Shown: one piece after another, positions 1 to 64,000 of the stretch
Numbering within the stretch: the first letter of the stretch is position 1
Layout: the number at the start of each line of letters is the position of its first letter
NCBI GenBank assembly: GCA_035934015.1
Contig: DASYYH010000011.1
Coordinates: forward strand, 248,001 to 312,000
DNA: 64,000 nucleotides
Source: Candidatus Acidiferrales bacterium
Lineage (GTDB): Bacteria; Acidobacteriota; Terriglobia; Acidiferrales; UBA7541
Direction of reading: 5' to 3'
Notes under the pieces: generated by a model
What the model was told of the DNA's origin: nothing
Databases searched by the model: none
What the model saw: only the letters and a program-made list of their open reading frames with translations
Made by a program: the position numbers and the translations under genes

Positions 1-109
1 ACAAGGCTAAGCAAATGTTTCATTTCCACCACGCCGGCAAGGCGCGCAGTATATTCGCTCTGCCACACGCCTTCAACTGAATCGTTTCCTGAATTTGAAG
101 TTCGCGAAA

Positions 110-1276
110 TCAAAAAGTGCCAAGCAGCAATTTCATCCCTCGGGCGAATTCCTGCGCAGGCGCAATCAAACTCACAACCAGATAGCCGTCGCTCGAAAAA
201 TCGTAGAAGTGCCCCGGATGAACGAAGACTTCCTTCGCATTTAGCAGCTCAATTGCCAAATCCTCATCCGAACGCATCGCCGGCACGCGTAGCACGGCGT
301 ACCATCCGCCCTCCACTTCGAGCCTCGCGCAAGCCTTCTGCGCCGCCAGCTGCCGGTCGAGTTCCGCGAGATTTTCCTTCACGCGAGCCATCAATTGTTT
401 TTGAAAGTTACTGCACTGAGCGAGAAAAACGGGAGCAGCGAGCTGAATCGGCGCATTCATCGAGAGATATGCGTCCGCAATCACTTCCAGCCGCGCGACG
501 GCCTGCGTTTTCAAATGGGCCGGTCCATTCACGATCAGCCAAGCCAGTTTCATCTGCGGCAGCCCGGAAATTTTGGAAAGCCCGCTCATCGTAAACGTCA
601 GCGCCGCCGCGTTCGCTGCGAAGCTCACGTGGCGTCTTTCCCTTAGGGCAAAATCTAGAAACACTTCGTCGGCGATAAGCGCAATCTCACGTCGCGCGCA
701 CATTTCATTCAGCCGCGACATTTCTTCCTGTTTTGTAAAATGCCCTGTCGGATTATTGGGGTGAACAACAACGAGGGCCCGCGTGCGCGAAGTGATGGCT
801 CGCTCCAGCGCGTGAAAATCAATTTGCCAGCCGTGATCGTAGACAAGGGGATACCGCATCAGCTTGACGTCCTGAATGTCCGCAAGAAAATCGAGCAGCG
901 GATAACTCGGAGTCGGGACAAGCGCCTCGTCGCCGGGATTGCACAGCAGTCGAAAAACGAATGAGTAGCCTTCGCTCGTGCCCGTGGTCAAAAACATATC
1001 CTTCGGCGTGACCTCGTCGCCACGTTCGGCGTAGTAGCCCGCCACAGCGCGCCGCGCGATCTCCAATCCTTGCGCGTTCGGCTCATAGCGCATTGCTGAA
1101 TTGTTTCCAAACGCATCCAAGATCGCCGCGCAGTCGTATTCGAAGCCGCATTCCGTCGGATTCGAAATCGTCAAGTCGATGATCCGTCTCCCCTCGGCGC
1201 GGTGTTTCGCCAACGCTGCGCTCAGCCGGTTGCTTTCAAGATTCCACTTTGTGCGGTCGGCAAACATGGAGGACAT
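110..1276 (-). CDS. PLP-dependent class I/II aminotransferase
   Basis: Fold-type I aminotransferase of about 388 residues, transferring an amino group between an amino acid and a 2-oxo acid; the substrate cannot be told from sequence. The N-terminal region has LTISNPTECGF, the middle VVVHPNNPTG and IADEVF, and SGLSKISGLPQMKLAW contains the Schiff-base lysine. The open frame extends upstream to 1513, but that part is low-quality, Arg/Cys-rich sequence overlapping the neighbouring nucleotidyltransferase gene, so I start at the MSSMF methionine (1276). There is no clear Shine-Dalgarno, and MFADRTKW three codons later is possible. It lies 82 bp downstream of the nucleotidyltransferase gene on the same strand and could be co-transcribed with it. 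Confidence 0.88.
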   Translation of the reverse strand: MSSMFADRTKWNLESNRLSAALAKHRAEGRRIIDLTISNPTECGFEYDCAAILDAFGNNSAMRYEPNAQGLEIARRAVAGYYAERGDEVTPKDMFLTTGTSEGYSFVFRLLCNPGDEALVPTPSYPLLDFLADIQDVKLMRYPLVYDHGWQIDFHALERAITSRTRALVVVHPNNPTGHFTKQEEMSRLNEMCARREIALIADEVFLDFALRERRHVSFAANAAALTFTMSGLSKISGLPQMKLAWLIVNGPAHLKTQAVARLEVIADAYLSMNAPIQLAAPVFLAQCSNFQKQLMARVKENLAELDRQLAAQKACARLEVEGGWYAVLRVPAMRSDEDLAIELLNAKEVFVHPGHFYDFSSDGYLVVSLIAPAQEFARGMKLLLGTF

Positions 1277-1358
1277 CGGGAGGTTATCACGAACGGCGCA
1301 ATGTGTTTTGGCCTGAACCTTGGCTTGTAGCGCATCAAACGCGAAGCGCCAATGGCCG

Positions 1359-2555
1359 CTAACTTCGCGCCGCGCTCGATCTGTATTTTCTCCACAGGCG
1401 CAGCGGACGCAATAATGAATACGACCGTTCGAGCGGCTTCGGAACGTCGACCATATTCCAATCCTCTTCTGCCGGAGCCGTCGAGAGGCGCATCCAGTAG
1501 CGCAATCCATCATTGAGAGATTCTGTCATCCGAATACGATAACGCGATCTCTGCAAGACGCCTTCCGGCAATTCCCTGCCCTCCAAAAAACATGCGCGAA
1601 TCCCCTCTCCGATTCGCGCCACGCCTCGGCCTGTTTTCGCCAAGGCAGCGATCTCTTTCGGCAGCTCCGCCTCAAGAATTTCCTGCGCCAGCCACACCGC
1701 GAGCATCAGCATGCGTGTCAGCTTCAGCCTGCGCGCCTCTGCGAGCGCTTTTCCCCACGAAATACATGTCGAACCGCTGGCGACCTCCGCGAAATCCGCC
1801 ACCCAAATCAGCCGCGTCCAGAAATCCTTCGCCCCGTGAACCGCAAGCATCAACAACTCGTCTTCGCTCGTAAACGCAGGTATTTCTCTCCCGTTCATCA
1901 CAATTCTGCAGCCCCGTTGGATCATCGCTTCCACGTCTGGACGGGCAGGAAAGTGCCGCAGCGTCATCTCCGTGTGCAGTTCGGCGATGGATCGGGTCCC
2001 CCTGTGAACGAAAACATATTCCCCGGGGATCTCCCGCGCGGTCTCTGTCGCGCACCGCTCACGCACCACCTTCGATGCATAGCCCAGCGCAATCATTTCA
2101 TCATGCGCCGCGGCCATGCAGCGCTGCGGCACAACGATATCCAAGTCGTCAAACTCCCGCAGCGCAGCATTCCCATAGGCACGAACACCGAGCATTGGCC
2201 CTTTGTAAGGAGCGAACGGAATTTCTTTCTGCGCGAAGTTGTCGGCAATTCTCGCGAGCTCCGCGCTCAGGAGCAGCACGTGTAGCGCGTTTTGCTGGTT
2301 TTCTTCGCGTAATTGTGAAAAGACTTCCGCCGATACGCAATCTGCGTCAACTTCCTGAAGGTGTTCACAGAGCAAAGGAAGCAGGCCGTTTTCGTGCGCG
2401 AGGGAAATCAGCGCCGGCCAGTCAATCGCGCCTTGGAGGAGAGACCTGAGCCGTTCACTCCAGGCTGTGTCGAGATTCCTTCGCGCGCAGCAAATCAGCA
2501 GATCCATTTCTACGCTGAGCTTTCTTCCGGAATCGCGCACGCTTCGCCGCTCCAT
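1359..2555 (-). CDS. Uncharacterised nucleotidyltransferase family protein (PF14907-like)
   Basis: A 398-residue protein matching the uncharacterised nucleotidyltransferase family seen beside polysaccharide and peptide-modification genes. The family signature is a KG-x-R-x-D-D-D arrangement, seen here as APYKGPMLG followed by REFDDLDIVV, which should carry the metal-binding aspartates. HTEMTLRHFP and a later AVHGAKDFW segment also fit. No substrate is known for the family and no lasso-peptide or exopolysaccharide partner is visible nearby. An alternative start at MDLLICCARR (2507) is equally plausible because the first 16 residues are basic and uninformative. The downstream aminotransferase gene is on the same strand. 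Confidence 0.75.
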   Translation of the reverse strand: MERRSVRDSGRKLSVEMDLLICCARRNLDTAWSERLRSLLQGAIDWPALISLAHENGLLPLLCEHLQEVDADCVSAEVFSQLREENQQNALHVLLLSAELARIADNFAQKEIPFAPYKGPMLGVRAYGNAALREFDDLDIVVPQRCMAAAHDEMIALGYASKVVRERCATETAREIPGEYVFVHRGTRSIAELHTEMTLRHFPARPDVEAMIQRGCRIVMNGREIPAFTSEDELLMLAVHGAKDFWTRLIWVADFAEVASGSTCISWGKALAEARRLKLTRMLMLAVWLAQEILEAELPKEIAALAKTGRGVARIGEGIRACFLEGRELPEGVLQRSRYRIRMTESLNDGLRYWMRLSTAPAEEDWNMVDVPKPLERSYSLLRPLRLWRKYRSSAARS

Positions 2556-2830
2556 CCTTCAGACTCCAGGAGAATCAGCGGCAAGTGTATCCTGAAAGGG
2601 CTCGCACCGCCTCAACTTGTGGACTTCGACAAATCCCGCGGTAAAAAATGAAAAATGGCAGCTACACAGCCAGCAGCGCCGTTTGCTTCCTGACGTATGA
2701 GTAAGTCAGCCGCGCACGGAACGGACTCGCGTCGATTCCTGCCGCGCCGCAAACGATTGGACTGCAAATCTTCAATCGGATGCAGCAAGATAGTCATGGC
2801 AGAACATTTTCAGTCGAATCTGAACTTTTC
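2556..2830. other. Intergenic stretch without a supported gene
   Basis: Between the nucleotidyltransferase and the ferric-reductase-like gene, both leftward. A 61-codon leftward frame (2612-2797) lacks any family resemblance or ribosome-binding site and is not called. No terminator or clear promoter was found. Confidence 0.5.
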
Positions 2831-3427
2831 TTAATCTCCCACTACCTCTTGTCCCAACGCGGGCACGCGCTTCGCCAGCCGCTTCTTTCTTCCGTAGTGG
2901 ACCCTCCACGCGCTCGCGCACGCGATGATGACCATGCAAATCTCTACGAAAATCTTTCCCCCGTCCAGATAGTCCACCGGTTGCTCGTTAAGATTCGGAT
3001 TCGTCAGCAGTCCATGAAGAAACAGCGCCGCCGCGGCCGGATACGTCAAATAGTGAAGCAACTTCCACAGATGCCGTCCCAGCTCGATTCGATAAAGCGA
3101 CGTCACCACAATCACGACGAGAAGATACAGCGCCACGGCGCCAATCGTGTTTTCCAGCGGCTGCTCCGGCGACCATACCGGAAAGGCAATGTCCAGCAAG
3201 CGAAAATGCGGATTCGCGTTCAGCAGCAGCGGCAGAGGATGAAGCAGTGTAAATCCCAGCGTCCCATACCCGGTCCAGCGATGAATCAAAAAAACATCGA
3301 AGCGCCGGTACGGCCAATATCGCACAGGGCTGTATCTCCCAAAAATCATCAGCCCAATCAGAATGTTCGCCGTTGCGAAACCAACGGCAATTTGTCCCAG
3401 ATACGCCGATAGATCCAGCACCGTCAC
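2831..3427 (-). CDS. Ferric-reductase-like transmembrane haem protein
   Basis: A 198-residue integral membrane protein with four to five hydrophobic helices, resembling the ferric reductase-like/cytochrome b superfamily (PF01794, which also includes MsrQ/YedZ). Conserved histidines that could ligate haem occur in FLIHRWTGYG, in TLLHPLPL, and as a pair in LLHYLTYP and LFLHGLL. There is no C-terminal FAD/NAD domain, so it would pass electrons to or from a separate partner. The start is GTG at 3427 without a good ribosome-binding site. A YedY-like molybdoenzyme gene exists at 21.2 kb, but that one has its own cytochrome b partner, so a functional link is speculation. Confidence 0.7.
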   Translation of the reverse strand: MTVLDLSAYLGQIAVGFATANILIGLMIFGRYSPVRYWPYRRFDVFLIHRWTGYGTLGFTLLHPLPLLLNANPHFRLLDIAFPVWSPEQPLENTIGAVALYLLVVIVVTSLYRIELGRHLWKLLHYLTYPAAAALFLHGLLTNPNLNEQPVDYLDGGKIFVEICMVIIACASAWRVHYGRKKRLAKRVPALGQEVVGD

Positions 3428-3593
3428 GCGGCAATCAGCTCCGTGTAGCCAACCCCCGCGTCCGTGCCGGAGGCATGATAATCTTCCGACGCGGCTTCAT
3501 CTCCAAAGGTTTCAACTCTTAGAGGCAGGCGCGGCGCAACTACAAAGCTGTTTCTCGGTCCAGGGTTGAAACGCAAGAGGAAATAAAGAAGAG

Positions 3594-4463
3594 ATGGCTC
3601 CTGTGCTCAACCTTGTTTTAACTCTTTGTAGCCTGCTCCTGCTCGTACCCACCGAGTCCGGTCCACTCGAAGTCCTGCCGGTGCCTTCACAGGTTCAAGA
3701 TGTCTCCGTCAATACTTACCTCGGTTTCGACCGCAACGATTACCCCGGCGACGCCTCGCTCGACGCTCTGCGCCGCACATTCTTCTTTTCCGGCTACTGG
3801 CTCGACGCCCCGCCGGGTGAAGCTTCCGACTCATGGCTCGGCAAGCGCGAAATTTTGCGCTCTCACGGCTTCGGGTTTCTTCTGCTCTTCAATGGCCGCT
3901 CGGACAGGCAAATAAAATCTTCCGGCAGCCCCGAATCTCTCGGCGCACGTGACGCGCGAGCCGCTGTCGCCGCTGCTGAAAAGGAAGGCTTCCCCGCGGG
4001 CGCAATTATTTTTCTCGATCAGGAAGAAGGCGGCCGCATGCTTCCTGAGCAGCGCGTTTATCTTCATGCGTGGGCTGACGCCGTCAACGCTTCACTTTAT
4101 CGCGCCGGCGTCTATTGTTCGGGAATTCCCGTAAAGGAAAGCCAAACGCAAATCATCGCCGCCAACGATATTCGCGAACATGCCGGCAGTCGCAAGATCG
4201 TCTTTTTTGTTTACAACGACGCCTGCCCGCCTTCGCCCGGCTGCGCGTTCTACCCAAAAAATCTCTCGCCGCACGGCAGCGGCATATCCTTCGCCGCAGT
4301 CTGGCAATTCGCGCAGTCGCCGCGAAGAAAAAATCTGACGCGTACGTGCGTGTCGCAATACGCGGCTGACGGCAATTGCTACCCGCCATTACCCGCAGGA
4401 ATGCAGAATATTTTCGTGGATTTGGATATCGCGACGTCGCCCGACCCATCCTCAGGCCGCTGA
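3594..4463 (+). CDS. Secreted glycoside-hydrolase-like protein (DUF1906 / GH25-like)
   Basis: A 289-residue protein starting with a hydrophobic signal peptide (VLNLVLTLCSLLLLVP). The mature part begins with NTYLGFDRNDYPG and later has IIFLDQEEGGRM, the usual first-strand and acidic-strand motifs of the DUF1906/Rv2525c-like TIM barrel related to GH25 lysozymes. A role in cell-envelope glycan turnover is inferred. YCSGIPV and an AVWQFAQ segment near the end are typical of the fold. The upstream AAGAAGAG is a reasonable ribosome-binding site. It stands alone, convergent with the next leftward gene. Confidence 0.72.
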   Translation: MAPVLNLVLTLCSLLLLVPTESGPLEVLPVPSQVQDVSVNTYLGFDRNDYPGDASLDALRRTFFFSGYWLDAPPGEASDSWLGKREILRSHGFGFLLLFNGRSDRQIKSSGSPESLGARDARAAVAAAEKEGFPAGAIIFLDQEEGGRMLPEQRVYLHAWADAVNASLYRAGVYCSGIPVKESQTQIIAANDIREHAGSRKIVFFVYNDACPPSPGCAFYPKNLSPHGSGISFAAVWQFAQSPRRKNLTRTCVSQYAADGNCYPPLPAGMQNIFVDLDIATSPDPSSGR

Positions 4464-4481
4464 GCGAGCCAATGATTACGT

Positions 4482-5042
4482 TTATTGTGTCGCTGTCTTC
4501 TCGCCGAGCTTGCGCATCCGCTCGCGCAGTTTCTGCCGCAAACCCGACGGCGCATTCGGATTGAACGCCACCAGATACCACAGCGGCTGCGTGCGGTCTT
4601 TGCTCAAAGAAGTGAGCGTCGCCGCGTCGGCGCTGGGGTGCCGTGCGATGTTTTCGCGGATCGCCGCGTAAGGGTGCTTTGCGAGTCTCCGCAGCGTTTT
4701 CGCCGAAGCCTTGGGATGCTCGCTGATCAGTCGCAGCAGATAATAATCTTCGCCGGGCGTATCCCGGTAGAGTTTGTCGAGCATTTCCGGTTTTACTTCT
4801 GCGCTCAGCACAAACCCGACTTTCTCGTCCCACGAAGAATTGATGCGATTCAATTCCTGCGTGCGCGCGTGAATCAGTTGCTCGATCATTCGCCGCTCTT
4901 GTTCCAGCCGCCCGTGCGGCAGCGCGCTGTGCTCCACGGAATCGAGCACGCGCAGCAAGTGCTGTCGTTCCCCAAACACAACTTGCGACGTCCGTGGCGT
5001 TTTTCCCTTCGCTGCGTTGTTCACCAGATCTGAACGTCTCAT
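4482..5042 (-). CDS. Hypothetical protein with variant leucine-rich/HEAT-like repeats
   Basis: About 186 residues from the chosen start. The C-terminal half contains imperfect 24-residue units (LISEHPKASAKTLRRLAKHP, then IARHPSADAATLTSLSK, then VAFNPNAPSGLRQKL) of the bacterial variant leucine-rich-repeat type, likely an alpha-helical solenoid for protein contacts. The long open frame reaches 5231, but GAGGGG lies just upstream of the ATG at 5042 (MRRSDLV), which I take as the start. The biological role is unknown. Confidence 0.6.
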   Translation of the reverse strand: MRRSDLVNNAAKGKTPRTSQVVFGERQHLLRVLDSVEHSALPHGRLEQERRMIEQLIHARTQELNRINSSWDEKVGFVLSAEVKPEMLDKLYRDTPGEDYYLLRLISEHPKASAKTLRRLAKHPYAAIRENIARHPSADAATLTSLSKDRTQPLWYLVAFNPNAPSGLRQKLRERMRKLGEKTATQ

Positions 5043-5476
5043 GATCCCCTCAAGACTTTCTGCATGCGACTTCTGCCGTCCGTGGCCATTCGCTGGCCAA
5101 TCCGGCTTTTCGCCTTGCCACGGGATGTGTTCCCTGGCGATGCCCCGCATGAAGAAATCTCTCTCGGGATGCTTGCTCGGCGAGTTGCCCCCAAGAACCC
5201 TGCCCGTGCGGCGCCGCCTGTTCGCCCTCAATTATCTGGCCCGCTCCGAAACCTGTAAAGCAAGCGCCTCTGCAAAGTTCCTCGTTTGCAATACCGCTTT
5301 GGCACTACATCCTGCACTACAATCGCTCGCGTGTCGCAACCTCCATGGCCCGCATTGACCTATGGTGGGTCAGTCCAAATTTCCTGGATTGCGTTGCTGC
5401 ACCTCCGCAAAACGGTTACCGTAGTCCTTCGCATTTCGTTGCGCGAACCCCAGCGCACAACCAAGGAGCGCCACGC

Positions 5477-5755
5477 ATGACCGCTTTTGACGACCACCGC
5501 GAAGAACTCGAGCATTACGAAACCATGATGGGCCCGCAGCGTGGCCGCCTTGCCGTCACTCTCGATCGCATCACCAACGCCATGGTGCTCGTCGGCCAGC
5601 ACGGCGTTTACTGCCACAGCTCTGGCAATCCCAATATGCCCGCGATGGACATTCGCCTCATCACCACCGAATTGCAAAACGCCAAGCAGTTGATCCAAAG
5701 CGTCATGGAATTGCTCCGCGCTCAGCGCAACTCTCGTGAAGCCGGCTGCGCCTGA
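5477..5755 (+). CDS. Hypothetical 92-residue protein
   Basis: Starts MTAFDDHREELEHYETMM with a clear AAGGAG ribosome-binding site eight bases upstream, which excludes the longer open frame from 5345. It is soluble and mostly helical by composition, with a short GQHGVYCHSSGNP segment in the middle and a C-terminal helix rich in Gln/Leu. No family recognised. It ends 102 bp before the kinase gene in the same direction and may share its transcript. Confidence 0.6.
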   Translation: MTAFDDHREELEHYETMMGPQRGRLAVTLDRITNAMVLVGQHGVYCHSSGNPNMPAMDIRLITTELQNAKQLIQSVMELLRAQRNSREAGCA

Positions 5756-5857
5756 ACTCTTTGCCCATGCCACTGCGCCTCCCCGCGTTGACTTGAACCT
5801 CCAACGTCAATACAATGCCGCGCGCACGCAAAAACTGGTGCGAGCCACAAGCCCAGC

Positions 5858-8614
5858 ATGCCCGAAAAAGACTCACTCATCGGACAAACAATCTCGCACT
5901 ACCGCATCATCGAGAAGCTCGGCGGTGGCGGCATGGGCGTGGTTTATAAAGCCGAGGACATCAACCTCGGCCGCATGGTCGCTCTGAAATTCCTTCCCGC
6001 TGAAGCGGGCCGTGACTCTTCCGCGCTCGAGCGCCTCCGTCGCGAAGCTCGCGCCGCGTCCGCGCTCGATGATCCCAACATCTGCACGATTTACGAAATC
6101 GGCGAAAGCAACGGCCAGCCATTCCTGGCCATGCAATTCCTCGAAGGCAGCACGCTGAAGCACCGCATCGAAGGAAAGCCTCTGCCCCTCGACTTGGTCC
6201 TCGAGTGGGGCATCGAAATCGCCAGCGCGCTCGATGCAGCGCATTCGCACAACATCATTCATCGCGACATCAAGCCCGCGAATATTTTCATCACTGTGCG
6301 TGGCCACGCCAAAGTCCTCGATTTCGGTCTGGCGAAGGTCATGGAAGGTGCACGCGCCGGTCACGGCATGACGCAAGCGACCAGAGACAATCTCGATGAG
6401 CATCTGACCAGTCCCGGTGCAACGGTCGGTACCGTCGCCTACATGTCGCCCGAACAGGCGCGCGGTGAAGAGCTCGATGCCCGTACCGATCTATTTTCCT
6501 TCGGCGCTGTGCTCTATGAAATGGCCACCGGCCACATGCCCTTCAACGGAAACACAACGGCGATTCTTCACGATGCAATCTTGAATCGCGCTCCCGCGCC
6601 GCTCCTGCGCCTGAATCCAAATATTCCGCCCGACCTCGAACGCATCATCAACAAGGCGCTCGAAAAAGATCGCAACGTTCGTTGCCAATCCGCCGCCGAA
6701 CTCCGCGCCGACCTCAAACGCCTGAAGCGCGACACCGATTCCGGCCGCTCTTCCGCCTCGCAATCCACCATCCAAACGGGCACGTCAACTCCCACTATTG
6801 CGAGTGTCGCTTCGGCAAGCTCAGCGCACGCTGCCGGCTCTTCCGCCGTCGCCGTCGTCGCGCGCGAACATAAATTCGGCCTCGCCGCCACGGTCATTGT
6901 CATTCTGATTCTCGCCGGAGGGACGGCGTACGGTATTTACGCCTTCCTGAACCGCGCCCCCGCCGTTCCCTTCCAGAATTTCACCGTGACGCAAGTCACT
7001 AGCACCGGCGAAGCGCAACTCGCCGCGATTTCTCCTGACGGCAAATACATCCTCAGCGTGCAGGACGAAAACGGCAAAGCCAGCCTTTGGCTGCGCAACG
7101 TGCCCACAAACAGCGACACGCAGATCATTCCCCCGTCTTTTGCCGCATATCGAAGTCTTGCCTTCTCGCCCGACGGCAATTACATCTATTTTCGCGAGGG
7201 AATTGATCAAACCGGCACAGCCTTCAATCTTTTTCGCGCACCAGTTCTCGGCGGGACGCCCCAGCAAATCGCTACCGATGTGGATACCGACATCACCTTT
7301 TCACCTGACGGAAAGCGCATTGCTTATCTTCGCGCGAATGATCCCGTCGTCGGCCAATATCGCATGCTCAGCGCCAATCCCGACGGCAGCGATGAGAAAG
7401 TCCTGGTCATCGAGACTGGCCTCTCGCCTGTCTCGACGCCTACCTGGTCGCCCGATGGAACGAAAATCGCTTATGTGACGCCGCAAAATACCACGATTGG
7501 ATTGTTCGACGTGGCCAGCGGAAAGAACAGCACGCTGCCTCCGTTCGCGGACAAAGTGATATTCGATATCCATTGGCTGCCCGATGGGCGTGGTTTCGCT
7601 GTGCTGTACGGAGCCCGTCCAGACTACGCGCATAAGCAAATTGGATATGTTGTATATCCCGGCGAAGCGTTCCACGCCATCACGCGCGACACCAACAACT
7701 ACACCACTCTGACGCTTTCCTCCGACGGCAAAATGATCGCCACTGTTCAAGTGAAGACCACGCTCGCACTGAATCTGCTTCCTGCGAGCGGAACAAAGGA
7801 TGCATCTCCCGCTGAAGCGCCGGTGCAAGTACCCAATATCGTGACCGCTGCGTGGGCCGCCGATGGCGAGCTCCTCATCGGGAATGGTACAAATCTCTTC
7901 CGCATGAGCGTAGATGGCAGCAACCGCACCACTCTGCTGAGCGACTCCGCAGCCAAAATACTTGCGGTCAGCCGTTGCGGAAGCAAGCATCTCGTCGTCA
8001 GTTGGGATTTCCACAATGGTACAAATCGAAACAACATTTGGCGCGTCGACCCCGATGGTTCCAACCCCTTGTTGCTCTCGAGCGTCGGCCTCACCGGGAA
8101 TCTCGCGTGTTCGCTCGATGGGAAGGTTGTGTACTACTTCGATAAAATCATCGACCGCATCATGCAGCTCTCTGCGGATGGCGGAAAACCGGAACCGGTA
8201 CCGGGAACAGTCATTCCCAAGGAGTTCATCGCCGCGCCAATAGCCGGGCTCTCGCCGGACGGAAAGGAACTACCCTTTTTCTCCGAACGGCCGCCCGGCC
8301 AAATGAACCTCGATATTGTGGATCTCAATGCAGGACCGAATCCGCCGCATCGTACTCTTAAACCCGACCCGCGGGTTTCCGGTGTCGTCGTATTTACGCC
8401 GGACGGTAAGGCGCTCGCGTATCCCATCACGGAAAATGGAGTGTCGAACTTGTGGGTTCAACCGCTTGACGGTTCTCCCGGTCGCCAGATTACCCATTTC
8501 ACTTCCGGCACTATCGCTGGGGGTGGTTGGTCGCCGGACGGCAAAACGCTCGCCATCCTTCGCGTCAACACGCAATCCGACATCGTCCTCCTCCGCGATT
8601 CCGCAGCGCAGTAG
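5858..8614 (+). CDS. Membrane Ser/Thr protein kinase with C-terminal PD40 beta-propeller
   Basis: A 918-residue PknB-type kinase fused to an extracytoplasmic propeller, a common Acidobacteriota architecture. The cytoplasmic kinase domain shows GGGGMGVVYKA (about residues 22-32), the catalytic lysine in VALKFL (K44), HRDIKPAN (Asp near 137), DFGLAK (Asp near 155) and MSPEQARG. A Ser/Thr/Ala-rich linker leads to one transmembrane helix at about 340-365 (FGLAATVIVILILAGG). The remainder carries PD40/TolB-like repeats such as ISPDGKYI, FSPDGNYIYF, FSPDGKRIAY and WSPDGTKIAY. All catalytic motifs are intact, so it should be an active kinase. The propeller probably senses an envelope signal or binds a partner. 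Confidence 0.95.
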   Translation: MPEKDSLIGQTISHYRIIEKLGGGGMGVVYKAEDINLGRMVALKFLPAEAGRDSSALERLRREARAASALDDPNICTIYEIGESNGQPFLAMQFLEGSTLKHRIEGKPLPLDLVLEWGIEIASALDAAHSHNIIHRDIKPANIFITVRGHAKVLDFGLAKVMEGARAGHGMTQATRDNLDEHLTSPGATVGTVAYMSPEQARGEELDARTDLFSFGAVLYEMATGHMPFNGNTTAILHDAILNRAPAPLLRLNPNIPPDLERIINKALEKDRNVRCQSAAELRADLKRLKRDTDSGRSSASQSTIQTGTSTPTIASVASASSAHAAGSSAVAVVAREHKFGLAATVIVILILAGGTAYGIYAFLNRAPAVPFQNFTVTQVTSTGEAQLAAISPDGKYILSVQDENGKASLWLRNVPTNSDTQIIPPSFAAYRSLAFSPDGNYIYFREGIDQTGTAFNLFRAPVLGGTPQQIATDVDTDITFSPDGKRIAYLRANDPVVGQYRMLSANPDGSDEKVLVIETGLSPVSTPTWSPDGTKIAYVTPQNTTIGLFDVASGKNSTLPPFADKVIFDIHWLPDGRGFAVLYGARPDYAHKQIGYVVYPGEAFHAITRDTNNYTTLTLSSDGKMIATVQVKTTLALNLLPASGTKDASPAEAPVQVPNIVTAAWAADGELLIGNGTNLFRMSVDGSNRTTLLSDSAAKILAVSRCGSKHLVVSWDFHNGTNRNNIWRVDPDGSNPLLLSSVGLTGNLACSLDGKVVYYFDKIIDRIMQLSADGGKPEPVPGTVIPKEFIAAPIAGLSPDGKELPFFSERPPGQMNLDIVDLNAGPNPPHRTLKPDPRVSGVVVFTPDGKALAYPITENGVSNLWVQPLDGSPGRQITHFTSGTIAGGGWSPDGKTLAILRVNTQSDIVLLRDSAAQ

Positions 8615-8623
8615 AAAGCAACG

Positions 8624-9370
8624 TCAGCGTGAATTCAGGAAAGGATTCGTCTCGCGCTCTTCTGCCAGTATCGTCGCCGGCCCGTGCCCGGGAAATACAA
8701 TCGTCTCTTCCGGCAGCGCCAGCAGCTTCGTATGAATCGAGCGCATAATTTCCGGATACGAGCCGCCCCACAAATCCGTGCGCCCAATCGACCCGGCAAA
8801 AAGCGTGTCGCCGGCAAACAACCAGGGCGCGTCGCCGCCGCGATATGCCAGCGGTGTCCCTCCTCGTATTGCTTCACCCGGACGGATAATTCGCCCGCTC
8901 TCTTCATCCAAAGAAACCGGCAAATACAAGCTAATGCTCCCCGGCGAATGCCCCGGCGTGTGCAGCACTTGCGCCTTGTAATTTCCCCAGCGAACCGTAT
9001 CCCCTTCCGCAAGCAAATGATCAATTTTCACCAGCGGTGGAGGGGCCACGCCCAAAAATTGCGCCTGCAAATCCATGGCGCGGTACATTTCCAGGTCGCC
9101 TTCGTTCATGAACACAGGCGTGCCAGTCGCGTCATGTAATCTCTTCAGCCCGCCGACGTGATCGATATGCGCGTGCGTGCTCACAATCGCCTGCACTTTC
9201 AAATGATGCTTCGCCAGCGCCGCCAGAATGCGCTCCACTTCGTCGCCGGGATCGATCACGATCGCTTCGCGCGTCCGCGGATCCCCCACAATTTGACAGT
9301 TGCATTCCAGCATCCCCACCGGAATGATTTCGTGAATCAGTGCATCTGTTTGTGCGTTCGCGTGTGCCAT
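8624..9370 (-). CDS. Metallo-beta-lactamase-fold hydrolase (glyoxalase II-like)
   Basis: About 248 residues from the ATG at 9370 (MAHANAQTD); the frame runs further upstream but that extension is not protein-like. The di-zinc motif STHAHIDHVGG (HxHxDH), the HTPGHSPGS strand, FAGDTLFAGSIGRTD and the terminal VFPGHGP are all present, as in the YcbL/GloB2-type branch of the glyoxalase II family. Hydrolysis of a thioester or persulfide is the family expectation; the substrate is not identifiable. It is convergent with the kinase gene, ending nine bases after it. Confidence 0.9.
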   Translation of the reverse strand: MAHANAQTDALIHEIIPVGMLECNCQIVGDPRTREAIVIDPGDEVERILAALAKHHLKVQAIVSTHAHIDHVGGLKRLHDATGTPVFMNEGDLEMYRAMDLQAQFLGVAPPPLVKIDHLLAEGDTVRWGNYKAQVLHTPGHSPGSISLYLPVSLDEESGRIIRPGEAIRGGTPLAYRGGDAPWLFAGDTLFAGSIGRTDLWGGSYPEIMRSIHTKLLALPEETIVFPGHGPATILAEERETNPFLNSR

Positions 9371-9549
9371 TTTCTTTGAGTATAGCAGGCCCGCGCAGCC
9401 GCGCGATGAAAGCCGATCCCATGATCGCTCTTCGCTATGAATAGGCGCCTGGAGCGCCATTCCAGCTGATTTGAATGAACTCTCCGTCCGCCGCTCCCGG
9501 AACCTGACCGCATCAACTCTCATCCAATCTGTCAGGAGGACTGACGACG

Positions 9550-9882
9550 ATGCATCACGTGCGGCAAGAGAACCTGCCTTTTGTTGGGAGTTCGTATGAG
9601 TTTGTCGGCGCTGAGCAGGGCGAAACGGGTGTTTCGGTGTTCCTGTTCCATGGAAAGCCCGGTTTGGGGCCAGGCCCGCACAGGCATCCCTATGATGAGA
9701 TTCAATTCATCCGCGAAGGCCGCGGAGTCTGGACGGTCAACGGCAAAACCTTTGAGGGCGCCGCTGGAGACATTTTTGTCATTAAAGCAGGCGAGGTCCA
9801 CAGCTTCAAGGCCGTGGGTGATTCGCCGCTCGTACAAGTCGACGTGCACCTGAGTCCGCGTTTCATCCAGGAGAATTTATAG
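9550..9882 (+). CDS. Small cupin-domain protein
   Basis: A 110-residue single-domain cupin. Motif 1 is seen as GPGPHRHPYDEIQFIREG (two His and a Glu as metal ligands) and motif 2 as GDIFVIKAGEVHSFKAVG with the fourth His. An AGGAGG ribosome-binding site lies ten bases before the ATG. Such cupins bind a divalent metal; many are sensors or small dioxygenases or isomerases, and the sequence does not decide. It is monocistronic as far as can be seen, divergent from the hydrolase gene. Confidence 0.88.
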   Translation: MHHVRQENLPFVGSSYEFVGAEQGETGVSVFLFHGKPGLGPGPHRHPYDEIQFIREGRGVWTVNGKTFEGAAGDIFVIKAGEVHSFKAVGDSPLVQVDVHLSPRFIQENL

Positions 9883-10133
9883 TTTTCCGGCGCTTCCACG
9901 GCCATGACCAAAATGGACGCGGCAAGCAACGTTGCGCGCTCCTTCGGAATAGCGCGTTCCCCGCGCTTAGCCCCGCAGCGATTGGCATCCTCGGTCACGG
10001 TACGGCAGCCCATTTTGCCGCTCGAGAACAGAACACTGTGTCCTTCCTTTTCGGCGCTTCACCCGCCGAAGATAGCGGTTTTCTCTGCGCTCAATGGCGC
10101 ACCGCATCGCCCTCCATCTGCTAGAATTGCCTT
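9883..10133. other. Intergenic region with candidate leaderless promoter for ygfZ
   Basis: No gene supported here. A TAGAAT at 10122-10127 sits where transcription would begin at or next to the GTG of the next gene, and no Shine-Dalgarno precedes that GTG. Confidence 0.4.
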
Positions 10134-11279
10134 GTGACCTCGATCCACATCGCCATCGAAACTCTCCTCCGGGCCGAACACGAAAAGCTCGGCGCCCATT
10201 TCGCTGAATACTTCGGCTGCGTGCTGCCTGCAAATTACGGTGATGCGCAGCGCGAGTACAAATTCGCGCGCGAATCCGTCGGCTTGATCGACACAAATTT
10301 CCACGCCGTGCTTTCCTTCGCCGGAAATGATCGCGTGCGCTATTTGAACGCCATGCTTACCGGCAACATTCGCGATCTTTTACCCGGCCGCGGCGATATT
10401 TCGCTTCTGCTCAGTCCGCAGGGCCGCATTCTCGCTGAAGTCGAAACGCTCGCGCTCGAGGATCGCTTTCTCGTGATCTCTCACGCCATGATTCGCGCAC
10501 GTCTCATCGAAACGTTCGACAAATTCATTATCATGGACGACGTCACGCTTGAAGATTGCACCGACAAATTCGGCACGCTCGCGCTGGAAGGCCCACAGGT
10601 TCCCGTTGCGCTGCGTGAACTCTGCGGCCTCGATTTCGATTCCCTTCCCGAATTCGCGCACACCGAAAAATCCGTCGCCGGAATTCCCTGCCGCATCATT
10701 CGCCACTCCTGCGGAGAAATTCCCGCCGCGGATTTGCTCGCGCTGCGCGAAAATCTCCCCGCACTCTGGAACGCACTGCTCGAAGCGGCGCGCGCACAAA
10801 AAGGCGGGCCAGTCGGCTACGAAGCGTTGAATATTTTGCGATTGGAAGAAGGCGTCGCGTGGTACGGCGCGGACTTCGACGAAAATCAAATCCCGCATCA
10901 AGCCGCGCTCGAATCGACGCACATCAGTTACACGAAGGGCTGCTACACCGGTCAGGAAATTGTCGAGCGCGTGCGCTCGCGCGGGCAAATTCAGCGCCGC
11001 CGCGTGATGCTGCGTTTCGTCGGCGACGCAATTCCGCACGCGGGCGAACCGCTCTTCGCGCCGCTGCCGGAAGACCCCAACGAACGTGACGCGGAACATA
11101 AATCAGAAATCGGGTTAGTGACGCGCGCGGCGCGTTCGCCGAAATTCGGCGCCGTGATCGGTATGGGCTACGTTCGCCGCGAGCAGATGAATCCGGGAAG
11201 CAAAGTGAAATGGTCCGGCGGCGACGCCGAAGTTTTCGAATCGCCCGTTGCGCACAAGAAAAACGAATCCTGCGCTTAA
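10134..11279 (+). CDS. ygfZ: YgfZ/GcvT-like folate-binding protein (CAF17 type)
   Basis: A 381-residue member of the tetrahydrofolate-binding GcvT-related group used in Fe-S cluster enzyme maturation and tRNA modification. The diagnostic KGCYTGQE motif is present at about residue 268, and an aminomethyltransferase-like fold runs from VGLIDTNFHAVLSFAG to the C-terminal beta-barrel. The start is GTG at 10134 with no ribosome-binding site; a TAGAAT box seven bases before suggests a leaderless message. It faces the nuoB gene across a 76-bp gap with no convincing terminator. It is unusually long (E. coli YgfZ is about 326 residues). Confidence 0.85.
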   Translation: MTSIHIAIETLLRAEHEKLGAHFAEYFGCVLPANYGDAQREYKFARESVGLIDTNFHAVLSFAGNDRVRYLNAMLTGNIRDLLPGRGDISLLLSPQGRILAEVETLALEDRFLVISHAMIRARLIETFDKFIIMDDVTLEDCTDKFGTLALEGPQVPVALRELCGLDFDSLPEFAHTEKSVAGIPCRIIRHSCGEIPAADLLALRENLPALWNALLEAARAQKGGPVGYEALNILRLEEGVAWYGADFDENQIPHQAALESTHISYTKGCYTGQEIVERVRSRGQIQRRRVMLRFVGDAIPHAGEPLFAPLPEDPNERDAEHKSEIGLVTRAARSPKFGAVIGMGYVRREQMNPGSKVKWSGGDAEVFESPVAHKKNESCA

Positions 11280-11355
11280 TTCGCAGCGCCCGAAAAAATC
11301 AAATCATGCTCTGCGTTGTTCTGTGCGAGGAAAAATTGCGTCGCGTGGCGCGAAA

Positions 11356-11940
11356 TCAATTGTTGATGGTGATGCCTAGCGCGTTGCCGGGATTGCGATT
11401 CTTGCCGGTGTTGATCGCTTCGAGGAAGCTGCCGCGCTCGCCGTCGATTTTCTTCTGCAATTGCAGTAGCGCGTAAAGCAGCATTTCCGGCCGCGGCGGG
11501 CAGCCGGGAACGTACACATCCACGGGAATCGCCTGATTCACTCCCTGCACGATGGCGTAATTATTGAAGACGCCGCCGGAGGTCGCGCACACGCCCATTG
11601 AAATCACCCATTTCGGCTCGGGCATTTGATCGTAGAGCTGCCGAATCACCGGCGCCATTTTCTGCGAGACGCGCCCGGCGATAATCATCAGGTCCGATTG
11701 CCGCGGCGAGCCGCGAAACACTTCCGCGCCGAATCGCGCCACGTCGAAGCGCGACGCCGCGAAGCACATCATCTCAATCGCACAGCACGCCAGCCCGAAC
11801 GACATCGGCCAAATCGAGCTGCGCCGCGCCCAGTTCACCAGCCGGTCGAGCTGCGCGAAAAGGATTCCTTCTTTCTTCAGGAAGTTGGTGGCTTCTTCCG
11901 GCGTTTCCAGCGTCACGCCCTTCGCAAGCTCCACGGCCAT
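11356..11940 (-). CDS. nuoB: NADH-quinone oxidoreductase subunit B
   Basis: A 194-residue NuoB, the complex I subunit that carries the terminal iron-sulfur cluster N2 next to the quinone site. All four cluster cysteines are present: the adjacent pair in ACCAIEMM (C52/C53), CATSGG (C118) and PGCPPRPE (C147). The start at 11940 has GGAGGAG eight bases upstream. No other nuo gene is within the window on either side, so this copy is separated from the usual operon. Whether a second nuoB exists elsewhere cannot be seen. Confidence 0.95.
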
Positions 11941-12124
11941 CGGCGAGTCTCCTCCGTAGTCAGCCTATTTTCGCACGGCGCACGCGCTAATGTAAATGGG
12001 CGGCAAAGCGCAGCAATGAATTGCCGCTCGGGCAGAACGCACAACCTGCGCGCCCGTTACCGAATGCAGAGAAAACTGTCCCCCGTAAAAATCCCCGACG
12101 TCAGGATTTTGGCGAGAGCGGCGG

Positions 12125-12340
12125 CTACATTGCCAGCACGCGCTGGGCCAGTTCGTGCCATTGCGCGGCTGTGATCGGAGGCATGGGCAAGCAATCGGTT
12201 TCGTAACGCAGTCGTTCCAGCTCGTATTGCTGGATCATGGCCTCCATGTGCTGGCGGCGTGGTGAGAAATGCGGACAGCGGTCGCAGCGCGGGCAATCTT
12301 CAATGCAGTAAGCAGGATCAAAAGGAAGGTTAGCTGGCAT
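12125..12340 (-). CDS. Small cysteine-rich protein
   Basis: A 71-residue hypothetical protein. The N-terminus holds YCIEDCPRCDRCPHFSPRR, a C-x3-C-x2-C-x2-C cluster that could bind zinc or an iron-sulfur cluster, followed by a helical segment QYELERLRY. AAGGAG lies two bases from the ATG at 12346 but eight from the ATG at 12340, so I take the latter (MPANLPFD). It is upstream of nuoB on the same strand, 184 bp apart. No family recognised. Confidence 0.62.
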   Translation of the reverse strand: MPANLPFDPAYCIEDCPRCDRCPHFSPRRQHMEAMIQQYELERLRYETDCLPMPPITAAQWHELAQRVLAM

Positions 12341-12428
12341 CGCCATAACTCCTTTCCGGCTCTGCCGTCTACGGCATGCACTTCAATTGCAATGCTGGCA
12401 GCGTTCTCCAACGAACGCAACGACGGGA

Positions 12429-12446
12429 GTCACGCCTCCGCGTGAC
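12429..12446. repeat. Perfect inverted repeat GTCACGC-N4-GCGTGAC
   Basis: Seven-base arms around CTCC, with an extra GTCACG half-site three bases on. There is no T-run on either side, so it is not an obvious terminator. It lies between the Cys-rich gene and the 3' end of the secreted propeller-like gene and could be a regulator site. Confidence 0.4.
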
Positions 12447-12572
12447 CAGAGTCACGTCGTACCGCCTCAAATGCTGCCTGCGAACAAGAGGTGAGCTCTC
12501 AAACGCGCAAGATAACCCTGCCGAACGCCTCGCGCGCGGCGAGCGCGCATGACCGCGCCGCTACGGCGGCGC

Positions 12573-14171
12573 TCACTCTGGCAGCGAGGCCGTCACGCGA
12601 ACGATGCGGGAAGAGTCTTTGGCGACGAAAGCAACGCTCTTTTCGTCGGAAGAAAACCGGCCCAGCGTCTGGAAGTCATATAGCTTGCTTTCCTTACCAT
12701 CGATAACCATCAGCGTCCGGCTGCCGTCGGCGCCAATGACGCGATAGAAATAGTGTTTCCCGTTCTTGGTGAACCGCACGAGCGAAATATCGAAGGCGTT
12801 GTATTCCGTGCCTGGCTGACCATCAATGATGACCGTGCGCCGAGCGCGCGCCGTGCCGCCGGAGTTGTATGTATTTCCGCCGCGAATGATTTCGTAAGCC
12901 AGATGACTCGCGTCGGTGGATAACCACATCCAACCAATGCCTCCGAACTTGGCGTCAATGGGGAACGTCTTGCCGGGCTGATTGTCGCGGACTTCGACGA
13001 AATCAGTCCCGCGGCGCGCGACGTATGCAATATGCTGTTCGTCTTCTGTCAAGACCAGATCGCTTACAACGTCATCGAAGGAAGGCCCAGTCTGCTCTCC
13101 GTTCATGACCACAATGTCGCCTTTTCCGTTGCGCAGCGCGTAAACGAGCTTTCCGCTGGAATTGAATTTGGGATTCGAAATGCCCTGGAAACCAGCGTCC
13201 AGATCACGCGTTCCAGAGACCATGACTTGTGAATAATTCAAGAGGAGTGTCCAGGCACCCTGCATCCCGCTTCCCTCATAGCTGGATCCCGGTTTCCCAT
13301 CCAGAACGACTGTTCCCGTGACCCCTTGCTTCTTCAATCCACCGCGGCTGGTTGCGCCGCCATAGACAAAGTGTTCATCGCCGGCGCTGAAGGCAATGGG
13401 GCTGAGGGTCACGAAGCTGGGGCCCGTGGCATCATCCACCAAATAGGTCCAGTTGGCCCCGACAGGCAAGACAGCAGCGTAGAAGCGGTTTGTGTGCGCA
13501 CTGAAACCCCATTCCCGGAAGTCTACGCCGCTGAGATCGGGGCCTGTCTCTTTGCCGTCAACAACGGCGACCCATTTCCATTTCTTGCCGTGTTTTTTGC
13601 CAAAGTACGCGAGCCGCTTGCCGTCATCGCTGTATTGCGGATAACTGATGTCTTCGTATTCCGCGCCGGTTTGTTTTCCATCAACCACAAGCTGGCACTT
13701 CTTTTTTTCCGTACAAGCCGAATAAGCGAAGGAATTCCCCTTCGGCTGGAAAGCAACATCTGTGTGATACGTATAGCTCGGAGAACGCTCCTGGCTCTCC
13801 ATGATGAGAATCCACTTGCCATCGCGTTTGCCGAAAAAAGCGAGATGTGCACCATCGGAGCTGAAACGCAAGAAGTCGATGCGCTCGAAGGCCGGCCCTT
13901 GCGTCTGGCCGTCGAGTACAACGGTCCAAAGATTGCCCTTTTTCTGTATCCAGGCGACATGGTCGCCTGCCTCTATAATTTCCTTAACTTCTGTCCCCTC
14001 AGGGATTTGAGCGATCACTTCCTCGTGGAAATCGACAGATTGCGCCGCCGTAGCACTCGCTGCTCGCGTTCCTTGAGCGGCAAGCGGAGGTCGCGAGGAA
14101 AACAACGTTGCCAGGACAAGCGCGAGACAAAATACTCCCAGAATCGGAAGAATCGAATGCTTCGCCCGCAT
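12573..14171 (-). CDS. Secreted repeat (propeller-like) protein of unknown function
   Basis: A 532-residue protein with an N-terminal signal peptide (ILPILGVFCLALVLATLF...AAQG) and a mature part built from about ten imperfect 40-50-residue units. Each unit pairs a VVLDGQTQGP- or VVDGKQTGAEY-type strand with an FSSDGAHLAFFGKRDGKW-type strand. This is a WD40/PD40-like propeller pattern, unusual in the alternating 'VxDGKxxGPxF' phrase. GGGAGG lies seven bases before the ATG. It is probably periplasmic or cell-surface. No enzyme motif is seen. Confidence 0.75.
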   Translation of the reverse strand: MRAKHSILPILGVFCLALVLATLFSSRPPLAAQGTRAASATAAQSVDFHEEVIAQIPEGTEVKEIIEAGDHVAWIQKKGNLWTVVLDGQTQGPAFERIDFLRFSSDGAHLAFFGKRDGKWILIMESQERSPSYTYHTDVAFQPKGNSFAYSACTEKKKCQLVVDGKQTGAEYEDISYPQYSDDGKRLAYFGKKHGKKWKWVAVVDGKETGPDLSGVDFREWGFSAHTNRFYAAVLPVGANWTYLVDDATGPSFVTLSPIAFSAGDEHFVYGGATSRGGLKKQGVTGTVVLDGKPGSSYEGSGMQGAWTLLLNYSQVMVSGTRDLDAGFQGISNPKFNSSGKLVYALRNGKGDIVVMNGEQTGPSFDDVVSDLVLTEDEQHIAYVARRGTDFVEVRDNQPGKTFPIDAKFGGIGWMWLSTDASHLAYEIIRGGNTYNSGGTARARRTVIIDGQPGTEYNAFDISLVRFTKNGKHYFYRVIGADGSRTLMVIDGKESKLYDFQTLGRFSSDEKSVAFVAKDSSRIVRVTASLPE

Positions 14172-14273
14172 AGATGCACCTCCCCGCGGCTCTCATTATG
14201 GATGATTGTGCTGGGGCCTTGGGCGACCTGCCCGATTGCGATGGATTGTGCCGGAATGCCTGGCGAATTGCAA

Positions 14274-14292
14274 TAAGCCGCGCGCGGCGGCT
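14274..14292 (-). terminator. Weak stem-loop downstream of alcohol dehydrogenase gene
   Basis: AAGCCGC-N5-GCGGCTT, about 70 bases past the stop of the alcohol dehydrogenase gene on the same strand. The following T-run is poor (TTATTGCAATT), so it is only a possible terminator. Confidence 0.3.
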
Positions 14293-14360
14293 TCAATCCG
14301 CTAGGGACGCGATCAAACAAGACGCCGCCGACTTCGCCGCCCCGCAAAGGCTGCTCGTAC

Positions 14361-15389
14361 CTAGGTCTTGAGAACGATTTTGCCGAATTGCTCCCGCGAT
14401 TCGAGCCGTTCGTGCGCCGCGCGCGCTTCCGCCAGCGGAAAAATTTTGTCGACGACCGGATGAACGAGCTTGCGCGCCACAAGCTCGAGCACAGGAAAAA
14501 GTTCCGCTTTGCTGCCCATGTAAGAACCGAGAATCGAGAGATGGCGGCTGAAGAGAAAACGCAGATCGATTTTCGCGTCGAACCCGGTCGTCGCGCCGCA
14601 CGTGACGAGCCGCCCATTCACAGCGAGCGACGCGATGCTTTGCGGCCACGTCGCTGTGCCGACGTGCTCGAACACGACATCAACGCCGCGCTTCGCCGTA
14701 AGCTCTTTCACTTTCGCCTGAAAATTTTCCTTCGTGTGAATGATGACGTCATCCGCGCCTAGCGCGCGCGCCTTCTCGGCCTTTTCTTCGCTGCCGACCG
14801 TCGCGATCACTCGCGCGCCGAGAACCTTCGCGATTTGAATTCCTGCGCTCCCGACTCCGCTTCCGCCGCCAAGGATGAGCACGTCTTCGCCGGCCTGCAG
14901 CTTCGCGCGCGTGACGAGCATGTGCCACGCCGTGAGAAAAACCAGCGGAATCGCCGCAGCTTCTTCGAACGAAAGTCCCGCAGGCATCGCCATCACATTG
15001 CGCGCCGGCGCCACAACATATTCCGCGTAGCCGCCATTGACCAGATAGCCGAGCAGCGTGTATTTGCGGCAGAGGTTGTCGTTGCCCGCAAGGCACGCGG
15101 CGCAGCGTCCGCAGGAGACGCCCGGCTGCAGCAGAATTTTTTCGCCCGCGCGAATGTCGCTGACGAGTTCGCCCGCCGCGGCGATTTCGCCTGCGATATC
15201 GCTCCCGTTAATGTGCGGCATCGGAATTGCAATGCCGGGGATGCCGCGGCGAATCCACAGGTCCAGATGATTGAGTGCGCAGGCGCGGACGCGCACCAGA
15301 ACTTCATCGGCGCGCGGCTTTGGCTCGACGACGTCCGTGTACGTTAGAACTTCCGGCCCGCCGTGCTGCGTGAAAATGACTGCTTTCAT
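14361..15389 (-). CDS. Zinc-dependent alcohol dehydrogenase family (MDR) oxidoreductase
   Basis: A 342-residue medium-chain dehydrogenase/reductase. The N-terminal GroES-like domain has NHLDLWIRRG, HINGSDIAGEI, and the structural-zinc loop GVSCGRCAACLAGNDNLC with four cysteines. The Rossmann domain has ILGGGSGVGSAGIQIAK. The catalytic zinc Cys of classical ADHs is replaced by Asn/His-type residues (ALNHLD), as in the quinone-oxidoreductase-like branch, so the substrate is uncertain. GGAGA lies seven bases before the ATG. It is divergent from the methyltransferase gene across a 130-bp shared promoter region. Confidence 0.88.
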   Translation of the reverse strand: MKAVIFTQHGGPEVLTYTDVVEPKPRADEVLVRVRACALNHLDLWIRRGIPGIAIPMPHINGSDIAGEIAAAGELVSDIRAGEKILLQPGVSCGRCAACLAGNDNLCRKYTLLGYLVNGGYAEYVVAPARNVMAMPAGLSFEEAAAIPLVFLTAWHMLVTRAKLQAGEDVLILGGGSGVGSAGIQIAKVLGARVIATVGSEEKAEKARALGADDVIIHTKENFQAKVKELTAKRGVDVVFEHVGTATWPQSIASLAVNGRLVTCGATTGFDAKIDLRFLFSRHLSILGSYMGSKAELFPVLELVARKLVHPVVDKIFPLAEARAAHERLESREQFGKIVLKT

Positions 15390-15519
15390 TCGGCTTTCTC
15401 CGTGGAAAATCGAATCAGAAGTTTACCGCAAATCCGCGCTTTTTTCGGAGCGCGGAGGCAAAAGGTGCTACTGTATGCGCAGGATCGCACGTCCCGACAA
15501 TTCTCCCCGGAGGCATTTG

Positions 15520-16335
15520 ATGAGCGCAGCGCATAGCGAATACGCCCTTGGCCGCACGCAGCAGGAATACGCCCGCCTCGCGCACCAATCTGCGCTCATG
15601 GAGCCGATGACACGCCGCACGTTCACCGACGCGGGCATCGTTCCCGGCATGCGCGTTCTCGATCTCGGCTCCGGCGCCGGAGACGTCTGCATACTGCTCG
15701 CCGGCATGGTCGGCCAGTCCGGCAGCGTCATCGGCCTCGATGTCGACGCCAGCGCCATCGCGCACGCCAGCGAACGCGCCGCTGCCGCCGGCTTGCGCAA
15801 CATCTCTTTCATCAATTCCGACGTCTCTCACTTCGCGCCGGAAGAACCCATCGACGCCATCGTCGGCCGCTTCATCCTCATGTACCAACCCGATCCCAGC
15901 GCCACGCTCGCCGCTCTCGCCAAACATCTTCGCCCGGGCGGCGTCGTCGCTTTTCTCGAACCCTCCTTCGCAGCCATGCCGCCCAATGAAACTGTCCTCA
16001 GCCGCGTCGGCTCCTGCGTCATCGAAACGCTCCGCCGGACTGGCGCTCATCTCGATCTCGGCTTGCGTCTTCACACTGTCTTCACCAAAGCCGGTCTGCC
16101 GTTGCCGCACATGCGTTTCGAAGCCGTCATGGACGGCGCTCCGGACTCGCACATCCATCAATACATCACCGACACGTACGCCAGCCTTTTGCCCAAGGCC
16201 ATCCAGCTCGGCGTCCCCACCGCTGAGGGTCTCGTGCCGCTCGACGAAATCCCTCATCGCATCTCTGTTGAACTCGAAGCTCTGGGCTATGCCGCCTTCG
16301 TCTGCCCCATGGTCTGCGCCTGGTGTAAGACCTAG
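15520..16335 (+). CDS. SAM-dependent class I methyltransferase
   Basis: A 271-residue methyltransferase. The SAM-binding motif VLDLGSGAGDVCILLA is followed by an acidic motif II strand end (GLDVDASAIAHA), then NSDVSHF and LRPGGVVAFLEPS. The open frame extends upstream to 15271 in another gene's territory; a GGAGG six bases before the ATG at 15520 (MSAAHSEYALG) sets the start. The C-terminal half is helical and should define the substrate, which is unknown; it may be a small molecule. Confidence 0.85.
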   Translation: MSAAHSEYALGRTQQEYARLAHQSALMEPMTRRTFTDAGIVPGMRVLDLGSGAGDVCILLAGMVGQSGSVIGLDVDASAIAHASERAAAAGLRNISFINSDVSHFAPEEPIDAIVGRFILMYQPDPSATLAALAKHLRPGGVVAFLEPSFAAMPPNETVLSRVGSCVIETLRRTGAHLDLGLRLHTVFTKAGLPLPHMRFEAVMDGAPDSHIHQYITDTYASLLPKAIQLGVPTAEGLVPLDEIPHRISVELEALGYAAFVCPMVCAWCKT

Positions 16336-16560
16336 CCTTGTCATTCCGCCTGCCCTGATGCGATGGACGCGACTGTCCGAAATCGCAAAATTTTTCAAAA
16401 AATCGAAAGAATCAGCGATTAGAACGGCCTCCTTCCTTTTGTTTTGTGTAAGTTAGGTCAACTTCTAATTCTTCATAGAATAAGCGATTAGAATTGGATT
16501 TTCGGGGCGGAAACGGGGCTTTCAGGGTTTTTCGAATGAATTGCAGCGCCATTCTTGACA
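16336..16560. other. AT-rich intergenic stretch with short direct and inverted repeats
   Basis: No gene. ATCAGCGATTAGAA at 16411-16424 recurs as ATAAGCGATTAGAA at 16480-16493, and the second copy forms an inverted repeat with TTCTAAT about 20 bases earlier. The base composition is lower in GC than the surroundings. Confidence 0.5.
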
Positions 16561-16574
16561 TATCCCCCTAAACG

Positions 16575-16640
16575 AAAAAAGCCACCCGAAGGTGGCCATG
16601 CACTTCTCCCGCGCGCATTGTCTGGCTGATCTCCAGCCGC
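16575..16640 (-). ncRNA. Candidate small RNA (about 66 nt) with own promoter and terminator
   Basis: Read on the minus strand, a sigma-70 promoter (TTGACT at 16675-16670, 17-base spacer, TATACA at 16652-16647) is followed about seven bases later by a predicted transcript from about 16640. It contains a hairpin GGCTG-GAGAT-CAGCC (16638-16624), a single-stranded GGGAGAAG region, and a perfect terminator GCCACC-TTCG-GGTGGC followed by TTTTTT (16596-16575). There is no open frame. The flanking genes point elsewhere: a convergent methyltransferase and a divergent small gene, so it is an independent unit. It could belong to a described acidobacterial RNA motif such as Acido-1; I cannot test that. 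Confidence 0.62.
16581..16596 (-). terminator. Rho-independent terminator of the candidate small RNA
   Basis: Perfect six-pair stem GCCACC/GGTGGC with a stable TTCG loop, followed on the minus strand by six T (16580-16575). Confidence 0.8.
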
Positions 16641-16646
16641 ACTACC

Positions 16647-16675
16647 TGTATATCAGAGAGTTAACAGAAAGTCAA
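16647..16675 (-). promoter_or_regulatory. Sigma-70 promoter of the candidate small RNA
   Basis: TTGACT and TATACA on the minus strand with an exact 17-base spacer, pointing into the hairpin-terminator unit. Confidence 0.6.
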
Positions 16676-16836
16676 GAAGAAAATCGCAGCGCGGGAAGAG
16701 CGCAGAGCTTCGGGATAAAGCGAATTTTACCGGATATCGGTGGCAAGTAGAGGCAATCCGCGGCCAGTAGCCGTTGACCGCGCCACGTCCGAGGTGTAGG
16801 ATGAAATCAATACGCATTCTCGCAACAGGAGATTTC

Positions 16837-17049
16837 ATGGCGCGAGTGGCAGAAATGCCAAAAACCGAAAAGCAGTCGAGGACACCGGCCGAGAAGCTGC
16901 TCGCAGTCATCGAGGGGCACTTGTCTCAGTTCTCTCCTGAGGAACAGAAGGCCAAGTGGGACGGCCTTGAGCGCCATCTCAAAAATCTCTCGCGTGGAAC
17001 TCACGCCAAGCGGCGAGCGCTGCGTTCCAGGCGGGCGAATTCTCTGTAA
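16837..17049 (+). CDS. Small hypothetical protein (70 residues)
   Basis: Starts MARVAEMPKTEKQ with AGGAG five bases upstream, which favours this ATG over the in-frame one at 16774. It is basic at the C-terminus (KRRALRSRR) and helical, with FSPEEQKAKWDGLERHL in the middle. No family recognised. The 3' end overlaps an opposing weak open frame (16979-17191). Confidence 0.5.
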   Translation: MARVAEMPKTEKQSRTPAEKLLAVIEGHLSQFSPEEQKAKWDGLERHLKNLSRGTHAKRRALRSRRANSL

Positions 17050-17191
17050 TTTCCAACCACTGCAATTCGGCCATCACTAACTCTACTGTCTCCAAGTGCA
17101 AAATTTCCTGGATGATCTTCCGTTTTCGTCGCAGTTCTTCGCGAGCAGCTTGTTTGGCTGGAGGATCAACCCCTTCGGCGTCGGTCGTCAT
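16979..17191 (-). CDS. Possible small hypothetical protein, overlapping
   Basis: A 70-residue frame (MTTDAEGVDPPAK...) with a charged helix (EELRRKRKIIQEILHLE) and a protein-like composition, but no ribosome-binding site and a 71-bp antisense overlap with the better supported gene at 16837-17049. At most one of the two may be real in the overlap. Confidence 0.28.
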   Translation of the reverse strand: MTTDAEGVDPPAKQAAREELRRKRKIIQEILHLETVELVMAELQWLEITENSPAWNAALAAWREFHARDF

Positions 17192-17271
17192 AGAGCGCCG
17201 CAGAGGGTAACACACAAGATAGATTTATGGTTGATTAATGATGGATGGCCGCGAGCCCTACCCAAATGTAA

Positions 17272-17292
17272 AAAGCCATGTGAGGCGGCTTT
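17272..17292 (-). terminator. Terminator after the HicB-like gene
   Basis: On the minus strand, AAAGCC-N9-GGCTTT followed by TTA, seven bases beyond the stop of the HicB-like gene. Confidence 0.5.
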
Positions 17293-17298
17293 GTGGTC

Positions 17299-17493
17299 CT
17301 AGGGCGCGCATCTCAGGAGACGAATCGCGGAAGGGGCTGGCTTGCGGTCAAAAAAATATGCGGAGACGGCTTCCTTCACATTTTTCCTGAGAGCGTCCCA
17401 GTCGTCTGCCTGAGTAAAGATGGGGTCGCTTAAACACTCAGCGACAAATCCGCCGTCGGCCTCTTGCATCACCTCAAACGCGATTTCGTTCAT
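17299..17493 (-). CDS. HicB-like small protein (orphan antitoxin-type domain)
   Basis: A 64-residue protein, MNEIAFEVMQEADGGFVAE..., matching the partial RNase-H-like HicB fold used as antitoxin in HicAB systems; similar small proteins are often mislabelled as 2-oxoisovalerate dehydrogenase. There is no HicA-like gene (a 60-80-residue dsRBD-like toxin) on either side, and it lacks the C-terminal ribbon-helix-helix. A hairpin terminator follows directly. Function as an antitoxin is therefore doubtful. Confidence 0.55.
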   Translation of the reverse strand: MNEIAFEVMQEADGGFVAECLSDPIFTQADDWDALRKNVKEAVSAYFFDRKPAPSAIRLLRCAP

Positions 17494-17651
17494 GCCGCTA
17501 GGTTAAGCCACTGGCGGTCAATGGACAAACGGGTAGGTCGCGCGCGCGTCTGCATCGGTATGCAACGACAGGCGGGGCTGAAGCGTCGCGCCGGCCCGCG
17601 GGGCGATTGACACAGGCTGCGGCGCGCCGTAACCTGAATCAGGCGACGACG

Positions 17652-18479
17652 ATGGATCTGTTCGAAGAAATTGTGCGGATGAGGCGCGCGGGGCAGCGCG
17701 GCGCGCTGGCGACGATCGTACACACAAACGGCTCGATCCCAAGCTATGAGAGTTCGCGGATGTTGGTGCGCGAAGACGGCTCGATTGCTGGCACCGTCGG
17801 CGGCGGATGCGTCGAGGCGGAAGTGTGGGCCGCGGCGAAAGAAGCGATTCACGAAGAGACGCCGCGGAAGATGACGTTCAATTTGAACAATGAGGCGGCA
17901 TACGACGCGGGATTGATTTGCGGCGGGACGCTGGAGATTTTCGTCGAACCGATTTTGCCGCAGCCGAAGCTATATTTGTTCGGCGGCGGGCACGTCTCGA
18001 CGGCGCTGGCGCGCGTGGCGCATCTGGCAGGATTTTCGATCACGGTGATCGACGACCGGGCGAGCTTCGCGAATGCGGAACGCTTTCCGATGGCCGAAGA
18101 AGCGATCACGACGTACGAAGAGGCGTTTGGAAAAGTTAAGCCGAACGCGTCGTCGTACCTCGTGATTGTGACGCGCGGGCACAAGGACGATATGCGCGTG
18201 CTCGAATGGGCCGTCGGCACAGACGCGCGCTACATCGGAATGATCGGCAGCAAACGCAAAGTGATCTCCGTTTACAAGGCACTGGAGAAACAAGGCATCG
18301 CCGCGAAACAGTTCGCGCGCGTGCATGCGCCGGTGGGATTGGAAATCGGCGCGCTGACGCCGGAAGAAATCGCCGTGAGCGTGACGGCGGAGCTGATTGC
18401 GATTCGCAGAAATGCGCCGTCCGGCGTGACGCACAAAGCGGTGCGTTTGGACAAAGTGCCCGCGCTGAAGCACGAGTGA
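17652..18479 (+). CDS. xdhC: XdhC-family molybdoenzyme maturation factor
   Basis: About 275 residues. XdhC proteins bind molybdenum cofactor, assist its sulfuration and deliver it to xanthine-dehydrogenase-type hydroxylases. The N-terminal domain shows GSIPSYESSRMLV and GTVGGGCVEAEVW. The C-terminal Rossmann domain has LYLFGGGHVSTALARVAHLAG, VTRGHKDDM and GMIGSKRK. I start at ATG 17652 (MDLFEEIVRMR), where homology begins, rather than the upstream 17607. It ends four bases before the MocA-like gene in the same direction, a typical pairing for cofactor insertion. Confidence 0.9.
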   Translation: MDLFEEIVRMRRAGQRGALATIVHTNGSIPSYESSRMLVREDGSIAGTVGGGCVEAEVWAAAKEAIHEETPRKMTFNLNNEAAYDAGLICGGTLEIFVEPILPQPKLYLFGGGHVSTALARVAHLAGFSITVIDDRASFANAERFPMAEEAITTYEEAFGKVKPNASSYLVIVTRGHKDDMRVLEWAVGTDARYIGMIGSKRKVISVYKALEKQGIAAKQFARVHAPVGLEIGALTPEEIAVSVTAELIAIRRNAPSGVTHKAVRLDKVPALKHE

Positions 18480-18482
18480 AGC

Positions 18483-19154
18483 ATGCTGGCCGTTGTGATT
18501 TTGGGGGCGGGCGAATCGCGGCGCATGGGCCAGCCGAAAGCGCTGCTTCCCTTCCCTGAAAATTTTGCGCCTCGTGCAGCGCGAGAGCCATCGGATGCCG
18601 GGCCGAAGCCCGCCGCCGCGAAATCTTCGCAGCAGCATTCAACGAAAACATTCTTGTGCCATTTAATCGATGTGACGCGGCATCCGCGTGCGGGACTTCT
18701 GCGCGTCGTTGTGGGTGCGCACGCGGAAGAAATTCGCGCGCGTGCGAAATTGGACGCGGAAGAACTCGTGGTGAATGAGGAGTGGCAGCGCGGGCAGCTT
18801 TCGTCGCTGCGTGCAGCGATACGCAGCTTGCCGGCAGGCGCGACGGAGGGAATGCTCGTTTGCCTGGTGGATCATCCGCTGATTTCGGAGCGCGTGATCG
18901 CGCAGCTGATGGATGCATTCGATGGAGCGAAAAATCGCGTCGTGATTCCGACATTTCGCGGACGGCGCGGGCATCCAGTGATTTTTTCGAGCGCGCTTTA
19001 CAGCGAATTGCTGAATGCACCGGAAGAAATTGGCGCGCGAGCCGTGGTACGTGCACACGATGGAGATGTGATTGAAGTTGCGGTGGAAGAAGAAGGTGTG
19101 TTGCTGAATTTGAACGAGCCTGAATCTCTGCGGCGAATTGCGAATCCAACGTAA
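18483..19154 (+). CDS. MocA-like molybdenum cofactor nucleotidyltransferase
   Basis: A 223-residue NTP-transferase-3 fold protein expected to make molybdopterin cytosine dinucleotide. The signature VVILGAGESRRMGQPKALLPF is at the N-terminus, and VCLVDHPLIS carries the metal-binding Asp. GRRGHPVIF is the usual base-contact motif. About 30 low-complexity residues (Pro/Ala/Ser-rich, about 27-58) are inserted directly after LLPF; the DNA there includes the palindrome GGGC-CGAA-GCCC (18600-18611). The insertion is in frame. Co-directional with xdhC, four bases apart. Confidence 0.85.
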   Translation: MLAVVILGAGESRRMGQPKALLPFPENFAPRAAREPSDAGPKPAAAKSSQQHSTKTFLCHLIDVTRHPRAGLLRVVVGAHAEEIRARAKLDAEELVVNEEWQRGQLSSLRAAIRSLPAGATEGMLVCLVDHPLISERVIAQLMDAFDGAKNRVVIPTFRGRRGHPVIFSSALYSELLNAPEEIGARAVVRAHDGDVIEVAVEEEGVLLNLNEPESLRRIANPT

Positions 19155-19196
19155 CGTGCCGCATTTGGCGCGACATTAAGAAAGAGGAGTGCTCGC

Positions 19197-19778
19197 ATGC
19201 CTCGCATGAATGGAGTGGAAGCAAAAGACGCGCCGTGGCACGTTCGGCTGATTTACTGGGCCATGAAACGGCGGCTGGGACAGGTTTCGGAAACGACGAA
19301 GATTCTGGCGCATGATCCGCGGTTGCTGCGGCAGTGGACGCGCATGACGAAATATTCAGAAGCCAAAGGTGAGCTATTGCCGCGGCTGCGGCGGCTGGCG
19401 ATGCTGAAAACGGCGATGATGGTGGGGTGCCCGTTTTGAATTGACATCCATTCTGCCGTCGGCAGAAAAAGAAATGGAATTACGGAAGAACAGCTTCTGG
19501 ATCTGGCGCAATTCGAACCAAGCGCGCATTTCACGGAGACAGAGAAAAACGTTCTGCGGCTGACTGCGGCGCTGACGCGGACGCCGGCGAACGTGAGCGA
19601 TGAACTCTTCGCGGCGCTGAGGCGGGATTTTTCGGAGCGGCAGATCGTGGAACTGACGGCGGCGATTGGGTGGGAGAATTATCGCGCGCGGTTCAACCGA
19701 GCGTTTGGCGTCGAGGCGGCAGGATTTTCGCACGGGAAGTTCTGTCCGCTGCCGGAGCGGCCGAGTTCCTCAGGCTAG
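19197..19778 (+). CDS. AhpD/CMD-family selenoprotein with in-frame UGA (Sec81), CPFU motif
   Basis: Reading through the TGA at 19437-19439 gives a continuous 193-residue carboxymuconolactone decarboxylase/AhpD-like protein. Before the TGA it has RLRRLAMLKTAMMVGCPF; after it, IDIHSAVGRK, EEQLLDL, VSDELFAALRRDFSE, QIVELTAAIGWENYRARFN and GFSHGKFC, all matching this family. The TGA occupies the second Cys of the usual CPFC redox motif, so selenocysteine is the best reading. A hairpin with a GTC loop follows 11 bases downstream. The ribosome-binding site AGAGGAG is seven bases before the ATG. A thiol/selenol peroxidase-like or disulfide-type redox role is inferred. The alternative is a nonsense-mutated gene. 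Confidence 0.8.
19451..19467 (+). promoter_or_regulatory. Candidate bacterial SECIS hairpin
   Basis: Seven perfect pairs TTCTGCC/GGCAGAA around a GTC loop; the loop begins 18 bases after the TGA. Known bacterial SECIS elements are stem-loops directly after the UGA with a G early in the apical loop, as here. Confidence 0.65.
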
Positions 19779-19822
19779 AGTGCGTGACATCGCAAAGGTT
19801 TGCGTATTAGCATGGCGCAACC

Positions 19823-20185
19823 ATGACCCAACGGAGCGCAATCGCCTCGAAACAATTTTGCTGCTCGTCGTGGCGCGCGATGTGCTTTTGGGGTTGCGCG
19901 TTCGCGGTTTTTTATGCGGCAGGATTGGCAGCGATTTACTGGCTGCACTTGCCAAAATACGGCCTCGCAACGCTCTTTGCGGCGCTGGGGCTCGCGTGCG
20001 TGGCGAATTTTGCGCGGAACCGAACTTTTCATTGCGTGATCACGGCGCCGTTCTTTCTTTTGGTGGCACTCGTTTTTGCGCTGAACGCCAGCGGGATTTG
20101 GAGAATCTCAGCGTCCATCATGTGGATTATTGTCGCGATCGTGACTTGTGCTGCGTTCATGCTCGAGCGCCGCTTCGCATCCTAG
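19823..20185 (+). CDS. Small integral membrane protein, unknown function
   Basis: 120 residues, with three to four hydrophobic helices (CFWGCAFAVFYAAGLAAIYWL, TLFAALGLACVANFA, APFFLLVALVFALN, IMWIIVAIVTCAAFML). No ribosome-binding site is visible, so the exact start is unsure. No family recognised. It follows the selenoprotein gene by 44 bp on the same strand and could share its transcript. Confidence 0.5.
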   Translation: MTQRSAIASKQFCCSSWRAMCFWGCAFAVFYAAGLAAIYWLHLPKYGLATLFAALGLACVANFARNRTFHCVITAPFFLLVALVFALNASGIWRISASIMWIIVAIVTCAAFMLERRFAS

Positions 20186-20439
20186 ACCTCGGCCTAGCCA
20201 GAGTCGCTCCGGCCACTATGTCGCGAGAGTCAATCCACTTGTAATTCCCAATTCGACGACCTGGAATGCCACAACCGCACTGCTCAGAAGGACAATCCTC
20301 TGCCGCGAGGCGAATGTTACATTTGGGCCCTTGATTGCTGGACCAGATTTCGCTCAGCTGCGGTAGAATCACAAAGCCGTTGAGGAGCGAAGTGAATTGG
20401 GCTTCCCGTGCGGTCGCGCAGTGGATTGATCCGCAAAGA

Positions 20440-20462
20440 CGAGACTGATAAGCCCCGTCTCG
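20440..20462 (+). promoter_or_regulatory. Stem-loop in the 5' leader of the cytochrome b/molybdoenzyme operon
   Basis: CGAGAC-N11-GTCTCG, ending six bases before the GGAGG ribosome-binding site of the cytochrome b gene. It could affect translation initiation. The rest of 20186-20483 shows no gene. Confidence 0.35.
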
Positions 20463-20483
20463 GCCTCGGAGGTTCCTGCTCGT

Positions 20484-21185
20484 ATGCGCCATTCTGCAGT
20501 TGTGCGGATCACTCACTGGATTATCACGCTAGGCTTCTTTGCCCTGCTCCTCACCGGCATTGAAATTCTGATTTCTCATCCGCGCTTCTACTGGGGCGAG
20601 ACGGGAAACGATTTGACCAAGCCGTTATTTCAAATCCCCATCCCCTCCTCGAGAGATATGGTCCCGACGGGTTACAACTACGTCCTGCCGGACCAGAATG
20701 GCTGGAGCCGCGCGCTGCACTTCGAAGCTGCGTGGCTCGTGTTCTTCACTGGCTTGCTGTACGTGCTGTTTGGTATTTTCTCCGGGCATCTCCGGAAAAA
20801 CTTGCTGCCGGCCAAGTCTGATCTTTCCTGGCGAAGTCTATGGGCAACAATCCTCAACCATCTGCGGTTCCGGCGGCCGCTTGAACACGAAGCGTGGTCC
20901 TACAACATACTCCAGAGGCTTTCGTATCTTTTTGTGATCTTTGTTTTGTTCCCTCTGGTGATCTGGACTGGCCTGGCAATGTCTCCAACATTTACTGCAG
21001 CGTTTCCGTCGTCGGTCATTCTCCTGGGCGGCCGGCAATCCGCTCGCACGATTCACTTCTTTGTTTCCATTGTTCTCGCCCTGTTTTTGGTGGTGCACAT
21101 TGCGATGATTTCTCTGGCTGGATTCCGGAGCCGCACGCGAGCGATGGTCACCGGACGAGCAGACGCAGGTGAGGAGCACACATGA
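20484..21185 (+). CDS. Cytochrome b561-type membrane subunit
   Basis: A 233-residue di-haem cytochrome b of the PF01292 type (hydrogenase/formate dehydrogenase-like), with four main helices. RITHWIITLGFFALLLTG begins the first helix with a haem-ligand His, ALHFEAAWLVFFTGLLYVLFG the second, and ARTIHFFVSIVLALFLVVHIAM the last with two histidines. It would connect the quinone pool to the molybdoenzyme encoded next. The stop overlaps the next start (ATGA). GGAGG lies 11 bases before the ATG. Confidence 0.88.
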   Translation: MRHSAVVRITHWIITLGFFALLLTGIEILISHPRFYWGETGNDLTKPLFQIPIPSSRDMVPTGYNYVLPDQNGWSRALHFEAAWLVFFTGLLYVLFGIFSGHLRKNLLPAKSDLSWRSLWATILNHLRFRRPLEHEAWSYNILQRLSYLFVIFVLFPLVIWTGLAMSPTFTAAFPSSVILLGGRQSARTIHFFVSIVLALFLVVHIAMISLAGFRSRTRAMVTGRADAGEEHT

Positions 21186-21940
21186 CAAAGGTCTCACGGC
21201 GTAAGTTGATTCTGGGTGGACTCGCATTGGCAGCAGGAGCAAGCGGTCTGGACGCAGCCGCCAAGCTGGCGGAAAAGTACGGCTTGATTCCGCCGGACCA
21301 CAGGGGAATCTATGGCCCAGGTGAAACGCTGAACTATGCTTTCCAACGCCTGCTGGGGCGCCACTCTCTGGCGCGCGAGTTCCCCGCGAGCATGATTTCG
21401 AAGCGCCCCTTCGCGAACGAAATTGCTCCGCCGAGTGACGCTTTCAAGCGCCTGCAGGCTGGCGGATTCGCAGACTGGCGGCTGACCGTGGACGGCCTGG
21501 TGGAGCGGCCCGCCTCGTTTTCGCTTGACCAAATCCGGAGCTTTCCACGCCGCAGCCAGATTACCGAAGTCGCCTGCGAAGAAGGCTGGTCCTACGTAGC
21601 CGAGTGGATTGGCGCGCGGCTCTCTGACATCCTGAATACGACAATAGTTCGCCCGCAGGCCAAATACGTGGTCTATTTTTCGATGGATCCGCAATGGTGG
21701 GACAGCCTCGATATGGACGAAGCGACGCATCCTCAGACTTTTCTCACCTATGGGATGAATGGGAAGGATCTCCCAGTGGGCAGTGGCGGCCCGCTGCGCA
21801 TGCGTGTCCCACGACAGCTTGGCTACAAGAGCGTCAAGTTCATTACGCATTTAACCGTCATCGACGACATCAAGAAGTTCAGGAACGGACTGGGTTCGTT
21901 CGAGCCAGAAGGTGGCTACGCCTGGTACGCAGGCATCTGA
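21182..21940 (+). CDS. Sulfite-oxidase-fold molybdoenzyme (YedY-like), Tat-exported
   Basis: A 252-residue oxidoreductase of the molybdopterin-binding sulfite oxidase fold (PF00174). The N-terminus SRRKLILGGLALAAGASG is a probable twin-arginine signal. EVACEEGWSYVAEWIG has the cysteine that should coordinate molybdenum, and GSGGPLRMRVPRQLGYKSVKFI is typical of the C-terminus of the domain. Overlap with the cytochrome b gene by four bases means the two form a periplasmic enzyme/membrane anchor pair. The substrate (sulfite, methionine sulfoxide, nitrate-like oxyanion) is not determined. Confidence 0.88.
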   Translation: MTKVSRRKLILGGLALAAGASGLDAAAKLAEKYGLIPPDHRGIYGPGETLNYAFQRLLGRHSLAREFPASMISKRPFANEIAPPSDAFKRLQAGGFADWRLTVDGLVERPASFSLDQIRSFPRRSQITEVACEEGWSYVAEWIGARLSDILNTTIVRPQAKYVVYFSMDPQWWDSLDMDEATHPQTFLTYGMNGKDLPVGSGGPLRMRVPRQLGYKSVKFITHLTVIDDIKKFRNGLGSFEPEGGYAWYAGI

Positions 21941-22002
21941 AGAGTCTGCGCAACACCTACAGCACGAAAATGAGAGGTACGAACGTGCGAACGCGGCCGA
22001 CT

Positions 22003-22359
22003 CTACTTCAATTTGGCGAAGAGGGCGACGAGAGCGTCGGAGGCAAGCTGCGCTCCGTGAAATGTGGCCGGGGGCAGGCCGCCGAGCGAGTCGGAGATTT
22101 TTGCGGCGGTGACGGCCCAAGCTTCATTGAGAGATTTTCCGATGAGGAGCTCGGTGAGCGCGGAAGCGGAAGCGACGGTCGCGACACAGCCCTGAGCTTT
22201 GAAACGCACGGCAGAGATTTTGCCGGCGTCGACGCGAACAGAGAGGCGAAGAACGTCGCCGCAAACGGGATTCGAGACGTCCACTGCAGCGGTGGCATCA
22301 GGGAGATCGCCGGCGTTGCGAGGATTCTTGAAATGATCGACGACAGCAGCAGAGTGCAT
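22003..22359 (-). CDS. IscU/NifU-N-like scaffold protein lacking the third cysteine
   Basis: A 118-residue NifU N-terminal domain protein, starting MHSAAVVDHFKNPRNAGDL. The first cysteine motif (NPVCGD) and the second (GCVATVASAS) are there. At the place of the third (typically HC or KC followed by xxLA) the sequence reads FHGAQLASDAL, so Gly replaces the Cys while the preceding His is kept. IscU uses three Cys plus an Asp or His, so cluster assembly may be changed or lost. The open frame extends to 22395, but homology begins at the second Met. No cysteine desulfurase is nearby. Confidence 0.75.
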   Translation of the reverse strand: MHSAAVVDHFKNPRNAGDLPDATAAVDVSNPVCGDVLRLSVRVDAGKISAVRFKAQGCVATVASASALTELLIGKSLNEAWAVTAAKISDSLGGLPPATFHGAQLASDALVALFAKLK

Positions 22360-22464
22360 CACAAGAAGTATGGCAAAGCGAGCGCGGAGATTCAACGCGG
22401 CATCGGCGGCAAGATGCTTCCGTGATGCGTGGCTTCAAAGACGAGTTTCATACGTTACAAGGCG

Positions 22465-22515
22465 TCACTCGTAGCGCGAGGCGACCCTGCCTGCGGCAGG
22501 CAGGCATAGGATCGG
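22465..22515 (-). pseudogene. ADOP permease 3'-end remnant split by a 19-bp palindrome
   Basis: On the minus strand GAT CCT ATG, then the palindrome, then GTC GCC TCG CGC TAC GAG TGA. Removing the palindrome gives DPM-VASRYE-stop, nearly the DPxVALRYE C-terminus shared by the three adjacent permeases. The upstream part of that copy is absent. Confidence 0.6.
22486..22504. repeat. 19-bp palindromic element CCTGCCTGC-G-GCAGGCAGG, copy 1
   Basis: Perfect 9-bp arms around one central base. An identical copy lies at 27769-27787, again inside an ADOP C-terminal remnant at the same codon junction. Directly beyond is a second inverted repeat, GCCCGCC...GGCGGGC (22515-22547). Confidence 0.8.
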
Positions 22516-22587
22516 CCCGCCTTCGCTAAACACAGGCTTCGGCGGGCAAGCGCGCCTGGCGCGAATTCGTAATCGCCCAACGGCGTT

Positions 22588-25113
22588 CTACTCATACCTC
22601 AGCGCGACGATGGGGTCGACTTTCATGGCGCGGCGCGCGGGAATATAACAGGCAAAGAGCGCGACAGCGACGAGAACCGCGGCGACGGCGACAAAGGTCA
22701 AAGGATCGTAGGATTTCACGCCGAAAGTCAGGCTCGCGACCAAACGCGTGACCCCAAGCGCGGCGACGACACCAATTGCAAGGCCAATCAAAGTCAGCGT
22801 GATGCCCTGGCGGATGACTATGCGGAGAACGTCGGCGGGTTTGGCGCCCAGGGCCATGCGAATACCAATTTCGTGCGTCTTGCGCGTGACGGAATATGCC
22901 ATGGTGCCGTAAAGGCCGATCATGGCGAGCGTGAGAGCCAGCAAGCCAAAAACGGAGGTGAGCTGGGCAAAGAGGCGCTCCTGAGAGAGAGCCTCGCTGG
23001 TTTCCTCGGTTTGCGTTTTCAGATCCATAAGAGGCAGGGCGGGATCGGCCTGGCGCACGGCGTCTCGAAGCTCGGAGATCACTGTTGACGGCGGGCCCTG
23101 GGTGCGAACTTCGAAGAACATCATGTCGAGAGTCTTAGGACTCTGTGCGTAAGCATAATAGGCCTTGGGGAGGGGCTCGGAGCGCGGGTCGGTCAACTCC
23201 GCGGGCCTGGCCACGCCGACGATTTCAATCGTGTGCTGAGGATCGAACTTCAAACCTCTGCTGAAGCGGTGACCGACGGGATTTTCCCCAGGGAAAAATT
23301 TCTTGGCGAAGGTTTCGTCGACAACCGCGATGATGGGCGAGGCCGCTGTATCGCTCGGCAGGATGCCCCGGCCCAGAATGATGGGAATGCCCATGGTGCG
23401 AAAGAAGTCCGGGCCGATGTGTTGCGAGCGAATGATAGGGTTATCGGATTTTGGCGCGGTGCCTTCGGCGTACACGGAATTATTATTGGACCAGCCGTTG
23501 AAGGGAGCATATTCCATCAAAGTGGCGGCTTTGACGCCAGGGATGGACTGGATGCGATCCAGCAACTGCGAATAGAAATTGACCAAGCGAGCATCGTGAT
23601 AGCCCGCGCGAGTCGGATCCAGGGCAAAGCTCAACAAATTCCGCTGGTTGAAACCGAAATTGTTGTTTTCAAAGTTGATGAGGGTACGAACGAAAAGACC
23701 CGCGCCGACCATGAGGACGAGAGAGGCGGCAACCTGCGCGACAATCAGCGATTTGCCGAGGCGATGCTTATCGCGCACATCGGTGATGTTTGCGGCGCTG
23801 TCTTTCATGGCGGATGCCAGCTCGACGCGCGTGATACGAAACGCGGGGGCGAGACCGAAGATGACTCCGGTGAGGATTGCTGCGACCAGCGTGAAGAGGA
23901 GTACTTTCAGATCCGTGCCGGTATCCAAGACCATCGGAGTGCCACCGCCGGACATAAGCGCAACCAAAGCGCGTGTTCCGGAGGAAGCGAAAAGCAATCC
24001 CAACGCGCCGCCGAGAACGGACATCAAGACGCTTTCGGTGATCAACTGGCGAATCAGACGAGCGCGCGAAGCGCCTACAGCCAGACGCACGCTGATTTCT
24101 TTCTTCCGGCCCGTGGCGCGCGCGAGGAGCAAAGTTGCGACGTTCGCGCAGGCGATCAAAAGGACGAGTCCGACGGCGAACATGAGAACGTAGAGCGGCT
24201 GTCCGGTGCTTTGTTGCAACTGGGGCAGGCCCTGCGTGGCGGAAGCCAGGGACATGTGCGGGACCTGGTCGGGTTTGTCCGGGTGCCAATTCGCGGTGAC
24301 GATTTGATGGAATAACGCGTCGAGGCCGCTCTGCGCCTGAGCGCGCGTCACGCCATTTTGCAGACGACCCATGACGTTTACACAAAGCCAATTAGGCGCA
24401 GCGAAGACGGAAGTGGCGCCACCGCCGGGCGGGCTGCTCCAAGGACGCATTTCGGGCTTATCGTCAAAGGGCACCCAAAGATCAGGCTCGATTCCGATTT
24501 GAACGCCGTAAAACGTTGGCGGCGTGACACCGACAATGGAAAAAGGGATGCCATTCAAAGTAACGTCCTGGCCAAGAATCGAGGCGCTCTGGGCGAACTG
24601 GCGCGTCCAATAGGCGTAACTGACGACGGCGACGTGCGGCGCGCCGGGGTTTTCGTCGGATTCGTTGATGCCGCGACCGAGAAGAGGAGCGACGCCGAGC
24701 GTGGAGAAGAATTCTCCCGAGACCATCATGCCATTGGCGAGAGTGGGCTGGCCATTGATGCCGACCGTGGTGTTCTGGGCGTTGAAGCCGAGCGGTGCCC
24801 ACGCGAAAATGCCGGAAAACAATTTGTTCTGCTGGCGGAATTCTTCAAACGTGGGATAGGAAAATGAGTACTTGGAATCCCAGCCTGTCTGGCCGAACTG
24901 CGGCGGCCATTTGTTGTCGTCCCATTGGAAGAGGGCGAGCTGCTGAGGATTTTTCACGGGCAAGGATTTGAGCATGACGGCATCGATGAGACTGAAGATC
25001 GCGGTATTGGCGCCGATGCCGAGAGCGAGAGTGAGAACGGCAACGATGGTGAAGCCGGGAGACTTGATGAGAATGCGAAATGCGTAGCGCAAATCCTGCC
25101 AGAGTGTGTTCAT
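22588..25113 (-). CDS. ADOP-family orphan ABC permease (MacB/FtsX type), copy 1
   Basis: About 841 residues from the ATG at 25113 (MNTLWQDLRYAF). It has the duplicated-permease layout: a first helix in SPGFTIVAVLTLALGIGA, a large MacB-like periplasmic domain, a central FtsX four-helix block near VGLVLLIACANVATLLLARATG, a second periplasmic domain, and a C-terminal FtsX block ending ACYIPARRAMKVDPIVALRYE. No ATPase gene is adjacent, which is why the family is called orphan. Export or mechanotransmission in the envelope is inferred. It is the last of three leftward paralogues. Confidence 0.93.
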   Translation of the reverse strand: MNTLWQDLRYAFRILIKSPGFTIVAVLTLALGIGANTAIFSLIDAVMLKSLPVKNPQQLALFQWDDNKWPPQFGQTGWDSKYSFSYPTFEEFRQQNKLFSGIFAWAPLGFNAQNTTVGINGQPTLANGMMVSGEFFSTLGVAPLLGRGINESDENPGAPHVAVVSYAYWTRQFAQSASILGQDVTLNGIPFSIVGVTPPTFYGVQIGIEPDLWVPFDDKPEMRPWSSPPGGGATSVFAAPNWLCVNVMGRLQNGVTRAQAQSGLDALFHQIVTANWHPDKPDQVPHMSLASATQGLPQLQQSTGQPLYVLMFAVGLVLLIACANVATLLLARATGRKKEISVRLAVGASRARLIRQLITESVLMSVLGGALGLLFASSGTRALVALMSGGGTPMVLDTGTDLKVLLFTLVAAILTGVIFGLAPAFRITRVELASAMKDSAANITDVRDKHRLGKSLIVAQVAASLVLMVGAGLFVRTLINFENNNFGFNQRNLLSFALDPTRAGYHDARLVNFYSQLLDRIQSIPGVKAATLMEYAPFNGWSNNNSVYAEGTAPKSDNPIIRSQHIGPDFFRTMGIPIILGRGILPSDTAASPIIAVVDETFAKKFFPGENPVGHRFSRGLKFDPQHTIEIVGVARPAELTDPRSEPLPKAYYAYAQSPKTLDMMFFEVRTQGPPSTVISELRDAVRQADPALPLMDLKTQTEETSEALSQERLFAQLTSVFGLLALTLAMIGLYGTMAYSVTRKTHEIGIRMALGAKPADVLRIVIRQGITLTLIGLAIGVVAALGVTRLVASLTFGVKSYDPLTFVAVAAVLVAVALFACYIPARRAMKVDPIVALRYE

Positions 25114-25227
25114 TGGATGTTTTGTGTACCTCGCCAAGTTAGACGAACAAAGAGTTCAAATGTAATCACGACGCCAAAAGCAACGCGCGAAAAATCTGTC
25201 TCCTTTACATTCCAAAATGAGCGCCGA

Positions 25228-27666
25228 CTATTCATAGCGAAGCGCGACCATAGGATCCGTGCGCATGGCGCGGCGCGCGGGAATGTAACAAGCGAAAAGC
25301 GCGACGGCGGCGAGCACGACAGCCACGAGAATAAATGTGGCCGGGTCCGCAGCTGAGACGCCGAACAGCAAGCTGGACATCAGGCGCGTCAGACCGAGCG
25401 CGGCAACGATTCCTGCCGCGACGCCGACGCCAACGAGTTTTGCCCCCTGCCCCAAGACGAGATGCAGAACATCTTTTTGTTGCGCGCCGAGCGCAACGCG
25501 AATGCCGATCTCGCGCGTGCGCTGGGTGACAACGTAGGCCATCACTCCGTACAGCCCGACGGCGGCGAGGATAAGCGCGAGGGCGGCGAAAACACCAAGG
25601 AGAGTCGCGGCCAAACGCGGCTGGGAAAGGGATTGGGAGATCAGATCTTCGAACGGAATGGTCCTCGAGACCGGAATCTGGGAATCCACCGTATGAATCG
25701 CGGAAACGACGGGCTTCGCGGAGTTCGCCGGAGCTGCTTCGGTGCGCACGACCAAGCTGATCGGCAAGCCGGGAAGAAACTGAGCGGCGTCCGATGGATT
25801 CATTGCGCTCATGCAGACGTAGACGGATGGGCGCGGAGGTTCTGTAGGACCGAACTGACGCTCGTCGCCAGCGACACCGACGATGCGGAGCCAGGGGTGA
25901 ACTCCATCCCAAAGATTGACGCTTTGGCCGATGGGGTCCTGATTGGGAAAGTACTCTTCTGCGAACGCGCGATTGACAACAGCAACGAGAACGCCGCTTG
26001 CGTCGTCGCTATCGGAGAGATCACGGCCGCGAAGAATGGGAACGTGCATGGTGGTGAGATAGCCGGCGCTGACGAGGCGCCATTCCGCTACCTGATTGTC
26101 TCCGGGCTTGGGCATGGGCCGACCCTGAATCTTAAAGTCACCATTAATGTTCAGACCAGAAAACGGGAGGTACACAATGCTGCTGGCAGAGACGACGCCT
26201 GGAAGCGCCTTGATGTGGCCGAGCATTTCGTGAATCGAAGCGAGGCGCGTGGGAACCTGAGCCACGGTGGTGCTTGGAAGATACAGCTCCATGGTGAGGA
26301 CGTTGTGAGGATCGAATCCGGGCGCAACATGGAGAAGCGAGGAGAAGGAACGGAGCATCAGGCCTCCTCCGATAAGGAGCAACATAGCAGTGGCGATTTC
26401 AAAAGCGACGAGGAAGCTCTTGAAGCGCGACATGCCGCCTGCGGAGCCGGAGCGTTCTCCGGCCTCCTTCAAAGTGGCGCCCAAATCGACGCGACCAGAG
26501 TGGAGAGCGGGCACGAGGCCGAAGAGCAGGCCGGTGAGCAACGAGAGCGCCGCGGTAAAGAGCAGGATGCGCGAGCCAATGTGAATCGAGCCGGCGGTTT
26601 GGAGCATGTTTGCGGGCGCGATGGAAAGGAGCGCAGGAGTGGCGCTATACGCGAAGGCAAGTCCCAAAGCGGCACCGACGATGGCCAGCACGACACTTTC
26701 TGTGAGCAATTGACGCATGATGCGGCCACGGCCCGCACCCAGGGCGGCGCGAAGAGCCATCTCCTTGCGCCGCGTGGTCCCGCGCGCGAGCAAGAGATTG
26801 GCAACGTTCACGCAAGCGATAAGGAGTACGAAGCCGACGGCAGCAAGAAGGGTTAGGAGTGCCGGACGAATATTGCGAACGCGAAGGTCTTGAAGCGAAT
26901 CCGTGCGAATGCCGCGCTTGGCATTTGTGTCGGGATATTGCTTCCGGAGACGCGCGCCGATGGTGTCCATGTCCGCAGAGGCCGCGGCAAGCGAGACGCC
27001 CAGTTTAAGCCTGCCAATCACTTCCAAGGCATGGCTGCCACGATCCTGGACAAGCGGATTATCCGGAGTGAGCGACGTCCAGAGTTCTTCGTCCTGAACG
27101 GGAGCAAAGCTGGGGGAAGTGACGCCTGCGACGGTATAAACCTCGCCACTGAGTTCCAAAGTTTTCCCCACAATGTTCGGGTCTGCACCGAAGACGCGAT
27201 GCCAGAGGCCGTTGCTTAGTACCGCAACGCGCGCACCGGCATTGAAGTCACTGCTGTTAAACAATCGTCCGAGGGCCGGTTGAGCGTCGAGCAGGCCGAA
27301 GAAGTCAGCAGAAACTTCCATGTTGCGAAGGCGCTGCGGCTCGCCGGAGCCAGTGAGATTCAGGCCATCCTCGAAATAGGCGGCGAGGCCGGAGAAAGAG
27401 CGACTCTGTGCGCGCCAATCATCGAAATCGGGGCCGGAGGCCGTGCCAAGGCCCTTTCCCGAAAGGGTCAAGGTTTCGTGAAGTTGGACGAGTTGCTGCG
27501 GCTGGGGATAAGGGAGGGGTTGGAGCAAAACGCCGTTGACGACGGTGAAGATGGCGGTGTTGGCACCGATGCCGAGAGCGAGAGTGAGGACGGCAATCAA
27601 CGTGAAACCGGGAGACTTGATAAGAACTCGAAAGGCATAGCGCAAATCCTGCCAGAGTGTTGTCAT
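25228..27666 (-). CDS. ADOP-family orphan ABC permease, copy 2
   Basis: 812 residues with the same architecture as its neighbours: MTTLWQDLRYAFRVLIKSPGF N-terminus, MacB-like core (RVAVLSNGLWHRVFG), middle FtsX block (FVLLIACVNVANLLLARGTTRRKEMALRAALGAGRGR) and C-terminal FtsX block ending RRAMRTDPMVALRYE. The first 30 residues are almost identical to copy 1, so the two probably arose by recent duplication followed by divergence of the periplasmic parts. The 114-bp gap to copy 1 has no terminator. Confidence 0.93.
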   Translation of the reverse strand: MTTLWQDLRYAFRVLIKSPGFTLIAVLTLALGIGANTAIFTVVNGVLLQPLPYPQPQQLVQLHETLTLSGKGLGTASGPDFDDWRAQSRSFSGLAAYFEDGLNLTGSGEPQRLRNMEVSADFFGLLDAQPALGRLFNSSDFNAGARVAVLSNGLWHRVFGADPNIVGKTLELSGEVYTVAGVTSPSFAPVQDEELWTSLTPDNPLVQDRGSHALEVIGRLKLGVSLAAASADMDTIGARLRKQYPDTNAKRGIRTDSLQDLRVRNIRPALLTLLAAVGFVLLIACVNVANLLLARGTTRRKEMALRAALGAGRGRIMRQLLTESVVLAIVGAALGLAFAYSATPALLSIAPANMLQTAGSIHIGSRILLFTAALSLLTGLLFGLVPALHSGRVDLGATLKEAGERSGSAGGMSRFKSFLVAFEIATAMLLLIGGGLMLRSFSSLLHVAPGFDPHNVLTMELYLPSTTVAQVPTRLASIHEMLGHIKALPGVVSASSIVYLPFSGLNINGDFKIQGRPMPKPGDNQVAEWRLVSAGYLTTMHVPILRGRDLSDSDDASGVLVAVVNRAFAEEYFPNQDPIGQSVNLWDGVHPWLRIVGVAGDERQFGPTEPPRPSVYVCMSAMNPSDAAQFLPGLPISLVVRTEAAPANSAKPVVSAIHTVDSQIPVSRTIPFEDLISQSLSQPRLAATLLGVFAALALILAAVGLYGVMAYVVTQRTREIGIRVALGAQQKDVLHLVLGQGAKLVGVGVAAGIVAALGLTRLMSSLLFGVSAADPATFILVAVVLAAVALFACYIPARRAMRTDPMVALRYE

Positions 27667-27747
27667 AACATTCTCCGAAAGAGATTATAGAAGCCGACCG
27701 CCGACGACCGGTTACAACAGCAAATACAAAATCGGAAAATCGAGCGC

Positions 27748-27802
27748 TTATTCATAGCGCAACCCGACCCTGCCTGCGGCAGGCAGGCATGGGATCGACT
27801 TG
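27748..27802 (-). pseudogene. Second ADOP 3'-end remnant split by the same palindrome
   Basis: Minus strand: GTC GAT CCC ATG, the 19-bp palindrome, then GTC GGG TTG CGC TAT GAA TAA, i.e. VDPM-VGLRYE-stop. It lies 12 bases beyond the intact stop of permease copy 3. Confidence 0.6.
27769..27787. repeat. 19-bp palindromic element, copy 2
   Basis: Identical to 22486-22504 and set between the ATG and GTC codons of the remnant, exactly as in copy 1. Confidence 0.8.
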
Positions 27803-27814
27803 ACTTGAGCAAAC

Positions 27815-30262
27815 TTACTCATACCGTAAGGCAACCATCGGATCGACTTTCATGGCGCGGCGCGCGGGAATGTAACAAGCGAAAAGCGCGACGCCGAGCA
27901 GGAGAATCGCAACGGCTGCGAATGTGAGCGGATCGGTGGCGCTGATGCCGAAAAGCTCGTTCGAAAGCGCGCGCGTGAGGGCAAAGGACGCGGCCAGTCC
28001 GACAGCGAGGCCGATCAGAGCAAGCTCCAATCCCTGGCGCAGGACAAGACGCAAGACGTCGCGCGGTTCGGCGCCGAGCGCCATGCGGATGCCGATCTCG
28101 TGGGTGCGCTGGCGCGTAGTGTACGCAAGAACGCCGTAGATCCCTATCCCGGCAAGCACAAGAGCGAGAGCTCCGAACCCGCCAACGAAAACACCGGCAA
28201 GGCGCTGCGTGGTGGTGTTGAGCTGAATGCGGGAATCGAGAGTGGTCAGATCAAATAGCGGCAAGTCGGCATCCAGCGAACGCACAGCATTTTGAACAGG
28301 CGTGACGAAGGCGAGAGGGTCACCGGCAACGCGCACGTAAATGGCGACGTGGCGGTCGTAGTCCTGAAAGATCGGGAGATACATGAAGGGCTGCGGTTTC
28401 TGGCCAATGCTGATGTAGTCGCTGTCCTGAGCGACACCAACGACGGCATACCACGTTCCGCCAGCCTGAAGCTTTTCGCCGATAGGTTCGCTGTGCGGCC
28501 AATAACGATGCGCGAATGTTTCGTTGACGATTGCGACGGACTGCGAACTGCTGATATCGGCAGGAGTGAATTCGCGGCCAGCGAGCAGAGGGGTTTGCAT
28601 GGTTCGCAGATAGTTTGGCCCCACATCCGCGTACTGAACGTTCATGGATTCGTGAGGCTGCGGAACGTAGCCTTCGACCTGAATGGCGTAGGAGGATTGA
28701 GCGAAACCGAGGGGAATCCAGCCGGCGATGGTGGCGGATACGGCGCCGGGAATGGCCTGGAGCTTGCCGTAGAGCTGGCGATGAAATTGAGTGCCGGAAG
28801 TTTTGTCGTAGCCGAGGCCGGAGAGATCGTAGTCGTAGAGCAAGACATTGTGGGGGTTGAAGCCGGGATTGAATTGCTGCGCCTGACGGACGCTGCGAAT
28901 GAAAAGTCCAGCGCAGACGAGGAGCAAGAGCGACATGGCGATTTGCGTAACAACGAGGAAGCTCGAGAGGCGCGCTCTATGCATTCCGCCGGAAGCGCTG
29001 CTCGCTTCTTCCTTCAGAACGCTCGCAGGCTGAAGGCTTGAGGAGCGAAATGCGGGCAGAATGCCGAAAATGATGCCGGTGAAAATCGAAATGACCAGCG
29101 TGGCAAGGAGGACGGTGCGGTCCGCATTCACGGTCATGCTGAGCGGAATCTCCGCGACGGGCGGCAGAAAATCGCCGAGCGTGCCGGCGGTCCACAGCGT
29201 GAACAACATGGCGACGCAGCCGCCGCAGAAGGCGAGAATGAAGCTTTCGGCGAGCAACTGGCGAACAAGCCGCCAGCGCGTGGCGCCGATGGAGAGACGA
29301 ATAGCCATTTCGCGGCGTCGCGCGACGGAGCGCACGAGCAAGAGATTTGCGACATTGGCGCAGGCGAGAAGAAGCACCACTCCGGAGATGGCCAGCAGAA
29401 GGAACAAAATCGTGTGGAGATAATAATTCGCGCCAAAGGGCGCGCGCCACAACGGACTGGCAAGAATGTCGATGTTGCCCTGATGCTGCTTGGGATACTG
29501 CGCCGCAATTCCGTGCATGAGGACGTTGAGATCGGCCTGGGCGCGGTCCGCAGTAACGCCGCGCTTCAGATGAGCGACGCAAATAAGCCAGTTGGTGCCG
29601 CGATCATGGAGAAGAAAATCGGCGGTAGTGCTGCTGTAGAAATCGGCGACCTGCATGAGCGGCACCCACAAGTCATAACTGAGGCCAGTTTGCGTGCCGA
29701 CAAAGCCGCGCGGCGCGACGCCGACAATTTGCAGAGGATGACGATCGAGCTCAATGGTGCGGCCGATGACGGAAGGATCGCCACCGAAGTGCGTTTGCCA
29801 GAGACGATAGCTGATGACAACGACGGGGGCGCCGCCGGGCTTGGTGTCTTCGGAGGGCAGAAAGCCGCGCCCGAGGATGGGACGAACTCCCAAGGCGTCG
29901 AAATAATTCGCTGATGCCAAAATGCCCCAACGGCGTTCGGGTTTGCCGTTGGCGGTGAGGCTCATCGTTGTGTTGGTGAACGCGACAAGACCAGAGAGAG
30001 TGCCATTGCGGTCGCGAAGGTCTGCGTAATCGGGATAAGAGAGAGGATTGGGGTTGCGCCCGGCGTCGATGGTGACGGCGATCCACTGGCTGGCATGCTT
30101 CACACCGGGAATTGGATTGAGGATTGTGGAATTGATCCAACTGAAAATCGTGGAATTTGCGCCAATGCCGAGCGCCAGCGTGAGAATGGCGATGATGGAA
30201 AAGCCTGGAGATTTTCGCAGGACGCGAAAGCCGTAACGCAGATCCTGAATGAACGTTCTCAC
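27815..30262 (-). CDS. ADOP-family orphan ABC permease, copy 3
   Basis: About 815 residues. N-terminus RTFIQDLRYGFRVLRKSPGFSIIAILTLALGIGANS; MacB-like domain with GRGFLPSEDTKPGGAPVVVISYRLWQ; middle FtsX block VVLLLACANVANLLLVRSVARRREMAIRLSIGATRW; C-terminal block ending RRAMKVDPMVALRYE. GGAGG sits immediately before the upstream GTG (30271) but eight bases before the GTG at 30262, so I choose the latter. A sigma-54-like promoter and an upstream palindrome precede it. It is the first gene of the leftward permease trio and the most divergent. Confidence 0.92.
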   Translation of the reverse strand: MRTFIQDLRYGFRVLRKSPGFSIIAILTLALGIGANSTIFSWINSTILNPIPGVKHASQWIAVTIDAGRNPNPLSYPDYADLRDRNGTLSGLVAFTNTTMSLTANGKPERRWGILASANYFDALGVRPILGRGFLPSEDTKPGGAPVVVISYRLWQTHFGGDPSVIGRTIELDRHPLQIVGVAPRGFVGTQTGLSYDLWVPLMQVADFYSSTTADFLLHDRGTNWLICVAHLKRGVTADRAQADLNVLMHGIAAQYPKQHQGNIDILASPLWRAPFGANYYLHTILFLLLAISGVVLLLACANVANLLLVRSVARRREMAIRLSIGATRWRLVRQLLAESFILAFCGGCVAMLFTLWTAGTLGDFLPPVAEIPLSMTVNADRTVLLATLVISIFTGIIFGILPAFRSSSLQPASVLKEEASSASGGMHRARLSSFLVVTQIAMSLLLLVCAGLFIRSVRQAQQFNPGFNPHNVLLYDYDLSGLGYDKTSGTQFHRQLYGKLQAIPGAVSATIAGWIPLGFAQSSYAIQVEGYVPQPHESMNVQYADVGPNYLRTMQTPLLAGREFTPADISSSQSVAIVNETFAHRYWPHSEPIGEKLQAGGTWYAVVGVAQDSDYISIGQKPQPFMYLPIFQDYDRHVAIYVRVAGDPLAFVTPVQNAVRSLDADLPLFDLTTLDSRIQLNTTTQRLAGVFVGGFGALALVLAGIGIYGVLAYTTRQRTHEIGIRMALGAEPRDVLRLVLRQGLELALIGLAVGLAASFALTRALSNELFGISATDPLTFAAVAILLLGVALFACYIPARRAMKVDPMVALRYE

Positions 30263-30294
30263 TGGACTCACCTCCGCGACTTACAGATTCTAGT

Positions 30295-30310
30295 GGCAAA
30301 CAAACGTCCA
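30295..30310 (-). promoter_or_regulatory. Candidate sigma-54 promoter of the ADOP permease cluster
   Basis: On the minus strand TGGACGTTTGTTTGCC has GG and GC separated by exactly ten bases, as required for -24/-12 promoters, and a TTTGC -12 element. Transcription would start near 30284, giving a short leader with GGAGG before the GTG at 30262. Confidence 0.5.
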
Positions 30311-30380
30311 AATCCAAGCGGCCGAAGATGAATGCCTGTAATGATTTAGGCAGAGAGCCGCGCCGTGGGATATGTGTAAG

Positions 30381-30397
30381 TGTCCGATATTGGGACA
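30381..30397. promoter_or_regulatory. Candidate activator site TGTCC-N7-GGACA
   Basis: An interrupted palindrome about 70-85 bases upstream of the -24 element, a normal distance for a bacterial enhancer-binding protein. A further half-site GCGGACA lies at 30411-30417. Confidence 0.42.
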
Positions 30398-30764
30398 AGA
30401 CGTCGCCAGAGCGGACAATGTTCAGTTTCGGCAAAACTGCATCCAAGGCATTATGCAAAAGCTTCTCCCCTCTAGGGAAGCCTGGCGCAACGCGGGAGAT
30501 TCAGGACGCAATGAAGAAACGGGCGACAGTGGTCGAATTCTTGGGGGACTGAGGCGAGTTGCCGGCTTGGTAATACGCGAGCTTGATTTTGGATTCTTTA
30601 GGTCAAGAACAAGAGAATTCTGAGTGGTCCGATGCGGCCAAGTTAAATTACTTGACTGCTAATCCCCCGAAAGAGTCTAATTAGCTTTCGCCCACCCTCG
30701 GCCCCGGACGCATCCTATAAATTGGGGCAAATCTGAACGGATCCCCAGAAGGAGTCTATTCAAG
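30398..30764. other. Intergenic region between ADOP cluster and PEGA/OmpA gene
   Basis: No gene supported in about 370 bases. A possible sigma-70 promoter (TTGACT 30652-30657, 18-base spacer, TCTAAT 30676-30681) points to the PEGA/OmpA gene, which has AAGGAG ten bases before its ATG. Confidence 0.45.
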
Positions 30765-32555
30765 ATGACGAAGTCAAAAGCTCTCGCTCTCGTTCCTGCT
30801 TTGGTGATGTTGTTGGCGCTCATCTCCGCAGTACCGGCATTTGCTCAGGACGGGAAGCTGAAAATCAAGGTAAGTCCGAATCAGGCTTATATCTTTGTGG
30901 ATGGGAATGCAATACGTCAGGGCAGCCGAACGATCAACCTGACAGCAGGAAAACATACGATCGGGGTCTACAACTACGGCTATACGTCGCAGACTCAGGA
31001 AGTGGATGTTGTGCAAGGAAAAACCACGAACCTGAGCGTTACGCTGCAAAAGGCGGGCGGCGATGTGTCCGGGCCGTTCGGGGATATCGAATTGCAAGGC
31101 GACCGGGCAGCTGCGGTTTTGCTGAATGGGAAAACACCAGAATACTTTGTCGGACACGTCGATGAGTTCGACTGGAATTGGTTGTGGCACCAGAGGCTGC
31201 TCGTTCACCCGGGAACGTATCAGATCGACGTGACGCGCAATGGGCAGACGGTGTGGTCCGGCCAGGTCAACGTCGCGGCCGGGAAACAAGTGACCATAAA
31301 TTTGCATAACGGCACGAGCAAGACCAAGAATTGGAAACAAGGCAACACGCTCGGAGCGCAGCCGCGGTTCAAGGCGGGAATGGCCAGTTCGACTGTGGCC
31401 GTCGCGCCGGTGAGCGGTTCATTCTCGGCAGACAAGACGCAAATCAATTGCGGCGACTCCGCGCAATTGACGTGGAACTCGACGGATGCCGTGGACGTGA
31501 ATATCAGCGAAATCGGCAAAGTGGATGCGAGCGGAAGCAAGACCGTCAGCCCGACGAAGACGACGACCTATAACTTCTCGGCGTCCGGGCCCGGCGGCAT
31601 TGTGACAAATAGCCAGACGATCAATGTAAACATCCAGCCGACAGCAACGCTCACCCTGAATCCAACGGAAGTGAAATATCACAAGATCGGAGACAAGGTG
31701 AAAGAGGATGGAACGGCGACGCTGAGCTGGACGTCCTCGAACGCCAGCCAGGTGAGCATCGATCCGATTGGGAGCGTGCAAACCAGCGGCAGCCAGACGA
31801 TTACGGCGCTACCGAAACAGCAGAGCATCGGGCCGATTGATGAGAACCAAACCTACACGATGACGGCGACGAACGTTTGCGGCGGCAGCGCGACGCAAAC
31901 GGCCACGCTGCACATTACGGGATCGATCGAGCCGATGCCGGTGGTGACGCTCCAGAGCGTCTTCTATTCGACGGCGTATCCGGTGAAAGAACATCCGGAT
32001 GTCGGACTGGTGAAGAGCGAAGAACAATCACTGGATACCGTGGCGGCGACATTCAAGAAATATTTGGACTATGACGACACGGCGAGACTGGTTGTAGTGG
32101 GACACGCGGATGTGCGCGGATCTTCACCCTATAACGAGGCGCTCAGCCAGAGGCGCGCGGATCGCGTGCGTGACTACCTCGTTTCGCAGGGAATCTCCGC
32201 GGACAAGATCGAGACGCGCGCGGAAGGCAAAGAGCGGCAGCTTGACCGCAGCGAAGTCACACAACTGCAGCAGCAAGACCCGGCTGCGCCGCAGAAGTGG
32301 ATGATGCATCGCGATCGCGACACGTGGCTGGCGTACAACCGGCGCGTGGACATCATTCTGCAACCGACGGGCCAGGAGTCCACAAAGTATTACCCGAATG
32401 GCGCTCCGGAGGCACGGATCCTATTTCAGGTACCGAAGCCGAGCCTGAGCAAAGTCCGGGAAGCCGAGAGCGGCATGACGGCGCCGGAAGAGCCGATGCA
32501 CAAGACGCACCGGCCTGCGGCAGCGAAAAAGACAGCGAAGCCACAATCAAATTAA
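30765..32555 (+). CDS. Exported PEGA and OmpA-domain protein
   Basis: A 596-residue exported protein: signal peptide (LVPALVMLLALISAVPAFAQ), a PEGA domain (KVSPNQAYIFVDGNAIRQGS ... AGKHTIGVYNYGY), a second PEGA-like unit (about 100-180), two Ig-like repeats (FSADKTQINCGDSAQLTWNS and a copy about 80 residues later), and a C-terminal OmpA/MotB-type domain (VVVGHADVRGSSPYNEALSQRRADRVRDYL) expected to bind peptidoglycan. There is no lipobox. An envelope-tethering or surface role is inferred. It is followed by a strong terminator. Confidence 0.88.
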   Translation: MTKSKALALVPALVMLLALISAVPAFAQDGKLKIKVSPNQAYIFVDGNAIRQGSRTINLTAGKHTIGVYNYGYTSQTQEVDVVQGKTTNLSVTLQKAGGDVSGPFGDIELQGDRAAAVLLNGKTPEYFVGHVDEFDWNWLWHQRLLVHPGTYQIDVTRNGQTVWSGQVNVAAGKQVTINLHNGTSKTKNWKQGNTLGAQPRFKAGMASSTVAVAPVSGSFSADKTQINCGDSAQLTWNSTDAVDVNISEIGKVDASGSKTVSPTKTTTYNFSASGPGGIVTNSQTINVNIQPTATLTLNPTEVKYHKIGDKVKEDGTATLSWTSSNASQVSIDPIGSVQTSGSQTITALPKQQSIGPIDENQTYTMTATNVCGGSATQTATLHITGSIEPMPVVTLQSVFYSTAYPVKEHPDVGLVKSEEQSLDTVAATFKKYLDYDDTARLVVVGHADVRGSSPYNEALSQRRADRVRDYLVSQGISADKIETRAEGKERQLDRSEVTQLQQQDPAAPQKWMMHRDRDTWLAYNRRVDIILQPTGQESTKYYPNGAPEARILFQVPKPSLSKVREAESGMTAPEEPMHKTHRPAAAKKTAKPQSN

Positions 32556-32610
32556 TCAGCGCGCCGAGCGTCCGAGAATCGGGGGTTCTCGGCTGAACGA
32601 CGCAAGTGAA

Positions 32611-32648
32611 AAGGGCCTGCTACCTCAAACGGTGCAGGCCCTTTTTTT
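32611..32648 (+). terminator. Strong rho-independent terminator, possibly bidirectional
   Basis: GGGCCTGC-N13-GCAGGCCC followed by T7, 56 bases past the PEGA/OmpA stop. The complementary strand has a TTTT run after the stem and could also stop the leftward GYD-domain gene. Confidence 0.9.
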
Positions 32649-32665
32649 CTGCGATGAGATTCTTG

Positions 32666-32998
32666 TCAGGCGCCAGCGGTAGCGGATCGATAACCAACTC
32701 GCGCGGCCTTCTTGAGTGCTTCGACTCCTTCGGCTGTGGACATGAGCGGCGTGGTTTTGACGTTCTTGCAAGAGCCTCCCGCAGCGAAGGCGATGGAAAT
32801 TGCGGCTGCAGCGACATTATTCGGCAATTCAGCAATACATACGACGTCGCAATCGCCAAATGCGAACCAGCCTTCCTGAATTTTCCCACCGAGATTTTCA
32901 ATGGCCGGACGAACCGCTTCAATGCGGTCGTGCGGATTCTTGATGAGGGCCTGCCACGCTTGCTCCGTGTAACTGACTTGAATCAGGTAATGAGGCAT
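32666..32998 (-). CDS. GYD-domain protein
   Basis: 110 residues matching the GYD family (PF08734): MPHYLIQVSYTEQAWQALIKNP, ENLGGKIQEGWFAFGDCDVVCIAELP and TTPLMSTAEGVEALKKA. These are small ferredoxin-like-fold proteins without an assigned reaction. AAAGGAG lies six bases before the ATG. Monocistronic, ending near the bidirectional terminator. Confidence 0.87.
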   Translation of the reverse strand: MPHYLIQVSYTEQAWQALIKNPHDRIEAVRPAIENLGGKIQEGWFAFGDCDVVCIAELPNNVAAAAISIAFAAGGSCKNVKTTPLMSTAEGVEALKKAARVGYRSATAGA

Positions 32999-33127
32999 GG
33001 TGTCTCCTTTCGTGAGACGTCATGGGGAATATCTCGTGTCGCGGATGTTGGCACCGCGCGAAGAGGAAGTCAATCGAAAGCCGAGGTTGTACCGACGCGG
33101 CGAGGCCGATAGAATCAAAGTCTCGCA

Positions 33128-33970
33128 ATGACAACGACTGCAAATGGGTTTCGGACGCGAATTGTGTCGCTGGCGCCGAGCGTGACCTCCATTCTGCTTG
33201 CTCTGGGGGCGCGAAGAAACCTGGTGGCGGTGAGCCACTGGTGCAAAGACGTCGCCGATGTGAAGGATCTGCCGGAACTGGGAGACTGCTGGTCTCTTGA
33301 CCCGGATAGCGACCTTAGCGCGCTGATGAAGCTGCGACCGACGCTGATTGTCGGCTCAGTGCCGTTTAAGACGGAAACCGTCCAGAAGATTTTGGCGCTG
33401 CCCATTCCCTTCCTCGCATTGAATCCGCGCAGTTTGGCCGACGTCGAGGCAGATATCCACGCGCTGGGAAGCGTGGCAGGAGCGAGCAGGCACGCTGGCG
33501 CGTTAGTGCGCGAAATGCGGCGGCGATTTGAGAAAGTCACGGCAATCGCGAAGAAGACGAAGGCGCGGCCACGCGTTTACTGCGAAGCATGGCCGCATCC
33601 ACGAATCAGTTCCCCGCCGTGGGTGGCGGAGCTCGTGGAGATCGCGGGCGGGACAATGGTCACTCCAGCGGGACAGAAAGTGTCGGACGAAGAAGTGGCG
33701 CGAGCACAGCCTGATGTGATTGTCCTGGCATGGACGGCCACGGGCGGCAAGTCGAAACCGGAACAGGCGCTGGCAAATCCGCTCTGGCAGGATGTACCGG
33801 CAGTTCGCAAACGGCGCGTTTTCGCGGTGCGCGACGAATTGCTGAACACGCCCGGGCCGCCACTGGCGTGCGGCGCGGAGGAATTGCTGCGATTGCTGCA
33901 TCCGGAACTGAGCCGTGTTCGAGAGAGAAGAGCCGGAAAGAAACGAGGCCACGCACGGCGAAGCCGATGA
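33128..33970 (+). CDS. BtuF-like periplasmic-binding-fold protein, no signal peptide
   Basis: 280 residues of the TroA/BtuF (PF01497) fold: RIVSLAPSVTSILLALGA, AVSHWC, MKLRPTLIVGS, ISSPPWVAELVEIAGG and QPDVIVLAW. It lacks a signal peptide or lipobox, as in the cytoplasmic cobalamin-binding-like proteins of this group. Its ligand could be a corrinoid or metal chelate, but no TonB receptor or ABC components are adjacent. The thioredoxin-like gene follows nine bases later. Confidence 0.82.
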   Translation: MTTTANGFRTRIVSLAPSVTSILLALGARRNLVAVSHWCKDVADVKDLPELGDCWSLDPDSDLSALMKLRPTLIVGSVPFKTETVQKILALPIPFLALNPRSLADVEADIHALGSVAGASRHAGALVREMRRRFEKVTAIAKKTKARPRVYCEAWPHPRISSPPWVAELVEIAGGTMVTPAGQKVSDEEVARAQPDVIVLAWTATGGKSKPEQALANPLWQDVPAVRKRRVFAVRDELLNTPGPPLACGAEELLRLLHPELSRVRERRAGKKRGHARRSR

Positions 33971-33979
33971 AAGCTGAAC

Positions 33980-34999
33980 ATGGAAATTGAAAAGGGGAAA
34001 GTGCATGCGCCGGAAATTGGCGCGACGTGGCTGAATTCGGAGCCGCTGGAACTGCGCGGATTGCGCGGGCGGGTGGTCCTCGTCGATTTCTGGGACTACA
34101 CGTGCGCGAATTGCCTGCGCACGCTGCCCTACCTTGCGGAATGGCACGCGCGATATGCGCCGCTGGGCCTGACGATCATCGGCGTGCATACGCCGGAGTT
34201 TTCGTTTACGGCGAACGAAAAATTCGTGCGCGCGGCGGTGGAGAGATTCGGGATTCGATATCCTGTGGTGCTCGACAATGGCTATGCGATCTGGCACGCA
34301 TACGCGAACCGCTACTGGCCGGCGAAATACCTGATCGACAAGGACGGCTACATCCGATTTTTCCATTTTGGCGAAGGCGATTATGGCGCGACCGAAGAAG
34401 CCATTCAGACCCTGCTGCGTGAAGTGAATCCGGCGGCGCGGTTCCCTGCTGTGATGGATCCAGTTCGCGACACGGATAGGCCGGGAGCCGTTTGCTACAA
34501 CTCGACGCCGGAACTTTATTTTGGAAACAAGCGCGGGAAACTGGGCAATGAATCGGGTTTCCTGCGCGCGAATGAGAGCGCCGCGGGCGACTACAAGCTG
34601 CCGGAGAAGATTGATGCGGATGCAATTTATCTCTCCGGGCCATGGATGAGCAGCGAGGAAATGGCGCGGTCCGTACCTGGCGGAGGTGCGCCTTCTTCCG
34701 TGCTGCTTTTTTACACGGGCAAGGAAGTGAATCTCGTGGCAGCGCCGAACGGGCAGCCGCTAACGCTTGAGCTTCTGCACGGCGGTGAATCGCTTGCGGA
34801 AAATGAAATGGGCGAAGATGTGAAACGCGATAAGGCGGGACGGACGATTGTCGCCGTCGATTCGCCGCGAATGTATAACCTGGTGCGCAATCCAGGGATG
34901 AAACAGAAATTGCTGCAACTGGTCGCGCGCGAGGCGGGGCTGGAATGCTACGCGTTTACGTTCGCGACGTGCACGGCGCAGGATGATCCGCCGTGGTAG
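33980..34999 (+). CDS. Thioredoxin-fold protein (DipZ/redoxin-like), cytoplasmic form
   Basis: 339 residues. The N-terminal TlpA/redoxin domain has VVLVDFWDYTCANCLRTLPYL with an active-site CANC, and IIGVHTPEF and YWPAKYLIDKDGYIRFFHFGEG typical of the DipZ C-terminal redoxin. The second half is a beta-rich domain as in the DipZ periplasmic part. The membrane CcdA-like part of DipZ is missing and no export signal is present. It overlaps the Nudix gene by seven bases and follows the BtuF-like gene by nine, so the three form an operon. Confidence 0.82.
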   Translation: MEIEKGKVHAPEIGATWLNSEPLELRGLRGRVVLVDFWDYTCANCLRTLPYLAEWHARYAPLGLTIIGVHTPEFSFTANEKFVRAAVERFGIRYPVVLDNGYAIWHAYANRYWPAKYLIDKDGYIRFFHFGEGDYGATEEAIQTLLREVNPAARFPAVMDPVRDTDRPGAVCYNSTPELYFGNKRGKLGNESGFLRANESAAGDYKLPEKIDADAIYLSGPWMSSEEMARSVPGGGAPSSVLLFYTGKEVNLVAAPNGQPLTLELLHGGESLAENEMGEDVKRDKAGRTIVAVDSPRMYNLVRNPGMKQKLLQLVAREAGLECYAFTFATCTAQDDPPW

Positions 35000-35457
35000 T
35001 CGTGGCCGCGATTGTCATTTCCGATGGACGTGTGCTGGCCTGCCAGCGCAGCCGCAAGGGCAAGTTTCCGCTGAAATGGGAATTTCCGGGCGGCAAAGTG
35101 CAGGAGGGAGAAACGCCGCGGACAGCGCTGGAACGCGAACTTCGCGAAGAACTAAACGTCGGTGCGACGGTCGGCGCAGAGATTTATCGCGCGCGACACA
35201 AATATTCCGAGATGCACGATGAGGTCGAGCTGATTTTTTTCGCTGCGCAGCTGGAATCGAAAATGATCGAGAATCAGGTTTTCGAAAACATCGGATGGGT
35301 CGAGCCAGGAAAATTGCCGGCACTGGACTTTCTGGAGGCCGATCGAGGCCTTGTGAATAAGCTCGCAAGGCACGAACTGCGGCTTTTTGCCAGTGATTTG
35401 GCCGAAACGAAATCAGAATCGCGGGAAACGCGAGGCCGGAAATCAGCGTCACAGTAA
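34993..35457 (+). CDS. Nudix hydrolase (MutT-like)
   Basis: 154 residues with a complete Nudix box: GGKVQEGETPRTALERELREEL (G-x5-E-x7-R-E-x2-E-E). WEFPGGK is the typical entry, and the overall layout resembles MutT/8-oxo-dGTP diphosphatases. The C-terminal tail of about 25 residues is basic and non-conserved. Start GTG at 34993 overlaps the previous gene's end by seven bases. Confidence 0.9.
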   Translation: MVVVAAIVISDGRVLACQRSRKGKFPLKWEFPGGKVQEGETPRTALERELREELNVGATVGAEIYRARHKYSEMHDEVELIFFAAQLESKMIENQVFENIGWVEPGKLPALDFLEADRGLVNKLARHELRLFASDLAETKSESRETRGRKSASQ

Positions 35458-35540
35458 CTATACTGCGGCCTTATCGCGAATGATTCGTGTTATAGTACGA
35501 TTCTAATTTCAATCCGAACTAAGGGCCGATAGGAGAAGCA

Positions 35541-36554
35541 ATGGCATCCAAAAGTGGCCGGGCCGTGGCCGAACTCGAAGTCGAAAAGGGCGAGAACGGC
35601 CGTGAATTAATGGTGGGACTGTACCAAATGCTGGTGAAGTGCCGGATGTGCGACGAAAAAGCGCGCATCCTCTTTCGTCAGGGCAAATACGCGGGAAATT
35701 TTTACTCAGGTGTAGGCCAGGAAGCGGCGGAGGTTGGCGCAGCATACAGCTTGCGCGAAGATGATTGGATTGCGCCCTCGCATCGCGATTGGACCTCGAA
35801 CATCATCAAGGGCGCGCCATTGAAACTGTGCTTCGCGCAGCTTTTCGGCAAAGCGACCAGCCCGGACCGCGGGAAATCGACTCCGGCACACATGGGCTAT
35901 CCGCCAATCCACACGATCACGCCGGCCAGCAGCATCGCGGGACAGCTCGCGGTTGGCACGGGAGTCGCTTTTGGCTTGAAGAGATTGGGGCGCGATACGG
36001 TGGTCGTCTCGTTTTTTGGCGACGGCGCGACGAGCCTCGGCGGCTTTCATGAGGCGCTGAATTTCGCGGGCGTGCACCGCTTGCCGATTATTTACGTTTG
36101 CCAGAACAATCTGTGGGCGGAATCCGTGCCGTTGCGGCTGCAGACGGCGCTGACGAATCTTTCCGATCGCGCGAAGGCCTATGGATTCCCGGGCGTTTCC
36201 GTGGACGGCAACGACGTGATGGCCGTTTACGATGTGGCGACGAAGGCGATTGCGCGAGCACGCTCGGGCGAAGGGCCAACGTTCATCGAATGCAAGACGT
36301 ACCGATGGTACGGGCATTCGGAGATCGATCCGGCGAAATACCGCACCAAAGAAGAAGTCGAATCGTGGAAGAAGCGCGATCCGCTGGTGCTCTTCGAAAA
36401 AGTTCTCCGTGACAAGAAACTCCTCACCGATGAATTGAAGGACAAAATCGCAAAGACAGTCACGCAGGAAATCAACGAGGCGGTGGAATTCGCCGAACAG
36501 AGCCCGTATCCGGACGCTTCTGAGCTGAAGGATCACATCTGGGCGCAGGAATAA
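35541..36554 (+). CDS. pdhA: Pyruvate (2-oxoacid) dehydrogenase E1 component, alpha subunit
   Basis: 337 residues of the thiamine-diphosphate-dependent E1 alpha type. The ThDP-Mg motif begins FFGDGATSLGGFHEALNFAG and closes with QNNLW, with about 30 residues between as expected. YSGVGQEAAEVGAAY and SHRDW are family hallmarks. AGGAGA lies about six bases before the ATG, and the gene begins a two-gene operon with the beta subunit. No E2 or E3 gene follows. Pyruvate or branched-chain 2-oxoacid specificity cannot be read. Confidence 0.92.
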   Translation: MASKSGRAVAELEVEKGENGRELMVGLYQMLVKCRMCDEKARILFRQGKYAGNFYSGVGQEAAEVGAAYSLREDDWIAPSHRDWTSNIIKGAPLKLCFAQLFGKATSPDRGKSTPAHMGYPPIHTITPASSIAGQLAVGTGVAFGLKRLGRDTVVVSFFGDGATSLGGFHEALNFAGVHRLPIIYVCQNNLWAESVPLRLQTALTNLSDRAKAYGFPGVSVDGNDVMAVYDVATKAIARARSGEGPTFIECKTYRWYGHSEIDPAKYRTKEEVESWKKRDPLVLFEKVLRDKKLLTDELKDKIAKTVTQEINEAVEFAEQSPYPDASELKDHIWAQE

Positions 36555-36570
36555 AGGGGACCGCGAAAAC

Positions 36571-37557
36571 ATGGCACGTACTCTGACAATGATTGAAGCC
36601 ATCACGGAAGCGATGGCGCAGGAGATGGAGCGCGACGAGCGCGTCTTCGTGATGGGCGAAGACATCGGGCTTTCCGGCGGCGTGTTCAAGGCCACGGCGG
36701 GGCTCTACGACAAATTCGGCGAGGAACGCGTATTGGATACACCGCTCGCTGAAGGAAACATTATCGCATCGGCGGTAGGAGCTTCGATGGTGGGGCTGCG
36801 GCCGATTGCAGAAATCCAGTTTGCGGACTTCATCACGCCAGCGATGGAATCGATCGTGCAGCAGGCATCGAAAATTCGCTATCGCAGCGCGGGAGGCTAC
36901 GGCTGTTCGCTGACGGTGCGCATTTGCTGCGGCGGAGGAACGGGCGGCGGGCTTTACCATTCGCAGGAAAATGCATCGTGGTTCGTGCACGAGCCGGGAT
37001 TGAAGGTAGTGATGCCGTCGACGCCATACGACGCGAAAGGACTGCTGCTCGCAGCAATTCGCGATCCGAATCCGGTGCTCTACTTCGAGCACAAGAAGCT
37101 CTATCGCACGGCAAAAGGCGATGTTCCCGAAGGCGATTACACGGTGCCGATCGGCAAGGCCGAGACTCGACGGCAGGGCCGCGACATGACCGTCGTGACG
37201 TATGGCTATATGACTTCGCTGTGCCTGGAAGCGGCGGAGCAGATGTCAAAGAATGGCGTCGAAGCCGAAGTCATCGATCTGCGGACGCTTTCGCCGCTGG
37301 ATCGAGATACAGTGCTCGAGTCGGTCCGGCGCACGAATAAATGCCTGATCGTGCACGAAGACAAGCGGACGCTCGGCATCGGCGGAGAGATTTCCGCGAT
37401 TATTGCCGAGGAGGCATTCGAAGATCTCGACGGGCCGATTGTGCGCATCACAGGGCCGGATGTCCCGGCGATTCCGTTCGCGCCGCCGCTCGAACATGCG
37501 TGGATGGTGAATACCGAAAAAATTGTCGCGGGGATGCAGAAGCTCGCGGCGTATTAA
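36571..37557 (+). CDS. pdhB: Pyruvate (2-oxoacid) dehydrogenase E1 component, beta subunit
   Basis: 328 residues. MIEAITEAMAQEMERDERVFVMGEDIG, the VLDTPLAEGNIIASAVGASMVGLRPIAEIQFADFI ThDP-contact segment and VYGY/DLRTLSPLDRDTVLESV are all characteristic. It lies 16 bases after pdhA and is followed by a strong hairpin terminator. Confidence 0.93.
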   Translation: MARTLTMIEAITEAMAQEMERDERVFVMGEDIGLSGGVFKATAGLYDKFGEERVLDTPLAEGNIIASAVGASMVGLRPIAEIQFADFITPAMESIVQQASKIRYRSAGGYGCSLTVRICCGGGTGGGLYHSQENASWFVHEPGLKVVMPSTPYDAKGLLLAAIRDPNPVLYFEHKKLYRTAKGDVPEGDYTVPIGKAETRRQGRDMTVVTYGYMTSLCLEAAEQMSKNGVEAEVIDLRTLSPLDRDTVLESVRRTNKCLIVHEDKRTLGIGGEISAIIAEEAFEDLDGPIVRITGPDVPAIPFAPPLEHAWMVNTEKIVAGMQKLAAY

Positions 37558-37580
37558 TTGAAGCAGGTTTATCGTTCGTG

Positions 37581-37615
37581 GGCGGCGCGTTTCCTTTCGC
37601 GCCGCCTTTGTGTTT
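37581..37615 (+). terminator. Rho-independent terminator of pdhAB
   Basis: Perfect nine-pair stem GGCGGCGCG/CGCGCCGCC with an eight-base loop followed by TTTGTGTTT. Confidence 0.85.
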
Positions 37616-37621
37616 ATGGCG

Positions 37622-38353
37622 CTAGGTGAGGCTGCGCCCGCCATCGACTGCGAGAATCTGGCCAGTGACAAAATCCGAAGAGGCCAAATAAAACACAGCG
37701 TCGGCGATGTCCGAGCCTTTGCCGGTGCGGCGCAACGGTGCGCGGCGGATAAAATCCTCGTCGGGAGCCTCGCCGGGGAACTGAATTGTGCCGGGCGCGA
37801 CGCTATTGACGAGGATTTCCGGCGCGAGGGCGCGGGCCAGGCAGCGCGTCAGCATGATGACGCCGGCCTTTGAAACGCAATAATGAGTGAATTTGGGCCA
37901 CGGAAGAATTCCTCCAAGCGATGAAATGTTGATGATGTGGCCGCGGCCATTGCGCTTCAAGAGCGGCGCGGCGGCCTGCGCGCAGAGAAATTGCGCTTTC
38001 AGGTTCGTCGCCATGATGTTGTCCCACTGCTCTTCCGTCAAGTCGAGAAAGTCGGCTTCGAAAAACATGCCGGCGTTATTGACGAGAATATCGAGACGCG
38101 AAAATTCGCGTTCGATCGTCTGAAACATGCGCTGGACATCCTGTTTCTTGGAAACATTCGCGGGAATGGCCAGCGCGCGGAGGCCCAACTTGCGGATTTC
38201 GGAGGCGAGGCTCTCCGCTTCCATCTGCGAGGAAGCGTAGTTGATGACGATATCCGCGCCTTCCACGGCGAGTTTTTCGATGATGCTGTGTCCAATGCGT
38301 TTTGCGCCGCCCGTGACGAGCGCGACCTGACCAGCAAGCGGTTTTTCAGGCAT
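37622..38353 (-). CDS. Short-chain dehydrogenase/reductase
   Basis: 243 residues. The cofactor motif is VALVTGGAKRIG, then NNAGMFF, the catalytic Ser in NISSLGG, and YCVSK (Tyr/Lys). The close matches TGGAKRIG and the 'FLCAQAAAPLL' helix place it among pteridine/3-oxoacyl-ACP reductase-like SDRs. AAGGAGG five bases before the ATG at 38353 sets the start, excluding the upstream extension. Convergent with pdhAB. Confidence 0.9.
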   Translation of the reverse strand: MPEKPLAGQVALVTGGAKRIGHSIIEKLAVEGADIVINYASSQMEAESLASEIRKLGLRALAIPANVSKKQDVQRMFQTIEREFSRLDILVNNAGMFFEADFLDLTEEQWDNIMATNLKAQFLCAQAAAPLLKRNGRGHIINISSLGGILPWPKFTHYCVSKAGVIMLTRCLARALAPEILVNSVAPGTIQFPGEAPDEDFIRRAPLRRTGKGSDIADAVFYLASSDFVTGQILAVDGGRSLT

Positions 38354-38487
38354 GAGGGCCTCCTTGTGGAATGCCCTATCATCGCACGGAAGATAGAAAG
38401 TCGCTTGCGGCAATCCGCGCGAACGATTTTGACGCGGCGAAAGGCCAGAAGATAGAATGAGCGGCGGCGCAATAATTGGGAGGCGAA

Positions 38488-39207
38488 ATGAAACTCGATT
38501 TGCTGGCGATTGCGGCGCATCCGGATGACGTCGAGCTGACGTGTGGCGGGACGCTCATCAAGATGGGACAGAAGGGTTATAAAACTGGAGTGCTCGATTT
38601 GACGCGCGGAGAAATGGGCACGCGCGGGACACCGGAAACACGGCTGCACGAAGCGGCGCAGGCGGCGAGGATCATGGGATTGAAGATGCGGGCGAATCTG
38701 GGATTGCCGGACGCGCGACTCGAAGTCAACGAGCGATACAGGTTTGCCATTGCGGCAAAGATTCGAGAATGGCAGCCGCACACGGTGATTCTGCCCTATT
38801 GGGAGGGACGACATCCGGATCATTACACAGCCTCTCGCCTGGCCTACGAAGGCTGTTTTCTAGCGGGGCTGAAACAGATTGCCCTGCCCGGCGAGGCCTT
38901 CCGGCCGTTCAAGATTTTGTACTCGACGACCTATGATGAAAGCGTGCGCCCGTCGTTTGCCGTAGATATCACAGCACAATTCGAGCGGCGGCGGCAGGCG
39001 ATATTGGCATACGAATCGCAGTTTCGCCCTAAGAAACGAGACAAGAGATCCAAGGTTCACATACCGCTCGATGCTCTGGAGAACCGGGTGAATTTGACGT
39101 CGCGCTATTACGGGCGAATGATCGGCGTGCAATACGCGGAGCCGTTCCTGGTGCGGGAAGTGATGCAAATCGAGGACGTTGTGAAGATGCCGGTGCGGTC
39201 GATTTAA
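38488..39207 (+). CDS. bshB1: Bacillithiol biosynthesis deacetylase BshB1-like
   Basis: 239 residues of the LmbE/PIG-L zinc deacetylase family, which removes the acetyl group from N-acetylglucosaminyl-malate in bacillithiol synthesis. AAHPDDVELTCGGTL carries the zinc His/Asp residues, GEMGTRGTPE and YWEGRHPDHYTAS the other conserved parts including the second zinc His. GGGAGG shortly before ATG 38488 fixes the start (a TTG at 38476 is discarded). No bshA or bshC in the window. Confidence 0.88.
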   Translation: MKLDLLAIAAHPDDVELTCGGTLIKMGQKGYKTGVLDLTRGEMGTRGTPETRLHEAAQAARIMGLKMRANLGLPDARLEVNERYRFAIAAKIREWQPHTVILPYWEGRHPDHYTASRLAYEGCFLAGLKQIALPGEAFRPFKILYSTTYDESVRPSFAVDITAQFERRRQAILAYESQFRPKKRDKRSKVHIPLDALENRVNLTSRYYGRMIGVQYAEPFLVREVMQIEDVVKMPVRSI

Positions 39208-39226
39208 TTGGGGCGGGTTCGCCGGG

Positions 39227-39448
39227 TCAGAATTCTTCGGATTCCTGCGAGAAGCGGAAGCCTGGAAGAGATGGCGAAGCGCCTGCGTTCGTTACGCGAA
39301 TGCGGAGGGGGGCCTCGGATTCGGATCCTGCCTTGCGAAGGACGGCAAACGTCGCCAGGGCCTCGTTATAGACCTTCGTAACCAGGTAGGAATCACCCGT
39401 GTCGTCCTTCTTCCAGACCTGGCCAATTTGTATCTTCTTGATCGGCAT
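39227..39448 (-). CDS. Small hypothetical protein (73 residues)
   Basis: MPIKKIQIGQVWKKDDTGDSYLVTKVYNEALATFAVL..., beta-rich and SH3-like in look. Composition is protein-like, but there is no strong ribosome-binding site. No family recognised with confidence. Confidence 0.5.
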   Translation of the reverse strand: MPIKKIQIGQVWKKDDTGDSYLVTKVYNEALATFAVLRKAGSESEAPLRIRVTNAGASPSLPGFRFSQESEEF

Positions 39449-39677
39449 GCCGAGGAATAAACCACTGTAGACAGAATGAAGTGCAGCGTCAATAGAACTT
39501 GGCCTCTGAGGTTCTATAGAGCCTAGGGCAGGCTGGAAATGGCCGAAATTGGCAGCGCGGGGGCTTCCTCACGACCCCGACGGCCAAGAAACTCTTTCTG
39601 GACAACGCGCATCGAAGGAGATAACCGCAAATCCCGGGTCGGGTGTATAATTGCGGTATAGTCAGGGGGCACGAGAA

Positions 39678-40688
39678 ATGAAAAAGACCTCCGCCAGTGT
39701 TGCCGCTTTCCTTCTGGCCGCAGCGATGGCCGCACCGGCCGTTTTCGCTCAATCGGACTCGGTAAAACAGGGTACGGAATCGGACGTGAATGCCATCGGC
39801 AATCGCAAGGTGGGCCACGGCCCGGATATGTACTCCATCCAGCACGAAATCGCCCTGGGCAAACAGCTTTCCATGGAAATTGAGAAATCTTCCAAGCTCA
39901 TAACAGACCCCGTGGTCGTTGCCTATGTGAACAAAGTTGGCCAGAACATCGTGCGCAACTCCGACGCGCAGGTGCCCTTTACGATCAAAGTGATCGATGA
40001 CGAGCACTTCAATGCGTTTGCGTTGCCGGGCGGATTCTTTTACGTCCAGACTGGCGTGATTCTGCACGCGGATAACGAAGCCGAGTTGGCCGCGGTGATG
40101 GGGCATGAAATCGCGCACGTTTGCGCGCGCCACGAAACGCGAAACGCCACGAAGGCCAACATTTTGCAAATCGCCTCTATCCCGCTGATTATGACCTTGC
40201 CGGGAACCATGGCGGGATATGGAATCTATGAGGGCATGAACTTCGCCATTCCAATGACGTATCTCAAGTTTTCGCGAGATGCGGAGCGCGAGGCGGATTA
40301 TCTTGGAATCCAGTATATGTACAAGGCCGGTTACGACCCGAACGCGTTTGTGATGGCGTTTGAAAAGGTGGAGGCAGAAGAGAAGAAGCAGCCGGGCACG
40401 ATCCCGAAGATCTTCGATACGCATCCCCCGACACCGGATCGCATCGAGGCGGCGCAGAAGGAAATTGCTACGATTCTGCCGCCGCGCCAGGAATACATCG
40501 TTTCCACGTCAGAATTCGATCAAGTGAAAGCGCGCATTATTCAGATCGAGTCAGGCGAGAAGATTCAGGAGCTCCACGACCAAAAGCCGACGCTGAAGAC
40601 CAAACAGGAGCAGCAAAAGGCTCAGCAGCAAGGACAGCAGCAAGGCCAGGGCGATGATGCGCCGGTGCTGAAGCGCCGTCCGCAATAG
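39678..40688 (+). CDS. Exported M48-family zinc metalloprotease
   Basis: 336 residues from MKKTSASVAAFLLAAAMAAPAVFAQ, a cleavable signal peptide. The active site is VMGHEIAHVCARHE (HEIAH), with the third zinc ligand region in RDAEREADYLGIQYMYKAGYDP. The C-terminus is Gln-rich (QQQGQQQGQG) and likely disordered. BepA/LoiP-like envelope quality control is inferred. A TATAAT at 39646-39651 marks the probable promoter and a strong terminator follows. Confidence 0.9.
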   Translation: MKKTSASVAAFLLAAAMAAPAVFAQSDSVKQGTESDVNAIGNRKVGHGPDMYSIQHEIALGKQLSMEIEKSSKLITDPVVVAYVNKVGQNIVRNSDAQVPFTIKVIDDEHFNAFALPGGFFYVQTGVILHADNEAELAAVMGHEIAHVCARHETRNATKANILQIASIPLIMTLPGTMAGYGIYEGMNFAIPMTYLKFSRDAEREADYLGIQYMYKAGYDPNAFVMAFEKVEAEEKKQPGTIPKIFDTHPPTPDRIEAAQKEIATILPPRQEYIVSTSEFDQVKARIIQIESGEKIQELHDQKPTLKTKQEQQKAQQQGQQQGQGDDAPVLKRRPQ

Positions 40689-40710
40689 GAACTCGATCTG
40701 ATTGAATCAA

Positions 40711-40745
40711 AAGGCGATCCGCAAGGGTCGCCTTTTTGTTTTTGG
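40711..40745 (+). terminator. Rho-independent terminator of the M48 protease gene
   Basis: AAGGCGA-N10-TCGCCTT followed by TTTGTTTTT. Confidence 0.85.
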
Positions 40746-40794
40746 ATCAATCCGACGCAGATTGCAAACCGCGGATTAAACTCGGGATGAATCT

Positions 40795-41097
40795 CTAGCG
40801 GCGTTGTTCAGCGGGGACGTCGGCAACGCCCATGCGTTTGAGTGACTCGGCGTAATAGCGGCGATAAAGGATGTCCCATTCTTCGCTGCCTTCGAGGATT
40901 TCCTTCTTCTGAGAAGCGATTTTGGCGCGAACTTCCGCATCCACCTGCTCTTCCTGTTTCAGCAATTCCTGAAGAATAGTGACGATTTCCTGCCGGATGG
41001 TGTCGCGATCTTCGACGAAATCGAGGTCATCGATTGTGACCAAAAGCTCGATGATGCGGTGAGAGAGGCGTACCGTTTTTTCGCGGCTCAGTCGCAT
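40795..41097 (-). CDS. DUF507 protein, copy B
   Basis: 100 residues, MRLSREKTVRLSHRIIELLVT..., of the DUF507 family (PF04368): all-helical, charged, no known function. The ATG overlaps the stop of the upstream paralogue by one base (TAATG), so the two are translationally coupled. Confidence 0.85.
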   Translation of the reverse strand: MRLSREKTVRLSHRIIELLVTIDDLDFVEDRDTIRQEIVTILQELLKQEEQVDAEVRAKIASQKKEILEGSEEWDILYRRYYAESLKRMGVADVPAEQRR

Positions 41098-41378
41098 TAC
41101 CGGAGGATCAACTTCCTCTGGCGTGCGAGCTCGCCTTTCACTTTCTTATACATTTCCTGATAGGAGGCGCCCACTTTGCGCATTTCATCGTTGTGCTGCG
41201 CGAGGATGTCGCGGACCTCTTCATTCAAGCGATCTTCGACGCCCAATTCGTCATTCATTGTCTGGCGGACACGCTCGGCGAGATGCTCCGGCGTCTTCGT
41301 CTCGATCATTTGACGCTCGACGAGGCGCTTGACGATCTCTTTCGACATGTATCCCACGTAATCGCGAGAGAGTAGCAT
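41097..41378 (-). CDS. DUF507 protein, copy A
   Basis: 93 residues starting MLLSRDYVGYMSKEIVKRLV, the usual N-terminus of DUF507; the longer frame to 41429 runs through the promoter and is not used. A paralogue of the next gene, sharing the [ML]xLSRx N-terminus and the EVRxxI/EEVRDIL helix. The function of the family is unknown. The promoter is at 41401-41429. Confidence 0.85.
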   Translation of the reverse strand: MLLSRDYVGYMSKEIVKRLVERQMIETKTPEHLAERVRQTMNDELGVEDRLNEEVRDILAQHNDEMRKVGASYQEMYKKVKGELARQRKLILR

Positions 41379-41400
41379 ACGTTTTTTTGCTGCGACATCG

Positions 41401-41429
41401 AGTGTACTTGGCGGGTATCTGAACGTCAA
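41401..41429 (-). promoter_or_regulatory. Sigma-70 promoter of the DUF507 pair
   Basis: Minus strand TTGACG, 17-base spacer, TACACT; transcription would start near 41394, 16 bases before the ATG. Confidence 0.65.
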
Positions 41430-41471
41430 GTTGACCAGAAGAAATGTATTCGAGTCAGCGCTAGAGACTCG

Positions 41472-41500
41472 TTGACCCTCGCCAGCGCTTTGGATAACAT
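41472..41500 (+). promoter_or_regulatory. Sigma-70 promoter of the tRNA-Val/tRNA-Asp unit
   Basis: TTGACC, 17-base spacer, TAACAT. The start of transcription would fall at about 41506-41507, i.e. at the mature 5' end of tRNA-Val. Confidence 0.6.
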
Positions 41501-41505
41501 AGTAC

Positions 41506-41581
41506 GGGCGGTTAGCTCAGAGGTTAGAGCATCCCGCTTACACCGGGAAGGTCGTGCGTTCAAATCGCACATCGCCCACCA
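41506..41581 (+). tRNA. tRNA-Val (anticodon TAC), CCA encoded
   Basis: 76 nt cloverleaf: acceptor GGGCGGT/ATCGCCC, D arm TTAGCTCAGAGGTTAGAGC, anticodon stem TCCCG/CGGGA with loop CTTACAC (anticodon TAC), T loop GTTCAAATC, and CCA at the 3' end. Confidence 0.95.
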
Positions 41582-41606
41582 GTGTTCATCATTCCGCAGA
41601 ACATGC

Positions 41607-41683
41607 GGGGACGTAGTTCAGCCGGCTAGAACGCTGCCCTGTCACGGCAGAGGTCGCGGGTTCGAGCCCCGTCGTCCCCGCCA
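41607..41683 (+). tRNA. tRNA-Asp (anticodon GTC), integration target
   Basis: 77 nt: acceptor GGGGACG/CGTCCCC, anticodon stem CTGCC/GGCAG with loop CTGTCAC (anticodon GTC), T arm CGGGTTCGAGCCCCG, discriminator G and encoded CCA. Its 3' half is the left attachment site of the island and is intact. Confidence 0.95.
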
Positions 41684-41686
41684 TTT
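41639..41686 (+). repeat. attL: 48-bp direct repeat, 3' half of tRNA-Asp
   Basis: Begins CTGTCACGGCAG in the anticodon loop and ends CCATTT, identical to 49123-49170. The tRNA gene is reconstituted on this side. Confidence 0.92.
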
Positions 41687-41689
41687 AAG

Positions 41690-42871
41690 TTATTGAATCG
41701 GCAACTCTTCATTTACGACAACCTCTCCAACATCCCCGGATTTGGGAGCAAGCGGGAGCAAAACCCCGGCGATTTTGCTCGCCAACCGACGTTGCGCTTC
41801 CGGCTGTGGCTGCGTGTACACCGAGAGCGTCACCTTCGGGTCCGTGTGACCCAACTGATTTTGCAGCGCCTTGATATTCTCTCCGGTCGCATTGCCCCAC
41901 GTCGCGTAAGTGTACCGGAAACTGTGCCAGCCCACGCGCGGAAGCCCGGCCCGGTCACATGCCGGATAGAGCACGCGAGCACGGACATTCTCCGGGTTAA
42001 GCGCCGTACCCCGGCCCGACGAAAAAACGTAGCCGTTTGGATCTAAAACTTCCGGCTGAATTTTCCGCAAGGCTTCGAGCACGACGGCATCCACGAACAC
42101 GATGCGACGCGATGCGCGAGTCTTAGGCTGCGATTGCTCTCCGTGGTAGTTCGATTCGCAAACGAGAATCGAACCCTCAGCGAAATTGACGCTTTTCCAT
42201 CGCAGCCCGAACAACTCCCCGCGCCGCAGCCCGGAGAGCACGGCGACCAGAGCCATCGTGCGATGCGGCTCCGGCAACTCTTCGAGCAATCGGCGCATTT
42301 GCTCCGGCGAGAGCACGATCTTCTCCCTCACGTCGGCCAGCGCGGGCAACTGGACATCATCGGCTGGATTCGATGCGATGTAACCCCAACTCTTCGCAAC
42401 GCCGAACATTTTCCGCAGACGATTCCTGACCGACAAGACCGTGCGCGGCGCAATCCTCTTCGAGAGCGAAGAGAGAAGTACTTGCACGTCTGCCGTCCCG
42501 ATCTCCGGCAGCGCCAGCTTTCCAAGCGCGGGAATCAAGTACGCCCGGATTGTCCAGCGATAGCCGTTCGCCGTGGAAACGCGCAACGTCGGATAGATGT
42601 TCGGCTCGAAACGCTCCAACGCGAAACGCTCGAACGAGAGCATCACTTCCGGCTTGTGTCTGCCCTGATTTATTTCGGCCAGCCGTTCCGACAATCGCCG
42701 CGACGCCTCGCGCTTGCCGAGGTCACGCACAGCGCCCAAGACTATCGAGCACTGGCGACGGCGACGCGAGCCATCATCGGCGATGTAATCTTTTCGGAAT
42801 CGGCCAACCCACACGGGATTTTTCCTTCCCCTCTGAAAAATCCAACCACCTTGCCATCTCGGACGTGCCAC
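41690..42871 (-). CDS. int: Tyrosine recombinase / phage-type integrase
   Basis: About 393 residues from GTG 42871 (AGAGGA close upstream; the open frame to 43138 reads low-complexity sequence). The N-terminal region has an Arm-type binding domain (WIFQRGRKNPVWVGRFR) and a core-binding SAM-like domain. The catalytic domain shows VLSGLRRGELFGLRW (first Arg), WHSFRYTYATWG (His-x-x-Arg) and LGHTDPKVTLSVYTQ (His and nucleophile Tyr), all present. It probably catalyses integration into tRNA-Asp; its stop codon lies four bases from attL. Confidence 0.93.
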   Translation of the reverse strand: MARPRWQGGWIFQRGRKNPVWVGRFRKDYIADDGSRRRRQCSIVLGAVRDLGKREASRRLSERLAEINQGRHKPEVMLSFERFALERFEPNIYPTLRVSTANGYRWTIRAYLIPALGKLALPEIGTADVQVLLSSLSKRIAPRTVLSVRNRLRKMFGVAKSWGYIASNPADDVQLPALADVREKIVLSPEQMRRLLEELPEPHRTMALVAVLSGLRRGELFGLRWKSVNFAEGSILVCESNYHGEQSQPKTRASRRIVFVDAVVLEALRKIQPEVLDPNGYVFSSGRGTALNPENVRARVLYPACDRAGLPRVGWHSFRYTYATWGNATGENIKALQNQLGHTDPKVTLSVYTQPQPEAQRRLASKIAGVLLPLAPKSGDVGEVVVNEELPIQ

Positions 42872-43134
42872 GGATTCCTCTTTCTCCGCGGCCCGCCTTG
42901 CTTCTGCGGGGCGAATGGTAGCACGCGCGTCAAGGCCAGTTACCGCCCGTAGACAGTTAGATGTATTAGAACAGCGCGAATTAGCCGTGCCTGATGCGCC
43001 GGGAAGCCCGCTGAGCGATTTTTCAGGCAAGGGTAGGGGTAGAGGACGGCCCCTTTCGAGCATTTCGCCAGCACCAGACACACCATCGCGCCGCCGCCCC
43101 GCAGCTTGCGCCAGTCGAATTGTGCGAGTCAGCG
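42872..43134. other. Island spacer between rep and int, no gene called
   Basis: About 260 bases open on the minus strand in frame with the integrase but with low-complexity translation (RPLPLPLPEK). No ribosome-binding site for a longer integrase. Could hold regulatory or origin sequence; no clear repeat was seen. Confidence 0.4.
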
Positions 43135-44331
43135 TCACGGAGGCCCGGTCCCGGATGGATCGAACGCGACAGCAACTCGCGTTTCAAATTCGGCCATGCG
43201 AACACTGACGGATGCCCGAAGTTTTTCTATATCCTGTCGCCCCTCGCGTTCTAGGTCATCAGCAAAAAACCATCCGCGCTTACCCGAAGGCTCGCCGAGA
43301 AGCGAACGACAAATCGGGCATGTGCCATTGAGCAGGCCCGCATCGTCGCCCGGCTCACGTTCGATTTTCGGATTGTAGAAGGCAGCGACGGCATGAACTC
43401 TACGTACACGGTCAAACGCAACTTCCAGATCAACAAGGCGCGACGGCGAAGCATCGAAAAATTTGCTCGGATATTTCAGGCAATGAGAAAGCGCCGCCTC
43501 GAAAGAATCGGCACGCTTAATCGAGATGATGAACGAGCCATCAGCGCGAATCTCAGCCCACAGACGCGACAATTCCCTTTGGGGAATCCGCAGGCCACAG
43601 TAGACGGCGTGCGCGTGTAGGTTCTGATTCATGCGTCCGAACTCGCAGCACCACAATGCACCGTACTCTTTGCGCGAGATTCCGAATTTCTTTTCGATGG
43701 CCCGAAACAGTTTCCGCACATCACGGTTGAACTCGCGCACTTCCTCGCTCGTCGGCATCCGGCCCAGCTTCTTTGTCGTAATGTCCAGTTTCGCCAGCAC
43801 GCGCTCCCGATGGTCTGCCACGGAATGCTGCAACAATCTCTCAACTACCACGGCAAGACGGCTGTGCTTATTGAACAGTTCGCGGAAACAAAGAGGCCCG
43901 CAGGTAGAGCAGTACCGATTGAAACATCGGCACCGCTGGAAAAATCGGTGCTGCCGATTCTCGACGCAATCCACTGGCCGCGCCAGAATCCCGCACCATG
44001 CCTGACGGCGTGCCTTTCCTTTGAGGCCATTTTCTAGGAGCAGGTGCGCGTGCTCACTTTGACGTGGAGAAATGCGCGATGCGAGATGCGGGAGCCATTG
44101 ACCGTTCGCATCGAAAGCCTTCGGCGTCGCCCGATCAGGATTTCCCTTCGGTTTCGGATGTGCGCGGTCATATTTTGCATCTCGCTCGCGCTCAGATTCA
44201 GCCGAAACGTACTCGCCATCGTCTTGTTTCCGACGAGCGCGTGCGAAACGCATATTGCGAGCACGCTCCTGACTCAGCACGAAAGATGCGTCGTGCCAAA
44301 GTTGCTCCGAAGTGTGAATTGTGCTCGACAC
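43135..44331 (-). CDS. HUH-type rolling-circle replication initiator (Rep)
   Basis: 398 residues. The central segment RMNQNLHAHAVYCG has the His-hydrophobe-His metal site of HUH endonucleases, preceded by KFGISRKEYGALWCCEF as motif 1 and followed by CLKYPSKFF, whose Tyr and Lys fit the catalytic tyrosine motif. A Cys cluster (RCRCFNRYCSTCG) and a second (CPICRSL) suggest zinc binding, as in Rep proteins of some plasmids and IS91-like elements. It begins with GTG three bases after the CHC2 gene's stop, so both are co-translated. Expected role: nick the origin and start rolling-circle replication of the excised element. Confidence 0.8.
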   Translation of the reverse strand: MSSTIHTSEQLWHDASFVLSQERARNMRFARARRKQDDGEYVSAESERERDAKYDRAHPKPKGNPDRATPKAFDANGQWLPHLASRISPRQSEHAHLLLENGLKGKARRQAWCGILARPVDCVENRQHRFFQRCRCFNRYCSTCGPLCFRELFNKHSRLAVVVERLLQHSVADHRERVLAKLDITTKKLGRMPTSEEVREFNRDVRKLFRAIEKKFGISRKEYGALWCCEFGRMNQNLHAHAVYCGLRIPQRELSRLWAEIRADGSFIISIKRADSFEAALSHCLKYPSKFFDASPSRLVDLEVAFDRVRRVHAVAAFYNPKIEREPGDDAGLLNGTCPICRSLLGEPSGKRGWFFADDLEREGRQDIEKLRASVSVRMAEFETRVAVAFDPSGTGPP

Positions 44332-44333
44332 AG

Positions 44334-44930
44334 TTATCCTGTTGTCTCAAGTAAAGAAGCCCGGTCAGCCGCGCACGCTGGCGGCGGGAGCTTACCAACG
44401 GGAATTGCACGCGGCCCGGCGATCTGGCGCAGCGCGATGCGCTTTCCAATCATGCTACGGGCCTTCGGCCCTACTGCCTTGCTTCGCAAGGCAGGCTCAG
44501 CCGCCTTCGGCGGCTTCGCAAAAAACGCTCGAACCTTTGACCCCTCGACGCGCGGACATACTTCGCCCGGCTTCCAGCGAAGAGATAAGTCTGCTGGATT
44601 CAAGGCTGCGAACTCGGCCACGCGACGGATCGCATCGGGGAATGCGCAGCTTGAGCGCAGCATCTCGAACGTGAACACGTCGCCACCACGCGAACAGCCG
44701 AAACAGTAGAAGAGATTCAGGTCAGGCCGGACGGCGAATGACGGATGACGCTCAGAATGGAATGGGCAGCGCATCCACAGATTGCGCCCGCGTTTGCGAA
44801 GCCGGATGTTGAGCGATACTTCGATGTACTCGGCCAGCGAGACGCGGGCTTTGACTCGCGCCGCCGACAGCATAGGCGACGGCAACTTTGGGGTTGCGTC
44901 ACCGGACGTTTTGCGGTAATCGTTTCGCAT
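44334..44930 (-). CDS. CHC2 zinc-finger (DnaG-type) primase-like protein
   Basis: 198 residues. After a helical N-terminus (MLSAARVKARVSLAEYIEVSL) comes the CHC2 zinc ribbon: MRCPFHSERHPSFAV ... FYCFGCSRGGDVFTF with Cys, His, Cys, Cys ligands. No TOPRIM catalytic domain follows, so it cannot be a complete primase; it may load a host primase or helicase, or bind ssDNA. The C-terminal part includes a stretch encoded by three nested hairpins (44459-44514). Co-directional with rep, one transcript. Confidence 0.82.
   Translation of the reverse strand: MRNDYRKTSGDATPKLPSPMLSAARVKARVSLAEYIEVSLNIRLRKRGRNLWMRCPFHSERHPSFAVRPDLNLFYCFGCSRGGDVFTFEMLRSSCAFPDAIRRVAEFAALNPADLSLRWKPGEVCPRVEGSKVRAFFAKPPKAAEPALRSKAVGPKARSMIGKRIALRQIAGPRAIPVGKLPPPACAADRASLLETTG
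44459..44514. repeat. Three consecutive perfect hairpins with TTC loops
   Basis: GGGCC-TTC-GGCCC (44459-44471), CTGCCTTGC-TTC-GCAAGGCAG (44474-44494) and GCCGCC-TTC-GGCGGC (44500-44514), spaced two and five bases apart, within the coding sequence of the CHC2 protein. They are possible single-strand-replication or processing structures. Confidence 0.75.
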
Positions 44931-45265
44931 CGGATTCCGAACTTACGGGCCGGGCTAGCGTCTCAACTAGAGCTTCGCTGCCCGGCCCGTTCCTTTCAAA
45001 CTTCAACGACGCCGCGATCTACGGCGCAATTCCTTCCGCAATTTCCGAGCGTATCGCCGAAGGCCCAAAACCAACTGCGGAGGCGTATGCCTACTTTTCG
45101 CGGCCAACTCAACGCCATGCAGCCTCTCTCGCAAGGTCAATTTGTGACGCGCCATTTAAGTACCCTCCACCGCTCCGAATCTCGGATTGCTCCCGACATA
45201 GCAAAAGTTTAGAGCCTTTCGCCACGGACGCAACTGTTTTTACATATGGCCCTATTAGAGCCACC
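44931..45265. other. Island intergenic region
   Basis: Between the CHC2 gene (leftward) and the promoter of the A-rich gene (rightward). Open frames crossing it have no family resemblance. It probably holds the leftward replication-module promoter; none is clear to me. Confidence 0.4.
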
Positions 45266-45295
45266 TTGACATTTTGGCCCCTCAGTGGCCATAAT
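45266..45295 (+). promoter_or_regulatory. Strong sigma-70 promoter with internal palindrome
   Basis: TTGACA (45266-45271), 18-base spacer, CATAAT (45290-45295). The spacer holds TGGCC-N7-GGCCA (45275-45291), a probable operator where a repressor would block the promoter. Confidence 0.65.
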
Positions 45296-45329
45296 GAGTT
45301 GCGCGTGTTTATGGCAAAGGGGATAGACC

Positions 45330-45881
45330 ATGACTAAAAAACTAAGCACACAAGATGCAAAGAACCGAATCGCGGAAGCTCTTTCAGACGCAACGGCAGG
45401 TCTATTCGGAATATCAGACAAGAAAGCAGAACGTGACTTCCGGGCAGCCCTCCAAGGCGAACCGCAAAACGAAACCTCCATCCTACAGGCAGCGTTGATC
45501 TACACATTAAACAAAAGGCTCAAGCGGAACCTTCAGCGCAGCAAAGGACAACGCATGTACAGTGAAGAAGAAATAGAGACCGTATGCCGCAAACTGAAAA
45601 GCACCGTGCCAGAGATGGCGACAGCCATCAGAAAGGGGTTCAAAGATATGCTGAAAGGATTACCACGACGTGGAGGCCCAGGACGCGGAGAGATTCTAAG
45701 CGCCGCAGAAAAAATGGAAGCGTGCGACCAGATCACGTTCCTCTTGAAACGAAATGAAGTCAAGAGATGGAGAGACATTTTCGAGAGCGTAGCGGAGCAA
45801 TTCCGAACACGAGGCAAGAACGTCAGCGCCCGAACAATCAAACGCGCATGGGAAAGCAGGGAAAATCTCTTTACTGATTAA
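45330..45881 (+). CDS. Unknown island protein, A-rich codon use
   Basis: 183 residues, strongly charged and helical. The N-terminus is MTKKLSTQDAKNRIAEALSD; a central Gly/Arg stretch (PRRGGPGRGE) separates it from a C-terminal half whose end (VSARTIKRAWES) looks like a helix-turn-helix recognition segment. Codon use is AT-richer than all neighbours. It is the only rightward gene of the island, with its own strong, probably regulated promoter. Could be a regulator or an anti-phage/cargo protein; no family recognised. Confidence 0.6.
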   Translation: MTKKLSTQDAKNRIAEALSDATAGLFGISDKKAERDFRAALQGEPQNETSILQAALIYTLNKRLKRNLQRSKGQRMYSEEEIETVCRKLKSTVPEMATAIRKGFKDMLKGLPRRGGPGRGEILSAAEKMEACDQITFLLKRNEVKRWRDIFESVAEQFRTRGKNVSARTIKRAWESRENLFTD

Positions 45882-45908
45882 GCCCGCCAGCAAAACCACG
45901 CCAGATTC

Positions 45909-46547
45909 CTAGCGCCCAAAGATGGCTATGCGCTCGCGCTCCCATTCCTGACGCTGACGCCATAACTCGCGGCGACACTCTTCCGCTGCCTGCGGCTCGA
46001 AGTCTGCGGGCATCTCCGCTGGCGCGTGCCCGTTCCCGTTCCCGTTTGGTTTCGGATTAAGCAAGCGCGTGAGCAAGCCCGGCTGCGCTTGCCGCTTCGC
46101 TTCGGCCAGTTCCGCGCGTAGGCGCATGTTCTCTTCCGTCAATCCTTCGCGCTCGCGGCCCGCTGCGATGGAATCGTACAACCAGTCGTACTCGGCTTTT
46201 CCGCGCTCGAATTGAAACTGTTCTCCCGGCGACGCCAGCCCGCTTGCGATTTTGATTTCTAGTGCGGAGAGAAAATGGAATTGCACGCGCAGCCTGTCCA
46301 GTTCCGATAGCTCGGCCAGGCCCGCGCTCGGCGCGTATCGCGCCAGTTCCCGCGACGGCTCCGGCTCGACGCGCTCGACGCGACGCGCCAGTTGCGCGGG
46401 ACGCGGCGGCTCCGGCGCGATCTGCCTCGCCGTTTCCCCTTGCCTGATTCCGGTTGCCGCTGTCAAGCCCTGATGCACCCGGCGATAGTGTCGGCGAACA
46501 TCGGTTGAGCGCTCGCTCTGGTACGGGCATTGAGTGCATCGAAACAT
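45909..46547 (-). CDS. C2H2 zinc-finger and coiled-coil island protein
   Basis: 212 residues. It opens with FRCTQCPYQSERSTDVRRHYRRVH, a C-x2-C-x12-H-x4-H finger. After a Pro/Arg linker follow helices LDRLRVQFHFLSALEIKIASG and LTEENMRLRAELAEAKRQ (coiled coil), then a Gly/Asn hinge and a basic helix. C2H2 fingers are rare in bacteria (Ros/MucR differ in spacing). Lying directly downstream of the TGCGTA repeat cluster, it may bind there. No family recognised beyond the finger. Confidence 0.55.
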   Translation of the reverse strand: MFRCTQCPYQSERSTDVRRHYRRVHQGLTAATGIRQGETARQIAPEPPRPAQLARRVERVEPEPSRELARYAPSAGLAELSELDRLRVQFHFLSALEIKIASGLASPGEQFQFERGKAEYDWLYDSIAAGREREGLTEENMRLRAELAEAKRQAQPGLLTRLLNPKPNGNGNGHAPAEMPADFEPQAAEECRRELWRQRQEWERERIAIFGR

Positions 46548-46590
46548 GGGCCTATTTTACCGCCCTTTTGCCTTTATCGTGCGCAATCCG

Positions 46591-46717
46591 TGCGTACGCA
46601 CCGTGCGTAATACTCAATGCTGTGCGTATCATACTATACACTAGGTTGCGCAAGTGCTCATTTCGTCCTTTTCCGTGCGTATTGTCCTCAGATGCTCAGC
46701 CTGAGCGTGCGTACGCA
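46591..46717. repeat. Iteron-like cluster of TGCGTA(CGCA) repeats
   Basis: Full palindromes TGCGTACGCA at 46591-46600 and 46708-46717, with single TGCGTA copies at 46604, 46623 and 46676, in a 127-base non-coding gap. The inner part is AT-rich (ATCATACTATACACTAGG) and could hold leftward -10 elements. Operator array or replication origin. Confidence 0.6.
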
Positions 46718-46729
46718 CGCGCTCAGAAC

Positions 46730-47011
46730 TCAGCGCATGTATTTTTCGAGCCATGCCAGCCTGCCCCGGCCCTTGCGCGTGATGCGCCAGTACCGCGTGC
46801 GATACCTCTGCCATCGGTTCTCTGTCCACCCGGCCCGCGCTCGGACTAGGCTCCATTTCGCATACGCGGCCAGAGAGTGCATCACGCTCTCATAATCGAA
46901 GAGCCTCAGCGCCGCGCCGATCTGCGCCGCCGTCCGCTCGACGCCATCGGCCAGAAGCCGAAGCACGCGAATCTTGCGGCAGTTCCGCGTCGGCCTCGGC
47001 CTCGCGCTCAT
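46730..47011 (-). CDS. Small winged-helix-like island protein
   Basis: 93 residues, very basic, with RVLRLLADGVERTAAQIGAALR and RYWRITRKGRGRLAWLEKYM, resembling a winged-helix DNA-binding domain. The start overlaps the stop of the upstream TM protein gene (ATGA), so it is the last gene of the coupled operon. Role as a regulator of the operon is inferred. Confidence 0.5.
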   Translation of the reverse strand: MSARPRPTRNCRKIRVLRLLADGVERTAAQIGAALRLFDYESVMHSLAAYAKWSLVRARAGWTENRWQRYRTRYWRITRKGRGRLAWLEKYMR

Positions 47012-47199
47012 TCCGCGTCATCCTCTGGCGGCAGAGTCCGTGCGCTGCCGAAGAAGTATACCAGCGCCGCGAAACCGACAAACGCGACTATCGGCAAGCC
47101 CTCGCTGAACAGCCACGCGAAGATGCGCTGCAAGGGATTCGATTGCGTGGGCTGCGACGTGCGCGTGAGCAAGTCATCCGGGTTGCGAAGCACCGTCAT
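47008..47199 (-). CDS. 63-residue single-pass membrane protein
   Basis: One central hydrophobic helix (LPIVAFVGFAALVYFFGSA) between a polar N-terminus and an acidic C-terminus (LPPEDDAE). Both ends overlap adjacent genes by ATGA, so translation is coupled. Size and layout are compatible with a small virion or holin-like membrane protein, but nothing more can be said. Confidence 0.55.
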   Translation of the reverse strand: MTVLRNPDDLLTRTSQPTQSNPLQRIFAWLFSEGLPIVAFVGFAALVYFFGSARTLPPEDDAE

Positions 47200-47708
47200 G
47201 CGCCGCCACCTTGAACCTGTAATTCAGCATCGTACAGCGCCGACCGCGCCCACAGCTTGCGCGGGCTGCGCGGCCATTGAATTTGCCCGCCTCCCGGCGC
47301 TATCAGCAATCCATCGGGCAGTTGCCCGCGCACGCTCTTGGTCAGTTCGGCCCACTCATCGGACACGACGATTAGGCCCCTGTCCCAAATTTTTCCGTTC
47401 GACGTGGCGTTAAAGTTGCCCGAATTGATTTTGAAACTGAACGTGCCAGCGCCGAATGAGATAAGCTGCCAAGCGCCGTTCAGCACGGCATCGGTGCCAG
47501 TGAAGCCCGCGATAAACACCCACGTTCCCACAATCTCTACGAAAATGAACCCCGGCAGCACGGTAAACGAGATAGTCGCTATCCCGCCTGTCACGCTCGC
47601 CGCCGTGGAAACCATCGTGTTCGGAGTCTGATTCACTAGCAGCAAGTCATTGTCGCGCTTGCCGAAGATTTCGGTTGGTGCCGAATCTGTGACCGCTACT
47701 TTGCTCAT
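47196..47708 (-). CDS. Beta-rich virion-like protein of unknown family
   Basis: 170 residues from ATG 47708 (AAAGGGG upstream). The phrase TWVFIAGFTGTDAVLNGAWQ...TFSFKI matches the Ig-like pattern common in phage structural proteins (motion from 'G-x-LNG-x-W' to 'T-F-x-F'). The C-terminus RSALYDAELQVQGGGA is unlike known domains. Coupled by ATGA to genes on both sides. Confidence 0.5.
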   Translation of the reverse strand: MSKVAVTDSAPTEIFGKRDNDLLLVNQTPNTMVSTAASVTGGIATISFTVLPGFIFVEIVGTWVFIAGFTGTDAVLNGAWQLISFGAGTFSFKINSGNFNATSNGKIWDRGLIVVSDEWAELTKSVRGQLPDGLLIAPGGGQIQWPRSPRKLWARSALYDAELQVQGGGA

Positions 47709-48130
47709 CGTTTGGCCCCTTTCGTTCGCATCTCTGCCGTGATGATTACAGTCTGTTGCTCCGGTTGCCCCTGAAGACTCGCGTTGTGCGCGGCAAGGAT
47801 TCCGTTCGCCGCGATCTGCGCCACTTGCGGAAGCCACCATATTTTGCGCTCCCACTTGTGGCGAGAGTGCCGCATCTTCTGGCCCACGATGTCCAGCGAA
47901 AACGCCATCGCGGAACCTACGGCGAAGTACGCGGGACGCGGTAATGCGGTGAACGTCCGGGCCACGGGGTCAGCTTCCCGGTTTCCGTTGTCCAGCACAT
48001 GCGCAGTCGTCACCATGTCAGCCCACGCTGCGGCTTGCCCGGCAACGTCCAGCACGATTCTCTTTTTCTCTTGCCCGCTGGCCGGGATTGCCAGCGCGAG
48101 AAACAGCGTCGCTAGGATGCCCGGTTTCAT
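47705..48130 (-). CDS. Membrane-associated protein, homologue of a chromosomal neighbour
   Basis: 141 residues with a signal peptide (ILATLFLALAIPASG). The body (AAWADMVTTAHVLDNGNREADPVARTF ... FSLDIVGQKMRH ... WWLPQVAQIAANGILAAHNA) aligns over its whole length with the protein at 50022-50702 just outside the island. The family is unnamed to me; related acidobacterial proteins have two to three hydrophobic helices and a conserved Asp/Thr and Asp/Pro pair. It starts two bases after the fibre-like gene stops. Confidence 0.6.
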   Translation of the reverse strand: MKPGILATLFLALAIPASGQEKKRIVLDVAGQAAAWADMVTTAHVLDNGNREADPVARTFTALPRPAYFAVGSAMAFSLDIVGQKMRHSRHKWERKIWWLPQVAQIAANGILAAHNASLQGQPEQQTVIITAEMRTKGAKR

Positions 48131-48132
48131 TT

Positions 48133-48996
48133 TCAGTAGATCACCTTCGCGTAGATTCTGTACTGCGGCACCGTCGAACATCCGGTTGACGCAAGAGTGC
48201 TGATAGCGCCAATACCAACCGCCGTCCCTGCCTTTGCAACCTGCTCGATTTGATCTGCCGTCGCTGGCGATGCTCCGGTGCCCACGGAACCATTGCCAGT
48301 AATCGAAACCTGACTAAAACTGCCGCTGTTGAATCCTCCGGTTACAGCGCCGATTGACCATTGCGGAGTCACCGTGTTGCTCGAAGAACTGCATCCCACG
48401 CCCGCCGTCACTTGCACTGGCCTTGCGTCGAAAAACACGATTCCATCGGACGGCAAGCTTGCTACCAGATTCGACGTGCTGACGCTTGCGCCGAAATTCG
48501 TTGCTGCGCTCACGAACACGCCGACGTTTGCGGGAGTCAGGCAATTCAATGCGTTGCCGCTGGCGTCCACGCCGCTTGCTGCGCTGCCCGCACCGCAATT
48601 CGTTCCCGCGCTCGCCAGCGCCGTTGCCGTCGCCGCGTTCCCGGTTGCGTTTCCGGTGCCGCCGTTCGCTGTCGGCAAGATGCCGCTGACGCCAGCCGTT
48701 AAGCTAATCGGCAAACTCGGAATCGCGTTCGCAACAGCGTCGGGTTGCAGCGTGATTACCCCTGTCGCCGGGTTGAAACATGCTTGCTGCCGAAATTTTC
48801 CCGTTGCCGGGTTGAGCGATTGAAAGCCCGGCATGACGGTGCTTCCCGATGGACAGGCCAGCTCGATCTGGCCGGGCGATTGCGCCAGCACGATTGCGCC
48901 TGCGCCCGGCCCCGCGCCGAACAGCAAGACGTAAGCCGCGAGCATCAGCACGATTGCCAGCACCGCGATGCTTGTCAGAATGATTTTCGCTTTCAT
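48133..48996 (-). CDS. Membrane-anchored, phage-tail-fibre-like protein
   Basis: 287 residues from MKAKIILTSIAVLAIVLML, an N-terminal membrane anchor or signal. Then GVSGILPTANGGTGNATGNAATATALA, the linker phrase typical of phage tail fibres and collar proteins, and a C-terminal region rich in Gly/Ser/Thr with paired cysteines, ending in a beta-rich PQYRIYAKVIY. It is the first gene of the five-gene coupled operon, suggesting a surface or virion structure encoded by the element. Confidence 0.6.
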   Translation of the reverse strand: MKAKIILTSIAVLAIVLMLAAYVLLFGAGPGAGAIVLAQSPGQIELACPSGSTVMPGFQSLNPATGKFRQQACFNPATGVITLQPDAVANAIPSLPISLTAGVSGILPTANGGTGNATGNAATATALASAGTNCGAGSAASGVDASGNALNCLTPANVGVFVSAATNFGASVSTSNLVASLPSDGIVFFDARPVQVTAGVGCSSSSNTVTPQWSIGAVTGGFNSGSFSQVSITGNGSVGTGASPATADQIEQVAKAGTAVGIGAISTLASTGCSTVPQYRIYAKVIY

Positions 48997-49122
48997 GGGT
49001 TCACCTCGATTGAAAATTTGGGAGCAACTTGGGAGCAAAAACGGCCGTTTTTGCCCCTAAGAGGAAATGCTAAGTTGCAGAAAAGCAAGGCAGGCCACAG
49101 CTTAGATTTGGCCCTGAAAATT

Positions 49123-49170
49123 CTGTCACGGCAGAGGTCGCGGGTTCGAGCCCCGTCGTCCCCGCCATTT
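49123..49170 (+). repeat. attR: 48-bp direct repeat, partial tRNA-Asp
   Basis: Exact copy of 41639-41686; only the 3' part of tRNA-Asp, so not a functional tRNA. Confidence 0.92.
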
Positions 49171-49251
49171 TCTCAAACGACTTTGGCCGATTCGTCATTT
49201 CCGCAGTTCTTTGCGTCCCTCTTCCTGTAAAATTGCGTTCCCGACCTGCGT

Positions 49252-50019
49252 ATGCGCGGCACATATCGCTTGGCTCACAAAGACAAAATCCGGCGCGTCG
49301 GATTGGCGCGCGCGCTTTCCAAGATGGGCTATTGCTCGCGCTCGCGCGCGTTTGAGTTGATTCGGGCGGGGCGCGTGCGAGTCAATGACACCGTGAAACG
49401 CGATCCGGAGTTTCCAGTGCGGTTTGAGCACGATCCGATTGAGGTGGATGGAAAAGAGATCCGCGTCGAAGGCAGAGTTTACCTCATGTTGAACAAACCA
49501 CGCGGGATCATCACAACGGCCGCCGATGAGAAGGGCCGCGAAACGGTCTATGCAAAATTAGCGGACGGAATGGCTTGGGTTGCGCCCGTGGGACGACTCG
49601 ATAAAGCGAGCGAAGGGCTCCTGCTGCTGACGAACGATTCCGAATGGGCATCTCGCGTTACCGCACCGGAGACGCATCTGGACAAGACGTATCACGTACA
49701 GGTCAATGCCATAGCCGATGCGGGGATAATCGAAAGACTTAAAAAAGGCGTACGGAGCGAAAGCGGCCAACCGCTGCGCGTGAAACGCGCAGAGATTTTG
49801 CGGCGCGGAGAGAAAAATTCGTGGTTCATGATTGTGCTCGACGAGGGGAAAAATCGCCAGATACGAAGAGTCTTCGAAGCGCTGGGGATCGAAGTTTTGC
49901 GCCTTGTCCGTGTGGCGATTGGGCCGCTGGCTTTAGGAGAATTGCCAAAAGGAAACTATCGTTCGCTCACAACCAAAGAAAAGCAAATGCTGGACAGTGC
50001 TATGGAACGCGGTGACTGA
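49252..50019 (+). CDS. RsuA/RluB-family pseudouridine synthase
   Basis: 255 residues. N-terminal S4 RNA-binding domain (RRVGLARALSKMGYCSRSRAFELIRAGRVRVN), then the RluB/RsuA catalytic domain with GRLDKASEGLLLLTND carrying the nucleophilic Asp, and KTYHVQV and GKNRQIRRVFEALG. It modifies rRNA (23S as RluB or 16S as RsuA cannot be separated). It is the first host gene after the island; before insertion it would have followed tRNA-Asp directly. Confidence 0.9.
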   Translation: MRGTYRLAHKDKIRRVGLARALSKMGYCSRSRAFELIRAGRVRVNDTVKRDPEFPVRFEHDPIEVDGKEIRVEGRVYLMLNKPRGIITTAADEKGRETVYAKLADGMAWVAPVGRLDKASEGLLLLTNDSEWASRVTAPETHLDKTYHVQVNAIADAGIIERLKKGVRSESGQPLRVKRAEILRRGEKNSWFMIVLDEGKNRQIRRVFEALGIEVLRLVRVAIGPLALGELPKGNYRSLTTKEKQMLDSAMERGD

Positions 50020-50021
50020 GT

Positions 50022-50702
50022 CTAGTGCGTGTGCGCCGTGTTGTAAGAACCGCTGAGGAGGAATGTCGCTGTGGCGAGCGATTGCGGAACCCACCAAACA
50101 TGGCGTGTCCAGCCGGAGCTGTGCTCCATGCGGCGCGCGACGTAATCCAGGCCAAAAGGTACGACCTGAATCGCGGCGTAAATCGCATTTGAATTCGCGA
50201 ACGGGCGCATAAGAGGGTCCGTCTCGATGCGCCCCTGCGAAATGGCGCGCCGAGTCGACCAAGCGTCAAAGCCCGCAGCACTGTGTTCGGCCGCTCCCAG
50301 AAAGAGCCATGCGCGTTCGTTGGGAATGACAGTGGGTTCTTGCTTGGGGCGAAACGCCGGAGGAGGCGGAAGATAGTAGTCGTATAGCGCTGCAGTCGCG
50401 GCCGAGTCGGGCTGGGCAGCTGCGGAAGAAGTTGTTAAGGATGCCGGCGATTTGGACAATTGCCTGCCGCCGTCAGGGACGGGCTTGGGACTGGCGTTGG
50501 CAACGGAGGCCGCATGGGCAACGCCCGGTGTCGCAGGCGCCGAATTATTTGAAGCGGTAGTTGAAATGGCTGTGGAAGGGGTTTGGGATGCCCTAGGAGC
50601 AACCGTAGAGCCCGGGAACTGAAAGAGCATCAATGCGACTGCGAGAACCATTACCCAATGCCTCCCAAGGACATTTGACACGCCTGGCGAACAGCTGAGC
50701 AA
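50022..50702 (-). CDS. Hypothetical exported protein, homologue of the island gene at 47.7 kb
   Basis: 226 residues: signal/anchor (MVLAVALMLFQFPGSTVA), a long Ser/Ala/Pro linker, and a C-terminal domain (AAGFDAWSTRRAISQGRIETDPLMRPFA ... GLDYVARRMEHSSGW ... WWVPQSLATATFLLSGSYNTAH) matching the island protein at 47705-48130. The start may be the internal Met of VMVLAVAL. Function unknown. Confidence 0.6.
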   Translation of the reverse strand: MLSCSPGVSNVLGRHWVMVLAVALMLFQFPGSTVAPRASQTPSTAISTTASNNSAPATPGVAHAASVANASPKPVPDGGRQLSKSPASLTTSSAAAQPDSAATAALYDYYLPPPPAFRPKQEPTVIPNERAWLFLGAAEHSAAGFDAWSTRRAISQGRIETDPLMRPFANSNAIYAAIQVVPFGLDYVARRMEHSSGWTRHVWWVPQSLATATFLLSGSYNTAHTH

Positions 50703-50917
50703 TGGTACAGCCAGGGCACAGAGCTAGTACGTGCGGCGCTTTCAGTGACTTACGAAAGTACTAGCGACTCGACAGTCGAAAAATACAGAAGTCTTTTGTT
50801 GAATTGAAGAAATGATTTTCCACTGGCGGGGCGGGCCTGTGTTCGGATTTCTTTGCTTAATCCCTGGCATCCCTTTGGATTAGAATCGGCGCGCCGCAAA
50901 GAGTATCAGGAGGGCCA

Positions 50918-52318
50918 ATGCGCCGCATGACGGCAATACAACTTTCGTTGCTCATTTTTGTGGTTTTTCCGAGCATCAGTTCCGCGCAAACGCCGAGGGA
51001 GGAGTTTGTCCGCGCTGGAAAATTGGTAGACGTGCATTCGGGCCGAATTCTCGACAACATGACCATCCTGATTCAGGGAGACCAGATCGACCGTGTGGCG
51101 AGGGCTGACGAAATTACGATTCCGGAGGGTGCGACGGTCATCGACCTTTCTCATGCTTACGTCTTGCCCGGGCTGATCGACGCTCATGAGCACATCTTCC
51201 TGACCGGCGAAGACAATGGCCGCTACGACGAGCAGCTTCTGAAAGAGTCGTATCAGTACCGCACTATCGAAGCGATCAAAAACGCATGGCGCGACTTGGA
51301 TGCTGGATTCACATCAATGCGCGATTGCGAAACCGAAGGCGCAATGTACAGCGACGTGGACGTCCAAATGGCAATTTTCCGCGGATTGATTCCCGGACCA
51401 CGATTGTGGGTCGCCACGCGCGCGATGTCTGTCACGGGAAGTTACCCTTTGCTGGGATATTCGCCCGAGGTCAATGTGCCGAGCGGAGTTCAGATCGTCG
51501 ACGGACCCGATGAAGCGCGCAAGGCTGTGCGCCAACAGATCAAATATGGTGCGGACTTCATAAAGGTATACGGAACCGGTGGTTATCGATTTACCGCGGA
51601 AGGAAAAATGGTCAGCACTCCCACGTTCACGCCTGAGGAGCTGCAAGCCATTGTGGGCGAGGCGCATCGTTGGGGGCTTAAAGTAGCGTGCCATGCCTAT
51701 AGCGATCCGGGACTGCGCAATTGCGTGGACGCGGGCGTGGATTCGATTGAACATGGGCTCGACTTGAGCGATTACGATATTCAACAGATGAAAGCTAAAG
51801 GAATTTGGCTTGTGCCCACGCTTTATGTCTACGAGCTTATTGCGAAAGAAGACTTGAAACCGTCGGATGGCGCCGCGAGCCGGGCGAGCATACACGAAGC
51901 CAGTTTCAAAAAAGCTCTCGCCGCCGGAATTAAAATCGCATTCGGAACGGACGCGGGACCGTTTCCGCATGGCACACAAGCGAAAGAGTTCGAATCCATG
52001 GTGAAGTACGGAATGACACCGCTGCAAGCCATTCAAGCGGCAACGCTCGGCGCGGCCGAAGTGATGGACCCATACGAACCTTACGGCCTCGCCAACGGAA
52101 AACAAGATGATGAATACTCAAACCCTCGTTTCACAACACACCTTTGGTCGAAAAGTGTCGGGGCGATTGATCCGACCAAATACGCGGACATCATCGCCGT
52201 GGATGACAATCCGCTTGATGACGTCACACAGCTGGAACATGTGAAATTCGTGATGAAGGGCGGAGTAGTCTACAAGAATGATTTTGTGAACCCGCCTGTG
52301 GATAAACTGATCCAGTAG
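50918..52318 (+). CDS. Secreted amidohydrolase-family metal-dependent hydrolase
   Basis: 466 residues with signal peptide (IQLSLLIFVVFPSISSAQ) and AGGAGG five bases upstream. The composite-domain strand (VHSGRILDNMTILIQGDQI) precedes the metal motif LPGLIDAHEHIF (His-x-His); a carboxylated-Lys region follows (GADFIKVYGTGG), then VACHAYSD, DSIEHG and FGTDAG, all typical of the imidazolonepropionase/prolidase-like subfamily. A peptide or cyclic amide substrate in the periplasm is inferred. Confidence 0.9.
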   Translation: MRRMTAIQLSLLIFVVFPSISSAQTPREEFVRAGKLVDVHSGRILDNMTILIQGDQIDRVARADEITIPEGATVIDLSHAYVLPGLIDAHEHIFLTGEDNGRYDEQLLKESYQYRTIEAIKNAWRDLDAGFTSMRDCETEGAMYSDVDVQMAIFRGLIPGPRLWVATRAMSVTGSYPLLGYSPEVNVPSGVQIVDGPDEARKAVRQQIKYGADFIKVYGTGGYRFTAEGKMVSTPTFTPEELQAIVGEAHRWGLKVACHAYSDPGLRNCVDAGVDSIEHGLDLSDYDIQQMKAKGIWLVPTLYVYELIAKEDLKPSDGAASRASIHEASFKKALAAGIKIAFGTDAGPFPHGTQAKEFESMVKYGMTPLQAIQAATLGAAEVMDPYEPYGLANGKQDDEYSNPRFTTHLWSKSVGAIDPTKYADIIAVDDNPLDDVTQLEHVKFVMKGGVVYKNDFVNPPVDKLIQ

Positions 52319-52342
52319 GACAGTGCGCAGGGCAGTTAGGCG

Positions 52343-53659
52343 TCACTCTGGGAGCGCCGCGACCGTCCTGAGTGACTCTTTCGTTGCAACCACAGCGCGT
52401 TGGAGGTCGGCATCGCTGTGAGCTGAGGAAACGAATAGCGCCTCGAATTGCGACGGCGCCAGGAGCATGCCGCGTTCCAGCATGGCGCGGAAAAACGCAG
52501 CATAATGGCGGGTGTTCGATTTTTTCGCGCTGGCGTAATCAGTGACCGGTTGCGAAGCGAAGAATACCGTTGCCAGCGTTCCGGCTGAGTTCACCCGCGC
52601 TGGTACACCAGATTCCTGTACGGTGCGGCGTATCTCATCCATGAATTTTGCCGCGTGAACGTTCAATTTCTCGTAGAACTTTGGCACTTTCAGGAGCTTC
52701 AAGACTTCGATTCCCGCGCGCATGGCCAGCGGATTTCCAGAAAGCGTGCCGGCCTGATATACGGATCCCAATGGCGCGACATGATTCATGATATCTGCGC
52801 GACCGCCATACGCAGCGACGGGCAATCCGCCGCCAATGATTTTGCCCAGCGTGGTGAGGTCAGGCTCTATTTTGTAAAGTGATTGCGCGCCCCCATAACA
52901 CAGACGAAATCCAGTGATCACTTCGTCGAAAATCAGCAGCGCCTCGGCGCGCCGAGTGATGTCGCGCAGCCCCGCTAGAAATCCGGGCTCAGGCATACCG
53001 ACGCCCATATTCGCCGCGATTGGCTCGACAATCACTGCAGCGATCTTGTTCTTATGCGTAACAAACATTTTCTCGACGGCCGCCAGATCGTTATAGGGAA
53101 TGCTCAATGTTAGTGCAGCGAGCGCTTCGGGAACGCCAGCACTCGAAGCGATCCCGAGCGTCGCGAGACCCGAGCCGGCTTCGGAAAGGAAACTGTCCGC
53201 GTGGCCGTGGTAGCAGCCGTCGAATTTCAAAATCAAATCGCGCTTCGTAAAACCGCGGGCAAGACGCACAGCGGACATCGTCGCTTCCGTGCCGGAGCTG
53301 ACGAAGCGAATTTTCTCGATGGAAGGGATCGCGCGTTTCACACGTTCGGCAAGCTCGATTTCCAATTCCGTGGTGACGCCGTAGCTCGTTCCACGCGCGG
53401 CTTGCTCTTGAATCGCAGCGACAATCGCCGGATGCGCGTGGCCCAAAATCAAAGCGCCCCATGAGCCGATAAAGTCTATGTATTCGCGACCATCGACATC
53501 CCAGATGTGTGCTCCTGAAGCGCGTTCCACAATCAGTGGGTCGCCGCCAACGGAGCGAAACGCTCGCACAGGGCTGTTTACGCCGTCGACGAGCGATGCT
53601 TCGGCACGTTGTATGAGTTCATTGGTTTTCGAAATTTTCATGTCGGGGCGAGAGGCCAT
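52343..53659 (-). CDS. hemL: Glutamate-1-semialdehyde 2,1-aminomutase
   Basis: 438 residues of the PLP-dependent aminomutase that makes 5-aminolevulinate. GVNSPVRAFRSVGGDPL, FVSSGTEATMSAVRLARGFT, LIFDEVITGFR and the PLP-lysine region LGKIIGGGLPVAAYGG are present. An earlier in-frame ATG is used here; MKISKTNEL (53641) is the alternative start. Last gene of the leftward haem operon, 24 bases after hemB. Confidence 0.95.
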   Translation of the reverse strand: MASRPDMKISKTNELIQRAEASLVDGVNSPVRAFRSVGGDPLIVERASGAHIWDVDGREYIDFIGSWGALILGHAHPAIVAAIQEQAARGTSYGVTTELEIELAERVKRAIPSIEKIRFVSSGTEATMSAVRLARGFTKRDLILKFDGCYHGHADSFLSEAGSGLATLGIASSAGVPEALAALTLSIPYNDLAAVEKMFVTHKNKIAAVIVEPIAANMGVGMPEPGFLAGLRDITRRAEALLIFDEVITGFRLCYGGAQSLYKIEPDLTTLGKIIGGGLPVAAYGGRADIMNHVAPLGSVYQAGTLSGNPLAMRAGIEVLKLLKVPKFYEKLNVHAAKFMDEIRRTVQESGVPARVNSAGTLATVFFASQPVTDYASAKKSNTRHYAAFFRAMLERGMLLAPSQFEALFVSSAHSDADLQRAVVATKESLRTVAALPE

Positions 53660-53683
53660 CAGTTTCGCTTCGCGGCGCGCCTT

Positions 53684-54661
53684 TCAGCAGGCTTTCAGCC
53701 AGCGCGCCACGTCCTTGGCATGATACGTGAGCACAATCGATGCGCCCGCACGCTGAATGGAAGTGAAGATTTCGAGCACGACACGTTTTTCTTCAATCCA
53801 CCCGTTGCGCGCCGCAGCCTTCACCATGGCATATTCTCCGCTCACGTTATAGGCAGCGACCGGTACGTCAAACGTTTCACGGACGCGATGGACGATGTCA
53901 AGATAAGGTAGCGCGGGCTTAACCATGATGATGTCCGCGCCTTCTTCTAAATCGAGCGCAACTTCCTTCAGCGCCTCGCGCGCATTCGCGGGATCCATCT
54001 GGTAACTGCGCCGGTCGCCCGATTGCGGCGCGGATTGCGCGGCTTCGCGAAATGGCCCGTAAAATCCGGAGCAATACTTCGCGGCATAGGAAAGGATTGC
54101 CACATCGGCAAAACCCGAAGCATCAAGCTTCTGGCGTATCGCTGCGACGCGGCCATCCATCATGTCCGATGGCGCGACGATGTGCGCACCGGCGCGAGCG
54201 TGAGAAAGGGCCATCTCTGCCAGCAAATCCAGCGTGGGATCGTTGAGAATTTCATGATTGCGGATCACGCCGCAATGGCCGTGGCTCGTATATTCGCAGA
54301 GGCACACATCGGTAATGACCACCAAATCCGGACGCGCCTTGCGAATCGCCTCGACGCCGCGCTGCACAACTCCGGAGGCGATATAGGCTTCACTTCCCTT
54401 CTCGTCCTTATGCTCGGGCAAACCGAAAAGAATGACCGCAGGAATGCCAAGGTCGGCGACTTCACGCGCTTCTTCGACGAGCTTATCCACCGATTGCTGT
54501 GCAATTCCGGGCATCGAACTCACCTCGGCCTGCACGCCCGTGCCGGGGCAAACGAACATCGGATAAACAAGACCAGTCGTCGAGGGCCGTGTTTCGCGCA
54601 CAAGGCTGCGAATCGCTTCATTGCGGCGCAGGCGGCGCGGGCGATGCATTGGAAAACTCAT
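53684..54661 (-). CDS. hemB: Porphobilinogen synthase
   Basis: 325 residues; condenses two 5-aminolevulinate. The two Schiff-base lysines lie in [17 protein letters not shown] and [13 protein letters not shown]. The metal loop is [14 protein letters not shown], with the three cysteines of zinc-dependent enzymes. Overlaps hemD by four bases (ATGA). Confidence 0.96.
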
Positions 54662-55557
54662 GCGTATTTTGCTCCTTGCGAATTTGCGGATCGCGTCGAA
54701 CGCCGGAAATATTCGGCAATTGCATCGATCAGTGCATTCGAATTCGATTCCGTTGCTTCAATGGCGCATGGCAGCCCGCTCACGCGAATCGCCGCTGCCG
54801 TCGTCGGGCCAATGGCCGCGAAGGCCGACTTCGTCCCGAATTGCCGAAGGGCTTCCGAATCGATAGCTTTTGCAAAGTTCTGAAAAGCGGAAGGGCTGGC
54901 AAATATGAAGCAATCCGCACCGTTTTGAAGGATACCATTCATCGCCGGGCCGGCGAGCGACTCAGGCATCGAGGTGCGATAGGCGACGACTGGCGTGACT
55001 TTCGCCCCAGCTTCCTCAAGCACTTCCATCCAGTCCGCGGCGGCGCGCTCTCGCAAGGCCAAATCGCTGCGCGGAACGAGAATTTTCATGCCCGCCAATC
55101 CCTGAACAAATTCCACCGCGGGATTTCTCGCTTCCATGCCGGCGACGCTGCGAACACAGTCTTTGAAATTCGCGGCAAAGGTACGCCCAGTGCCCGCAGG
55201 GGGCACGAAATCCACAGAAAATCCCTCGTTGGCGGCGGCTTCGGCTGTGGCCGGCCCAATTGCTGCAACGCGATGATGGCGCGAACCTGGGGGAGCAGGA
55301 GCTAAATTCAAAGTACGCATGCGGCGGGCAAAAAATCGCACCGCATTCTGGCTGGTGAAAAAAAGCCAATCAAATTGGTTCAACGAACGAATCACCTGAT
55401 CGAGAGGATCCGCATCGCTGACCTCGCGAAATTCGACGCACGGCAATTCGATCACCTGCGCACCGGCCGTGCGCAGCATGATTCTCAGACCTTCGCTCTG
55501 GCCCGCAGCGCGAGTAATCACAATGCGCTTGCCCGCAAGCGGCCCCTTAGCCTCCAC
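54658..55557 (-). CDS. hemD: Uroporphyrinogen-III synthase
   Basis: About 299 residues from GTG 55557 (GGAGG seven bases before), overlapping the hemC 3' end by 11 bases; the longer frame to 55710 is rejected. [15 protein letters not shown], the [15 protein letters not shown] segment, [12 protein letters not shown] and a C-terminal [27 protein letters not shown] repeat of the two-lobed fold support HemD. It closes and isomerises hydroxymethylbilane to uroporphyrinogen III. Confidence 0.9.
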
Positions 55558-56482
55558 CGGCGATCCTCCCAGCAATACGCAGCAGACGATCAGCTCCCGC
55601 ATCGAGGAGCCGGCGCGCCAGGTCCCGGCCGATATGCTCAGAAGCTTCGGGAGAACCCACTGCCTGACGATGAATGGATTCGGTGCCCTCGACGTTGAGT
55701 ACGCGAGCATCCAATTTCATTTGGCTGTTCTCGATTCGCGCCCAAGCTCCCAGAGGAATCGTGCACCCTCCCTGTAATTCATCCTGCAAGGCGCGCTCGC
55801 AACGAACAGAGCAAACCGTCGGCCAATCTTCGAGCTTCTCCAGAAATGGTTTATACAAATTTTCCTGATCTGCGCAGAATTCAATACCGAGCGCACCCTG
55901 TCCGGGGGCGGGGAGCATGATCTCATGCGCCAGAATTTCCGTGATTCGCGGCGACAAGCCCAAACGCTCGATCCCCGCCTTAGCAACAACGACCGCATCG
56001 TATTCTGCTGCATCAAGCTTGCGCAGTCGCGTATCCACGTTGCCACGAAGCGGAACAATTTCAAGGTCCGGGCGAAAAGCCCTCAACTGTGACGCGCGCC
56101 GGACGCTGCTTGTGCCAACGCGAGCGCCGGGCCGGAGCTTGGCAAGCGTCTCCCCTTTCCGTGAGATCAAGCAGTCCCGGGAGTCTTCGCGTGCGAAACC
56201 AATCGAAATCCGGCATGCGCTACAAAAGTCAGTGGGCACATCCTTCATGCTATGCACCGCTATGTCGATTTGCCCGCTTAGCAAGGCCTCTTCAATTTCC
56301 TTGATGAAAACTCCCTTTGCTCCGATTTCCGAGATTCCGGAGGAAGCGAAGCGGTCGCCAGCAGTCTTGATCACCACAATCTCCGATTCGACATCTGTTT
56401 CTTCCCGCAGTTTGGCGCGGACGTGCTCTGCCTGCCAAAGCGCAAGCTTGCTGCCGCGTGTACCAATTCGCAGCGGTTTCAT
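55547..56482 (-). CDS. hemC: Hydroxymethylbilane synthase
   Basis: 311 residues. IGTRGSKLALWQAEHV, IDIAVHSMKDVP, GTSSVRRASQLRAFRPDL and the dipyrromethane-cofactor cysteine in LQGGCTIPLGAWA are all in place. The start overlaps hemA's stop (ATGA). Confidence 0.97.
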   Translation of the reverse strand: MKPLRIGTRGSKLALWQAEHVRAKLREETDVESEIVVIKTAGDRFASSGISEIGAKGVFIKEIEEALLSGQIDIAVHSMKDVPTDFCSACRISIGFAREDSRDCLISRKGETLAKLRPGARVGTSSVRRASQLRAFRPDLEIVPLRGNVDTRLRKLDAAEYDAVVVAKAGIERLGLSPRITEILAHEIMLPAPGQGALGIEFCADQENLYKPFLEKLEDWPTVCSVRCERALQDELQGGCTIPLGAWARIENSQMKLDARVLNVEGTESIHRQAVGSPEASEHIGRDLARRLLDAGADRLLRIAGRIAGGG

Positions 56483-57819
56483 GATTTCGGCTCGTCGTCA
56501 GAATCGCCAAGACCGAAAACCTCACGCAAAGCGGCGAGGCCTTCGACGCGCCGGTGCAGCTTTCGCGCCTGACGCAGACGTCCGGAAGGAACCTGCACGA
56601 TTCGCTGGATGAGGTCTTCCGTCAGTTTTTCTAGCCGCGCGCGATCGTTTTCCGTCATCTCGCCCGCATTGGCAAAGTGCGACGTGAGCAGAGAACGCCG
56701 TTCCGCTTCAAGGCGTGCGCGCAATGCATCGAGCAAATTGGCAGCCTCAAGGCTCGATTGCCAAGAAAGGAATTTATCCACATGCTCGGCGATAATCGCC
56801 TCGACACGCGGCACCTCGCCTTCCCGGGATTTCTTGTTCTGTTCGACGATTTCGCCGAGATGGTCGATGTTGAAGAGATAGAAGTTGTAGAGGCCCTCGG
56901 CTTCGGGCTCGACATTGCGCGGCACGCCCAAATCGATGACGAACATGGCCCGGCCGGAGCGCGCCGCCATGCCAGCTTCGATCATCGAGCGAGTGAGCAC
57001 GTGCTCCGAGCCAGAAACGGAAGTCACGATGATGTCGGGCTGTTCGAGCTGCCGCTCCAGATTTGCCCATTCGTGCGCATGCCCGCCCATCCGCTGCGCT
57101 AATTCCTGCGCTCGTGAGAAGGTACGGTTGACCATTCGCAGTTCGCCGATTCCCCGCAGCCGCAGATGCTCCACCACTTGCTCGGCCACGGATCCCGCTC
57201 CGACAATCAAAGCCTCGCGGCCCTTCAAATCGCCAAAGATGCGCTCCGCAAGCCTGACCCCCGCAAGCGCCACAGACATGGGACGCGTTCCGATTTCCGT
57301 CTCTGAGCGAACGCGTTTGCCGACTTCCAAAGCGCTCTGGAAAAGGCGATTCAGAACCGGCCCCGTGGAACCATTTTCGAGCGCGCGATTGTAAGCCTCC
57401 CGAACCTGGCCAAGAATTTCGGCTTCGCCCAGCAAGAGCGAATCGAGCCCCGACGCAACGCGAAACAGATGCCTGATTGCCTCGGGTCCGGCGTAACGAT
57501 AGAGGCGTCCGTCGAGATCCACGGTCGAAAGCTTATGAAACTCAGCCAAAAACGAAGCCAACGCGGTCGGCGTGGATTCGATCGATTCAGAGGTCACTCC
57601 ATACAGTTCACTGCGATTGCACGTCGAGACGATCACCGCCTCTTCGATTAAACCCAGACCGCGCAGTTCCGAAGCCGCACGAATCGCCTGCTCCGGTGTG
57701 AAGGCAACTCGCTCGCGAAGCTCGACCGGTGCCGTGCGATGATTGCAGCCAATGAGCGCAATTTCGACCCGTCCACCTGCGCCGACTTCAGCTCTTCCGC
57801 GAATGGAATCAGTGGTCAT
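56479..57819 (-). CDS. hemA: Glutamyl-tRNA reductase
   Basis: 446 residues, first committed step of the C5 pathway from Glu-tRNA. Catalytic Cys in VSTCNRSELYG, plus IGCNHRTAPVELRE, GLDSLLLGEAEILGQVREAY and LIVGAGSVAEQVVEHL for NADPH. Start overlaps the upstream ccsA-like stop by one base (TGATG). Confidence 0.96.
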   Translation of the reverse strand: MTTDSIRGRAEVGAGGRVEIALIGCNHRTAPVELRERVAFTPEQAIRAASELRGLGLIEEAVIVSTCNRSELYGVTSESIESTPTALASFLAEFHKLSTVDLDGRLYRYAGPEAIRHLFRVASGLDSLLLGEAEILGQVREAYNRALENGSTGPVLNRLFQSALEVGKRVRSETEIGTRPMSVALAGVRLAERIFGDLKGREALIVGAGSVAEQVVEHLRLRGIGELRMVNRTFSRAQELAQRMGGHAHEWANLERQLEQPDIIVTSVSGSEHVLTRSMIEAGMAARSGRAMFVIDLGVPRNVEPEAEGLYNFYLFNIDHLGEIVEQNKKSREGEVPRVEAIIAEHVDKFLSWQSSLEAANLLDALRARLEAERRSLLTSHFANAGEMTENDRARLEKLTEDLIQRIVQVPSGRLRQARKLHRRVEGLAALREVFGLGDSDDEPKS

Positions 57820-58634
57820 CAGTAGAAGCGATGAAAACGAGTGAAATAGACATTCACAATCGTGTAGCTGAAGAGCACAAGCACAAAATTACATGCGCAA
57901 AGAAATGCGGCACGCGCTCCACGCCAAGCCGGCGCACGCAAAACCGAAAGGTAAATGGCATAGATGACGACAACTGCAAGCGTCACCAAGACCTTCGGGT
58001 CAGCCACGGCGAATTGGCCGGTGAGATGATGTTCCCAGACAAAACCTAGCGCTGTTCCAACAAGCAATAAAACCAGGCCGATCCAGACGCTGGAGCGGCT
58101 CATGCGTTCGAGAACTTCGAGCGGCGGAAAGCGCCAAAATGCCAGTCCCAGACGTCCGCCACGCAGGACGCGATTCTGAAAAAGGTAAACTAAGCTCAGC
58201 AAGAACGAGATGGCAAACGCGGCGTAGGCCCAAATACCAATGGTGATGTGCAATGCAAAGAGCGCCTCATCGCCGACAGGCGCATGATGAATTGCCGAGG
58301 GTGCCACCGCCACCGCAACCACTAGCCAAAAAATGACGAAGGGCACGACTAGAGATCCCACAGCGCGCTGCCGATGCAAAATTTCCAGACCCAGATACGT
58401 TAGAGCCACCAGCCACGCAAAAAGAGACATCGAACCATACAAATCATCATACGGAACCGCGTGAATTACACGCGAGCGCTCCAAAAGCGCGAAATAGTGG
58501 ACGACAAGCCCCAAAATCAAGAGCAGCGTCGCCAGTCTCCCGATCCAACGGCGGTCGCGAAAGAGTCCACCGGCATAGCACGCGAAGCTGGCGGCATAAA
58601 GAACCAATGCGGTGAAGTCCATGGTGAGTCTCAT
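57819..58634 (-). CDS. CcsA/HemX-type cytochrome c assembly membrane protein
   Basis: 271 residues with eight hydrophobic helices, of the CcsA/HemX group (PF01578). Conserved helices include LHITIGIWAYAAFAISFLLSLVYLF and a periplasmic WEHHLTGQFAVADPKV. HemX-type proteins next to hemA regulate it or handle haem; CcsA proteins ligate haem to cytochrome c. The absence of a nearby ccsB/ResB leans to HemX. First gene of the leftward operon; MDFTALVLY (58622) is another start. Confidence 0.82.
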   Translation of the reverse strand: MRLTMDFTALVLYAASFACYAGGLFRDRRWIGRLATLLLILGLVVHYFALLERSRVIHAVPYDDLYGSMSLFAWLVALTYLGLEILHRQRAVGSLVVPFVIFWLVVAVAVAPSAIHHAPVGDEALFALHITIGIWAYAAFAISFLLSLVYLFQNRVLRGGRLGLAFWRFPPLEVLERMSRSSVWIGLVLLLVGTALGFVWEHHLTGQFAVADPKVLVTLAVVVIYAIYLSVLRAPAWRGARAAFLCACNFVLVLFSYTIVNVYFTRFHRFY

Positions 58635-58857
58635 GGAAGAAGGACAAACCTCGCAATTTGGCTTGGATTCACCGAGTCAAAAACTCCACGATGCGCTGCA
58701 AATAGTCATCTTAGCGCCGATTGCAAGGAGCCACAACAAGCGGCTATCGCGAAAATGGCGTCAACGCAAACCGCGCAAAGCGAAGCTCTCGAGCGGCTCA
58801 GGGTGCGTGCGACGCATACAAATTCTTCTGATAAAATAGAAATAGGGATACTGCTCT
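58635..58857. promoter_or_regulatory. Divergent regulatory region between the two haem operons
   Basis: 223 bases. A possible rightward -10 (TAAAAT in CTGATAAAATAG) lies about 25 bases before hemE; a short GGGA is the only Shine-Dalgarno-like sequence. No clear operator. Confidence 0.4.
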
Positions 58858-59940
58858 ATGAGGTCAGTGCAGTCATCGACGACTACCAAGAAGGATCTTT
58901 TCCTTCAAGCCGCTCGCGGCGGGCGTCCCGAACGCGCGCCGGTATGGATCATGCGGCAGGCGGGGCGCTATTTGCCCGGCTACCAGAAACTTCGCGAACG
59001 ATATTCATTCCTCGAATTGGCCAAGACGCCTGAACTAGCGGCTGAGGTTTCCGTCGAGCCGTATAACGTACTCGATGTCGATGCAATCATCGTTTTTTCG
59101 GACATTCTTGTTGTCGCTGAGGCGATGGGCGTGCATCTCGAAATCAATGATGATGGACCGAAACTTGGAAAGCTTGTTCTCAATAGCGACGGAGTCAAAG
59201 CACTGAAGACATTTGACGCGGAACGTGAAACGAAGTTTGTCGGCGACGCCATTCGCGTCATCCGGCTTAACGCGGGACCAGACGTGCCTGTTCTCGGATT
59301 CGCCGCGGCGCCGTGGACGCTGGCTTGCTACCTCGTCGAGGGGCGCACGCGCGGCGAGCTTTCCGTCATCAAGCGCATGATGTATACGGAACCCGCACTG
59401 CTTCGAGAATTGCTCTGCAAAATCGCGGATGTCACAGCGCGTTATCTCAAAATGCAAATCGATGCAGGAGCCACGGCAGTGCAGATTTTTGATACCTGGG
59501 CCGGCGAACTATCTGCGCACGATTATGAAGAGTTCGGGCTTCGCCCAACTCAAGTGCTCATCGAAAAACTCGATCCCGGAAATACGCCTGTAATTCTTTA
59601 TGCGAAGAATGGGGCGCATTTATTGGGCGCTTTGGCGCGCTCGGGAGCTTCGGTATTGAGCGTGGATTGGCGGACGGACCTGGCTGAAGCGCGCGCGCGC
59701 TGCGGCCCGAACGTCGCTCTGCAAGGCAATGTCGATCCAACAGTGCTTCTGAGCACTGAGCAAAACATCCGGTCTGCAGTGCGAGATGCGTTGAGCAAGA
59801 CAAATGGCACCGGCCACATTTTGAATCTCGGTCATGGTATTTTGCCCGCGACACCTGTTGAGAACGCCAAAGCTTTTGTGGCCGCGGCGCGGGAACACTG
59901 CCAATCGGATGCAAAACGTGCTGCAAGAAATGTGGAATGA
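58858..59940 (+). CDS. hemE: Uroporphyrinogen decarboxylase
   Basis: 360 residues. RAPVWIMRQAGRYLPGYQKLRE is the family signature, with IVFSDILVVAEAMG, GFAAAPWTLACYLVEG and FDTWAGELS further on. It removes four acetate carboxyls to give coproporphyrinogen III. First gene of the rightward operon, four bases before hemN. Confidence 0.97.
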   Translation: MRSVQSSTTTKKDLFLQAARGGRPERAPVWIMRQAGRYLPGYQKLRERYSFLELAKTPELAAEVSVEPYNVLDVDAIIVFSDILVVAEAMGVHLEINDDGPKLGKLVLNSDGVKALKTFDAERETKFVGDAIRVIRLNAGPDVPVLGFAAAPWTLACYLVEGRTRGELSVIKRMMYTEPALLRELLCKIADVTARYLKMQIDAGATAVQIFDTWAGELSAHDYEEFGLRPTQVLIEKLDPGNTPVILYAKNGAHLLGALARSGASVLSVDWRTDLAEARARCGPNVALQGNVDPTVLLSTEQNIRSAVRDALSKTNGTGHILNLGHGILPATPVENAKAFVAAAREHCQSDAKRAARNVE

Positions 59941-59943
59941 AAC

Positions 59944-61350
59944 ATGGGCGCCATACACCTGAGCTACGAAATGCCGGACCTCGAAGTCAGCGAGGACTTT
60001 CTCGCCAAGTATAACCGGCCGGGGCCGCGCTATACGAGCTACCCGACTGCGCCAGTCTGGGACGAAAAATTTGGCCAGACGGACCTCGAAGAATCTTTTG
60101 CCAAATCCGACTCTGCCGCCTCGCCGGCCTCGCTCTATATGCACCTTCCCTTCTGCGAGAGCCTTTGCCTTTTCTGTGCCTGCAACGTCGTCATACAAAA
60201 AGACAAAAAAGCCGCTGTCCCTTATCTGGAATCGTTGAAGTCTGAAATCGACTACGTAAGCCACTTTGTTTCACGCGAGCGCGAAGTCGTGCAATTCCAT
60301 TGGGGCGGAGGCACGCCCACTTATCTTTCACCGGAGCAGCTCGACGACTTGTTTTGCTACGCGCGCGACCGATTTTCCTTTTCGCGCAATTCGGAAATCG
60401 GCGTTGAGGTCGATCCGCGCGTCACTTCGCGCGCGCATCTGGAAATATTGCACAGGCTCGGCTTCAATCGTCTCAGCATGGGCATTCAGGATTTCACGCC
60501 TGAAGTGCAAAAAACGATTAACCGCATTCAGCCCTATGATCTCACGCGCGATTTGGTCGCGGCCGCACGGGAACTTGGCTTTGGCAGTATCAACGTCGAT
60601 CTCATTTACGGCCTGCCTTATCAGACTGCGGCGTCTTTTTCAGATTCCGTCGACAAAGTGCTGCAAATCGGGCCCGACCGCATCGCTATGTTCAGCTATG
60701 CGCATGTTCCATGGCTCAGGAAACAGCAAGGCTCATTCCAGGGCCATTTGCCCGAGGGTATGGAGAAGTTTCGCATCTTCAAAGCGGGCATTCGTAAATT
60801 CACCGAGGCAGGCTACATCTACATCGGCATGGATCATTTTGCACGGCCGGCCGATGAGCTGGCCGTGGCGCAGCGAGAGCGCACGCTCTACAGAAATTTT
60901 CAGGGCTACACGACAAAGGCTGGAGCTGATCTCTACGGTATGGGCGTGAGCGCGATCAGCAGCATCGGCGCGGCCTATGCGCAAAATGATCGCGGAATCG
61001 GCGCGTACCAATCGCGCGTGGCGGAGCACGGCACCGCGACGATGCGCGGCTACCGGCTGAATGCGGATGACCTGTTGCGGCGCGAAGTCATCACAAAGCT
61101 CTTGTGCCACGCCGTGATCCACAAACCTGAGATTGAGGAGAAGTTCCGGATTCGGTTTGACGATGCCTTCTCGAATGAAATTCGCGAGCTTGAGCCAATG
61201 CGCGACGACGGCCTTGTAATTCTTGACCGCGATGAGATTCTCGTCACGCCGCTGGGTCGCATCTTCATTCGCAACCTTGCTATGCCTTTCGACCGCTACC
61301 TCCGCGAGCAAAAAATGGATGCGCGGCCGCTCTTTTCGAAGACGCTCTAA
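59944..61350 (+). CDS. hemN: Oxygen-independent coproporphyrinogen III oxidase
   Basis: 468 residues, a radical-SAM enzyme. The 4Fe-4S motif is HLPFCESLCLFCACN (C-x3-C-x2-C plus the extra HemN Cys), followed by HWGGGTPTYLS, VEVDPRVTS and NVDLIYGLPYQ. The C-terminal HemN domain is complete. Length and NKY-start pattern agree with the true HemN group rather than HemW. Confidence 0.95.
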   Translation: MGAIHLSYEMPDLEVSEDFLAKYNRPGPRYTSYPTAPVWDEKFGQTDLEESFAKSDSAASPASLYMHLPFCESLCLFCACNVVIQKDKKAAVPYLESLKSEIDYVSHFVSREREVVQFHWGGGTPTYLSPEQLDDLFCYARDRFSFSRNSEIGVEVDPRVTSRAHLEILHRLGFNRLSMGIQDFTPEVQKTINRIQPYDLTRDLVAAARELGFGSINVDLIYGLPYQTAASFSDSVDKVLQIGPDRIAMFSYAHVPWLRKQQGSFQGHLPEGMEKFRIFKAGIRKFTEAGYIYIGMDHFARPADELAVAQRERTLYRNFQGYTTKAGADLYGMGVSAISSIGAAYAQNDRGIGAYQSRVAEHGTATMRGYRLNADDLLRREVITKLLCHAVIHKPEIEEKFRIRFDDAFSNEIRELEPMRDDGLVILDRDEILVTPLGRIFIRNLAMPFDRYLREQKMDARPLFSKTL

Positions 61351-61377
61351 TATGCGTGCAGACCCTACGGCGCTTTC

Positions 61378-62754
61378 ATGACTTCACGACGCCAGGCAAT
61401 CGTTGTCGGAGCAGGAATTTCAGGGTTGGCGTGCGCGCTGCGGCTCGCAGAAGCCGGTGCCAGTGTTCGCGTGCTTGAGGCTGTTGGCAAAACCGGCGGC
61501 TTGATTTCTACCGTGGAGCAAGATGGATTTCTCTTCGAGGCCGGTCCCCAAAGTTTTCAGATCACGCCAGAACTCCGTGAGTTGATCCATTCGGTCGGAT
61601 TTGAAAATGAAATCCTCGAAGCGCCGCCGCAGACGCCGCGATATGTACTGCTCCATGGCAAGCTCCGGCCCGCTCCCATGTCCCCTCCTTCCGTGCTAAC
61701 GACTTCCCTTCTCACCATGAGTTCGAAGGCGCGGATATTCGGAGAGGCCTTTGGCCATTCGAAGCCGCCTACGGAAGATGAGAGCTTCGCCGATTTCGTG
61801 CGGCGAAAATTCGGCACTGAAATTCTGGAACACCTTGCCGGACCATTTGTGTCCGGTGTGTTTGCCGGCGATCCCGAGAAATTGAGCCTCCGCAGCACGT
61901 TCCCGACGATGGCGCAGTGGGAAGAAGAGTATGGCAGCGTGCTGCGGGGCGCAACAAAGTCACGTAAGAGCGGGAGTAGCAAGAGCGAACGGCCCACGCT
62001 TGCCGGATTCAAGCGCGGAATGGGAAGTTTTCTAGCGGCGGTAGCGATGAAACTCGGCCACTCTTGCGCCACGGGAGTGACCGTCAAGTCCATCGCGCGT
62101 GCTGCGGATACTCCTGGCTGGAAAATTGACTGCTCTGAATCCAGCCAAGGCGGAACCCTGCACGCTGATGCCGTCGTCCTTGCGACGCCCGCGTATGAAG
62201 CGTCTCGGTTGATGCAGAAGCTCTCGGAACCTCTTGCCGCAGCTCTGGCAGGCATTCCGTATGCGCCTGTGGCAGTTGTCTCCGAGGGATATCGCCGTGA
62301 ATTCGTCGGTCACACGCTGAATGGATTCGGCTTCCTCGTGCCCCGAGGAGAGAAAATGCGAACTCTCGGCACGGTTTGGAATTCTTCTCTCTTTGCGGGA
62401 CGAGCACCCAGCGGGATGGTGCTGATGACCAGTTTCACGGGCGGAGCACTGGATCCTGCCATTGTGGAAATGGAAGAAACCGAGATCGCCGACCTGATTC
62501 GCAATGAACTGGTCAAAATACTTCAGATCAGTGGTCCGCCCGCGGCGCATCACGTATGGCGTCATCGGCGCGCGTTGCCGCAATACAATCTTGGGCATGC
62601 GCAGCGAGTGAACGCAATCCGCGACGGAGTCGAGCCTTTTGCCGGGCTCTTCATTACCGGCAATTACCTCGAGGGGCCATCCATTGGAAGTTGTGTGGCG
62701 CAAGGATTCCGCGCCGCGAAAGAGGTTCAGGAGTATTTTCTGAGTCCGCCGTAA
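61378..62754 (+). CDS. Protoporphyrinogen oxidase (FAD, HemY-type)
   Basis: 458 residues. FAD-binding IVVGAGISGLACALRLAEAGASVRVLEA, GGLISTVEQDGFLFEAGPQSF, LAGPFVSGVFAGDPEKLS and the C-terminal FITGNYLEGPSIGSCVAQGF are typical of the oxygen-dependent HemG/HemY (PpoX) family. The adjacency to hemE-hemN points to the protoporphyrin-dependent or coproporphyrin-dependent end of haem synthesis; no hemH or hemQ is here to decide. Confidence 0.92.
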   Translation: MTSRRQAIVVGAGISGLACALRLAEAGASVRVLEAVGKTGGLISTVEQDGFLFEAGPQSFQITPELRELIHSVGFENEILEAPPQTPRYVLLHGKLRPAPMSPPSVLTTSLLTMSSKARIFGEAFGHSKPPTEDESFADFVRRKFGTEILEHLAGPFVSGVFAGDPEKLSLRSTFPTMAQWEEEYGSVLRGATKSRKSGSSKSERPTLAGFKRGMGSFLAAVAMKLGHSCATGVTVKSIARAADTPGWKIDCSESSQGGTLHADAVVLATPAYEASRLMQKLSEPLAAALAGIPYAPVAVVSEGYRREFVGHTLNGFGFLVPRGEKMRTLGTVWNSSLFAGRAPSGMVLMTSFTGGALDPAIVEMEETEIADLIRNELVKILQISGPPAAHHVWRHRRALPQYNLGHAQRVNAIRDGVEPFAGLFITGNYLEGPSIGSCVAQGFRAAKEVQEYFLSPP

Positions 62755-62773
62755 CGCTCGCCGCGTTGTGTTT

Positions 62774-63346
62774 CTAGGAATTTGATTTTTTGTAACGGTG
62801 CGCAAGGCGAATCTTGCGGCGCTCGCCAGCCTCTCGCCAGCGTCGGCGATCTTCTTCAGTTTCCAGCAGCAGAGGCGGGATCGCATGCGTTTTCAAGTTC
62901 TGATCGACCGCAACATAAGTGACATATGCGCTCGAAGTATGCTTGCGCTCGCGCGTAAGAATGTTTTCGGAAAAAACCTTCACGCCGACTTCCATTGACG
63001 TGTGAAAGACGCGATTCACTTGGGATTTCAGCACAATCAAATCGCCGACGTGAATCGGGCTTCGAAAATCGAGATAATCAACAGAGGCGGTAACCAGATA
63101 GCTCCCGGAATGACGGTGACCGGCAATAGCTCCGGCAATGTCGATCAAATGCATCACGCGTCCGCCAAGAATATAGCCCAGCGGATTTGCGTCGTTCGGC
63201 AGCACGGCCTCGAGCATTTCCGAACGGGACTCACTTACAGCCTTCGCGGCAAAGGTCGCGGTTGCCGGAGCCATTGCGTGCCCTTCCGCTTTAGTGTGCC
63301 GGGCTGGATGACGCGCGACGCGTCCAGTGTTCTCCTTCTTTTTCAA
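62774..63346 (-). CDS. Acyl-CoA thioesterase (hotdog fold)
   Basis: 190 residues, YciA/BFIT-like: LPNDANPLGYILGGRVMHLIDIAGAIAGHRHSG with the catalytic Asp/Asn and His region, and VDYLDFRSPIHVGDLIVL. The N-terminus is basic and unstructured; MAPATATFAAK (near 63274) is a plausible alternative start. Convergent with the haem operon. Confidence 0.9.
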   Translation of the reverse strand: MKKKENTGRVARHPARHTKAEGHAMAPATATFAAKAVSESRSEMLEAVLPNDANPLGYILGGRVMHLIDIAGAIAGHRHSGSYLVTASVDYLDFRSPIHVGDLIVLKSQVNRVFHTSMEVGVKVFSENILTRERKHTSSAYVTYVAVDQNLKTHAIPPLLLETEEDRRRWREAGERRKIRLAHRYKKSNS

Positions 63347-63389
63347 GACTCTCTCCTGTGGCGGATTTTGCTTACCGAATCGAGGCCAT

Positions 63390-63395
63390 TATAAT
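63390..63395 (+). promoter_or_regulatory. TATAAT box, leaderless start of the TPR gene
   Basis: TTGCTT at 63368-63373, 16-base spacer, TATAAT. Transcription would begin at about 63402, four bases from the chosen ATG. Confidence 0.5.
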
Positions 63396-63405
63396 ACGCG
63401 ACGTT

Positions 63406-63747
63406 ATGGATACGGCCAAAGCGGCAGAAGGTTCTGCCAGGAACCGGCGCCAGATGCTCGAAGAATTCGTCGCCCAGCATCCGACGGATGCGTTTGGCCG
63501 CTACGGCCTGGCCATGGAGTGCCTGAAGGAGAATGACGCCGCAGCTGCAGAAGAAAATTTCAAGCAGCTTCTGTCCGCAACGCCCGAATACATCCCTGCC
63601 TATTTTCAGTACGGACGTATGCTCGCAACGATCAGCCGCACAGAGGAAGCCCGCAGGGTTCTCGCTGAAGGCGTTGCACGGGCCTCGAAATCCGGAGACG
63701 CTCATGCTCTCAGCGAGATGCAAGCTGCGCTCGACGACCTCGGCTGA
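63406..63747 (+). CDS. TPR-like protein
   Basis: 113 residues, MDTAKAAEGSARNRRQML..., with two to three TPR-like helix pairs (AFGRYGLAMECLKENDAAAAEENFKQLL, PAYFQYGRMLATISRTEEARRVLAEGVARA). The upstream frame extends to 63358 but that covers the promoter. Probably a protein-interaction scaffold; precedes the LON-domain gene by 64 bp in the same direction. Confidence 0.72.
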   Translation: MDTAKAAEGSARNRRQMLEEFVAQHPTDAFGRYGLAMECLKENDAAAAEENFKQLLSATPEYIPAYFQYGRMLATISRTEEARRVLAEGVARASKSGDAHALSEMQAALDDLG

Positions 63748-63811
63748 TTTTCCCAGTTGCTTCAACACGCAAAATGGGATTCTGCTATGCTAGGCGCGGG
63801 GCGCCGCTGAA

Positions 63812-64000
63812 ATGAAGCCAACGCGCATTCCATTGTTTCCTCTGGATATTGTCCTTTTTCCAGGCCTGCCCTTGCCCCTTCACATTTTTGAACCGCGTTA
63901 TAAATTGATGATTCGGCGCTGCCTGACCATGAAACTGCAATTCGGCGTGATTCTCACGCAAAAAGACGGAATTGCCACAGTCGGCTGTACGGCGGCGATC
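63812..64000 (+). CDS. LON N-terminal substrate-binding domain protein, truncated by window end
   Basis: First 63 residues only: MKPTRIPLFPLDIVLFPGLPLPLHIFEPRYKLMIRRCL..., typical of the PUA-like LON N-terminal domain (PF02190). Whether it is a stand-alone small LON-domain protein (usual in this position) or a full Lon protease cannot be seen. Confidence 0.85.
   Translation, partial: MKPTRIPLFPLDIVLFPGLPLPLHIFEPRYKLMIRRCLTMKLQFGVILTQKDGIATVGCTAAI

Follow-up and report, generated by a model that had tools for sequence, protein, structure and literature searches.

The window (the whole 64,000-nucleotide stretch of Candidatus Acidiferrales DNA analysed here) contains a candidate selenoprotein gene preceded by two molybdenum-related genes, with the following features:

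17607-18479, plus strand: XdhC-family molybdoenzyme maturation factor, an upstream neighbour kept in two congeners
18483-19154, plus strand: MobA/MocA-like molybdenum cofactor nucleotidyltransferase, an upstream neighbour kept in two congeners
19197-19778, plus strand: predicted AhpD-like selenoprotein gene (CMD family, COG2128/YciW-YnjA type), 193 residues with selenocysteine (Sec) at 81
19437-19439, plus strand: TGA codon predicted to be read as selenocysteine (U81), the second redox position of CPFU, with C78 as the first; close homologues share the TGA at this column and others have Cys
19451-19467, plus strand: bacterial SECIS-like hairpin TTCTGCC-GTC-GGCAGAA, within the coding sequence and 11 nt after the TGA, with compensatory changes and the rare codons TCT and AGA
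19743-19745, plus strand: codon of C183, the C-terminal Cys of a [FYV]C-x-x-P tail common to many members and a candidate third redox residue

The gene starts with an ATG at 19197, preceded by a purine-rich ribosome-binding site (AGAGGAG), reaches the TGA at codon 81 within the motif GCPFU-IDIHSAVGR and continues for a further 112 residues to a TAG stop at 19776-19778, in agreement with the frame and coordinates proposed by the first-pass annotation. That annotation had also placed the TGA at the second Cys of a redox CPFC motif, and the placement holds: the motif reads C78-P-F-U81, and the column is occupied by TGA or Cys in homologues. Its central claim, that the gene encodes a CPFU selenoprotein of the CMD/AhpD family, is supported by the Sec machinery of the genome, by homologues, by selection and by a covarying hairpin. 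Automatic gene calling would end the product at residue 80, so that the active site and the last 112 residues would be lost here and in the relatives of the gene. The openness of the frame across the TGA does not in itself constitute evidence, since in this GC-rich window composition alone yields 43 frames of similar size that are bridged by a TGA (two of these 43 have a Cys three residues before the TGA). What raises this frame above chance is its homologues, which share the TGA column, protein conservation on both sides of it and the covarying hairpin.

The selenoprotein reading had been made dependent on the presence of selA, selB, selC and selD, and the complete set is found in the genome. 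The assembly (28 contigs, 98.6% complete) encodes selA (567 bits, cut-off 268), selB (382 bits, cut-off 242) and selD (358 bits, cut-off 125), and a tRNA-Sec (selC) with anticodon TCA (65.9 bits) lies on the window's own contig at C11:322690-322784, approximately 10.7 kb beyond the window end. An in-frame TGA also occurs once in the selD gene (L018 1501-2445; G000:C8:23885-24829), close to the N-terminal end (U11 in the matched stretch), and SelD of this genome is itself a predicted selenoprotein.

Among 100 related genomes, nearly all of the best matches to the gene have just one TGA. Homologues with as little as about 35% identity have it in the same alignment column, nearly all of them lacking any other internal stop, and the close homologues with the identical TGA column come from several families of the phylum. 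Random stop codons around column 81, the sign of a pseudogene, had been named as a reason to doubt the reading; almost every homologue has its single TGA there, or Cys instead. The motif takes the form CPFU or CVFU in the close group and CxYU in a sister branch, with Cys in a few sequences. A wider sample of the phylum returned further members, again with one TGA each, and a peptide-pattern search of genome contigs identified one close relative (91%) in a Candidatus Acidiferrales MAG. One copy of the CPFU gene, in genome G030 (L038 1501-2200), shows an apparent frameshift past residue 105, attributable to draft error or decay.

Comparison of the window gene with two congeneric orthologues yields dN/dS ratios of 0.088 and 0.118 downstream of the TGA, versus 0.181 and 0.364 upstream, so purifying selection is stronger 3' of the TGA than 5' of it. 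These low values indicate that the part downstream of the TGA is translated and constrained.

The hairpin was described beforehand as seven pairs with a G-first triloop starting 11 bases past the TGA; it does have 7 bp and a GUC loop, and it is conserved with covariation. The fold of the single window sequence is modest (z -1.95, with 11 of 200 shuffles equally good). Throughout the aligned CPFU/CVFU homologues, a stem of 6-7 bp starts 11 nt after the TGA. Over 18 sequences, pairing is kept in 99.1% of cells and four of the six stem pairs show changes on both sides. Double-change cells number 10, against 1.3 in shuffles; the covariation score was reached by none of 500 shuffles, and the signal was lost when pairing partners were shifted by one to three columns. 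Homologue L061 provides the most telling example: its stem (CGCTAGC/GCTAGCG) differs at most positions and pairing remains complete. The stem uses codons that are rare among the window's genes, TCT accounting for 9.6% of Ser and AGA for 3.6% of Arg. When synonymous sequences were drawn with protein and codon usage preserved, the six pairs formed at a frequency of 0.2-3.3% for 15 of the 16 homologues and of 19% for the remaining one; these probabilities are not to be multiplied because the 16 sequences are related. A scan of Rfam for known SECIS families returned no matching family, only chance snoRNA matches. Taken on its sequence and covariation, the hairpin is a putative SECIS element with predicted SelB binding.

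Sec and Cys forms are distributed in partial accordance with selA. All 14 tested CPFU/CVFU genomes of at least 85% completeness have selA, and the two without a strong selA match are 59% and 65% complete. Four Sec/Cys changes are needed on a tree of 34 proteins. In genus g4, selA is missing from three genomes, which have Cys in the sister-branch AhpD-like protein (L048 1501-1974, L049 1501-1965, L050 542-1024), an apparent loss of the Sec trait that makes this genus a natural control for Sec-to-Cys exchange. Cys forms also occur in genomes G051 and G068, which do have selA, and the association of selA with Sec is therefore one-directional. The sister-branch stem is degraded in the Cys homologues of genus g4 and mostly kept in the Cys form of G051, as expected from a recent Sec/Cys exchange. 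One Cys-coding homologue with a CEYC motif (L040 1501-1962), from a selA-positive genome, retains the greater part of the SECIS-like stem, suggestive of a recent Sec-to-Cys exchange.

These data bear on three other explanations of the TGA. If it were a true stop, the gene would be a pseudogene or encode a truncated 80-residue protein, as the meaning of TGA in table 11 and the abundance of comparable bridged frames in the window would allow; the strong purifying selection and conservation downstream of the codon refute this account, and it is further opposed by the identical TGA column in close homologues from several families and by the covariation of the hairpin, leaving it very improbable. 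The draft status of the genome, in 28 contigs, could be invoked in favour of a sequencing or assembly error in which a Cys codon (TGC or TGT) was misread as TGA. The same TGA recurs in independent genomes, which refutes such an error, and a hairpin spelled with the rare TCT and AGA codons would have no purpose beside a Cys codon; we consider the probability of this explanation negligible.

Decoding of UGA as an amino acid other than Sec, through suppression or stop-codon reassignment (to Trp, for instance), would also produce a full-length protein. Against it stand the Cys at position 81 of homologues without the TGA, the conservation of the SECIS-like hairpin, a complete Sec machinery and neighbouring genes whose scores are those of ordinary table 11 proteins; this possibility appears extremely slight. 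We thus interpret 19197-19778 as encoding a SelB-decoded, AhpD-like selenoprotein whose UGA codes for the second redox residue of CPFU, and assign this reading, derived from comparative sequence analysis, a probability of about 0.96.

The PF02627 (CMD) match runs across the TGA, spanning residues 41-124 with 46.3 bits (gathering score 23), and the two-residue CxxC/CxxU redox motif of the CMD/AhpD family is present as C78-P-F-U81. The AlphaFold2 model is confident (pLDDT 90.9, pTM 0.87) and all-helical; C78 directly precedes helix 79-92 and U81 lies inside it. The C-terminal tail has low pLDDT, so the modelled C183-U81 distance carries no information. Top Foldseek matches are AhpD-core structures and peroxidase-related proteins, including the debrominase Bmp8, a Cys enzyme. 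In Mycobacterium AhpD, the proton relay comprises a Glu and a His beside the CxxC. In the alignment, H85 of the window protein occupies the position of the relay His and R66 that of the relay Glu. The Mycobacterium-type pair is therefore incomplete in the window protein, and many relatives have Gly or Asn at the His position. Peroxidase chemistry of the classical AhpD type is consequently not assured, and the case for Sec is much stronger than that for a peroxidase. The product would be an AhpD-like thiol/selenol oxidoreductase, probably a peroxidase. Of the CPFU homologues whose sequences were read, 13 carry the Cys of the [FYV]C-x-x-P tail; no such residue was seen in L032, L037, L060, L062 and L064. 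As a lead, C183 may be a resolving thiol or the third member of a three-residue redox relay.

The XdhC-MobA pair lies upstream of the gene in three congeneric genomes, those of the window, G003 and G004. Next to more distant homologues, XdhC/MobA-like genes were not found, the neighbours there being YCII, CoA transferase, TPR and adenylyltransferase genes. A molybdenum link is hence a lead, not a result, and a general operon partner was rejected, since G003 and G004 alone preserve the pair and the neighbours differ elsewhere. Downstream of the gene, the window contains cytochrome b561 and molybdopterin-binding oxidoreductase genes (20484-21940), which were not seen beside the gene in the two congeneric loci compared. 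Further along, at 22588-30271 on the minus strand, are three tandem MacB/FtsX-type permease paralogues of 812-849 residues.

Following established bacterial Sec biology, SelB would bind the hairpin and bring Sec-tRNA(Sec) to the UGA, so that the full 193-residue protein would be made rather than the 80-residue fragment. Positioned at the N-terminal end of the active-site helix, the thiol-selenol pair C78/U81 would then drive a redox cycle of the AhpD-like peroxidase or disulfide reductase kind, and C183, on its flexible tail, may serve as an additional thiol for resolution or relay. A bolder and rather unlikely proposal is that the CPFU subgroup forms a distinct selenoenzyme type, in which a three-residue relay (C78, U81, C183) would support a reaction other than AhpD peroxide reduction, such as Bmp8-like reductive dehalogenation or a molybdoenzyme-tied redox step, the latter prompted by the upstream XdhC and MobA-like genes.

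AhpD-like selenoproteins of COG2128 were listed in 2006 (PMC1794560), and CxxU forms were among the commonest selenoproteins in Global Ocean Sampling data, with 299 sequences, under the name 'AhpD-like 1' (PMC2398784); AhpD-like, CMD-like and distant AhpD selenoproteins also figure in recent reviews. CxxU AhpD-like selenoproteins (COG2128/YciW, TIGR01926) are thus an established class, described since 2006-2008 (see also PMC9312934, PMC13188914), which the window gene joins. It shares with them the CMD/AhpD fold, Sec at the second redox position and a downstream SECIS, and differs in its CPFU subgroup, in which many members carry the C-terminal [FYV]C-x-x-P tail. With TIGR01926 the window protein scores 49.5 bits, under the cut-off of 81.8 and hence outside that subfamily. 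The best curated model is NF053654 (NCBIfam GroundWater_YciW, YciW-related (seleno)protein), which matches it in full over residues 1-174 and matches 27 of 27 aligned homologues; its score of 108.1 bits versus an equivalog cut-off of 310 makes the window protein a relative, not a member. E. coli YnjA and a Cys-type CMD protein of Cupriavidus (CEFC) match the window protein in architecture at approximately 32% identity, down to a C-terminal Cys tail (GLCRIP and GFCRMP), but carry Cys where it has Sec. Bmp8 (PDB 6ohi, 6ohj) also has the AhpD-like fold (E 2e-22 by profile, TM about 0.75 by Foldseek) at roughly 20% identity, a likeness that does not imply a common substrate. No NCBIfam model captures the window protein at its cut-off, and the present analysis adds a Sec-containing acidobacterial subgroup to the known AhpD-like selenoproteins.
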